From assembly GCF_042242105.1 (NCBI RefSeq), contig NC_092017.1:19802432-19866431 (forward strand): a stretch of DNA of 64,000 nucleotides, in the 5' to 3' direction. Below are positions 1 to 64,000 of the stretch, piece by piece. Every line of letters begins with the position of its first letter. The first letter of the stretch is position 1. The translations under genes were made by a program, and so were the position numbers. Under the pieces are notes generated by a model that was not told where the DNA came from, searched no databases, and saw only the letters and a list, made by a program, of their open reading frames with translations. The DNA is from Pempheris klunzingeri (lineage: Eukaryota > Chordata > Actinopteri > Acropomatiformes > Pempheridae).

Positions 1-949
1 CGTATTTAACTTTGTTTTACATTACCCTGTAAAAAAGAAAACTGAACTTCTTACTAGTTTTTTTGTTTTTTAGGCTTTCAAACTTATGTTACTGGCTTCT
101 TCAGAGTTTGCTTCAGTCATGTGATGACACATGGAAATAAAACATCTTTTGACCCTAGTTTGACACAGTTTGAACATTTCCAAAGTCAGGAATGAACTTT
201 GACCCTCAATATGAACCTCATATTTACTCTTAAAACCTTTCAGAAAAGGGTTTTGAAAGTCAAATTTCAGTAATTTGACAGTAAAAAGAAAAGCCACAGC
301 TGGAGGTAGTGAAACTAAAACTAAATAAAAATGTAATAATTAGATTATTTTCACCTGGATATCATAAACCACAGGCTTAATGGAGACACTATGATTGTTT
401 AGTTCAGTGTTTAACTTCTGTTCACACCTTCTGCTTTTATTTTTCTGACTGAAAAGACTAAACTAAACGACATCTTCAAAACTTTTTTTTTTTTGCTGCG
501 TTTCTTTACAAATAAAAGAAAATGTCTGTTAACTTCTGTATAACGACCTCAAGTACACTTCTTTCTTCATGTAAATAAGACTAATTGATTTGTTGCAGAC
601 AGATTCAACCTGAGACAACAGCGTCCTCAGCTGCTGGATTGATGATAATACAGTTTATGAGGCTTCGTGACTGTGTTTATTTTCAGATTGTAAAGTATAA
701 TTTTGTCTTAGCAAACATATTATGTTATTATATTATTGACTTTGATATGAATAGATCGGTGGAATCACGTCGAAATTAGATATATATTTAATATATGAGC
801 CGAAAAACAGACGAATACAGGGCGTCTAAATGCGGATAAAGAGGCGTGGGTGTGTGTATATTTCTGACATCCTTGTGACTTTATTCTGTGATATAAAAGC
901 GGGTCAACATCGGCACCTCATTCATGATTTAATATTAAAAAAAGTTTTT

Positions 950-1135
950 TCACTTTGGCGCCATTTGGCCAAACTGAGGAACAAGCCCCGCCCTCTCTAT
1001 CGTCACCACCCAGAGTCTGAGGCTCTCGTTCCTCATTGGAAGCTTCAGCTGTCTGTCATCGGCTCCCGCAGGCTGGGATCAGCGGGAAAATCCGCAAAGT
1101 TACGTCAAAATCAGCAGTGAGACAGGAAGTGACCC
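950..1135. promoter_or_regulatory. Promoter-like GC-rich block (E2F, Sp1, CCAAT, CRE, ETS motifs)
   Basis: Within AT-rich surroundings this block carries an E2F-like TTTGGCGCC (954-962), an Sp1-type CCCCGCCC (986-993), an inverted CCAAT box ATTGG (1035-1039), a second E2F-like GCGGGAAA (1082-1089), a CRE-like TTACGTCA (1100-1107) and an ETS-type CAGGAAGTGA (1123-1132). Such clustering is typical of housekeeping-type promoters. Which transcript it serves, and in which direction, is not visible. It could serve a minus-strand gene that starts here and leaves the window. Confidence 0.35.
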
Positions 1136-2008
1136 GGACAGTCCTGATTCTGCCTTCAAAATAAAAGCGTATAACGAGTCAATAGGTTTTTGATCCTTTC
1201 AATTCAGGTGTTTAAGAGTCAAAGGACAGAAATGATAAAGTAAAGGAAAAAAAAATCAACACAGGAACAGAGGCAAAAATAGAAACTACATTAACTATCA
1301 GGTGTAGTAATATAGCGTAACACAATATATAGTATAATACAGAAATATTGCATATAATTGAATATAAAATGTAGAATATATGTATGAGTATAGTATAATA
1401 GATTTAGTGCACTGTAAAGGAATTAGAGGCAGCTCACTGATGTAGATCTGTTTAGTTAAAGAAAAGAACAATGTGGTTAATACGGCATTGATTTATTTAA
1501 AAATAACATTTTTTACATGCCTTAGGTTCTCATCATCTTGTTCAAACAATAAACATGAAACTATTTACATATAAATAACTGAAAAAACAGGTGTACATAG
1601 ACATTCACACACACCTAAATGTTTAGAAAAAACAACATTTGGTGAAACTACTGTCAGTACATACATCCAACTTTATTCTTCTACTCCACTTGTCTCAACT
1701 CTTTACTTCTCACTAAATGTGTGACACTACAAACATAAGATGATCTTACAGAATTTGATGCATTGCTGAAGATTAAACTACCCAACAGTGTGTAAAGTAG
1801 TTAAATCAGCACGACCATAAACATCTACAGCAGTAAAAAGCAACATGCACATTAATGCAGCGACAATATTAATCCTCAAATATCATAGTAACTTATTGAC
1901 AAGGAACATTTTACTACATTGTAAATACCTTTATTTTGAAACTTTCATTACATTTTGCTAATAACACATTTTTACTCATGTACGTCTTTGAATGCAGGAT
2001 TTTAACTT

Positions 2009-2028
2009 ACACACACACACACACACAC
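2009..2028. repeat. (CA)n microsatellite
   Basis: About ten uninterrupted CA dinucleotides. Confidence 0.9.
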
Positions 2029-2299
2029 TTATTTTCACAGTGTGATATTAGTACTTTTATTTAGGTAAAAGATCTAAATACTTCATCCATCACTGACAAA
2101 CAATCTCTAGACAACTGCGAGTCAAGTGTGATTGGAAACTGTAAACAAACAAAAATAGTACAAATATAAATATTATAATAAATATGATAAATATTAAGTA
2201 ACTGTGTTTATATTCAGTACAGACAAACCACTGCCACGCCAACAGAACATTGGAGTTTTATTTTGAAATCCTGGACCGGAAAGGGGTATTTTACCTGTT

Positions 2300-2426
2300 A
2301 TGTAACTTGACATCAGTCAGAGGGGCAGGGTGATTTTTTTTTTTTTCTTCTCCTCCCAAACTTTTTCTTACCTTCTCTGAAAGTCATGACAAGTCCCAGT
2401 GTGACTGGACGGAGAGACGCCAGAAG
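2300..2426 (+). other. Candidate non-coding leader exon
   Basis: A relatively GC-rich stretch ends in a strong splice-donor match, CAGAAG|GTAAGG, at 2426/2427. The first coding exon of kank3 is preceded by a splice acceptor, so an upstream leader exon must exist, and this is one candidate about 17 kb away. A short ATG-initiated frame lies inside, but its phase does not fit kank3 exon 2. This is inference from the donor motif only. Confidence 0.25.
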
Positions 2427-3390
2427 GTAAGGAACAGCCCGAGGGATCGATTAACTCCGATACGTATTGATTAGCTGATTATTGCCTGACTGGTCGACTC
2501 TGGGAACAAACGACCAAACGATTCATGCTGCGCGTGTTTCGGTCAATTATTGATCACAACTAATGTTATTGTCTCTGCAACGCCTGCAAGAAAGACGTGT
2601 GAAGCTCTTAAAACACTTTTTAAATCATCAGTAAATCTGTTTCCAGGACTTTTGCTGCCCCACAGCTCACAGCTTTATAATCTTATTGTGCTTTAAAGTG
2701 TTTTCAACTTCCATGAATGTTACTTAAAATCATTTAATATCCCAACAGAGACTCCTAGTTTGCATTTTTAAAACCATCAAAGGTTTTCCACTTTGAATTT
2801 AAGGTTTTTTATAGACTTTTTAGACTTAATCACTTCTTTAAATTTTAATTCAGGTTATTTTTGTCACATTTTTAATATTTAATGTTTATTTTTGACAACA
2901 GGTCTCTTCGATATATTAAATGTCACATTTTTTTTCAGAAGCACGCAACTACATATACTTTTCCTTGTTTGAAATTTAAGAAAGAAGAAGATTATTATGA
3001 TCTATAATCTCAGGAATTGCTCTTTCCAGCAGATTCAGACACAGTATGAAACTTTTGTGGTCGTGCTTGTTGCTCCACAACTCAGAAAAGGCCTCTTACA
3101 GAAACTCAAAGAATCAAACTCAGCGATTATCCTCAAAAGGATCTTAAAACTGCTTGTTTTCTATTATTTATTTTATACCTTTTTCTTTAAAATGTTGTTG
3201 TTTGAACACTCTGCTTGTTCTTTGTCTCTCCTGTTCTGTAAAATGCTTCACAGATGACAAGTTTGTTTGGTTGTTGGTGGATGTGGAGCAGAGATGTTTT
3301 TTCTCTCTCAGACACTGTTGTGGGTGAGGCTGCTACATGGGATGGAAACCCCCCTCCAGCCTCCCCCTCTATTGTCCTATTAGTGTCGAT

Positions 3391-3434
3391 CCTCTCCTCC
3401 TCCTCCTCCTCCTCCTCCTCTTCCTCCTCCTCCT
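3391..3434. repeat. (TCC)n microsatellite
   Basis: An almost perfect TCC/CTC trinucleotide run. The Ser- and Leu-rich frames crossing it are artefacts of the repeat. Confidence 0.9.
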
Positions 3435-6400
3435 GCTGTCCTGTCTGTCATCACTCCGCATCATCTCAGAGTTTTTGGATGTTATCATGTCGAGTCGTCA
3501 CAGCGAGGCCGAGTTTCTGCTGCCGGTAGTGTTTTCATCTGATGGACGATGATCAAAACATAAGCAGCACTTTATGGGTTTTGGTTTAACGGAGGGAGAA
3601 AAGCCCCACAGAAGAGGCAGAAACATCCGAGTCAAATAGGGTCACTCCCCTTCCCGAGGGGATGTGGAATGGGATTCTGGGAAATGCAGGAAATCACAAC
3701 CTTGAGTAGAGACACATTTACTATGATTGGATGAGTTTTGGCCGTTTGTCTGATGGCGGCTTGTAGGTTTTGTTTCTGGATCTGAGTCAGCTGATCAAGA
3801 AAAATCTGGATTCATGTTCTTATTGGATGAATCTGCAGCTCCTGATTTATGTCCAGTGCTAAAACAGGAAGTAGACTGAACACAAGTGTTTAGTTTCTTA
3901 ATCTTAAAGCTCATTGTTTAGCCGTGCAGCCCACAGCTTCACTCTTTTGGCTCTCATGGTGTCGTTTCCGGCAGTTAGAGATCCAGGTAGTGGGTGCAGA
4001 CCAAAACTAGAGCTAAAAAGAGTAATCATTGGACTTCGTTTTGACGTGTTTGCTAACAACACTGCTGATAATATGGCGATAATATGTCAACGTTGTGTCT
4101 GGAAATGGTTTCTGTTGCCCCCAAGTGGACAAAACAAGTTTATTTTCCATAAACACCATCTTTCTTTAAACGGTAACCATATTGTAGTTGTAGTAGCACA
4201 AATACTGTAGAACAAAATGATTAAAAATGTTGATTACAGGTGTTTTGCAGAATCGTCCATTATCGTTGTTTGCTCGGTTTGGGAGTAATCGGAAGAATTT
4301 GGAAGTGGAAACAACAAATGTTCAAGAATGTGCTGGAATTGTCCTTTAAATTAGCGTTAATCTCTTAACAACTTTGTGACTCTCTGAGGGGAAACTGTCT
4401 TCCTGCAACAGGACCCTGGGGTTTGACTTACTGCTGTCGCCTCAAAAATAGCTTCTCTGTAAGTGTAGTTAGAGATGTCGGGGGTCGGAGTTTCACTCTG
4501 ATACCTGTCCTCTTATTTTTCTTTCACACACGTCCTTCCTAATTCACACATTCTCGCCTTGTTTTCACAGAGGAACAGTTTATTACATTAAAACAGAATT
4601 AAATTTGGGTCTGTGGTCATGAGAGCTGCTGCCTGATAACATACATGCCGTCGTATTTTTAGTGCTATTACGAGTGCTTTTAATTTTAGCGCCTCAAGAC
4701 TGTCAGTGACTTGACGCGGGGAGGAAAGAGAAAGTTGGACTCGCCAGCGTTCGGCTGACGGTGTACTGTAGTCAAAAATAAAACTGGCATGTTCTCACAG
4801 GCCAGACGGGGGGGGTTTGCAAATGAAAAGAAGAAACGTATTTGGGTGAATGTGCCTCATTCACCGTCTTCCTCTTTGATTTTTTTATATTTGAGTTCGT
4901 TAACAGCTGGTGATGTGTTGGATTTTGTCTTATTATCTCTGGCGTCGCCTCCTTTTACTGTGAGCGCCACCACTGACAGACCTTTGGCTTCATGTGCACT
5001 CAGCCTTTAAGAATCCACCAAATTGGATGTTTTTTAGAATGAGTACGTTGACGACCTTTTAGATCGTTTCCTGTTTTCTCGTTGAACTTCACAGGTAAAC
5101 CAGGCTAGTAAATATGAGCGTCATCTTATCGTATTTTCTTTGTATTGAAGTCCATGAGTTACGCGTTAGAGCGTGAAACTTTTCTATGTTTGGCAAAAAC
5201 AGCCGGGAGCTAATCTGCATTACGTTTGCATATAATACTTTAAGTACATTTAAGTGGTCGTACCTCTGCGCTTTAATTTGAGGACATTTTTGAATGCAGC
5301 ATTTTTACCTCTTTAATTAGAGTGACGGTCTGACAGCAGCCAAACACTTTGGTTAAAGGTGGAACCATTTGTTTGTTAGTTTGGGGATAAATCGTAAGCC
5401 TGTTGTTTATTTGGCATTAAAGCGTTAAGCTGGTTGCAGCCAGGAGAGTTTTTCAGAGGTTTTAAACATCCATTCTCTGGTCTATGAAAGTGGTTCGTTT
5501 ACCTTTTTAAAGTTAAAGGTTTTTTTTGTTGTTGTTTTTTTTCTGAGGCCACAGTGAGTTTTACGTGTCAGGGCTGCGTGGAACCTGATAGCAGGATGCT
5601 TTCATCATAATTCGCAGGCATCCAGGCTTTGAGGATGGAAATTGCCACTTTCAGCTTTGTTTCTCTGATTGGAGCGGCTCTCCAAATTGCCCCTGAAAGG
5701 AGGAGAAGCTCTTCAGAGGTTCAGTGTGTTTAAGAGAGGCAGCTGCGAGTTTTCTATGTGTACTTCTAGTTTTTACAAGGAAGAAAAAAAAAAAACTGGC
5801 CTTTATTTGGTTTTTCTTAGTTTATTGTTTTTGGTGCAATTATTTGCACCAGAATGGCTCCAGTGTTGGCTCCAAGTATCTGAGCAGGAAGTTCACTGTA
5901 GACTGCAGAATTACACAAATATTTAATAACAAGAGAAGTGGTGAGAGAGAGAGCGCTGTTGTGTGGTCTGCAGTGAAGTTAGTAGACACTTTCATATTTA
6001 CAGGAATCATGAGCTGCTAATTTTATTTGTCGGCCTCGAGATCACGACTTCTGCAACACAAGAAAACAATTTAGATGTTTTTGTAGTCTCAATCTTTGCA
6101 GATTGAGTTTGAATTTAATTTTTATCTCGAGATATCGAATGTGTTTGTAATTGATGGCTTTGCAGAAATATCATTTAATTTGATTTGATAATGTCGAACT
6201 AGTCTGTCCGTGACTGCTTACTTTGATCATGAAGTCCTTCCTCTTGGCCTTTTGAATAAATCAAATCAGTTGTGTCCTTTCCTTTTTGTCTGTCTGTCCA
6301 GTCGTTAGACTCAGACAGTAAGTGAAAATAACATCAGACAGTTATACTGGATCTTTACAAAGCTTAATTATCTTGACTAATAATGAGATATTTCAGTTGT

Positions 6401-9400
6401 GATCATGAGAAAACAGTGTTTGATCATTTGAGATGAACATGAGCTTCTCAGACTCATAGATGATGATATACTAAGCAGTGATAAGAGGAAAACTGATGTA
6501 GGTCTCCAGATGATTAAATACTTAACAGACCACCCTTGTGCTCTGCAGTTTAATTTACTGATGCCTGTGATGGAAAAGGAAAATCGGCGAGAGGTCGTCT
6601 CTCTGAATGGATCCACAGTCAGCTCTGGCCTGAGGCTCCAGACTTCTTATCTCGAGCCCTTAAGTGGGGCAGTGCAGCATCATGAATAGTTTATCAAAGA
6701 ATAGAGAGGTTAATGCAGGATAAGGCTGGCACTACTTTGTAGGTATTGTCAAAACCAGCAATGCATTAGTCTGTCAACACTTTACATCTGTGGCTCTCAG
6801 CCCAGAGCCCAAATATGTAGTTTCTTTTTGAACATGAATTCCTTCAACACATGGGCGCTGTAGTTTTTAGCAAATATTAGTCAAGCAAGAATAAATTGTG
6901 GATTAATACACATTAGGTGCTCTCAAGAGTATTTACAGCAGCAGGACATGTGACCCAGAGAACAGTGGGTCTAATTAATGTGTTTTTAATCATCTTTGGA
7001 CAACAATGCAGCTCTATGGCACAAAGAAAACAAGATATATCTGGCTGTAGTATTACTTAATAGTGTGAGTATCACTGTTGTCCAATCAGACGTTCCTCCC
7101 TCTTCTATCTCCGCTGCCTGAGAAACTCTGAATGAAAAACACAGAGCTAAAAATACCCACGTCAACTCAAGTACCGGCAGAGCTTGGGAAAGAGGCACCA
7201 ATCAGACTCTGTGCACTCACATCAGGGTGGGAAACCACCAAACTAACTAAACACTGCTGCATTTTGGCAGCATCTAGTCAAATTGTTTTCTCTACCAGAC
7301 ACTAGCCATGATTTAGAGGCTGGTATTAACGGCCCTAAAAGACTTTCTGGCTGGTAAAATGGGGAAAATGGCAGACGGGCTTTAACTCTCGTGGCTAGAG
7401 CACCAAAAAGGTCAGATTGTCGCTCTGCCTGAAGTGACCGCTTCCCTGTGGAAGAACCGAACCGCGACTGCTTTTGGAAACGCTTGCTGCGTGTCACTGC
7501 GATGCCACGAACCTTTTGAACCCAATTTTCATTTTTGGATCAAACAATGAAAGTTTTGTGTGACACTGAAGAGGGAGAACGTGGAGTTTGTGGCTGCGTT
7601 CGAACCGTCTCTGACGCCGTTCTCAGATTTTGTCCTCGCTGTTTCTGCTTTTGAATCTGATGCCTGCGAAACGTCTCTGAGGGCAAAGTGAGAGCGAGGC
7701 CTTGAACTCCAGTTTCAGGCTGGTTTCCCAAAAACATCGCAGCACAGAGATCACCTCTGTTCACCGGCTTATAATGGAACAAATGTTGTGTTTAGCGCTG
7801 AGGTGCTGCTGGAAAAGCTTCCCTGCCCTATGAAGTCATAATAAGAGGCTCCAACACATGAAGAAAACCATCTTTTATACTCAGATTTATTCCTGTTTAC
7901 AATCCCACAATTTTTGTCTTAATCTCTTCTAGTTTTCTTTTATTATCTTGTGTTTCTTCTATTGCTTTTAGGTACATCAGTCAATTTGTAACTATTTTTT
8001 TTTTTCAGCAAAATGCTTTATAAAAATAGGTGAATTAACAACACTGGCTCCACTTTCTAACACCGTGCTCTTTATATGTGAGTTTAAAAGTTGTAACTAG
8101 GAGTTTTCTTAATGGTTAATGGATAAAGCTTCATAGATCACTGGTAAGCCATTAAAAAGTTTTGGGCTTTTCGCTGTGAATAATCTCTGCAGCTGGTTTG
8201 TCTTTAAAAATAAAATAAAATTAAGAAAAGGTCATTAATAAAGAGATGAGAGTTTCTCACTTTATAATAAGTCTACAGTTATAACTGCTAGTAACTATTG
8301 ATGCACCAAAAGCATGTTTGTAAATAAGTTTTTTATTTATTAGTAATGAATCTTTACACCAGTCTGTTCATCAGCAGTTGTAAATGTTGAGTTACAAGAG
8401 CTAAAAGTTTGCATAAAACTCCTTTTGAAGCATTAGTAAATGACTAGTAATCATTAAGTCATTAGTCACAGCTTATGCTTAACAAAGGGTTTTTTATTAG
8501 CACCAAAATACAGCAACTTCAAAATCAAGGAGATAAACGGTTGCATAATACACTGTAAGAACAGAGTACATTTAATAAATAATGCAACAGACAAGGAAAC
8601 AGGAGAAAACGGAGTAAAAGCCAAATTTTATGAGAGGAGCCTCCTTTGCAATTTGGATGAAATCACTCGGCAGACGGTCTCCGAGGGTATCGTCCAATTA
8701 GGTTTCATAAGGCCTGGCAGACATCAAATTGCATCTCGATGTGACAGGAGTAATGGCCGCTCCAAATCTCAGACGCTAACTGAATCAGTGCATGATGGAA
8801 AACTGAATTAGAGCCCACAAATGTGCATTTTCCACAGGAGCAGCGCCGTGGTGATGAAGGTGCGCTCTCTGGAGCTTTTGGAGACATTTCAAAGCTTTTC
8901 AAACACCTACGTACATCCACTGCCTTGTCATTACCCTGAGCCTCTCCATCAAAGACACGCTGAACTGGTGTAATTTCCACCAGTGAAGGAAATAACATGA
9001 TAATAGACACATTTCTGTTGTTTCTGGGCAGAAAGCAGCAGCGCCTGACATCTGGTCTTGTTCTGTAGTTATGAGAATCAAACATCTGGAGACTCCGGTT
9101 GCTACTGTTGTGAAAGAGACAAATGGGTCACAGTCTCATCTTAAACGCAAATCTGTGGACCAGATATCTAGGTCAACTTAGAGGGACGTTTAGAGATGAC
9201 TTTAAGCTCGTTTATTTTGGTTATTTGCTTGGCGGGAAAACACACAAAGCTGAAGTGATTAGAGAAAAAGGAAATGAGAGAAAAGGGAGACAAATTTGTA
9301 CAGTTGAGTGAGAGAGAGAAAAAGCTGATGATATTGGAGCCAAATGCGTATTTACAAAAAAAAAAAGCTCCTACAAAGGCTGAGTTTGTCATGTTGGGGA

Positions 9401-9589
9401 AACAGCCCTGGAGCGTTTGTGTCTCACCACAGAAGGAAAACGAGGTGTGTTTGGTCCAAAATGCAACGTGACATCAGAACTGGAAACTGGCTAATTGGGG
9501 AAAACTCGATTTGTGAGCCCTGCTTTGTTTCAGGGAGGGGTGGGTAGCCAGCCGGAGGCACGAGACTGCCTCAGTCTCAGCTGACTGGA

Positions 9590-9616
9590 TGCTGCTGCTG
9601 CTGCTGCTGCTGCTGG
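9590..9616. repeat. (CTG)n trinucleotide repeat
   Basis: About nine uninterrupted CTG/GCT units in otherwise unannotated DNA. Confidence 0.9.
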
Positions 9617-11410
9617 GATACAAACTGTGTGCAGTTTGCAAAGCTGCAAACATCAATGTTTCCAGAAAGACACATTCAATGTTGTTATTCCAAGAACTGA
9701 GTCTTGTCCAGTCAGGTCTTTGGCTCTGTGGTTGTTCGTGTTTGAATCTTTACTGGATGAGAAACCATAACGCAGTGACTCCAACAGATGCAGAAAGTTG
9801 AAAGAAAGAATCCAAACCAAAATAGTTTTACAATCAGTGAGGGATTTTTGTAAGGATATCTACAATGTTACTGGTTTAGAGTGAAGTTCCCACCTTGTAT
9901 TTCCTCGAAGGGAAAGCTTGTTTTTTGTAGAAAAAAGACTTTGAAAGATACAAACTCTAATGCGTACAGCTGAGGCTCAACAAGGACAATGGATTCTGTC
10001 TCTATCTCAGATACCAACGCCTCTTTTAATGGCATGTGAGTATTGTAGGCAGATAGACTTCATATGCATCCTTTAAGTACATTCAACTCGATAAACATAA
10101 CATGAAAAATGAATTGGAGGGTGTCAGACTTAAGAGTTTTGTTCTTGTTTTGGTCGTATTTAAAGGACCAAACTGATCCTAATGTTTAATGGCTGCTGGT
10201 GAGAGGCAGTCGGTTATATTATTGTTGAGTGAGAAAAATCCAAAAATGGTTGTTAAAATTAGAACTGGTGCACACACATCCTGACATGTTTCTTTCAAAG
10301 ACTTTTTAGTGAAGAATGAAGAATCAAACCCTGCTTCCAGACCTCTGAATCATTCCCCACATCTTTGATTTGTTTGCCTGTTCTGCTCATCACAGCTGTT
10401 TCAGCAACTGAAATAACTCGCAAATCAGCACATTTGCTTTTGGGGTGGTTTTCTTCTGACTGTCGATCAAAAATGGTGGACTGAGGAATGATAGCAAGAC
10501 TGGAGTGTCACTCATCCTGACTGGTTAGGGCAAAACAAAACAAGACAACCTCTCTAACAGGAAATTGGCTAACATGCGCTCCATGTCACTGAATGAGTAA
10601 AAATTAAATTGAATTATAATTCCTGCTGATTATCAGGCAAAGGAAAAAAAGGTGGGAAAGTTGAGTTGAGTCATGCAACACTTCAAATTAGCTGAATATG
10701 AGAGTGAGGAAATCTGACAGACGGAGGTACAATGTGGGATTTTTGGACCTCATCCTTTATGAGAAGCTTCGTGTTGGACTGTAAGTCAGAGCAGCTGGTT
10801 ATCGGCATCTTCAGATCCGCTGCAGCCAGACTCTCTCTCCTCATCTTGAAAGTCACCAAGTGGTGGACTCCTTCCCCCGAAGACTTTATTGAATTCACTT
10901 GGTGACATTTTGAACCTGGACACAGTCGGGAAAAGGCAGGGAGCGCGAGGGGGGCTGGTTTGGGGAAAACAACGAGGCCTCACACAACTTTTAGAAAACA
11001 GCATAGCCACCAAAGAGGCATAATGCCTCATTGTGGAGGCTGAATGTGCCTGATTGTGTTTGCTGGAAAATCTGGAAGGAAGAGGGAGGGGAGGCAGGAC
11101 GCATGTGATGTTTGAAGTCAACCTGATTGTGATAAAAAATGATTTTTTTTTTCTGGATACTGCAGGACATGGAAGATGTTAGTGATGTCACGTCAGAGTG
11201 AGATTCATGTTGATGAGGTGGGGGACAGGAAATGGCGTCTAATGGCAGAGCTCCGTACGTAGAGGTGACAGAGTGTGTCTGTGTGTGTGTGAGGTTTAGC
11301 GCACACGAACACTTAAACTCTTCAGCCAAAACTGATAACGTGTTATCTAACCTCAGTGTGATGCATCATGTGATGTCGGCCTCTGTGCTGTTGTTGGCTG
11401 CAGGATGCCG

Positions 11411-11413
<3 letters not shown>

Positions 11414-11446
<33 letters not shown>
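11414..11446. repeat. (TG)n microsatellite
   Basis: A long TG run that produces an artificial Cys-Val open frame in this area. Confidence 0.9.
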
Positions 11447-11447
<1 letters not shown>

Positions 11448-11730
11448 CGTGTCACACTGACTCTATTTGTTCAGCTCTCAGTTTCTGCTTGTCTCCTCTA
11501 CAGTGTTTTCCTGCTGCCTTCAGGAAGCAGCTTTCAGGACGGCCCGATGTGTTTCCTGGCAGGACCCTCCTCCTCCCCCCCAGTTCCTACTGGGAGACAA
11601 TGGGAGGTCTCCCACAGGGGCATGAAGGGGTTGTGTATGTGTGTGTATGGTGATGAAGGGGATTTATTGGGGGAGTAGTGGGCTTCCCTTCAGGAAACCG
11701 CAGATTTATCCCAGCAGCAGAGGCCCTCCT

Positions 11731-11736
11731 GTGTGT

Positions 11737-11768
<32 letters not shown>
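11731..11768. repeat. (TG)n microsatellite
   Basis: A TG run with one CTG interruption. Confidence 0.9.
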
Positions 11769-11984
11769 TCATGTATTTCTACAAAGCTTAAGTGTCCTCA
11801 CAAGGATAAAGACATGAAAGAAATATCCTCCTCGCCTCTACAAGAGATTAAATTGAGGATTAGCAGTTGGTTTTAGGTTTAAGATTAACTGGGGTGAGTT
11901 TGTAAATCAGCCTCGATGTTCTGTTTCCTGTTTCAGAAAGCAGCAAATAAGTTGTCGTTCAAAGGTCGTCCATGACTTTGGAAA

Positions 11985-12240
11985 CAGCAGTAACAGACCA
12001 ATCTCACCTCAAGGTCCATTTAGTAGCTGTTCTGGAGCTTTTGATCGTGTCATATGATTATCATTAAGGATTCTTAGATGTTCACGTTTGTATTTCTCTG
12101 ACCACCTCTTGTCCACTTTGGCTTAAAAGTTGAGGTTCCAAAAATTGTTCTTGACAAGAAAACTATCTCAACTCGAGGTCCATGTAGTAGCTGTTCTTAT
12201 GCTGATGAAGATCATACGACTTGACAGAAGTCTCCAGTAG
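11985..12240. repeat. Degenerate duplicated interspersed repeat
   Basis: Two related segments occur at about 11990-12070 and 12165-12235. Both carry an AGGTCCAT - TAGTAGCTGTTCT - GATCATA-like series of words about 175 bp apart. This wording resembles an interspersed repeat seen in teleost genomes, but I cannot name the family. Confidence 0.45.
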
Positions 12241-14276
12241 AGCTTGTAAATGGATCCTGAGGTGCAAAGTTAGATAATGATACCATCAGCTAATTGTTTA
12301 TGGCTGATAGATCAGTCTCCACTGTTATATTGAATATTATTTTCCATTATTTAATTGGCTCAGTTTATAATCCGTTGCAGTTCCAAACCCCAAAATATAC
12401 AATTCACCATGATTCATAACAATGAAAAGTAGCAAATACTCAAATTTGAGAAGATGAAACCTGCAAATGTTTGTGTTAAAGGATTATATTTGTCACCAAA
12501 ATTGTTGTCAATAAAGTTTCCTTCAGTCAGATTCTGGACAATAAACTGTCTACTTTCAGAATAAAATTTGGGCTTTGTGTTAGACTGAAAATAAAAATAA
12601 AATCCAAATATAATCCAATAATCACGCCTCCAGTTCACAGGCGGTGCTCCATGACATACAGGGGTGAAACACTAATACAGAAGGCCATGGGCCGTAACAA
12701 TCAATTAATGTCTTCTCAAGTCATCCCAGTGTGTATGTGGGGATGTGTGGTATTCATACTGGGTGGATGTCTGTATCCCTGCTTCTGTGTGTGTGTGTGT
12801 GCAGATTTGTGAATGAGTTGTTTCTCATGTAAAGCTGTCAGATAGTAACAGTTGTTGTCAGTGAGAGGATGTTGCCTTTCACTCCCTCTGCTCCTCGTCT
12901 GTCAGATCGTGTCTTCGCTCTCTCTCTTTCTCTCTCTGGCTTCTCTTTGGGAAAAGGGTGGCGTTGGAAATGAGGTCACTGCTTTTAAAACATGGCCCCG
13001 AGCCTCAAACCAGCACAACATTTCCTCTTCCATGAAGCGGACTGAATGCAGGACAACTCAGTGTTCTCCTCGTCATTAATAACAACGATGTTGAGTCGGC
13101 TCAGGGACGACAATCGTACTTCTCCACTCGTCACATGTTCCTACTGAACTCGAGGGGAAAAACTGAATCAATAACAAATTAGTATGTTATTTTGTTGGAA
13201 ACACCTTTGGTCACTGAAGTTCTAAACCATCCAAATGATCTTTTAAACAAATAAATGTGCAGGTTATCTGAGATGATCTTAGATGACAAAAACAACATGC
13301 AGTCCTGTTTTTTCAATGAAACCAAGCTGCTCCTTTGGTTTGTGGCTCTGACTGCTTAAATCCACTCAACTTTGAAAGCAGTTTAATTCAGCTGACATTG
13401 ATGGTTCCCTTAATTCCAGTTTATTACATCTTTGGGTTGTTTTGTAGTAGGCTTGGGAATAATAAAGTTGTACTTAATAAGTTTATTGTTGAGATCTGCA
13501 AACACAACAACGTCCCTAAAAATGAGTCCAGTAGGGGAAAAAGAAACACAAGCAGTCATACTGGTTATTGTAAGCACCTATTATCTAATCGTCTGACTGC
13601 TTGTGCTCTTTTCTAATTGGACATCAATGTTGTCATGTTCTCAAATCTCAACTATTACTTTACTTGCAAGTGAATTTTTTTTTTTTTTACATTTTTGCAT
13701 GATGTTGCTTTGCTGTGCACTAATTAAATGACTCCAGAAGTTACCATGTAATTAGTAAAGTAAAGAAACAGAACTTTTTTTTCAGGAAACCTCAGAAATT
13801 TCTTAACACCATAAAGCCAGACTTGACTTTAATCAGTGACAACAGATGTAGAGCCTTTGTTGGACTACTTTAAACAAACTACAATATGTGGGCTTCTCCT
13901 AAATATGTTCTCATCTCAGTTACACACTGTTGGAGCATTTATTCGTTCGACAGAGCTCTGGCTGTATTTTACACTTTTTTTTGATGATGGCGTTTGGCTG
14001 AGCGAAGTGCCTGTAATGTGAATAAATGTGACTATCGAGTTGGAGCTACTGTAGTTATGATTGCAGTGTTGCAATAAAACTGAATCAAGAATGTTGTGTA
14101 ATTTGGAGCCGTGGAAATTTAAACATCTCGGGCTGTTTAGTCAGTCTGGAGAACAATGAAGTTTATCTCTATTCACAATAGAACCCAGTTAGAAGTTTAC
14201 TAAATTAAGGTGGTATTGCCCACAATATGTTCTCTGAAATTTGTAGCTGTGAACATTGTTTGTCTGAGTTCAGAAT

Positions 14277-14278
<2 letters not shown>

Positions 14279-14318
<40 letters not shown>

Positions 14319-14442
14319 CTGTGGCTGTGTGTGCACTCATATGAATGTGTTTATGGGCATTTTTGGTATTTAGTTTTTGGCTTGTGTCCTTATGAGAATT
14401 GGCACTCAGTGGTATGTAAGTGTGTGTGTGTGTGTGTGTGTG
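14279..14442. repeat. Two (TG)n microsatellites
   Basis: TG runs lie at about 14279-14312 and 14419-14442, separated by TG-rich sequence. Confidence 0.85.
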
Positions 14443-15471
14443 AGATTTGACGACAGCGTGGCTCTCAGCTGGTCAGGACTCGGGGTGTAGAGAGAAGGAA
14501 TGCAGCTTCTCTGTAATTTGCTGTCTGTCATCAAATCAGAGGGGAAAAACAGCAACACTTGAGAGGAGCTGGGGGAAGTGTAAGAGTCATGTGAGGAGGG
14601 GCGGGGGAAAGAGGGAATACGATAAGGAGTGTAAATGAACAAAATGGATGAATGAAAGGGAAAAATGAAGGAGGAGGTGAAGGGTAATGAGGACTAAGAG
14701 AATCAAGACGAGAGTAGATGTGGCGAGGAGAAGACACTAAACGTCTCTGTTTCATCGAGTGCTTTACAGAAATTGATTAATCTCTGAATGTGAAAAGTTA
14801 TTGGTAGTTAAATGCTGTAGTTTACAGTTGTTGCCCTCATAGCCGCCATCTTTCTGTGTATTTTACATTATTTTTTCTTTGGGGCTGTTGCTGATGGATA
14901 GGGAAATTTGCTAATTGTGTCTTCAGACAATGTTAGAAAGTTTTATGGCACTATTTTAAGAAAATAATGGCATTAATGCTGTTGGTCTAATGCTGCCAAC
15001 GTTATAATAATGCCAACGTTTCTACGATGAGGAACCTGCAAAGCTTCTGTGTGAGTTTCTGCCCTGTTTCCACTGCGTTGTTGTGTCAAAATATCCTCTT
15101 TTATAGTGACACACACATCCTGCTTCATTAATTGCAGGGTTTGGATTGTGGATCTTGTGAGCAGTGCCAAAACTTAGTGCAGGAAGTGGAATGAAAACAG
15201 AACCTGTGATAATGGCATGTTATGGTTGTTGAGCTCCTGTAGTGGAAAACCTAAACTAGACGGCTGCTTCTATGGTTGGATCACATTGTCTTCTCACTTC
15301 ATGCTGCTTCGTAGAGGAGAAACACCACAATGTTCCAAGTGTCTTTGTGTAGCTTGATGGTCTTATGAGAACAACTTTATGCAGGTTTGAAGGATGTCAC
15401 AAAAAACGTCCCTGAGTGTGGTTGTGTCCAACTCTCCAGTGCCTCTGCTCTTCTTGTTATAGCTCTGATCT

Positions 15472-15610
15472 AAGATAAGATAAGATAAGATATTCCTTTA
15501 TTTATCCCACAATGGGGAAATTTCAAGTCAGCAGCAGTTCTGATTCACACATACAAGATACAGTTCACACATACAAAGAAAGGGAATAAAAAATATGAAA
15601 TATGAAATCT
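15472..15610 (-). mobile_element. LINE 3' end fragment (Rex1/L2-like tail)
   Basis: The + strand shows a run of AAGATAAGAT-type units followed by TATTCCTTTATTTATCCCAC and AATGGGGAAATTTC. Read on the minus strand this is the usual teleost LINE tail: GAAATTTCCCCATTGTGGG, ATAAATAAAGG, then a short ATCTTATCTT simple repeat. The family name is inferred from the tail only. No reverse transcriptase frame is present, so it is a 5'-truncated copy. Confidence 0.65.
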
Positions 15611-16353
15611 GCTGCGTGTCTCTTGGCATCATATCTACTTGAAAGATAAATGTGGTGTTACTATCAAAATCTAAATGATCTGCAGAAAGTACCTGCATTA
15701 CGCCACAAGTGTTGCTGTGTGGAAAACATGCCGCCCTGTTTTTCTGCGCCTCAAGTATGATGGCAGTGTAATCCAACCAATCTGCAAGAAATGACGACAA
15801 AGCACATCTTATCATTGATGGAAGAATGAAGGAGCCATAGTTAAATAAACTAAACGATTTGTTTCAACTCCAACTAGGAAGATTACAGAAGAACTGCCCA
15901 CTTAACAAACAACCTTTGAGCCATGTGACTTTCTGGTCAGCATTTGTTGCTAAACCCAAAATACAGTAAACTACCTCTCTCTGGTTTGGAGAAAAAAAGT
16001 CATGTAAACCAACCAGGTTAGGCTGCAGCCTCTGAGACCTTTTTTAGCGTTTGTATAACTTGTGTTTGATTGGTGCACTTGTAGCATCGTGTAAACTGTG
16101 GTTTGACCTGAGAATAGAAACTGACTGAAACACTGAAGAGAAACAGAGCAGCCGCTGATAAGAAGATACTGAGCAGAAACATTGTTATCAGTTAGAGGAA
16201 ATTCTTTCTCTTTCCACTGCTTATTTTAATTAATCCATTGTCCATAATGACCCATAACATAATTTGTGACGATTAGTCTCTGTCTCTCTGAATACTGTGC
16301 TCTTTACTTTGACGATAAACTGTCTGTCTGCTGCAGTCTGTGCTGACAGATGA

Positions 16354-16490
16354 TGTGTGTGTGTGTGTGTGTTTATAGGTTATCAGTAGTCAGTCAGCTA
16401 GAAGGACAACTGGCGTGTTGCAACAGCATGTGTTAGGAATGTGCCTGAGGCTGCTGGAAAACACATCAGTGCGTGTGTGTGTGTGTGTGC
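16354..16490. repeat. Pair of (TG)n microsatellites
   Basis: Short TG runs lie at about 16354-16372 and 16472-16489. Confidence 0.8.
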
Positions 16491-17891
16491 GGCTGTGAGT
16501 GTGTATGTTTGAAAGAAAATGAATGACTGCAGGCACCTGAGGTTTTCTGTGTGTGGGGTACAAGTTACTGTATCTGAGACTGTGTGTGTGTTTTCATATT
16601 TCAAAGGCAGAATTTGTTTTTCTGCTGCACATATCTTTCTCTTTCCTTCAAGAACCACAAGACAACAACCACTATAATTTTCTTTGTAAACGCACACACC
16701 TGCGATAGTGAGGTTTGTAGAGGTGCAGATGGATGATGATTTGGAAAACACCTTTCAAAACTTTGTTTTGCCTGTATTCATAGGAACAAGTGAAATACAG
16801 CTTTTGGGAAACACTGGCATCATGACTTCAACTTTGGCATAGCAATATAGGAATTATTCTGTATTTCTACTGAGCATGCGCCAAGAACATGAGATGCATG
16901 CAAACGCTTTGTGTTTTGTTAGTGCTAGATTCAATTGCATGCACATAAGGCAACCAAGCTTTAAGTCATCTTTACAGTTGTGTGGAAGGAAAGAAATATA
17001 TTGTGCCGAAAACAGTTTTTAATCCACCTCTCCATACACAGTTCAATGTACACTGCAAACGTATGCTCAGAATGTACTTCTATGGTGTTAAATATAACCA
17101 CCTACAGGCCTGGCCTTCTTACTTACTTAGTGTTTTAAACTGTTTTTACATTATCGTGTGAGTGATATTCTAAAATACTGTGTTTTTAGAAATATCTGTA
17201 TACATGTGGGCTTGACTTCAGTGTCTCGCTGTCCATCGTCCAAGAATTTCCATATTTGCTCCTTCAACTGGGCACATCCTAGATTTTCTAACCCTTATTC
17301 TGCTGTCACTTGATAGCACATCATCATCTCTGGTCCTCTAGTTGTTTATCTACCTCCAGTGTTGAGATGGAAAACTCTTGAATTTGTAAGGATATAATGC
17401 CTGCATTGTAAACATAACTTTTTCTGTTAAGCAACAGCTGGAAAGACCAAAGTTTTGGTTACAAATCAAGTCACACAAGACTCCGAAACAAGGGCAGCAC
17501 TACAGATTCACTCAGCACGTGTAGATGGGGAAAAAAAAGTGACAACTATATGCGCACAGTACATTGTCGGAAGGTGCAGAACACCTTCAACGCTCATTGG
17601 TAAAGAATCTGGAGGGATTAACGGCAATCTTACACAAACTAGTTACTCATTTGGTGTTTTGATGATGGTGACAGTCTACTCATTTATTCAGGGGTGTCTA
17701 ATAATTTGTCACTTCTCTGTATTATCTGTTCACGATGCTGTGCAATACTTTTGATGCGTTGTGCTGCAGTGTTTCCTGTTTATGCTATAGCAAGTCTAAT
17801 CACACTATGTGCCGCTGTGGTGTGATGTGTCTCTGATTGTTAATATAGATTGCTCCATCTATCTCTCTGTCTGTTTCTCTCTCGGTCTCAG

Positions 17892-17964
17892 GGCTGTGTG
17901 GAGCAGGGAGGAGGGAACCAGCCTGAACTTCAGCTGCATGAATTGCTGACCGAGCGGCTGAGAG
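17892..17964 (+). other. Candidate 5' leader exon of kank3
   Basis: A long pyrimidine tract (TCTCTCTGTCTGTTTCTCTC, then CGGTCTCAG) makes a strong acceptor at 17891. A 73-bp segment follows and ends GAGAG|GTAAAC. kank3 exon 1 begins after an acceptor near 19249, so an internal untranslated exon 1.3 kb upstream fits. The only start codon inside opens a three-codon frame ending in TGA. Transcript data are not available here. Confidence 0.4.
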
Positions 17965-18770
17965 GTAAACTTCACTTTGAACACAACACAATGCATCCAT
18001 TGTACTTTTTTTGAAGTTACAATCTGTTTATATTTAAGTTAATGCTTCCTTCTTTTGTTTGTAATTGGTTTGCAATTATCCAGAAAATATCCAGTTTATG
18101 CAGTTTTCCAGTTAGAACTCACCAACTGGTGGCTATTTTTCCTGAAGCTGAGGAAGCCTTTTATATTTCCTATCATGTTTGCTAATATGGGCAGGGATGG
18201 CAACAAAGCAAAACCTTCAACGTTTGTTATATTTGAACAGATCACGTTTAAAAGACTGCTTCAGTCCCTGCCACACTTTAATGAATCAATTCCTAGTTTG
18301 AACTAAAATATTTAAAAAATGTAACACTTTTTAATGTTCAATATTTTCCATGTTGATCTCTGGTCTCATAACTTTTAATATTTTATATTGAGGTGTTTTA
18401 TAATGCAGTCTGTCCCCTAAGAGTTTCTTTGCTCCGTGCGTCTGAATAAATGATTATGCCCAAAGGGACCAATAGATTTCCCAGTGAAACTGTTTGTAGG
18501 GCAGGTTTTGGTGCTCCTGTGGTGAGAAGATTCCTGTGTTTTTGCAGTAGAGTTGGATGGTATGACGCTGTCATTAAAGAAGCAGCTGTCTTGTGGTTTT
18601 CGGGCATCGCACAGCTCTTTGTTGTTGAGTTTCTCTTGAGGGGTTTCCCCTGACTATCTTCACCATGTGCCAGAAGAACGTTAATTTAAAATTTAGACAT
18701 GTATCTCACCTTCTCAGTGTCTCAAATTCCACCGTATAGATCCTCAAACAGCCACTGGGGCTGAGAGCTA

Positions 18771-18789
18771 AAAAAAAAAAAAAAAAAAA
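18771..18789. repeat. Poly(A) tract
   Basis: A run of about 19 A followed by GAGAAAAA and a short CA repeat. It could be a retroposon tail, but no body is recognised. Confidence 0.6.
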
Positions 18790-19295
18790 GAGAAAAACAC
18801 ACACACACTGAGGTAAGGATGATGTCAGGCCCTGATGTCCTTCAACACCTCTGAAGGGAAGCAAACAAGTGATCCATTTAACAAAACCTCTTTATCTCCT
18901 AAAAGATGGAATCTCACCTTCTCCTGATTTCAGTCACAGACTGTCACACTTGCTAATGAGCCATAAGAAAACTCATAAAATTCTTCAAACATTTCTGCAC
19001 TTTGTAGTAAGTTTATAACTCCTATAAAGAAGCAGCTATGTGTCTGAGCCAGGAAGTTGTATTATTTTTGTTGTTTGCTGAGTAAAGCTGTCTCCTTTTA
19101 ACAAAAACATGGTTATTTGTTTTGCTTACAGAAAAGTCAGTAATATAAAATCAACATACTTTAATTTTTTATCAAACTACTGTACTGTACTTTTGGTTGA
19201 AGTGCATTCATGACAAATGCAACCACGTCACTGTGTTTTCTTTAGCCAGGTGTTGATTTGAAGCTCTGTGTGCTGAGAGGTGCCAGTCCTGAAAA

Positions 19296-29782
<10,487 letters not shown>

Positions 29783-29867
29783 TAGGATTACAGCCGCTGA
29801 TGGAGGCTGATCGACCAGCAAACATAACTGGATCTGAGCTGTGAAAAGCTCCACTGGAATTCACTTA

Positions 29868-30431
29868 AATAAATATGTATTTATATATTGCCATATGTCC
29901 TGCATTTATAAGTACTGTTAATATAAGAATATTATTTTTCCATAAAAGTCATGAATGGTTATATTATATACTTGACTAATATGAGCTCCTAGCATGTCTA
30001 AATGAGGTCTTCTGTGCTTGTGCTTTTTTTTCTGAGACAGAGGATGAGGCCTTACATTTATTATTTGCACTCCACTAATATTTTACTGTTAAAGGCAACA
30101 CACCCACGATGCACATCAAATAACCTGCACCCATTATTTTATATAGCGCATTGGCTGCCTGGACTGGCACATCCTGGTTTCTCTGCCATGACTACTTCTG
30201 TCTGACTACATGTTTGAGTGACATGTCATGCATGTGTACTACAGACATCAAATGGCGCTAATGACAGTGTGTGTTGCCCTCTAGTCTTCCCTTTCTGTCC
30301 TGCCTTGGTCAACTGATCTGTGAACCTCTTCATCTTCATAGTCTGCACTAACTGTCTGTGCATTGTATGTTCATATAAATATGTTTGTATAAATATATAC
30401 AGTATATATACATATTCATGTCTGAAATAAA
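29868..30431 (+). promoter_or_regulatory. Polyadenylation signals for kank3
   Basis: AATAAA occurs 86 bp after the stop codon (29868-29873) and again at 30426-30431. The first would give a very short 3' UTR and the second one of about 670 nt. The DNA between is AT-rich and non-coding. Confidence 0.5.
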
Positions 30432-31149
30432 CATATTTACTTAGAAGCTGATGTTTCTGCAAGCATTGCAACATCTTTTAAATGATATGAATGAACAACT
30501 GTTCTTTACACTGGGTAAAGTAAAGACCATCTCTTCCTGACAAGATGTCCTTCTGTGCTGGATAATTTGGTTCCAAAAAGGGTCTCAACGTCACTCATGT
30601 TGTTGGTACATGTTGCTACTACTTAACCAGCCCGAAAAGCATTAGCAACCCAAACTCACGGTTTTACTGTGAATTAATCATAACATTACACTCCTGCCTG
30701 GGCTGAACAGAGGGACAAATGGAGCTGTTCACTTGAATTTTGAAGCCACTGCATCTGGAAACACAGACGCATTAATTTAACATGATAAATACGATTGATG
30801 CATCTTCAGAAAAACAGAAAGATGAGTAAACACAAGTAATTCCAAGAATTGTTAATGACACTGTGTCAACAATGAAAACCATTGTATAAATAAGTGTCTT
30901 CCTATCCTGCTCCTGGGGGCCCACTGCCCCCCAAACCTGATGACCCATTCATTTGAATCTGGTGTGTTGGAGCAGGAAAACATCTAAAACATGCAAGGCA
31001 GAGGGCCCCAATGAAGCAGGACTAAGAAACACTGGTAGAGATTGTGCTGAAATAGGTCTTAATCTTAATAGGTACAAAATAGATGGGGCATGTGCTAGAT
31101 TTTTTCTCTTTAAAAACAGACATGTATTAGCAGTGGTGAAAGAAATAAT

Positions 31150-31375
31150 CTTTATTTATATAGCGCCAATTCATAACAGTCTCAAGACGCTTTACAAAAG
31201 AGCAGGTAAGACCAAACTCTTTAATTAAGAGAGAGACCCAACGATTCAGGAATTCAAAATTAAGGACTCAAGAATCCCCACATGAGCAAGCATCAGATAT
31301 TATATTAGGCAACAGTGGCAGGAAAAACTCCCCTTTAACAGGAAGAAACCTCGAACCTGAAGATACTCAGATCTC
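31150..31375. mobile_element. Teleost interspersed repeat (TTTATATAGCGCC type)
   Basis: It carries the abundant fish repeat words CTTTATTTATATAGCGCCAA, TCTCAAGACGCTTTACAAAA, GAGCAGGTAAGACCAAACTC, ATGAGCAAGCATCAGATATT, GGAAAAACTCCCCTTTAACA and GGAAGAAACCTCGAACC. It is non-coding. It is usually regarded as a LINE/SINE-type 3' sequence; I do not assign a family. Confidence 0.75.
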
Positions 31376-33035
31376 ACCAGTATCATAGTGTAGAAATACT
31401 GTGATACAAGTACAAGTCCTGCATTCTAACTTTTTCTACAATTAAAGTACAAAAGTATAAGCATCAAAATATACTTAAAGTACCAATAGTACTCATTATG
31501 CAGAATAGCCCATTTCAGGCGGGTGACATCCTAGGTTGGTAGATAATCAATCACAGGGCTGATGCATACAAACAGACAATTATTCACGCTCATATTCACA
31601 TTACGGTCACTTGAGAGCCACCAGTTAAGCTAATATGCATGTCTTTGGACTGTAAAGGAAGCTGGAGTCCCGCAGCAGTGGTGGAATAACGTGGCAAACT
31701 GTGAAAGTTTATAGTTAGTTCAAAGACTTCAAATCTTTTAGAGGATCTGCAGTGGGATACGTTTCCTCTAAATACTATGGCTCTGTGGTATACAATGTTT
31801 TAGTTGTCAATGTCTTAGGTTAGGATTACTTACTTTACTTTTAAATAAATAAAACAGGATGGATAGTACCCTGACATTTCCATGCATGAAAAATTATGAA
31901 TAGTTGTGGTCATTAGTAAAGGCAGCATTGTGACAGTCAGCAAGCTGGATCTGATACACGCCTACACATTCATGCTTCGCAGGATGAAACAGTTAAGAAT
32001 CAGTTAACACAAAAATAAATAAAGCTATCAATTGTTAAGTATGACCCCGCTAGTTGCCTTTATAAACTCATTCACAGATCTTTGATAAATGTAAGTGAAG
32101 CCAATCGTGAGGTAGTACATTATAGTGTTATCCTGGTCAGGGTCATGAGACCTGGAAGCATAGACAAACACGATTAAATTCGATTGATCTGCTTGGACTT
32201 GAACCCAAAAACCTCTTGGGTGCTTGGCAACGTTGACACTGAGCACAACAATAGAAAACAGCTGATCACAAAGTAACTCCTAGAAAGCATCATACCGTGA
32301 GTGTAAAAGGATTTCCCAGTCATGCTCTTTCACCACAAATCCTTATCATAGTCCTTAAATGTTAAGTCTGATCCCATCCCATAACATAACATTATTTGCA
32401 TAAAATACATTGTAACTTTCCTTGGATTATCCCATAATGTCTTATCTTGTGTCTATTGTTTTGTATCTTTGTGTACTTAATGAATAAATATAAATTTGCC
32501 ACTTGCATATTCTTACAAAAAGATCAACACCGTGTCATTAAGACGCCATTTTCCATAACTCTAATTATGATGACTTTGGCTTTGTATGGTTTCTATTATA
32601 ACTTAACCAAGTGGCTCCATTTTACTGCCTCATGTAGCTGCCTTCATGATAATAATATTTGTGACCCGGGTCAACTTTTTTTGCACATGCTACAGAAAAC
32701 AGTGTATATGATTAAATGAGTGGCAGTTGTTCAAGTAACTTAAATCTAGTATTAAATGAAGTAACTTGAATGCATAGGACATTTAAGTATTTTAAGTGGA
32801 CAACTGTTTTAACCTATCACTATGAATGCTGATTGGACAGTGTAATAGCTAGAGGATAATGACACTAGCATTTTCAATGGTTCCATATAAACCTCATTTT
32901 CACTATGTAGTTCTGTCTCAAATGGAGCTGGATTCCAGTGGGAAAAATAAAGGCTTGATATATGGCACAAAGGAAGTGCTTCAACCATTGAGTAACCAAA
33001 CCATCATTCAGATAGCACTGTTTGTACTAATTACA

Positions 33036-33245
33036 TAAATAACACAATCTGCCTACATATATGCAACCAGATCTTTTACTCTGCCTTGATCACTGCAGTG
33101 AGAACAGGGTTTCTCTTTCAAATTGGGATTCTTACAGCTGTATGTTACTTGATCAGTAAATAACACTACCCGTCTACCTTATAATACATCTGGATGTTTT
33201 ACTCTGTTATTATCTTAACACTGAGATTGGGTTTTGATCAGTTTT
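33036..33245. repeat. Degenerate 121-bp tandem duplication
   Basis: TAAATAACAC starts at 33036 and again at 33157. Both copies continue with related words in the same order: CTGCCTACATATAT / CCGTCTACCTTATA, AGATCTTTTACTCTG / GGATGTTTTACTCTG, then GAGAACAGGGTTT / GAGATTGGGTTTT. The pair ends about 450 bp before the gch2 start codon. Confidence 0.6.
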
Positions 33246-33693
33246 TTGCAGTGGCCTTTCTAAAATGTGCAATCGTGAATGTTACTATCTTCTGTTATGT
33301 TAAAGGAGTTAAGATGCAGAAGAAGATGCTGACACAATCTACTGCCTTTGTGACAGCGACACAATACAGCAATTTCTTAGACTTGAAATCATGAGATCAG
33401 TCAGGTGGCTAAGCTCCAAAAGAATCTCAAATTGATTTGTATGGTAATTGGATACCTTCTCTGGAGAGTTAAGACCAACAATGGACAATTACCCAAGCGT
33501 GTAAATTCTTAAATTCTCCTGCATGAATGTATTGGCTTAAGGGGCCAAACGACCCCACAGCCTGATGACACCACATCAGACTTTAAAAATCAGGAGACAT
33601 CCTCTCTGAGACCACAGAGCCAATAGTGCACTATCAGGCCTGTTTCATTGTGTCCTGCAGTGTCTTCCACTGAAAGTAGATCTAAGAGCCAGA

Positions 33694-34696
33694 ATGGAGT
33701 ATCATCATGATTCAGACATGAATGAAGTAGGTGTCCTGTACAAGAACATGTGCATCGAGTCTAAACACAATGGTTTGTGCACAGAGGAGAAGGGCTCCAA
33801 GGACTCTGCAGATTCAAACAAGCTGACTCGCATCAAGAATGCTTATAGCACCATGCTGAGTGAGCTTGGAGAGGACGTCGACCGGGAGGGACTTCTACTT
33901 ACACCACTACGTGCAGCTAAAGCCATGCACTTCTTCACTAAAGGCTACAAAGAATCAATTGCAGGTGGGTACAGTCTTAAGGATGACAAACATTTCTCTC
34001 GTGCTGAACTAGATAATTGTCTTAATATATTCAAACTATATCATATTTTTGCTAAAATAAGTTGAAAACCGTATACTATACTATGAGCAAGTCAAGAAAG
34101 GCAAATGACATTTCAACACTATTGTACTGACTGTCCCATAGTCACATCATATGTTGAAAGCAGGTCTGCTCTCACTTATCATCATGAGGCTAAATGCTAC
34201 ATCCTAACTGATGTCAACATCACCTGTAATTTTGTCATTTCATCCTTTGCTCCAGTATTAATACAGAATGTTAAACATTTAATCTCCTCACAGATATCTT
34301 GAACGATGCCATCTTTGATGAAAACCACAATGAGATGGTGATTGTGAAAGACATTGACTTGTTCTCTCTCTGTGAACATCACATGGTGCCCTTCTTTGGC
34401 AAGGTAATTTAATAAAGTCATTCAAGCCTGAAAAATGATATTTACTGCATCTACTGATATGGACTTTTATGGACTTCAGTTTTTTTCTACATTGACAACA
34501 GCTGTTAATCTTAACAAATTGTATATGACAATGATCTTTTTTGCAAGAATACACATTAATAGGGAATATTGCATGTTAACACACACTGATGATGATGTTG
34601 ATGAAATGCTTTGTTTCAATGTTTCAGGCTCATATAGCCTATCTCCCAAACAAGAAAGTGGTTGGTCTGAGCAAGCTTGCACGGTAGGTGATTCAA

Positions 34697-34733
<37 letters not shown>

Positions 34734-35380
34734 AACACACAGACATCTGTGTCATTCTCATTTCTTTCTTTCAGAATCGTTGAGATCTACAGCAGGAGAC
34801 TTCAAGGTAAAACACTGCTCACAACACTTATTTCTCCATTCATTCATAGTCTTTGTGTATGTATTCTTTTAATTTCTGTGTTACTGTCTCCACAGTTCAG
34901 GAGCGTCTAACCAAGCAGATTGCTTCAGCCATCTCTGAGGCGTTGGAGCCTGCTGGAGTAGCGGTGGTGATTGAGGCTGCGTGAGTATTCAGCTTTTGTT
35001 TCATCCATATTAGACTTTGTTTTTTTTTTTCTCTTTTGGATAAACAAGTACGCGTATTGAACTTTGTCATAGTATCGTACTTTGATAGTATTAGATACAT
35101 TTGCATGCAAGATGCCCAAAGATGTTGAAACAAAGATGTTGTCTTATCTCTCATTTCTGATATCTTCTGGATTCTGTACAAACATGCTTAACTTGCTCTT
35201 TGGGGTTTTACAGTAATTTTAATTTTAACAACCTCCTTCGTGTATTTCAGCCACATGTGCATGGTGATGAGAGGGGTGCAGAAGATGAATGCCAGCACTG
35301 TTACCAGTGTCATGCTGGGAGCATTTAATGATGATCCCCAGATCAGGAAGGAGTTCCTTGCTCTCACAATGAAGAAGTGA
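33694..35380 (+). CDS. gch2: GTP cyclohydrolase I (probable fish paralogue gch2)
   Basis: Six coding exons: 33694-33964, 34294-34403, 34628-34683, 34775-34806, 34896-34980 and 35251-35380, giving 684 nt and 227 residues. The enzyme converts GTP to 7,8-dihydroneopterin triphosphate, the first step to tetrahydrobiopterin and to pteridine pigments. The whole catalytic domain is present, with zinc ligands Cys117 and His120 (in LCEHH) and Cys188 (in HMCMVMRG), the same 71-residue Cys-Cys spacing as in human GCH1. The internal exons (110, 56, 32 and 85 nt) have the same sizes as in human GCH1. The first about 50 residues are divergent. The surroundings (kank3, pik3r2, ifi30) correspond to human chromosome 19, not to the chromosome 14 locus of GCH1. 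That is why I favour gch2, the paralogue used in xanthophore pigmentation in zebrafish; gch1 is not excluded. AATAAA at 35477-35482 closes a short 3' UTR. Confidence 0.9.
34697..34733. repeat. Compound (CA)n(TA)n microsatellite in gch2 intron 3
   Basis: About nine CA units run directly into about eight TA units. The repeat starts only 13 nt after the exon 3 splice donor at 34684. Confidence 0.9.
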
Positions 35381-35476
35381 ATCGTTTCTACGTTCAACGA
35401 AAAAAATTGTTCTAACAACACGTTGATTTGTGCATCTCAGCCAGTTTTACTTTGAGTATATTGAAAATCCATAGAA

Positions 35477-35482
35477 AATAAA
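35477..35482 (+). promoter_or_regulatory. Polyadenylation signal of gch2
   Basis: AATAAA lies 97 nt after the gch2 stop codon. Confidence 0.7.
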
Positions 35483-35489
35483 CATGATA

Positions 35490-37990
35490 ATGAACATGAA
35501 AACTATTTCATAGTTTATGTGTCTCATTATTTGCCTTATAGCAAAAATATCTAGATGGTATTGTGTGTCCTGCATGCTGTTATGCACTGTGCATTATACT
35601 AAGTGATACTACAGCATTTATCTTTACCGGGGATCATATTTTAAATGAATTTTGAAACAACTAATCATTCAGTCACTCAGTTCAATAACAGGAATCACAC
35701 ACAATCATGTACAACACAAACTATATCAAAAAGAGGCATCACTGAACTGCACTGTCGCCTTACATCAGAGGTATAACACGCTGCTTTTGGTAGGATTCAC
35801 CAGTGTATTGTGTGTTATTCTCCACCGTATTCAATTTGCACATAAATACACGATTCCTTCTCCCTGCCTGACATGCAAGTACATTTGTGCTGACAAATAT
35901 TCAGTATGACTACTACAAAATCATGACATACATGGTAGCATCATGGCGTCTTTCTAAGCTCTCGTATAGCTGTAAACTCTGAACAGCCAGACCATCACAA
36001 CAGTTGAGCACTTTAAATTTATTTACATGCTTGCTCAGTAGATTTTGGGAAACAATATTTCTAACCTCTTTACATCTAATTATCATGCTATTAAATTTGA
36101 TGCCTGAGTCACCACTGTATTGGGAGCATTTACTCAACAGCAGTTGAAGACCAGCACTGAGATGACATAAGTGTGTCATATCATCTGTAATTATGAGATT
36201 AACAAAGACACAATTTTTAAAACAAATGCTAAGTATATGTTACACATAAGATGTGGTAAATTGCCAGAACTGGAAGATTCATCCATCGCCTACATAAAAT
36301 ACGAAAGGATATGTTGATACTGTGGTCTTAACGATGTGTAAAATAAAATGTAATTCTAATCTAATCTAATCCTCTGCTCTCCTAAATATTTTGTGGCAAC
36401 TATTGTTTAAAAATGGTCAAATTCAGATACTGATTTGAACAGAAATGAGCATGGAGCTTTATATGATGAAAACATCCTTTTGATAATGTCTTTATGATTT
36501 CAGAATGTTTTGAATTTGTGGATTATAGACATGTTATGAAATTTATCATATCACAGAGGAATCTAGGAAAACATGAACATATAGTTGATGGCAATTACAA
36601 TAAGTGCAGTTTTTCCTTTTACAGGAAAGTTGCACATTTACATATGCTGGGCTACAAAAAAAAAATCAGTTTGAGATAATTAACAGATACATGATGATGA
36701 ATGCATTGCACATGCACTGCTAGAGGCCATGGCTCATAATAAAAAGGTAGAAATACATGTAAAATCTGTTAAAGACTTTCCATTAGAATTACACAGTATC
36801 AGACTGCCGAGTAATGACGAAGATGATTATGTATGACAGAATATTATTCATAAAATGAAAATAAAAATGCTGGGCATGGAGTAAAATTGCAGCGGAATAA
36901 GCAGCATGCTTTAAAAATAAATGTCTTTCCTTTGCACAACAGTCACAATTTATTAAATTATTAATGTATGGACCTAGTTCACTATAACAGAACCTGTATA
37001 AGATCGCTAGAACTAGGCTGTGTCATGAGCTGAATTTCACCAAAACAACAAGCAATATCTTACAAACCATATATTCCACAATTTGTCCAGATAACTAAAA
37101 TACAGCTAAGTCACAGCGTGCAGACCTGCATTTCATGAAAACCAGAAATCCAAAGAGACCAGACAAATCTGTTTTCTGTTAGTAACTGCTCTGGCTGGGG
37201 TATCATGGAGGGAGTAGGGGTGGTGGTGGTGGGGGGGCTGTGTGTGCTGTTTTGTCTACAGTGCAGTAACATTTTTTTAACCACTTACTTCCACACCACT
37301 TCTTTCATTATGCTGATCTGTGAAGTGGAACGCAACGCTGGCAGAGTTGAGAGGTCAGGGGTTCCCGCTGCCTAGATACATACAGTCTAATATTAGAACA
37401 TTTCCTTGATTTGTTAGCAGCATCTCTGCTGACTCTCGAGCACATGGCAACAGCCCGGCCAATAGGATTTCAGGAGATCACTAAGCCCCTTGCTCTGTAT
37501 AGCAACAGTGGCATCCTTCCCTTATTTATTTATATAGGAGTTTTTTTCCCACCGACTCATTCTCATGCTTCTGTCCCCCCACTGTGCAGCCACACTGTGC
37601 TCTCAAACTGTGAAAAAGAGTTACATTACGAAGAGTAGTGCTGCTCTTTTACTTTTACCTTTCCTTTACCTGCATAAGCTAAAAACTACATTACTTTTAG
37701 ATCTTTTTTCATATCTATATCATTTTAATTTTTTTTTTGTATTTTTCTTCTTTAATACTGCATCCCACAGATCAGTGGAGTTTTTTTTTTTTAAGTAAAC
37801 AAGTGGAAAATGTCTTGGAGAATGCTTGATTTTCATGAAGACATGTGGAGCATCGAAGAAGAGGGGAGGAAATACCCAGAGGAATGGCATCGTCAGAAAA
37901 TGTGGCACTCAGAGGGGACGGACACCAACCAAATGGAGAGGATCTTTAAAAGATGGAGGACACAGGAGGCAGTACGGGATAGGAGGAGTG
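35490..37990. other. gch2-pik3r2 spacer
   Basis: AT-rich and without recognisable coding exons. A LINE-like tail (ATAAAATGTAATTC, then repeated TCTAATC) lies at about 36341-36372. A GC-richer block from 37.4 kb has a CCAAT box (CGGCCAATAGG, about 37458). A 63-codon frame at 37810-38001 has no resemblance I can identify. Confidence 0.5.
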
Positions 37991-38157
37991 GTGGAGGGTG
38001 AGGAGGGGTGGAGGAACATCGGATGGCGTGAGGACCGAGGCCTGTGGTTGGTTTGATCTGACCCACGTGTGCGTTCAGCCACGTCTCTTTGCCGCTTCAT
38101 GGATGTCGATGAAACGTTTGCTTTCCCTGCTGTCCGGTCCGTTCTGTCTTGGCCCAG
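37990..38157 (+). promoter_or_regulatory. GC-rich candidate promoter/leader exon of the PI3K subunit gene
   Basis: A GC-rich island in AT-rich DNA contains a CACGTG E-box (near 38073) and ends in a good splice donor, GGCCCAG|GTAGGTG, at 38157/38158. The next strong acceptor downstream is CTCTCTCCCCTCAG at 40815, which starts the exon holding the pik3r2 start codon. I infer that the two are spliced together. A start codon at 38099 then opens an upstream reading frame of 55 codons that ends 7 nt before the main ATG. Confidence 0.35.
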
Positions 38158-40241
38158 GTAGGTGCGCACCGTCCCGTCCTGCCGAGTTCCCCGTTGATGT
38201 TTAATTTTTTCATTTCTGTTATCTACACCAGAAGTTGCCATTTTGAAACTTCCGTGCATGTTTAGCCTTCATATCTCTTCGTCATTCCAAGCTTAGGTAC
38301 GGGACGATGGAAAGCTTAAAGGCGTTGGGGAAATATGGCGTACATCAGCCGTCCCGCTTTTGGGACACAACTCTGATCGATAACAGACTACGACTAAATA
38401 TTTAACAAAACAACACAACACAAAACACATTCAGGCGTCAGTCATCAGCAAAATAAATACCTTCAGCATTATCTGCTGGATGCTGCATTGACGATTTCAA
38501 CTGGCTGACACTCAGTGAAAGTACGTGACATTTTCAGCAGAGCGCTGCTGTAAAATACAACATACGTAATGGGATTTTTATGACTCCAACTTAGCTTCTC
38601 ACCAATGCTTTCCCTTATGGATCCACCAAACAAATAATACTGCTTGAGCTGATCGACCACTGGTATTTATACTTTGTTTTGATTAGGTCATCATTAAAAA
38701 CTCAACCTAGTTTGGACACGTAAATTAACATAAACAACGTGTATTGATACTAACAAAGGTTAGACATTACTTGTGAGTGTTGAAAAATAACCCAGCTCTG
38801 TGATGTCCCAGATAGATGCATATTGGAAGTTTTTCTTTTTTTGTATTAAAACATGTAAAAATGGACTTAAGTGATAAAAATTGCAGGACTTTGTAAAAAA
38901 TCCTGTTTTATTAGCTTACATCATCTCAACAAGGACTGGACACCATGAGCAGCGGACATCGAGCCGTGAAGACTTCACGGCTGCATAGCATTCAAAGTAT
39001 TTTGATGCCGACGCCATTTCCAACGCATCGACTTTTGATCTGCGGTGTTGCATCACTCAGTAAATTTTGATACTAACATACTCTTCTTTTATAGAAACTG
39101 ACCAAATTCAAGTCATCTGTCTATTCACAACAACAATGGAGATAAAGTAAATGTAACTGACACATAAAACCTGAAAAGTATTAGTGGTCCAGATTTACGA
39201 GCAGAAAATTACACGTCAGTGAAATTAAATTATGTTTTTTAGTTAGAGTTGAATTAAAGCAACTATGTTCGATTAAACCTTATGCATTCTGATGGGATCA
39301 GATCAATCGTGTTTACAAAAAAAAAAAAATCTAAATCAGATCTCCTATGGTCATTTTCCTCTTGTAGAGCAGCTACAATACCCCCACCTCACATTCCTTC
39401 AATAGGATATTGCATTGTAAAGGGTATAGGAGGATAATAAACCGCTGACTAATCCCAGATGCTTGGGAGAGGAAGAGGATTTAGTCCCCCTGAATTCTTT
39501 ACCATGTAATGGGTTTCATGATATAACACTGTACAGTCATTATATAAAATAGAGTTGACACTGACTTCCCAAAAAGCAAAATCCCATGAAATCCAGGAAA
39601 TCCCAAAAAGCAATCTCCTGTACTCTCTTGGACATTACACGCACACACTTTTATCTTTTCACTTTAAGGGCGACGCTCGAGGAGTAGAAATTAATACGTT
39701 TGGTGAAAGATATACTTGACATGTTGTCGTTTTCTAAAGGAAATATTTGCAAGTGCATTTTCTCCCCCAAGTGCAGATGATCACTGCATTTTTAGGATTT
39801 TAAATGCTGATCCTGGGACAAATGAAATAATTTTCATTGTAACATAATCTACTTAAATATTTTTCCAGTCATTCTGTTCGAGCAGATCTTGTCTGTTACG
39901 CAGATATTTAATTACCAAATTAACTTCTTATATTTTTCTTAATTCTCTCTGGGACTTGATGAAACATGACTGCTGATTTTCTGTTTTTATTTAGCTTTTG
40001 GAATTCCTCACAAGTTGCACGAAAAAGTAGAAAAAGACATTTGAATGATGATGATGAGGATTGCATCTCTGCGTACAGCTTGGTCTGCAATTAATCTGCT
40101 CCTCTTGATCACAGTGAGCATTAGACCTTTTTGGCAAATGAGTTGAGGAAATGTTGATTGGAAAATTAACCAGACACAAATGTCTGTCATTTATCAATCA
40201 ATTCAACAGATTTAAGGTACTTCATCATGCAAAAATCATGT

Positions 40242-40262
40242 AAAAAAAAAAAAAAAAAAAAA
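40242..40262. repeat. Poly(A) tract
   Basis: About 21 consecutive A residues. No retroposon body was recognised upstream. Confidence 0.7.
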
Positions 40263-40931
40263 GACATATATTATCTATATAGTCTGAAACACAAAGGGGT
40301 AACAAATAAGGGCTTTACAGCCCCAAATTGCAAAATACCAGTAATGTGTCAGGACAGGGGATAGAGTTGTGAAACTGGATCTGCACCACTGATTCTTAAA
40401 GTATATCTGTGTCTTTTGTTGGTTTAGGCTTTCTGATATGAGATGGTGTGCAAGTCCTTGAGGAGGAAATCAGACAGTTGTATTTCGGTCTGTCTCTCTC
40501 CAGTGGGCTAACAGCTCAATAACTAGTGTCAAGGTGTCTGTGAGGCAGGCACTCAGCTGTTCGGTATCCAGCGGTGGTTGTTCTGGGTAACTCCCAGGTA
40601 TGAATCCCTTTAAGCCAATGACTGTGAAGCGGAACGGTGCTCAACTATAGAAAACTCCCACGGAGTATATACATTGGAAAACACGGGATCTACTGGCAAT
40701 GTCATTGCTCTGCTCTGTGATGAGGGTAAACCGGGGGTTCAGGCTGAGGAACATGCTCTACCTCCACAACACAGGGCAGCCCTGAACTCTGCACCGTCAC
40801 CCTCTCTCCCCTCAGCCATGAGTGTAACTGTAAGCTGATAGTATGTGATCTACAGCGCCGTGGCTCCTACCATCCTGCTGCTTCACCATCTAGATATAAC
40901 CTAGCTGGACTATTCACTCTGTAACGTGAAA

Positions 40932-43900
40932 ATGGCAGAAGAGGGTTTCCAGCTCAGAGCATTCGACAGCAAAGACTGCACAGAGGACAACGAGCTCCAG
41001 CCAGCTGATTTCCCAACGTCATCACTAGCATCCCTCCATCTCAGGGACGACGCTGTGGTCATCAACACGAGCACCAACCATATGGTGGATAATCCTGAGC
41101 CCCATTCTGTATTTGCTGTGATGATGTCATTACCGCTTAACCAATCACAACAGCAGGCAGACACATCCACGGCTACAAGGCCTGAGCCTTCATCAGCAGT
41201 TCAAGGTAAGATTAAAGGTGCTGTACTAAGAATTTTTAAGCAGCAATACTGATTTTTTACTGATATTATTATAAAGAACATGATGCAGAGCAAAGGTGTT
41301 GGCTTTTCTTAGGGGTCTTCTCAGCGTTTTTTGAGCAACAAAAGCAGCAGATTTCCAAACCAAACCACTGCTACATTTAATGAGCCTTTAGACAGTCTTC
41401 AGGCTTTCCTGTCCATCAGGAAATCTATCGGACGTAAATTTCTTCTTTGAAGGCGTGTGTTAATAAGCGTTGCGGTTACTCCGCTGGGTGATAGTAACAT
41501 GTACAGTGTTGTTATCAATGATAGGTGGCAATCATGCATGAAGTAGCGAAGTAAAGTTATTTCAGTCATCCAGGGTTCAGAGTAAAGTCACATTCATTTT
41601 TAGCAGCAGAGAGTATTATTTGACAGGCAGTTGGTACCATTTCACTGCCTGGATAAGCATGAAACATATTAAATAAATGGATATGAAAATAATATGCTTC
41701 TTTGATTTAAAAAAAATAAAAAGAAAAGAGTCAAGGTACAAGTCAACACCAAAGAAGAACTTTGCACAGAAAAAAAATCCACAGGAAAAAATAACTTTGT
41801 TATAATAATAAAAAAAATTCAGTGAATGAATTCAGTAAAAATGAGACAGTATTTAGTTTTAGAGGATAAATATTTCTGCATTTGCCACAGACACTGTTGT
41901 CACAGAAACAGTCACTAAGGGACTTGATTTCTGAGAAACAGTGAAAACATTTGTAACTAATGACTGTAACAACCCTACAATAGACTATCGTTAAATTATA
42001 TGGAGGAGTCTGCTGGCAACATTACAGTTTCTCAAAGCCCTGGGTGGCATCTTCAAATTCAATGCTTTGTATGACAGTCCAAAACAAAATGATATTGATA
42101 TTCTGTTTGCTATGCGAAAGACAAAGAAAAATTATTCAATTGATGAATTAATTATCAAAATAATTGGCAATTAATTTCAGGTTGACCAATCAATTCACCA
42201 TTTTAGTTCTAGAGAAGAAAAATTTCACTAACTCGAAGACAAATGGTGGCAGCTGGGCTTAGTGAGTTCAATACTTCACCTAGATTCAGGATTTATTAGA
42301 TGCTGAGCTTTTATTGGGTTTTCATAGCGGGCACGTTCTGACAGAGCTTCACTGTTTGCAGGCCCTCGGTTAATGAGTTTACGCCCTTTCTAATTTTACA
42401 ACAGCATACGTATGATTCCTCAAGCATACAGCTCTGGCTGCAGCAGCGATTGAATGCATCTCCAAACATGCCATCACAAGTACTGAAGGGATGATTTACA
42501 TCAACTGTTAACAACATGCCTCTCACTACACACGTGTGTCAGCGCATGTGTGCATAGTCACACGCTGGTAAACACAAACAAAACACACATACATGTAATG
42601 CTTTCAGGAAATGCCTGACGGACAGGTTCTCACCTTTCCCTGACTCTCTAATGGCACATTAACACACACACATACACAAGGACAGTAAACAAAAAAATGG
42701 ACACAGTGGCACATCAGCTCCTCTGCTTTAGGCTGTCATGGCATCTCGCTGCAGACAGCTGTTGTTTGTTAGGCGAGGCGAGGCAAGGCGAGGTCGAGCA
42801 CTAAGCAGCGCTGAGTCTGGCTGAGTGTGCCTGAGTGTTGAGGAGTGCCCGTTCTGGTATTTTAGGCAGTCAGACAGTGTCACCTGTCAGCAGACTAGTC
42901 TGGACAGAGTCTCCCACATGGTGCAAGACTAAGCAACACAACGATATCTCCCTCTGGAGTCCTTGTCAGTGGGCCAGCAGTGTGTGCTGAACAGCCACAA
43001 AGTGCAGATAGCCACGTACGAACTGGCCTCAACTGCCACCAGGAGTAACACTGGGTCGTTGTGTGGTTGATGTTGCAGAGCTCCTTGACACAGAGATGGG
43101 CCAAAACGACAGCGAGGCTCAGTCTCACACCCTGACAGCCTTCCTGCAGGAGCTTTCCTCCCCTGTTGATCATGATGATGTGCTTCCTGCCCTAAGAGCC
43201 AACATTGCCAAGGAAGCAGGTACTCTCCAGCATCTCTTTGTTCTATTTGTTAGAAGTGTGACGGATCTATTGTAGCTTAATCACTTAAATATGCTAAAAT
43301 ATACGACCTATGCTCTTACAGTGAGTGTTGGCACAAACTGCTGTTGGTTTTATTCCAAATGTAAGCATCCTTCATATTTTCGCTCATTTACTGCCTCGTC
43401 TGTAGTTTTTAAAATCAGAACTGTAATCCTGGACATTACACGCTTTTGATCAATAAGGAGGACGTGGCTATGTAACGAGTGAAAAAAGGATAAAAAGATG
43501 GAGACTATGATGGATTATCTTTTATGGAAGTAGGATTTTACACTTTGAAGAATAAATGGAAGCAATAAGCATATTTGAAACAAAAATAAGCCCTGATATC
43601 TCCAACAATAACACGTGGTAAAAATCACATTTTAATTAAAAAATATGATACTTTCCCATGCTTTGTTTTTTTTGTAATTTTGCATTTGTAACTGAATATT
43701 TTATTGCCTTTGTGGTCAGAACTTCAACCCAATAACAACCTACCCACAGCGATGGCAGCATGCGACTCCAGCTCTGATGATTTGTCTGATGCACAGTGGT
43801 ACTGGGGAAATATCTCGAGGTACTGAATATTTTCATATAGCATGTTGATGATTTGATGTATCACCTGCTAAAATAAGGAGCATTTATCTGTTTCTATTTC

Positions 43901-46900
43901 ATGCAAATTACTTTGAAACATTTACACCCTTTATTTTTGTGCTTGTCCAGAGAGGAAGTAAATGAGATGATGAGAAACACTCCTGATGGCACATTTCTGG
44001 TACGAGATGCTTCCAATAGAATTAAGGGGGAATACACTCTCACACTAAGGTAACTACGTTTTAAGATCTTATGTATTGTGAACGCAGCTGATTCAAAACA
44101 CGGCTCCATCAGGATTTTGGGACAAGTGAACATACTGCATATACTGTTTCCATACGTTTATTACATGAGACGGTTAGCTTGGTTACATTTAGTGAGTGGC
44201 ATAAGACTGTGTGTGTAATAAAGGTTTTAGCCTTTGAGCTGCTGGTATTGTAATAATTATCAGTACTCTATCTAATGGGAGGGCTATGTTTAACCCAAAT
44301 CAAATACATGTGGTCAGAAATCAGTTAATATTTCCTGATTTTAAAGTCTTACCTTAGTTTTCTGGTTTAAAAGTCTAAATTTAGTTTTCCTAGTTTTAAA
44401 GTGTAACTTTATACATTTCCTGGTTTCTATCTAATTTTAGTTGAATCATGACAGACTAGGTTTCAGATATAAAGCTTTGTTGATTAGAGTTTGGCGCAGA
44501 CTTCAGCGTTCAGCAACATAACACCACGTCTGCACAGGAGGCGTTTCAATCGTGTTTTTCCAGTCATCCGTCTCACTTCTATCTGAAGGAACAGATATGC
44601 TTTGACTTTAATCAATGCTGTCCACACTGTCTTCCGTACACTTGGTTCCTGCTTTATTTGCGTACCTGTACCAAAAGCTCGTCTTTGGCTTTAAGTCTAC
44701 AGGTTTCTGATTTGTAGGTGTGTTTGTATACACTGTATATTGGTTGCGCGTGTTAAAACTAATCCTTTCTGGGAGCAACACAGTACTGTGGCTGTGAACA
44801 TATGCACTGTAAATAGTAATGGTGGACTAAAGCTGCTCACTTGCTGCTTTTGCTAAATACAGTTCATTTGAATTGTGAGACGACACTGTGTGGGTTGGAT
44901 GTTGCAGGGTCTGCGCAGGGCTGCGCTTGGGTGTTGAAGACAATGCATTTACATCAGTGGTTAAGACCAATAAGAAATGCTTCTCATATTTCCATATCTG
45001 AAATTCATCACACACTGATCCCACAAGTATGTTGTTGACCGGCTGCTCCTGTCTGCATTAGTGTAAATATATCTTGCACCATCAACACATGTGCTAGAGT
45101 TCAGCAGGGCCTGTGAAATTTTTGGATCACAGACCAGCAGGTGAGATTTCCACTTGCCAAAGTGTTTCAGAAAGCAGAATATGTACTATGCAACATATTT
45201 GTTTTCTGGAGAAAAAAAAAAATCAAACCACATTCTGCCTCAAGTATGGCAAGAACTTATTTCTTATCAACAAAGCTTTAAATTAAGTTCTTCTTTTAGA
45301 GAAAATACACCGCCCAGCTTGTTTAATACTGACATGATAGCGGACTCAACATAACGTTTTACATCAGTGGTGCGAAAATCCCTCACCTGCATATTGTATC
45401 ATATCAAACCTGCCCAATATTAGATAAACAGTTATGATTGGTTCAGCTGGAAATCTCTCTGAATGGGAGGGGGGGCAGATGCATCTGTCAGAGCAAATAA
45501 AACATTTGACTACAACCACCCTACAAAAGCACAGAGGGTCTATTCGTGTTCTGTGTGCTCTCAATGGGACTCTTGGCTGCAAGTGTGATGGTTATTATGC
45601 TTTGACTTTTGCAGAAAAGATGGCTCCAACAGACTGATAAAGATCTTCCATCATGGGGGGAAGTACGGCTTTTCTGAGCCACTTGCCTTCCCCTCAATGG
45701 TGGACCTGATCCAGTATTACCAGAACAAGTCTTTGGCTCAGTACAACTCCAAACTGGACACACGGCTACTTTACCCCTTATCCAGATACCAGCAGGTGGG
45801 TTTATGAGGCCTAAATCTGTGAATGTCTGCGGTCTTATACCATATTATAATATTACTGAAGAGGTTTATTGTTATCGTTGCAGTATATTTGGTTGCATTA
45901 GACCTCATAATGGGCATAATCAACAATGTAGAAGTTCATTTCAAGAATGTTTGTAAAAAAATGTAGTATCAGTGGAAATAACATGAGAAATGTTGCAGCC
46001 CCAAAGCCTCTTTTATGTTAGTTTAAATTAGATTAAATGCATCATGGGAAAAAAAACATGGACGTGGTCCTAAACATGTTTTACATTCTCGTTTGTATAG
46101 CAGCAGGTTGTGATGGAAGTTGACATTGATGAAGTTGGAGAACAACTGAGGATATTTCATGATCAATACAAACAGAGGAGTAAAGAGTATGACCATCTGT
46201 ATGAGAAGTTTAACCAAACCGCCCAGGTACAACATCACTAAAACTATTTAGCAAATCTGTGTTTCTAATCTCTGTGTTACTAGTTAAAATGTTTTTCAGG
46301 TAAATATTTTACTGCTGGTTGCTTTACCACAACAGACTATAAGGCCTTGAATGTAAAAGTGAAGACATGCTTCCTTTGCTCCTCAGGAACTGCAGAGCAA
46401 ACGGACAGCTATAGAGGCTTTCAGTGAAATCATCCGCATCTTTGAGGAGGAGTGTGAAACTCAAGAGCGCTACAGCAAGGAATACATCGACATGTTCCTC
46501 ACATTAGACAGCAGTACAGAGACGGACAAGTATGCTTCCAAATACCAGCCTCGTTCCCCTCCCCATATTGGTCACTTTTTGCGTAGCCTATTTTATTTAT
46601 TTTCCTCCTCCTCCTCCCTTCTCCCAGGATTCAGAGCAATTCAGATGAGCTGCAGTCGAGGGTGGAGGAGATCCACAACAGCAAGAAGAAGTTGGAGGAG
46701 GAGCTGAGGAGGAAGGCGCTGGCTCACATGGAGGTCGACAAGAAAATGAGCAGCCTGAAGCCCAACCTTGTGCAGCTCAGAAAGATCAGAGATCAATACC
46801 TGCTGTAAGTTCATCCTCACCTTCCAGATTTTATAGTGGTGGACAAAGGTTTCTTGTACTTTACTGGCTTGCGATTTCACTTTTGGTCCCAAGCTGGCCT

Positions 46901-48872
46901 GTTTTCAAAAGAGTGAAGGTAGGCTGTAGAGATTATAGATTATAAATAGGTCTGATGTATGAAATCCATCTGAGATATGATAAAATGTTTAGTTGAAAAC
47001 AATCTGTCACATACCAACGACACAGCTGAGTTGTAAACAGAAAAAGCAATCAGCTGTTCTGTATAGCCACAGCTGTGGATCTTCAGCATGCTCAGTGAAG
47101 GATTTATGTGTCCGATATGTGTCTTTCTAGCTGACTCTTGCTCTTTTCTAGCTTCAGTAAAATAACATAAGCAGATGTAGCCTATTCAGGTTTTGATAAA
47201 GACGTTTACACATTCAAACATGACAAATACAGCAAGACTCAGGGTTAGACAGAGCTGCTGATATTATAATGCACAACACTCAAAAAGAGAAAAATCCAAC
47301 TTCTATAATATGACTGCTACATATTCTTAACACTGTAATGACAACTGATTAATTATCTCTGCCAGGTGTAACCGTGGAGGGGTCACATGTTTGGTCATCT
47401 GTGTGTGTGTGTCCATAGCTAATCTCTCAAACTACGGAGCCCATCAGCCCAATATTTTGATGGACATTTACCCTGTATCCTTATGACCTTGATCATTTAC
47501 GATTGAAAAACCTCTTTTATGGATCGGTAGGGGCCGCATGTCATCAACAACTGTCTCAGTTTGACATTACATAGCAAAACAAAATTTGGCTAGGCTAAAA
47601 ACAAGCCTTATTTAGTCTTTTCCAGGCCACATTTTGGCCTTTGCTGCTGCTAAAAAAATTGACGTCCATATATGGTCTCATTTTGAAATCAAGCATCGGT
47701 AGATTAATTCCATACCTGATACGTTGAGTCGCTAAATTTATGCCACAAATGCCACATGAATAAATCCCTATTTCTGTAACCTGAACCGGTGTTAACAGCT
47801 GTTTTGCTGAAGTCTGCTCCCCCATCAGATAGTATTTCCCATAGCATTGTCCTCCACAGTTGGGTTTGGCATAGCGGAGGCCTGCTGCAGATCTGCACTC
47901 TACTGAGGACACTTTTCTAGTCGGATTTTGTGACGTTCTTCTGTCTTGTTAGAAAAGCCTTCTGTGTCATCTTCTGGCATTTTGTCATTTAATATAATGA
48001 AGATAAGATAAGACAAAGGCAGGGGCAAGATAAGCAATAATAATAAAAAATAGTAGAAAGCAGCATGTTGTTTTTTAAAGTCCACATATTGCAGTCTTTT
48101 TACTGTGTTTTGTCCATGTTTCAGCTGGCTCACCCAGCAAGGCACTAGACAGAGCCAGATTAATGACTGGCTGGGTATCAGGAACGAGGAAGAAGAGTGA
48201 GTATCCTCATTTATCCACATCCACTGATCTTATTGTTTTGAATTAACATGAACAAGTGAAGACTGTACAAGAATATCTTCGATTTAAATTAGCATCCATT
48301 TTTTCTAGGAAATAATTATTAGTAGCTGTGAGATGCATGACATTTTTGGGAGAATTTTATAATTCAAGAATACATTTCTAAAGTAAAGTAACCCCAACAC
48401 CTCTCTGACATCCCTCAGCCCGTACACCCTGGCAGATGATAGTCATCAGGAGGAGAGGAGCTGGTATGTTGGCGGTATGAGACGGAAGGAGGCAGAGGAG
48501 CTGCTGAGGGGGAGGAGGGACGGGACCTTCCTAATTAGAGACAGCCAGACTCAGAGAGGCTCCTTTGCCTGCTCTGTTGTGTGAGTACCATTAAATTTGG
48601 ATCTTTAAGGATTTTAAAATTCACAGCATTTTGCCTCTCCCTAATCCTAACATCCTAACGTGACATGTTTCCTTTCATGCAGTGTGGACGGGGATGTGAA
48701 GCACTGTGTCATCTACAGGACGTCCACGGGGTATGGTTTCGCTGAGCCCTACAACCTGTACTCATCTCTGAGAGAGCTGGTCCTCCACTACCGACACACA
48801 TCCCTGATCCAACACAACCAGCAGCTGAATGTAACCCTGGCCTGGCCCGCTCTCAGCCAGCAGCCCAGCTGA
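40932..48872 (+). CDS. pik3r2: PI3-kinase regulatory subunit, p85-beta-like with degenerate N-terminus
   Basis: Eleven coding exons: 40932-41205, 43079-43219, 43720-43819, 43951-44049, 45615-45795, 46101-46226, 46387-46529, 46628-46804, 48125-48196, 48419-48580 and 48683-48872. They give 1,665 nt and 554 residues; all phases close. The product should bind and stabilise p110 catalytic subunits through the iSH2 coiled coil (about 266-437) and recruit them to phosphotyrosine motifs. The nSH2 starts at Trp165 ([11 protein letters not shown]) with FLVRD Arg190. The cSH2 starts at Trp453 with FLIRD Arg478 and ends VTLAWP. The first exon begins [11 protein letters not shown], aligning with the p85-beta start MAGPEGFQYRAL, and keeps SLASLHL against SLVALGF. 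The ALYDY motif and the GW and GDFPGTYV segments of the SH3 are gone. Exon 2 (ELLDTEM...[11 protein letters not shown]) matches one piece of the p85 RhoGAP domain. p85-beta has 728 residues and p55-gamma 461. Adjacency to ifi30 supports pik3r2; a teleost duplicate or unrecognised extra exons remain possible. Confidence 0.88.
47350..47950. other. Probable repeat material in intron 8 of pik3r2
   Basis: A 1.3-kb intron holds a TG tract and a long minus-strand frame (47595-47912, 105 codons). I recognise no domain in it. The repeat-like wording at 47400-47560 suggests a decayed transposable element rather than a nested gene. Confidence 0.35.
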
Positions 48873-51800
48873 GACACACCAGCATGCCACTCTGATGGCA
48901 CTTTCCCAAAGCTTCACTGTATTAGCACTGACGACGCACCAATTTGGACACTGTTACCAGGCTCTCACAGAATACCGGTTAGTGTTGCCACCATAAGAGA
49001 ATTTTCAGATTTGGACATCTATAAATCCTGCACTGATAAGATGTCACACAATGAAATGGTTTACTTAGGAACAGATTTCAAACAGCTTTCCATGGTAGTT
49101 TTAAGGGTGATTAGATCACTCAGCTTTTTTAAATACAATAGTTGCATATTTAGCTGCTGGCATCAGTCAGGCAGCAGCTCTGTTATAATCTAATTTCTTT
49201 TTTAAAGCTGTCATTCCTAATATTAAAAATCCCATTTACTCGCCATCTGCACAACACAATTGGGATTAAGTACTTAGCGTTTACAGTATACAACATTGAA
49301 TTAAATCTTTTGCAGCAGTACAGAGTTTGTACTGAAAAATTGCCTCATCATGACAACACTCTTACTGGTATCAGCGAGTTCCTAAAATCTGTGCTGGTAT
49401 TAGAGTTGCCAAAATCTTTGCAGCGTAGTGATTTATAACAATATCAGGCTAACACAGGATACTGATACTAAACTGATTGGTTTTATAGGTAGCACAATCA
49501 AAGCAGACATATAATTTGGCTGATTTTGAGTATAAAAAGGATGGCAAATCTCTGCTGAATTGATGTAGGTTATCCACTAATCCAGACAGTAAATGTTTAC
49601 TCAAAAACAAGCACAAGATATTATAAATACATAATAAGCAAATATAGAGTTTCATACAGTATTCACATCATGGTAATATTGTCTAGGTCAATATTTTTGT
49701 CCAACAATCCAAATGTATCGCACTGTGCCTGGCATCAGCCAGTACATGGTGCTCTAAGCCAAATTCACTTTTTTGGTTTGAAAAAAGTGAATTTGTTGCA
49801 TCCCTCCACATTCAAATCTTTAATCCATGTAAACCAGTGCAGTTGCTTCTGGGAAACTGAGCTCAGGATGGGACTCTGCACCACCCAGCACACGTGCATT
49901 ATGGGTAGTGTAGAAACTGAGGAGACACACAAGCACTTTATCCAAAACAAGAAAACCAGGATACACACAGGCACAGAGATGGGTGCACCGTAACACTGAG
50001 TTCATTTATTGCTGGTTGGAACGTTTTTATTTCAGTGATTAGTGAGTTTAAAGGTTATTTTCTTACCAGCATCTTCATTCTGCACATTTCCACAATATCT
50101 TTAGGAAGTTACAAATGAGACAAAATAGGAACTCATGGATCCTACCTCTGGGGTGTATTTATGTTTTATGACATAATATAGTCATTACAGCATCTGTCAA
50201 ATCATTTTAATGACAGATCATCATTTCTATCAACACTTAAACCATTTCTGTGTTTTGTATTGTGTATGATACATGCGAATTTAGGAATATCAACCCAAAA
50301 AAAGCACAGTTACACAGATTAGTCTTTGGTGAGGGTTTTAGTTGGGGTCAGTTATCCCTGGAGCCTGATGTGGAGTAATAATTCACACATCCTTCAGATT
50401 TTGGGTTGAAAAGTGCCCTTAAGTGTGTTCCTGCTCCAGCCATCATATTTTCCTTTGTATAACTCTTTGGACAGGTGTCTTGTCCCCTACATAACAAGAC
50501 ATAGTGGTGAATCATCTCTGTCTGGATAAAAAGCAACAATAGCACAAGTCACCTGGAGCACCCTCGGGAAGAGTATTATTATTAATGTAGTTGCTTTTCT
50601 ACAACGCACTGCATTAAAGCATTATATTTAAATTATTTTATTTAATTATTCTATAAAAGTGAGCGTCAAATAGACCTTCCCCTGGCAGTTGCTACACTGA
50701 ACTTACACCACACTTGGCATGTAAAGCTGCACACATGACATAAGCTTGCAAACCAGGTGTTTAAAATGTACACAAAGTTTTTAATGCAGAACAATTAGAA
50801 AAACAGGCTAATAAATGGAGTTTAATCGAATCGCTAAATTTTAGCCATGGCCTAAAGTATACAGCTGGAAACTGCAAAACTAAAGACAGAGGCTAAACAT
50901 GTATATCAGAATTATACATAGTATTTAAAAAGGGAGCTGTAAAGACCTAATGCTCCTTCAACATGTAAACACTCATCGCTGACCAAACAATGGTAGAATT
51001 ATTAGCATGACTGCTTGAATTTTGCAGGCATGTTCACTAGCTTTGCGGGCTAATTAGCTTCTAATTCATAAGGTATGATTCCAGCTAGGGTGACCAAATA
51101 GAGTGTATAGCTATCATAAAATGTGATAAATTACATTGGAATCCACATAAAATAAATAAATGCTGGTACACAGCTCTCCTTAAGTGTGTGGAAAATTACA
51201 TCTATTATGATAAATATCTCATTTTGAAAAGAAAACTGTTTACATTCAGGCCTATCCAGGTAACAGGGACTCCTTTGATAGTGCACTGTGAGAGTGGAGA
51301 TGATTTGGTGCTTGTGGGTTACAGTGAATCATTCAAACTATTTTTATATGGTAAAATACAGCAGTCATTAAATTAAATTCATTTGAATTTCAAAAGTACG
51401 AGGGTAGTTGATTTTACAGTTTATCACCAGTTTGATTACAATATTAGATTTTTTCTGTGTGATTTTTCCTGTTTAGTGGGTCACCTTAAATGCACTAGTG
51501 GTTGTTAGTCAAACATATGCTTGATACTCATTGCATACCTACACTTGAAGTTAATCAGTTTCGTCAGACTGTTGATTGTCATGAAGGGAGTTGGAAAAAT
51601 TGCGTCCTTTTCCTACTTTGTGGCAGTGAAAAGGTGTAAATGTTTGATTTTGCATGCCATCGTCGTATAAAAGATGATCTAGGTCTTATGTGTATTACTA
51701 ATTATAATATCGACATCATGGCTGGATACTGTTTTGATACCGGTCCTGGTACTATAAGTTCACCACCAGCTATAAAAAATATGTTTTGTTACTTTTTATC

Positions 51801-52046
51801 TAATGGGTTAGCCGTATTCTGTGAAATTCAGTTTTTTTCATCCATCATTGGTGCTAAGCACTCATTGCTGTAGTTTTCCTTAAATGCACCTCTCCGTGAT
51901 CACCTGTCAGTCGTACAGTATGAGTGGTACTGACTTTATCACAGCAAATGGAGAAGCTTTCATGTTGGGTGTGGTCTGTTGTAATTGTGACCACATGAAT
52001 CTGTGATATAGTGTTGTACAGTATACAATAAAGTAGACTGTGAATA

Positions 52047-52049
<3 letters not shown>

Positions 52050-52095
<46 letters not shown>

Positions 52096-52572
52096 ATGGA
52101 CGACATGACCAACATCCTCCCCAAAAGTGAAGCCAAAATATCTCAATCGCCCCCTGGTGGCTGGTAACATTACAGACCAGAAAGCCCTTGCCCTCCAAGT
52201 TAGCAGATGGGACATGAGCTAAAACAAAGCACAAAAATCAAAAGTAAACAGCTGATAATTTTTCCCAAAAATGATTCCTATCATTTAAGGTAGCTCTTAT
52301 CATGCTGATGTATGATCAGGTGTTAATTTTTCTTATCAGTTTGGTTATTTGATACTATAAAAAAGGGTTCCAGCAACATGATTGACAGCGACTGAGTCGG
52401 GCGGGACCTCAATACCATGACTCCAGTCCTGATCACTAGTTCCCAGACTCTGGCACCAAATGACATCGCTAGCACAATACGGCGGAGCTCGTCTCTGGGA
52501 TAATTTGGCTTCATACTTGTGTAGGAGGAGGAAGTGGAGATGTGCCGTCCATCTTTATATACAGTCCATGGC
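52050..52572. mobile_element. Non-autonomous element with terminal inverted repeats
   Basis: The left end reads TATATAAAGATGGACGACA (about 52086-52105). The right end reads TGCCGTCCATCTTTATATA (52543-52561) followed by CAGTCCATGG. The two are near-perfect inverted copies. Inside lie words common to a repeat family abundant in teleosts: AAAAGTGAAGCCAAAATATC, CGCCCCCTGGTGGCTGG and GCTTCATACTTGTGTAGGAG. No transposase frame exists, so this is a MITE-like or internally deleted copy. Confidence 0.65.
52051..52092. repeat. (AT)n microsatellite
   Basis: About 20 AT units at the left end of the inverted-repeat element. They replace the sequence that the right end shows beyond its TATATA. Confidence 0.9.
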
Positions 52573-55327
52573 TGAATTGCACAGGCTGTGGACAGAGCGT
52601 ACCACAAACACTAGATGGTGGTGCAAGCTGCACTTTTAACTTGTGTGTAGTTACTGTTTAAAGCAAAGAAGGAAAATTTTTAAATTTCGGTTAGATGTTC
52701 ATGCTGTTTTATAATAGCCAGAGCTTGTGGACAAGCGGTACTACACCCCTCTGTGTAGAAATTAGGACTCAGTAACAGTGGTGTAGTCTACAACCAAATA
52801 GGAGGGTGCACGTCTGGCATGTGAAACCAAATCATAAGTCTTTTTTTCTTTACTTTTTGCTCACTGACCAGATTAATTTAAGTTAAATTAAGGTTAAATC
52901 AAGTCAAGTAAATCAAAATTGTGTATTTAAAAAAAAACAAACTTGTTCTACATATCCCAGTTAATTTTGTAGCAGGAATAAAAAAAGATGTATGAAGCTT
53001 ATATGTGCACAAACAGACTACACTCCTGCTCTGTGGGGTTTAGATTTAAAGCATAGCATTTGCACACAAGTATCTCCTGTGAGGTGGAGATACTACGACT
53101 GTCTTCATGTACATCCACCCTGTTACTGAAGCAGGTGACCATGTGGTGGTGCTAAATAAGGACAAGTTGCTGATGAGATTGACATGTCGTAGCACTGTTA
53201 ACGCACTAATACGAGTTTTCAAAAAGTACTTTGTCTGTCTCTTTAACGAGATGACCACTTAGTAGTGTTAAGTTCTGTAAAGTCAGACAACTTTGTAATT
53301 GTATGTGCACACTTTGGTCTTTTTCTGTTGTTACTGTCAGTTTTTGTAACTTTATTGTTTTATCGTTGTGCAGACAAAAATGAAAGAGAGATACCGAAAA
53401 CAGATTTCAAAATAATTACTGTTTCGTGAGAGAATAATTGGTGTTTCATATCATAAAATGTGTGTCATGATGTACTTTCAGCTGCAATCATGTTAAGTAG
53501 CTTTCTGTCAGAGTAATTTTTTATCTCCTAGTAGCTAATTAACAACCATTTCCATGATTACCATTTGCTGTTGTATACTAATAGAATTATACACAGCTGT
53601 AGAAAATGTTGTGTTGAAAAAAAAATCAAAAAAAAATCTTACAAGCAGATCAAAGTTTTACTTCAACAAATATTTATCTAAAAAAAGGTACCCAGGTACA
53701 AACTAGCTAGCCTGTTTACCTTTCAACATCATAAATACCATGTTTAAGCCTAAATTGAAGGAGACATAAGAAAGTGCGATTTAGATGTTTATTTTTAGGC
53801 TTCTGTTATCTTTATTTTAATTTACCACTTAACCACTGTGGCAGTTAAATCCATTAAACCTCCCATGAAGGAGGTTTAAAATCAACAACCAAACGTTTTG
53901 TGCTAGATGCGGTTTTATTGATTTGTGGCATGGAAGATCTAATCATCCTAACTAGTGTACGGTTTAGTAATAACAGCTATAAACCTTTGTTTTGGATGCC
54001 TTTAGGACGGACTTTCCAACTGTGGCTTGTTAATTAAGTCTGCTTACTCCGGCTGATGAGATTAATTGAAGGACTTCTTGTTGCGAGACGCACAAATGAC
54101 TGAATGACAGCAGTGTGATTTAAAGAAAAGAGAATAACCATGTTAGTCTGGTTCTGTCACATAAAGAAATGATGCCAGTTTTAGTGGTAATAATGCCAGG
54201 TTTAATTCCTAGAAGGGGAATATGTTCCTCCTCCCTGGAAATTAAGTTCATATTGGACGGTTCTGCAAGACATGATTCACGTCAATGTCAATGATCAGCA
54301 ACAGTGCAGGAAGTAATGTGGCACTTAGGAAGAGAAGCAGAGGGTACAGGTGTGGAAGCTGGGAATGTGAATGTGTATGTAACAGAGGTAAATCTGATGT
54401 TGGTGGTCGTCTTACAGAGATGGTTATGTTTGGTACAAGGTTGGTTATGGTTAAGTGACGGAAAAGATTATGTAGGTGCAATATAACAGAGCTGCAATGA
54501 CTAGTCGATTAATTAATTAATTGGTCAATTGACCGAAAACTGATCAGGAACTAGTTTTGATTGCTTTTTAAAGCAAATATTCCTAAGATTTGATTGTTTC
54601 AGGTTCTTAAATGTGAAAAATTGCTGCTTTTATTGGCTTTGCATTATAATAAATTGAATATTTTGGGCATTTGGACCATTTGTCAGACAAACCAAGACGT
54701 GTGATGAGGTCACCTTGAGCTCTAGGACATTGTGATTGATATTTGTCACCGTCTTCTTATGTTTTAAACACCAAGAGATTGTTTGAAGAAATAATAGGCA
54801 GATTACTGTTAGTAGCGCCGTACAATATCAGAGGGTTTTGCTTAAGTTTATGTGTGAGATTAAGTTTAGTGAGCATAGGCCTGGTTATGTTAATGAAAGG
54901 TTTGGTGTGGTCATGGGTAGAGCAAAGAGGAGGGAGGTTGGTTAGTAACTGATATTTGCATTCACGCAGTGCTCGGCTGCCATTCAATGGTTCGTCTCTC
55001 TCTATACCTCTCTAAACCGTCTTCCATGCCATAAACAATGTGGGATAAAGCAGTAACATTCGTCAAGCAGAAAACTATTTTTGGGAGATTGGTTTGTTTT
55101 CCATCTCAGTAAGATGGAAAGATCATCATTAACTTTTTTTTTTTTAAATGTTTGAAATCCAGTGTGCATACGATCAAATACCTCTACTTGTCTCTGCCTC
55201 GCATTAAACTTGTAGTACTTGTTAAAATGATGTAACTTTAACTTTCATTTTTTCCAACGTGGCTGTATGGATTTAGCTGCCCTTTGTTAATAGCCTACTG
55301 CTGTGAGAAAATACTGGTATTGTAAAT

Positions 55328-56145
55328 GTTTATTTACTGTATTGATTATGCAATAACATTCAGCTTTTTTGAACTAGCTTGTGTTTCCTTTAGAAGCCAT
55401 GTCTGAGGAAAATTGATGGTTTCAAATATTTTTGTTGGTGTAAAACCTGACTTTATCCACTTCAGAACATCATTGTTCATGTATGCACTTTCAGATCCCC
55501 GAATAAATTTGAGATGATGGTTTAATGAATTGCTGTGAGTACCATTTCATAACCTGAGGACTTCAACACTTTTCCTTAGCGGTGGCGTATGGACAAAGGC
55601 AACAGGCCTGGATTAACAAAGTAGAAACAAGTATACATGATAAATACCGTTTGTTGTCTGTGTGTACATGATAAGTCCAGAGCAAAGCTGCTAGATTACA
55701 CATTACAAACACCATGCACCGTACTAAAGTACCACATACTGTGGCTTTACAAACATAGTCAAAGTATTTACTGCACATAGACTTACTGAAAGCAATAACA
55801 TTCAGCTTTCTTGAAATAGCTTGTTATCTTGATAAATAATAAAAGATTTTATCTGAATGTTTTTTTTCTCCTATGTCCTTTTTTTGTGTGTGTCACATTA
55901 TTTCACCAATTAAAAAAAAAAAAGACAAGAAATAGCTTATGTTTCCTTTAGGAGTCATACCAGAGGAAAATCAATGGTTTAACACATTTTTGTTGGTGTT
56001 AAAACACCACAGAACTTCATTATGCATTAATGCACTACCAAATACTGAAGACACCACGTACTGTACCACAGTATGCATAGTTTTTAACAGGATGTAACAG
56101 ATTCAAAGCATTTACTGCACATAGATTTAATGTATGCATGCAGTA
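55328..56145. repeat. Old 442-bp tandem duplication
   Basis: CAATAACATTCAGCTTT occurs at 55351 and 55793. The copies share, in order, TAGCTTGTGTTTCCTTTAGA / TAGCTTATGTTTCCTTTAGG, GAGGAAAATTGATGGTTT / GAGGAAAATCAATGGTTT, TTTTTGTTGGTGT, GTACTAAAGTACCACA / GTACTGTACCACA, and AAGTATTTACTGCACATAGA / AAGCATTTACTGCACATAGA. Divergence and indels are considerable, so the event is not recent. Confidence 0.75.
55823..55928 (+). mobile_element. Small retroposed insertion with poly(A) tail and target-site duplication
   Basis: A 106-bp segment interrupts the second unit of the tandem duplication. It is flanked by identical GAAATAGCTT (55813-55822 and 55929-55938) and ends in 12 A residues (55912-55923) plus GACAA. 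The first unit of the duplication shows the uninterrupted site (GAACTAGCTT). These are hallmarks of LINE-mediated retroposition. The source RNA is not recognised. Confidence 0.65.
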
Positions 56146-56520
56146 GTAAGGACTCCCTTACAAAACCTCAATGGGATTTATATAATAATATAAAAATAAT
56201 ACTGCCAAGAGTATGGTTTAAACACAGCAGATTACTGTGTATTCTATCAACAACGTGTAGTTAGTAGTACTGTGAATACAAGAAGCACTGTGGGTCACAC
56301 TGTGGATGGATGGACATCCATAGGCACACCACTGGCCTAAGTGTCAAACCTAGAGAAACAACAATGAGATGATGCCTACTGATGGCTGCAGCCCACCACT
56401 AATTCAGCACCTAGAACAGCCGCTGCTCCAGTTTACAGCAATAAGTTAGTTAGCAACCGGCTACCAAACAGAAAACTACCTGCAACATGTACAAACAGCA
56501 CAGAGTCAGCAGAGTCTTAC

Positions 56521-56900
56521 CTTCATAGGAGCTTCTTCAGTGCAAACTGTGATAAAAGAAGAACTCAGCAGGTCATTAGACAATCACACAGTTCAGAGTC
56601 ATAGAAAAAAGTTCCTCAGCTTTTACCTGAGATGGCTCCATGTAGGTAGAGTAGTGTACCCTGGCTGGTAATGGGAAATACTCCTTTCCTCTGATGTAGT
56701 TTTATTCCAGATGTGGCAGGACTACAGTAAGAGTCCACAGCTGCTCCTCACCCTGATGTTGAAAGCCGGGATGAAATTGAGGAGTTGTCATTCGCCATTT
56801 TCATGGTAGCGTGGAGCTGCTGCTCACCGCGCTTCTTCACGGCCTCCTGGCCCGCCGAGAACCGTCAGCACCGCCCGGTGGTGATAGCTTGTCTGTAGCC
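56521..56900 (-). ncRNA. Minus-strand spliced transcript, 5' exons (coding status unknown)
   Basis: On the minus strand a small exon at 56521-56546 is bounded by TTTTATCACAG| and |GTAAGAC. Upstream of it, exon 56627-56664 is bounded by CCATTACCAG| and |GTAAAAG, and a first exon ends at 56752 with CAGG|GTGAGG. Read from the ATG at 56804-56802 the frame stays open through all three exons (about 40 codons, starting MKMANDNSS). It meets stops soon after, whichever downstream acceptor is used (for example the one after TTGTTTCTCTAG near 56350). It may be a lncRNA, a short peptide, or the 5' end of a gene whose other exons I could not find. Confidence 0.35.
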
Positions 56901-57215
56901 GACTCCCACTCCTGCACACAGCTGCTGGCCACCGGAGGTCGTCCCTGTCCCAGTGTTTTCACCTGAATTAGCTGAAATCTTCATTTCCAGCTCCGGTGTT
57001 GAAACGTTAGCTAACTAGGTTAACTAAGCTAATGTTGACGGTACTTAGTTAACTAACCGTCAGACATTTCTGTGTTAGTAAAGCTGCTTATTCGGCTAAC
57101 AAGCGGCAGAGCAGGTCAGTTAAAGTAAATAAGTAGAAAGAAAAGTAACGAAATCCCAATTTGCAGGTACATCGACTTAATCCCAACAGAGACACCCAAA
57201 ATTCAAAATGGCGCA
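56752..57215. promoter_or_regulatory. CpG-rich promoter region, possibly bidirectional
   Basis: A GC-rich, CpG-containing block in AT-rich surroundings. It has two YY1-like AAAATGGCG words in opposite orientation (minus strand near 56800, plus strand near 57205), which often mark transcription start sites. It lies upstream of the minus-strand exons and about 0.9 kb before the ifi30 start codon. Confidence 0.4.
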
Positions 57216-57436
57216 GCATTTCTTCCTGGCTCTCCTCAACGGTTTTCCTCACAAATGTTGTATTTCATCAGTTTTTCTGAAACCTTGAACCATGATCCCG
57301 GGGTTTTGTGTCCTCACTCTTAGTGAAATAAATTTATAATATTCTACTGGTTTGTAATTTTTAAGCATCTCATCATTTTAACAGAAAAAAAGTTATTTCT
57401 TGTTAACGTTTAAAAACTACAGTTCCCATAAGGCTT

Positions 57437-57640
57437 TGATAGATAGATATTGTTTATTGATCCCTCAGTGGGGAAAGTTTGCTGTTACAGCAGCTCAAGG
57501 GGACAGACAAAAGCACACAGTTAAAGAAATAGAAAATTAAATAAACATAATATATACAGAGGAAAAACCTATATACACAAAGAAACATTATGTACACAAT
57601 CAATCTCAATTTCAGAAACATCTGTGAGTCTCTGACCCTA
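57437..57640 (-). mobile_element. LINE 3' end fragment (Rex1/L2-like tail)
   Basis: The + strand shows GATAGATAGATATTGTTTAT, TGATCCCTCAGTGGGGAAAG and TTTGCTGTTACAGCAGCTC. On the minus strand this is a LINE tail ending in a GATA-type repeat (TCTATCTATC). It resembles the fragment at 15.5 kb. Confidence 0.65.
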
Positions 57641-57817
57641 ATGAATATTTCTAATTTCATTAGACATTAGCTTAGATGTTTGTACAGCCTGTTGTGCTCC
57701 AACCAGAGGGAGGGCAATCACAATTATATTATGTAATTCAGGTGGAGTTTCTTTTCTTGTGAATCATTCATATTTGACACATATACTAAAACCTTATTCT
57801 CCACCACTAAACTGCTC

Positions 57818-57824
57818 TATAAAA
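57818..57824 (+). promoter_or_regulatory. TATA-like box upstream of ifi30
   Basis: CTCTATAAAACCC lies 244 bp before the start codon. It is a plausible core promoter. No leader intron is evident between it and the ATG. Confidence 0.3.
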
Positions 57825-58067
57825 CCCACATTTTGCGCAGCAATATTCTATTTAACTCCGGAGTGGATATCTGTCGAATATCCAACTTAAACTAACTTCG
57901 CCGCGGTGGGTTTTTATTTATTTATTTATTTATTTTTACTGCTGGAAGCTGGAGTGTCCGAGGATCCCTGAAGGCGGCAGCAGTCGGTCACACCTGGTGT
58001 TAATGAGCGGACTGATGAGGAGGAGCAGCTCTTCTCCTCTCTCCTCTCCTCTTTCCTCTCAGCAGAC

Positions 58068-61000
58068 ATGAAGCTGTCCGGACTGCTGGCTGTGTTTTTA
58101 TTCCTCTGCGCTGGGCAGAGGAGCTCCGGGATGTCTCACCCCAAACCCTCCTGCCGGTACCCTCCGTCTCAGTGGTGCCGGTCCCTGGAGATAGCTATAG
58201 CCTGCAAGGTGAGTAGAAATAACTCACTGGAGTCCACAGGCCCGGTGGACTACATGGGGTCACAGCAGAAACAATTGGACAGAAACAAAGATGAAAGGCC
58301 TCAAAAGATTAGAACCTTTTTTTTTTTTGGTATTTTATAATAATGTGGAGGCTAAATAAAAGCTGAAAAGAGAGTAAGTAATATTGATGATATAGTAGAC
58401 ATGTAAAGTGTTTTATACTGATGAATTCTGTTGTAAAAGAGGAAAAATCTGCCAAATACTAAGAGTTTTGTTCCATTTCTGACTTCCATTGTGGTCTTCT
58501 TTATTTCTGGTCCCTCTGCAGGCGTTTTGAGATTTCTTTCTAGTGAGAACACTTTTCATTTCGTTGTCTGTTAATTTTTTTTCATGCAAAAGTAAATTTT
58601 CTTCAAGAAGGCCAGAAGGGAATGATGATTTCTATCAAGTAGAAATAATGAGAACCACCTTTTTGTTATTATTCTTATTCTTATTCTTATTGAGCATCTT
58701 TGTTCCAAACAGGAAAATCTGAGTTCAGTGGAGTTCAATGTCTTCCCCTGTCTGGGTTTAAATTGGAGTCATGCTTCAGAAATTGAACACCAGTGGTTCT
58801 TCATGTGACGGAGCAGCAGCTTCGGGCCAAATCACACAAACATTTGATCAGTTTAAAGATGAGTGGAGCTGGAAAATAAAGCGTACAGTTGGTTGTACTT
58901 TAAATACTGAGCTACAAGGTTTATAATGATGCTTTTATTGACTTTAATCAGGTGTAATACTGCAAGTTAAAGTTTTTACTCTGTTCAATTGTAGTGTATA
59001 AAATGCCCAAACAGGGTTCATATGTGTCAGTTTACCACAAGGACCTTTTTAACTCTTCTTTAAACTGATAATTCAGAGAGCGAAAACAAAAGTTACAGAA
59101 AGCTTTTTGTTTGCCGTGTAGGTTCAGAAGCAGTGTATGGAGCTGAATGCTACCAGACCAAACCAGTCGGTCCCTCCAGTGTCCGTCACTCTGTACTATG
59201 AGAGCCTGTGTCCAGCCTGCAGAGTCTTCATCACCCAGCAGCTCTTCCCCACCTGGACCATACTGCAGGACATCATGACCGTCACTCTGGTCCCCTACGG
59301 GAACGCCAAGGTACGCTGATCCTCCTCCTCCTCCTCCTCCTCTGCATTAACGGAGAAGATTTCATGACAGATTTCTGACCCTCATCGTTCTCTTGTAGGA
59401 GCTCCCGTTGCCCAATTCTCCCTTTGCCTGCCAGCACGGAGTTCCTGAATGCCGAGGGAACATGATCGAGGTTTGTGTGCTTCATACCTGCACTGCAGCT
59501 CTGTCAGTCAGTTAATGGAGAAACACGCCGACTTTATCCTGATTGATCTGTTCCTCAGGCCTGCATCATCCATTTGACGGGGCACTCAGCATTTCACATC
59601 ATCCACTGCATGGAGTCGGCTGCAGATGTCCTCAACGCTGCCCAGCCTGTGAGTACAGCAGCGCACAGTTTAGACCACAGTTTTGGTAAATACGCTTTCT
59701 GGTTTGGGTGAAGTGGAATTTTATTTTGTAATCTGGAGTTAATAATCCAGGAAATGGCTCGACAAACCATCAAATATTCTGGTGTGGAGATGAATTAAAG
59801 CTTCAGCTCTTATTATCTTTAGTATTTCTCTGTCATCGATATGATTTAATTGACTTAATTAGAAGCTGCGTGGTTTTAATCAGATTTGAGTGAACAAACA
59901 ACCCACCAGCTGTCATCAGATGCTGCTGAAAATAAGTTTTCAGGCCTTTTTTAAAGTTTATTTTCAAGTCAAATGTTTCTTCGGGGCCAGAGTGTAAAAC
60001 TTATAAACCTCAGATGCCTTTTTTATATTTGAATTGGAAAGAATTAACAGTGATAAGACCTGTCGTGTTTCAGGATTTAGAAATGGATAAAATCCCCCAA
60101 GACTCTGGCTTTGTTGATGCTCTGTCCTGTTGTCTCAGTGTCTCCAGCTGCATGCGCCCTCGGTCTCCTGGTCCACTGTCGACTCCTGCGTGAACGGAGG
60201 TCTGGGATACCAGCTGATGCACGCCAACGCTGTCATGACCAGAGCTCTGAGCCCCGCCCACACACACGTCCCCTGGGTCACCTTCAACGGGGTAAAACTC
60301 GGGTGGCATGGAGCGTTCTGTTTCAGACCTGTCTTCTGCTTTTCTTAACTAAAATTACAGAATTTTATCTGAAACAATTACAACCATTTGACAGAAGGTT
60401 TGTACTTCTGCACACTCTGTTTTGGCTTTTGTTCAAATTATAGTGGTGGAGGAATTATTCGAATCGTTTCGAGTAAAAGTGCCAGTAAAATAAAAAACCA
60501 AAAACAAATGTTAAGTAAACTGTTAGGATCTGTATCTGATTTTCAACTAATTAAGTTACTATCTGCTGATTATATTCTCCTTTTAATCGATTGGTTTGTA
60601 AAAATCTAAAAATATTGAGTAATGTGTCTAAATTGAGCAGAGCTAAAAGTGACGGCTTCACATTTGTGAGCCTGAAACTTAAATGATTAAACTGTCCTGA
60701 GTGCAGGTGAAAAGGGGGACAAATTTGAAAAGCAAAGAAGGAACTTGACTCACTATATAAATGTCCTGCGTGTAGTTTCATGTATAGCATCAAGAGGTCA
60801 AAGAATGAAGTTGATATGTTGCTGGTGGTGAAGTTCTGCAACGCTGACTGACGATCACAAACTGTTTTTTCAGGAATACACAGAAGAGAACGAGGACAAG
60901 GCGATGTCGTCCCTCTTACATTTGGTCTGCCAACTATACAAGGTGAGAACTTATTTCAAATCTTCACAAACATCTTGACATAATACTTAGAAAAAGATTG

Positions 61001-61211
61001 TTTATTCTACATATTAGTCCATTTGTACAGTGCAGAACTAAAAAGCAGAGGTGTGTCTTGTCTGTCGGTTGCATCTGTGAGTGAAGTGATTGTTTCTTGC
61101 TTTTCTGGGATGTGACTAAATCTATATTTGTGTTGTGGTGTTGTCTTGCAGGGGGTGAAGCCTCCAGCCTGCACCGGAGCCCCAGTCAAACTGGACCGAA
61201 GCTTCTGCTGA
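58068..61211 (+). CDS. ifi30: Gamma-interferon-inducible lysosomal thiol reductase (GILT)
   Basis: Seven coding exons, all joined in phase 0: 58068-58208, 59122-59310, 59399-59470, 59559-59648, 60139-60291, 60874-60942 and 61152-61211. They give 774 nt and 257 residues, close to the human precursor. GILT reduces disulfide bonds of endocytosed proteins at acid pH and so helps MHC class II processing. A signal peptide ([16 protein letters not shown], about 1-21) leads into the secretory and lysosomal route. The active site is Cys77-Pro-Ala-Cys80 after YYESL. The family signature CQHG-x2-EC-x2-N-x4-C spans 121-136 and crosses the exon 3/4 junction. Asn56 and Asn61 are N-glycosylation sequons. 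The conserved QLMHANA and PWVTFNG blocks and a Cys-rich C-terminus ending SFC are present. Human GILT has CGGC at the active site. Adjacency to a pik3r2-like gene mirrors human PIK3R2-IFI30. Confidence 0.95.
59320..59342. repeat. (CTC)n repeat in ifi30 intron 2
   Basis: About seven CTC units directly after the exon 2 donor, inside an 88-bp intron. Confidence 0.85.
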
Positions 61212-61352
61212 ACACAACAAAAACAACTGTACACCGTTCGCTACCTGCAGGAAAACAGTTAATCATACAGCAACATACATAATGTACCAAATAACACTGA
61301 CATGTTTGTCTGAGAGTCGTTGTAGTCGATGAGGACGTGAAATTAGAAATGG

Positions 61353-61358
61353 AATAAA
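61353..61358 (+). promoter_or_regulatory. Polyadenylation signal of ifi30
   Basis: AATAAA lies 141 nt after the stop codon. A second one occurs near 61418. Confidence 0.6.
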
Positions 61359-61440
61359 CCTTACAAGTAGCTCTTGATTGATGTTAATTCCATCTGTGTT
61401 TTATAGAGTCGATCTAATAAAAAAAACACTCAGTCTGATA

Positions 61441-63600
61441 AATCTCCATATAATTTATTGGCATTTTCCACTTAAAACACCCTGAACTCCCGAGACTCTT
61501 TTGGCTTAAAATGAGAAACAAAAATATAGTTATTTTCTTTGACAAAAACATTGGAGTGGCAGATGTATACGTACTTGTAAAGTATACTCGATTTTTAGGC
61601 TCCAGAACATAAAATCAAATGTCCTATGTTACAGTACTTTGTCTCCACAGACACATTTGAAGAATAAATATCTTTTATAGAAGTTTGCACGACACAGAGG
61701 CTGAGAAGACGAGAGGGCGTGAACATTAATGGTGGCGGTATCAGCGCAACACAATAACAGAGCGGGAGCAGGGAGTCTGCTGCTCGTCAGTACATTTAAC
61801 ACTGTATGGCACTGATGTCTTCCTGTAAAGAGCCACAGGGCTGCGTTTAACATGCCGATACGTCGTTTAGATCAGTGAGCGACAAACTGAAAACTGTCGG
61901 TACTTTTGAAATCAGTCGTTAAATGTTTTAAATCCACATTAATCCCACATGATGAAAATGCCATGCTGAACACGGAAAGTGATGTTTTCTTTCTTAAAGT
62001 TTGAGGATTATTTTATTTTTCTGAAAACATAGTGGGTGGTTCAAACAAATCTTAGACATCTTAATATTTTTAAGCGTTATACATCCATCACATCGACCCG
62101 TCTGAGCTTTGTTACCTATTGCAGTAAAAATCTTAACTAACTTGGGGAGATGTGCTCTTTAACCAGCGTTCACTGTAACTGCGCACCAGTAATCTAAATT
62201 ATTGGGCCAACACCAAAGTGATATGGGTGGAAAATAAGTTTCTACTGCATACACTATGAGATATTTGGTACCAAGACACAAAGCTTGGAAAAGAGGAAGC
62301 TAATTATGTAGTTACAGATTAAAGAGACTAAAAGTTTAAATCCCTGCTAGTCTGCAATTTCCTTTACTCGAATAACTCAATGACAGATCAGCTGTTTTCA
62401 GTAGTTTGATGTCACTTGGCTCTGATGTTTCCTTTAGGCAAGTGTTAACCTTTCATGGCCTTAGAGATAACCTCTCAGAATAACCTACATGTTATGCTGC
62501 TGATGAGGGTTAGATGGCATTTTCATTGTGGAGTTCTGACGGACTTTGACACTTGAAAATGTGTCTTTTATACATCTAGAATACTCTCATTTATCATTTT
62601 CACAAGAAAGTAATATTTACTCTGTGAAAATGACTGCACATATATTAAGTGCTTGAGGACAGCACCAGAGTATTGCTCCTGTGGCTCTCTGGAAATTAGA
62701 AACTTCCTCACTTTTCCCAAACTGTAGATCAAACGACACTCTGAGGCTCAGCATGTTAAAAACAGCAGAATGGTCCTTTACCAATAGGCTCCGACCAGTC
62801 ATATCACATGTACAGCTGATCAATAAAGCTTACTAGCTGAGTTAATTAAATACTGATAGACTAGTGTTTTCTACGACTGACCAGGAAGTGCATCATATCT
62901 TGTGTAGTGCTTGTCGGCTTCCTGGTCGTTCTACCTCGGTGACGGCGACAAACACTGATCTAGACTGGACGTGTACTCGGTACAGAAAGAGTCATGAACT
63001 CCTGAAACTACACACATTCTCAAGTCTCAGCTATCTGGTTAGAAAAGGGCAGAACAGACTGATAATAAGTCGCACAAAATCTAATAAATTGTCTGCTTTA
63101 AATACTGTTAACATGTATCATCCGTAAAAACTAACACTATAAAGTCAATGACTTCGATACAATCATCAGGTTAAAATCTCTAGTGTAAAAATGTACAGCA
63201 TCGTAGGCTGGCAGGTGTTTGTGTGTTTTCAAACACTTATGGCACACAGTTATCCCAGTCGAGCACTATCTACTAAATAAGACTGATAACCTGATGGGAC
63301 ACAATCTGTTTAGTTTGAACTACAGGCCATTCATTTCTGTCAGGGACTCCTTCAACTGTGCTCTTTGTGATCTCTACGTGGGCGGGAAAATAACACAGTG
63401 GATTTATAAGGCCCTCACTGTGGGTCGTTTTAAATACAGTATGTTTAAAATAAGAAACAGGCTTTTACCTGTGGCTGAACTCCTGTAAAAAGCTTCTACA
63501 TCTGTTTATCAGTGCTGTGCTCCTGTCAGTCTGTGGGCACAAATACGCTGAAAGTTACCAACATCATATTGATTTGTAGGCGAGGCTGAGCAAGTCATAG
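61441..63600. other. Non-coding region downstream of ifi30
   Basis: AT-rich and without recognisable exons. A minus-strand AATAAA (TTTATT at 61454-61459 on the + strand) could end a converging gene whose 3' UTR covers this stretch. I see no coding support for it inside the window. Confidence 0.4.
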
Positions 63601-63639
63601 CTGGGATCACTTTATCCATTCACAGCATCAGTTCCCTAA

Positions 63640-63975
63640 TGTTAAACTGTGGATAAAAGAGTTCAAACAGAGGCATCAGGACTCAGAGAAAGACTTTAAG
63701 AAAAGCTGCTGAATGCAGCTGTGAGGATGAACAACATTTTCAGACCCAGTCTACGACCAATTAAAGTGTTTGAGTCTCTCAGCTCAGCATCTTCCTCTAA
63801 AGACTCACTTTTAGCTTGTGGCTTAACTGTATTTTATCTTGTTTATATTGAACGTTTTGGATCTAGTTACTTGTGCTAATTATTTGTAATCTATTTGTAA
63901 AGCACTTTGTTTTAGAAAGGTGCTATATCAGATATATACAGTTCATCATTATTATTATTATTATTATTATTAGAG
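63640..63975 (+). mobile_element. LINE 3' tail (L2-like)
   Basis: Words typical of a teleost LINE 3' end appear in order: CTCTAAAGACTCACTTTTAG, TATTTTATCTTGTTTATAT, TTGTAAAGCACTTTG and AGAAAGGTGCTATAT. A (TTA)n run at about 63948-63972 follows as the simple-repeat tail. Confidence 0.6.
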
Positions 63976-64000
63976 AAAACATGGCAGTTATAAATTTGCC

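Follow-up and report, generated by a model that had tools for sequence, protein, structure and literature searches.

Erosion in place of the N-terminal exons of a duplicate pik3r2 gene in Pempheris klunzingeri probably left a p55-like PI3K regulatory subunit

Mammals obtain their short PI3K regulatory subunits from other promoters or from a separate gene. p55-alpha and p50-alpha arise from internal promoters of the intact PIK3R1 gene, while p55-gamma is encoded by PIK3R3 and has a first exon of its own. The gene described here (hereafter W) is like p55-alpha and p50-alpha in specifying nSH2, iSH2 and cSH2 with a short N-terminal tail, and like p55-gamma in being a separate gene for a short subunit; unlike in p55-alpha and p50-alpha, however, its first coding exon is still the SH3 exon. 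Passages of PMC7458397 on the short isoforms state that these retain the p110 interface, that dimers formed through the N terminus do not apply to them, and that the BH and SH3 domains are required for the interaction with PTEN. Duplicates of pik3r2 in teleosts have been known since 2015, when 13 teleosts and gar were screened and 20 of 62 genes were found to be kept as duplicates in most lineages; the main-text sections of that study imply that both pik3r2 copies were retained in most of the 13 teleosts, give pik3r2b of medaka as a probable recent loss, report positive selection on pik3r2 on the branch at the teleost base and compare the expression of the two copies in cichlids (PMC4632047). 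W is likewise a p85-beta duplicate beside an intact copy, and tree and neighbouring gene agree on this. It has in addition lost SH3 and RhoGAP, which main-text sections 11 to 13 of PMC4632047 do not describe, and no description of such a loss in a teleost pik3r2 copy was found in the parts of the literature that our search covered.

W occupies positions 40932 to 48872 of the window (the whole stretch of 64,000 nucleotides that was analyzed), on contig C6 of a 646-Mb genome of 439 contigs. The gene model, inferred from sequence, comprises 11 coding exons and 553 codons; splice sites are GT-AG throughout, the phases join without a stop, and the frame is open. Introns 1 and 2 measure 1873 and 500 bases. 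An initial annotation had been confined to 40932 to 43819, whose limits coincide with the start codon and the last base of exon 3. The features are as follows.

40708..40786, forward strand: upstream element, 75% identical to the DNA preceding the SH3 exon of the sister gene D
40932..41205, forward strand: exon 1, start codon and eroded SH3 exon, codons 1-91
43079..43219, forward strand: exon 2, eroded lone RhoGAP exon, phase 1 to 1
43720..43819, forward strand: exon 3, linker without a PPKPPKP-type motif, then start of nSH2
43951..44049, forward strand: exon 4, nSH2 with the FLVR arginine
45615..45795, forward strand: exon 5, second part of nSH2
46104..46226, forward strand: exon 6, first part of iSH2; a CAGCAG acceptor leaves one codon ambiguous
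46387..46529, forward strand: exon 7, iSH2
46628..46804, forward strand: exon 8, iSH2, with N564S and D569N (p85-alpha numbering)
48125..48196, forward strand: exon 9, end of iSH2
48419..48580, forward strand: exon 10, cSH2 with the FLIR arginine and a one-residue insertion also present in D
48683..48872, forward strand: exon 11, end of cSH2 and stop codon
59122..59648, forward strand: exons of a GILT (IFI30-type) gene, synteny marker

Two other genes lie upstream of W on the same strand, namely a KANK-type gene with a KN motif and ankyrin repeats (19802-27349) and an exon of GTP cyclohydrolase I (33610-34062). A genome-wide iSH2 search gave 18 matches, which fall into six genes and one fragment. 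Those besides W are listed here.

B, contig C19: pik3r1-type, SH3 and RhoGAP present
C, contig C7: pik3r1-type, SH3 and RhoGAP present
D, contig C15, 5.39-5.41 Mb: pik3r2-type, sister of W, SH3 and RhoGAP intact
A, contig C6, 27.6 Mb: pik3r3-type
E, contig C15, 3.81 Mb: pik3r3-type
F, contig C17: iSH2 fragment

The tree was built from the SH2-iSH2 part of the paralogues and two PDB sequences, which we take to be human; the p85-beta row (PDB 3mtt) holds the iSH2 only. It placed W and D with p85-beta (98/97) and A with E (100/98), and paired W with D at 86/86, which falls short of the program's threshold of 95/80. W and E are marked by the program as long rows of unsure placement, their branches measuring 0.43 (against 0.082 for D) and 0.41 (against 0.041 for A). 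As a query, the iSH2 of W scored 208.6 bits against p85-beta and 196.8 bits against the best alpha chain, and the one-residue insertion in cSH2 is common to W and D. The GILT gene about 10 kb downstream of W (Pfam 105.6 bits for the window copy) has only one other match in the genome, at 52% over 67 residues, and this lies about 10 kb downstream of D on C15; in human, too, IFI30 adjoins PIK3R2. C6 and C15 each hold one pik3r2-type, one pik3r3-type and one GILT-type gene, a matching of gene sets that is expected from the teleost duplication. The KANK open reading frame was tried as a second synteny marker and dropped: it has 10 matches, and the nearest to D on C15 is still 1.8 Mb off. W is thus one of two pik3r2 (p85-beta) copies, and the pair most likely dates from the teleost genome duplication. 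D is the full-length pik3r2 that the initial annotation had proposed to look for elsewhere in the genome, and since it is intact alongside W, the short form is derived rather than ancestral, as judged within this genome.

Exon 1 descends from an SH3 exon that can no longer be recognized as such. Searched by tblastn against the 39-kb locus of D only, it matches the SH3 exon there at E 6.5e-7 (35% over 106 columns), codons 1-87 of its 91 aligning with the first coding exon of D, which holds the SH3 domain. The alignment score of 88 was equalled in none of 5000 residue shuffles (maximum 50), and the exon ends in CAA-G/gta (exon/intron) in both genes. Because a whole-genome search with exons 1 and 2 at E <= 1 finds only W's own two exons, the homology of both rests on the one-locus comparison with D together with exon order and exon borders; on that basis, exon 1 is a homologue of the p85 SH3 exon. 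Of 31 SH3 columns that do not vary among the four intact SH3 exons, those of A, B, C and D, W keeps 12 and is gapped at 5. Its ALYDY-type start has changed, it has no GW pair, and VDNPEP replaces GDFPGT; the absence of the ALYDY aromatics, of the conserved Trp and of the GDFPGTYV end had been noted at the outset. Pfam finds no SH3 in the W protein at E <= 1 or in exon 1 alone at E <= 10, and neither exon 1 nor exon 2 alone matches any family at E <= 10. As controls, the SH3 exon of paralogue A alone scores 26.9 bits, and the joined N-terminal exons of D score 73.4 bits for RhoGAP and 23.3 bits for SH3. The description of exon 1 as a vestigial SH3 exon therefore holds, given the match to D, the 12 columns kept and the missing Pfam domain. 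Coding potential was highest in the true frame among the six (2.0), but codon usage adds little evidence for exon 1, as 29 of 139 open non-coding frames of 273 bases score equally high. A single-sequence structure model of exon 1 alone gave a pLDDT of 48; it has no control and so decides nothing.

Exon 2 matches one RhoGAP exon of D (tblastn E 6e-4, 29% over 45, again within the 39-kb locus only), with an alignment score of 56 that none of 5000 residue shuffles equalled (maximum 39), and in both genes the exon has phase 1 at either border. Judged by these matches it is a homologue of one RhoGAP exon. The RhoGAP family is absent at E <= 1 from the W protein and at E <= 10 from exon 2 alone; as a control, the matching exon of D alone scores 22.0 bits, slightly below the curated Pfam cut-off of 24.5. 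The coding-potential score of exon 2 is 14.7, equalled by 33 of 2172 open non-coding frames. Its reading as a single RhoGAP fragment thus stands, although the proposed pairing of its ELLD with QLLD does not. The QLLD stretch belongs to p85-alpha, and the exon borders contradict the pairing: the counterpart of exon 2 in D is the E-SDMVQND...YLRDLPSPV exon, and in paralogue B the counterpart of the QLLD stretch sits one exon earlier than the match of exon 2.

Compared with B and C, W misses four N-terminal exons, a pair on either side of the RhoGAP exon that remains; three of the four were resolved in D, and the last was not found there. Two lost exons for which both borders could be read in D run from phase 1 to phase 1, and because of this their loss leaves the frame unshifted. 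Introns 1 and 2 and positions 36000-40931 were probed with 12 exon peptides of the paralogues and, as controls, with the same 12 reversed. The best forward hit (E 0.050) was at the level of the best reversed one (E 0.069), in agreement with the earlier view that no further RhoGAP exons are visible around exon 2. The exon 3 linker preceding nSH2 has no PPKPPKP-type motif. All three features of the p85 form, SH3, RhoGAP (BH) and the linker proline-rich motif, are absent from W.

Several features place this erosion at the original site of the N terminus. The 80 bases that end about 145 bases ahead of W's start codon are 75% identical to the DNA before the start codon of D (54.0 bits, where 100 shuffles reached 28.3 at most). 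Since this upstream DNA, the start region, the intron phases and the exon ends, including the SH3 exon end described above, all match D, the decay is best read as having occurred in place, as had been suggested. The same region holds a short upstream frame (window 40699-40785) of 28 codons in W and 31 in D, with an identical stop position in both pik3r2 copies; the two frames share NRG-x-(K/R)-LR and NTGQ, and the pattern of their differences, 9/5/8 by codon position in 25 codons, gives no sign of coding.

For each branch we counted changes by codon position, polarized against A, B and C, with sites lacking a majority among these three dropped. In exon 1 the W branch changed at 21/69, 27/78 and 18/60 sites of positions 1, 2 and 3 (positions 1 and 2 against 3, p 0.75), and the D branch at 5/69, 5/78 and 12/60 (p 0.011). 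In the SH2-iSH2 part the W branch shows 45/374, 47/371 and 66/344 (p 0.004), and the D branch 22, 15 and 56 changes over W's sites (374, 371 and 344). Counts for exon 2 (W 3/22, 11/37 and 9/25; D 1, 2 and 3) are too few to use. Amino acid constraint is therefore not visible in exon 1 on the W branch, while the SH2-iSH2 part is constrained; exon 1 can be called neutral only approximately, as saturation lowers third-position counts and no-majority sites are dropped. A pairwise comparison of W and D over exons 1 and 2 does show a difference (108/262 at positions 1 and 2, 85/131 at position 3; p 1e-5), but this mixes in the constraint on D. A contrast between exon 1 and the SH2-iSH2 part is seen in the branch counts, where dN/dS had been suggested as the test for the N terminus; NG86 and YN00 yielded no usable ratio. 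NG86 dN was 0.53 for exon 1, 0.65 for exon 2 and 0.22 for the SH2-iSH2 part, and dS reached saturation in both exons and 1.59 in the SH2-iSH2 part. A neutral simulation of exons 1 and 2, in which 0.7% of 5000 runs were stop-free, assumed one-branch divergence and no indels; the branch counts replace it.

The remainder of the protein carries the domains of a regulatory subunit. Pfam gives 198.3 bits for iSH2 and 138.8 bits for SH2 across two stretches, the closest PDB entry is p85-alpha, matched over chain residues 307-722, and the phosphotyrosine-binding arginines R358 and R649, one per SH2 domain, are preserved, which confirms the presence of nSH2, iSH2 and cSH2 first noted from the sequence. 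The iSH2 residues F487, E489 and F494 are also preserved. Beyond what had been noted, this part is fast evolving, and its changes include the p110 interface. W differs at 35 of the 196 columns invariant in the other rows, one difference being a gap (nSH2 9/58, iSH2 19/81, linker 0/1, cSH2 7/56); by the same measure E differs at 30/191, A at 7, D at 3/164, and B and C at none. N564S and D569N affect residues that are identical in A to E and in the PDB p85-alpha and p85-beta sequences; D569, like N564, is a mutation site. N564, at the C2-iSH2 interface where iSH2 meets the C2 domain of p110, is the commonest site of PIK3R1 point mutation in cancer, where a change to K or D is activating, according to PMC5868324; the serine of W is neither change. 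In the simulations described in part of PMC10971029, N564D and N564K differ in their effects, and the direction is not uniform. We do not take the two changes as proof of selection, given that 23% of the invariant iSH2 columns are altered anyway, and two such changes amid that background are not improbable. They may nevertheless weaken the inhibition of p110. Together with the loss of the PTEN-supporting SH3 and RhoGAP parts, they raise the rather doubtful prospect that W is a subunit with weakened built-in inhibition, a naturally more active regulator.

We consider it quite likely that W, a duplicate pik3r2 whose N terminus was eroded in place, works as a p55-like subunit. The sequence shows that four N-terminal exons present in B and C are gone, and that the SH3 exon and one RhoGAP exon are left, open yet unrecognizable. 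The simplest reading is that exon 1 persists because translation starts in it and its frame has to stay open: a stop or frameshift there would destroy the useful part, while its residues may drift freely. Such a protein would engage p110 with its iSH2 and phosphotyrosine with its two SH2 domains, but would lack the contacts made by SH3, RhoGAP and the proline motif (N-terminal dimerization, binding of PTEN).

Two of the points against this explanation, the long branch of 0.43 and the 35 changed invariant columns, are also what a gene in the course of being lost would show. That W as a whole is decaying, a pseudogene in the making whose frame has not yet been broken, would further suit the neutral-looking exon 1 and the loss of pik3r2b reported for medaka in the part of PMC4632047 cited above, but all 11 of its 11 coding exons are open over 553 codons with GT-AG sites, the SH2-iSH2 part is still constrained on the W branch (p 0.004), and the phosphotyrosine-pocket arginines are preserved, so that we regard it as unlikely. 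Slightly less probable again is that selection has remade exons 1 and 2 into a novel N-terminal tail, probably disordered, that has a partner of its own. The frame and splice sites are preserved, a mixture of constraint and positive selection could make positions 1 and 2 change as often as position 3, and PMC4632047, in the portion already referred to, places positive selection on pik3r2 at the teleost base; against this, there is no excess over third positions, and no Pfam family is matched. It is very improbable that N-terminal exons were missed and a full p85 is made from exons elsewhere, even though the family has distant exons (the SH3 exon of A sits about 170 kb upstream of its SH2 exons), because exon 1 of W is the SH3 exon itself, the introns hold no trace, and whole-genome queries with the SH3-RhoGAP regions of D and B place none in or near the window among the best candidates scored.

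The other loci show further variation in N-terminal exons. Paralogue A carries a p85-type SH3 exon and a RhoGAP exon in the orientation of its SH2 exons, lying about 170 and 93 kb upstream of them, and in addition a p55-gamma-type first exon (the places are C6:27423309-27423614, C6:27501338-27501487 and about C6:27586384); from this arrangement, A may make both p85-gamma and p55-gamma. A probe with the p55-gamma N terminus found that exon in A (67%) and, weakly, in E (C15:3.81 Mb; E 0.034), and in window positions 30001-52000 no such exon but only an 8-residue proline match. The branch of E is ten times that of A, and no SH3 exon was found within the 40 kb examined there. F (C17:23808225-23808338), a lone iSH2 fragment about 18 kb from the contig end, is 96% identical to E over 26 residues and is probably a partial copy. 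In paralogue C (C7:3.557 Mb) the SH3 exon is interrupted behind FNETTQ by what seems to be an intron missing from B and D.

If the iSH2 changes do weaken inhibition, W would be a natural, tolerated counterpart of a cancer hotspot. Under the reading that we prefer, of erosion in place with p55-like function, W would be a clean case of a multidomain signaling gene that erosion following duplication has shortened, and one in which the intact sister, the common upstream DNA and the leftover exons can all be read within one genome, and it suggests how an exon can persist purely as the carrier of a start codon.
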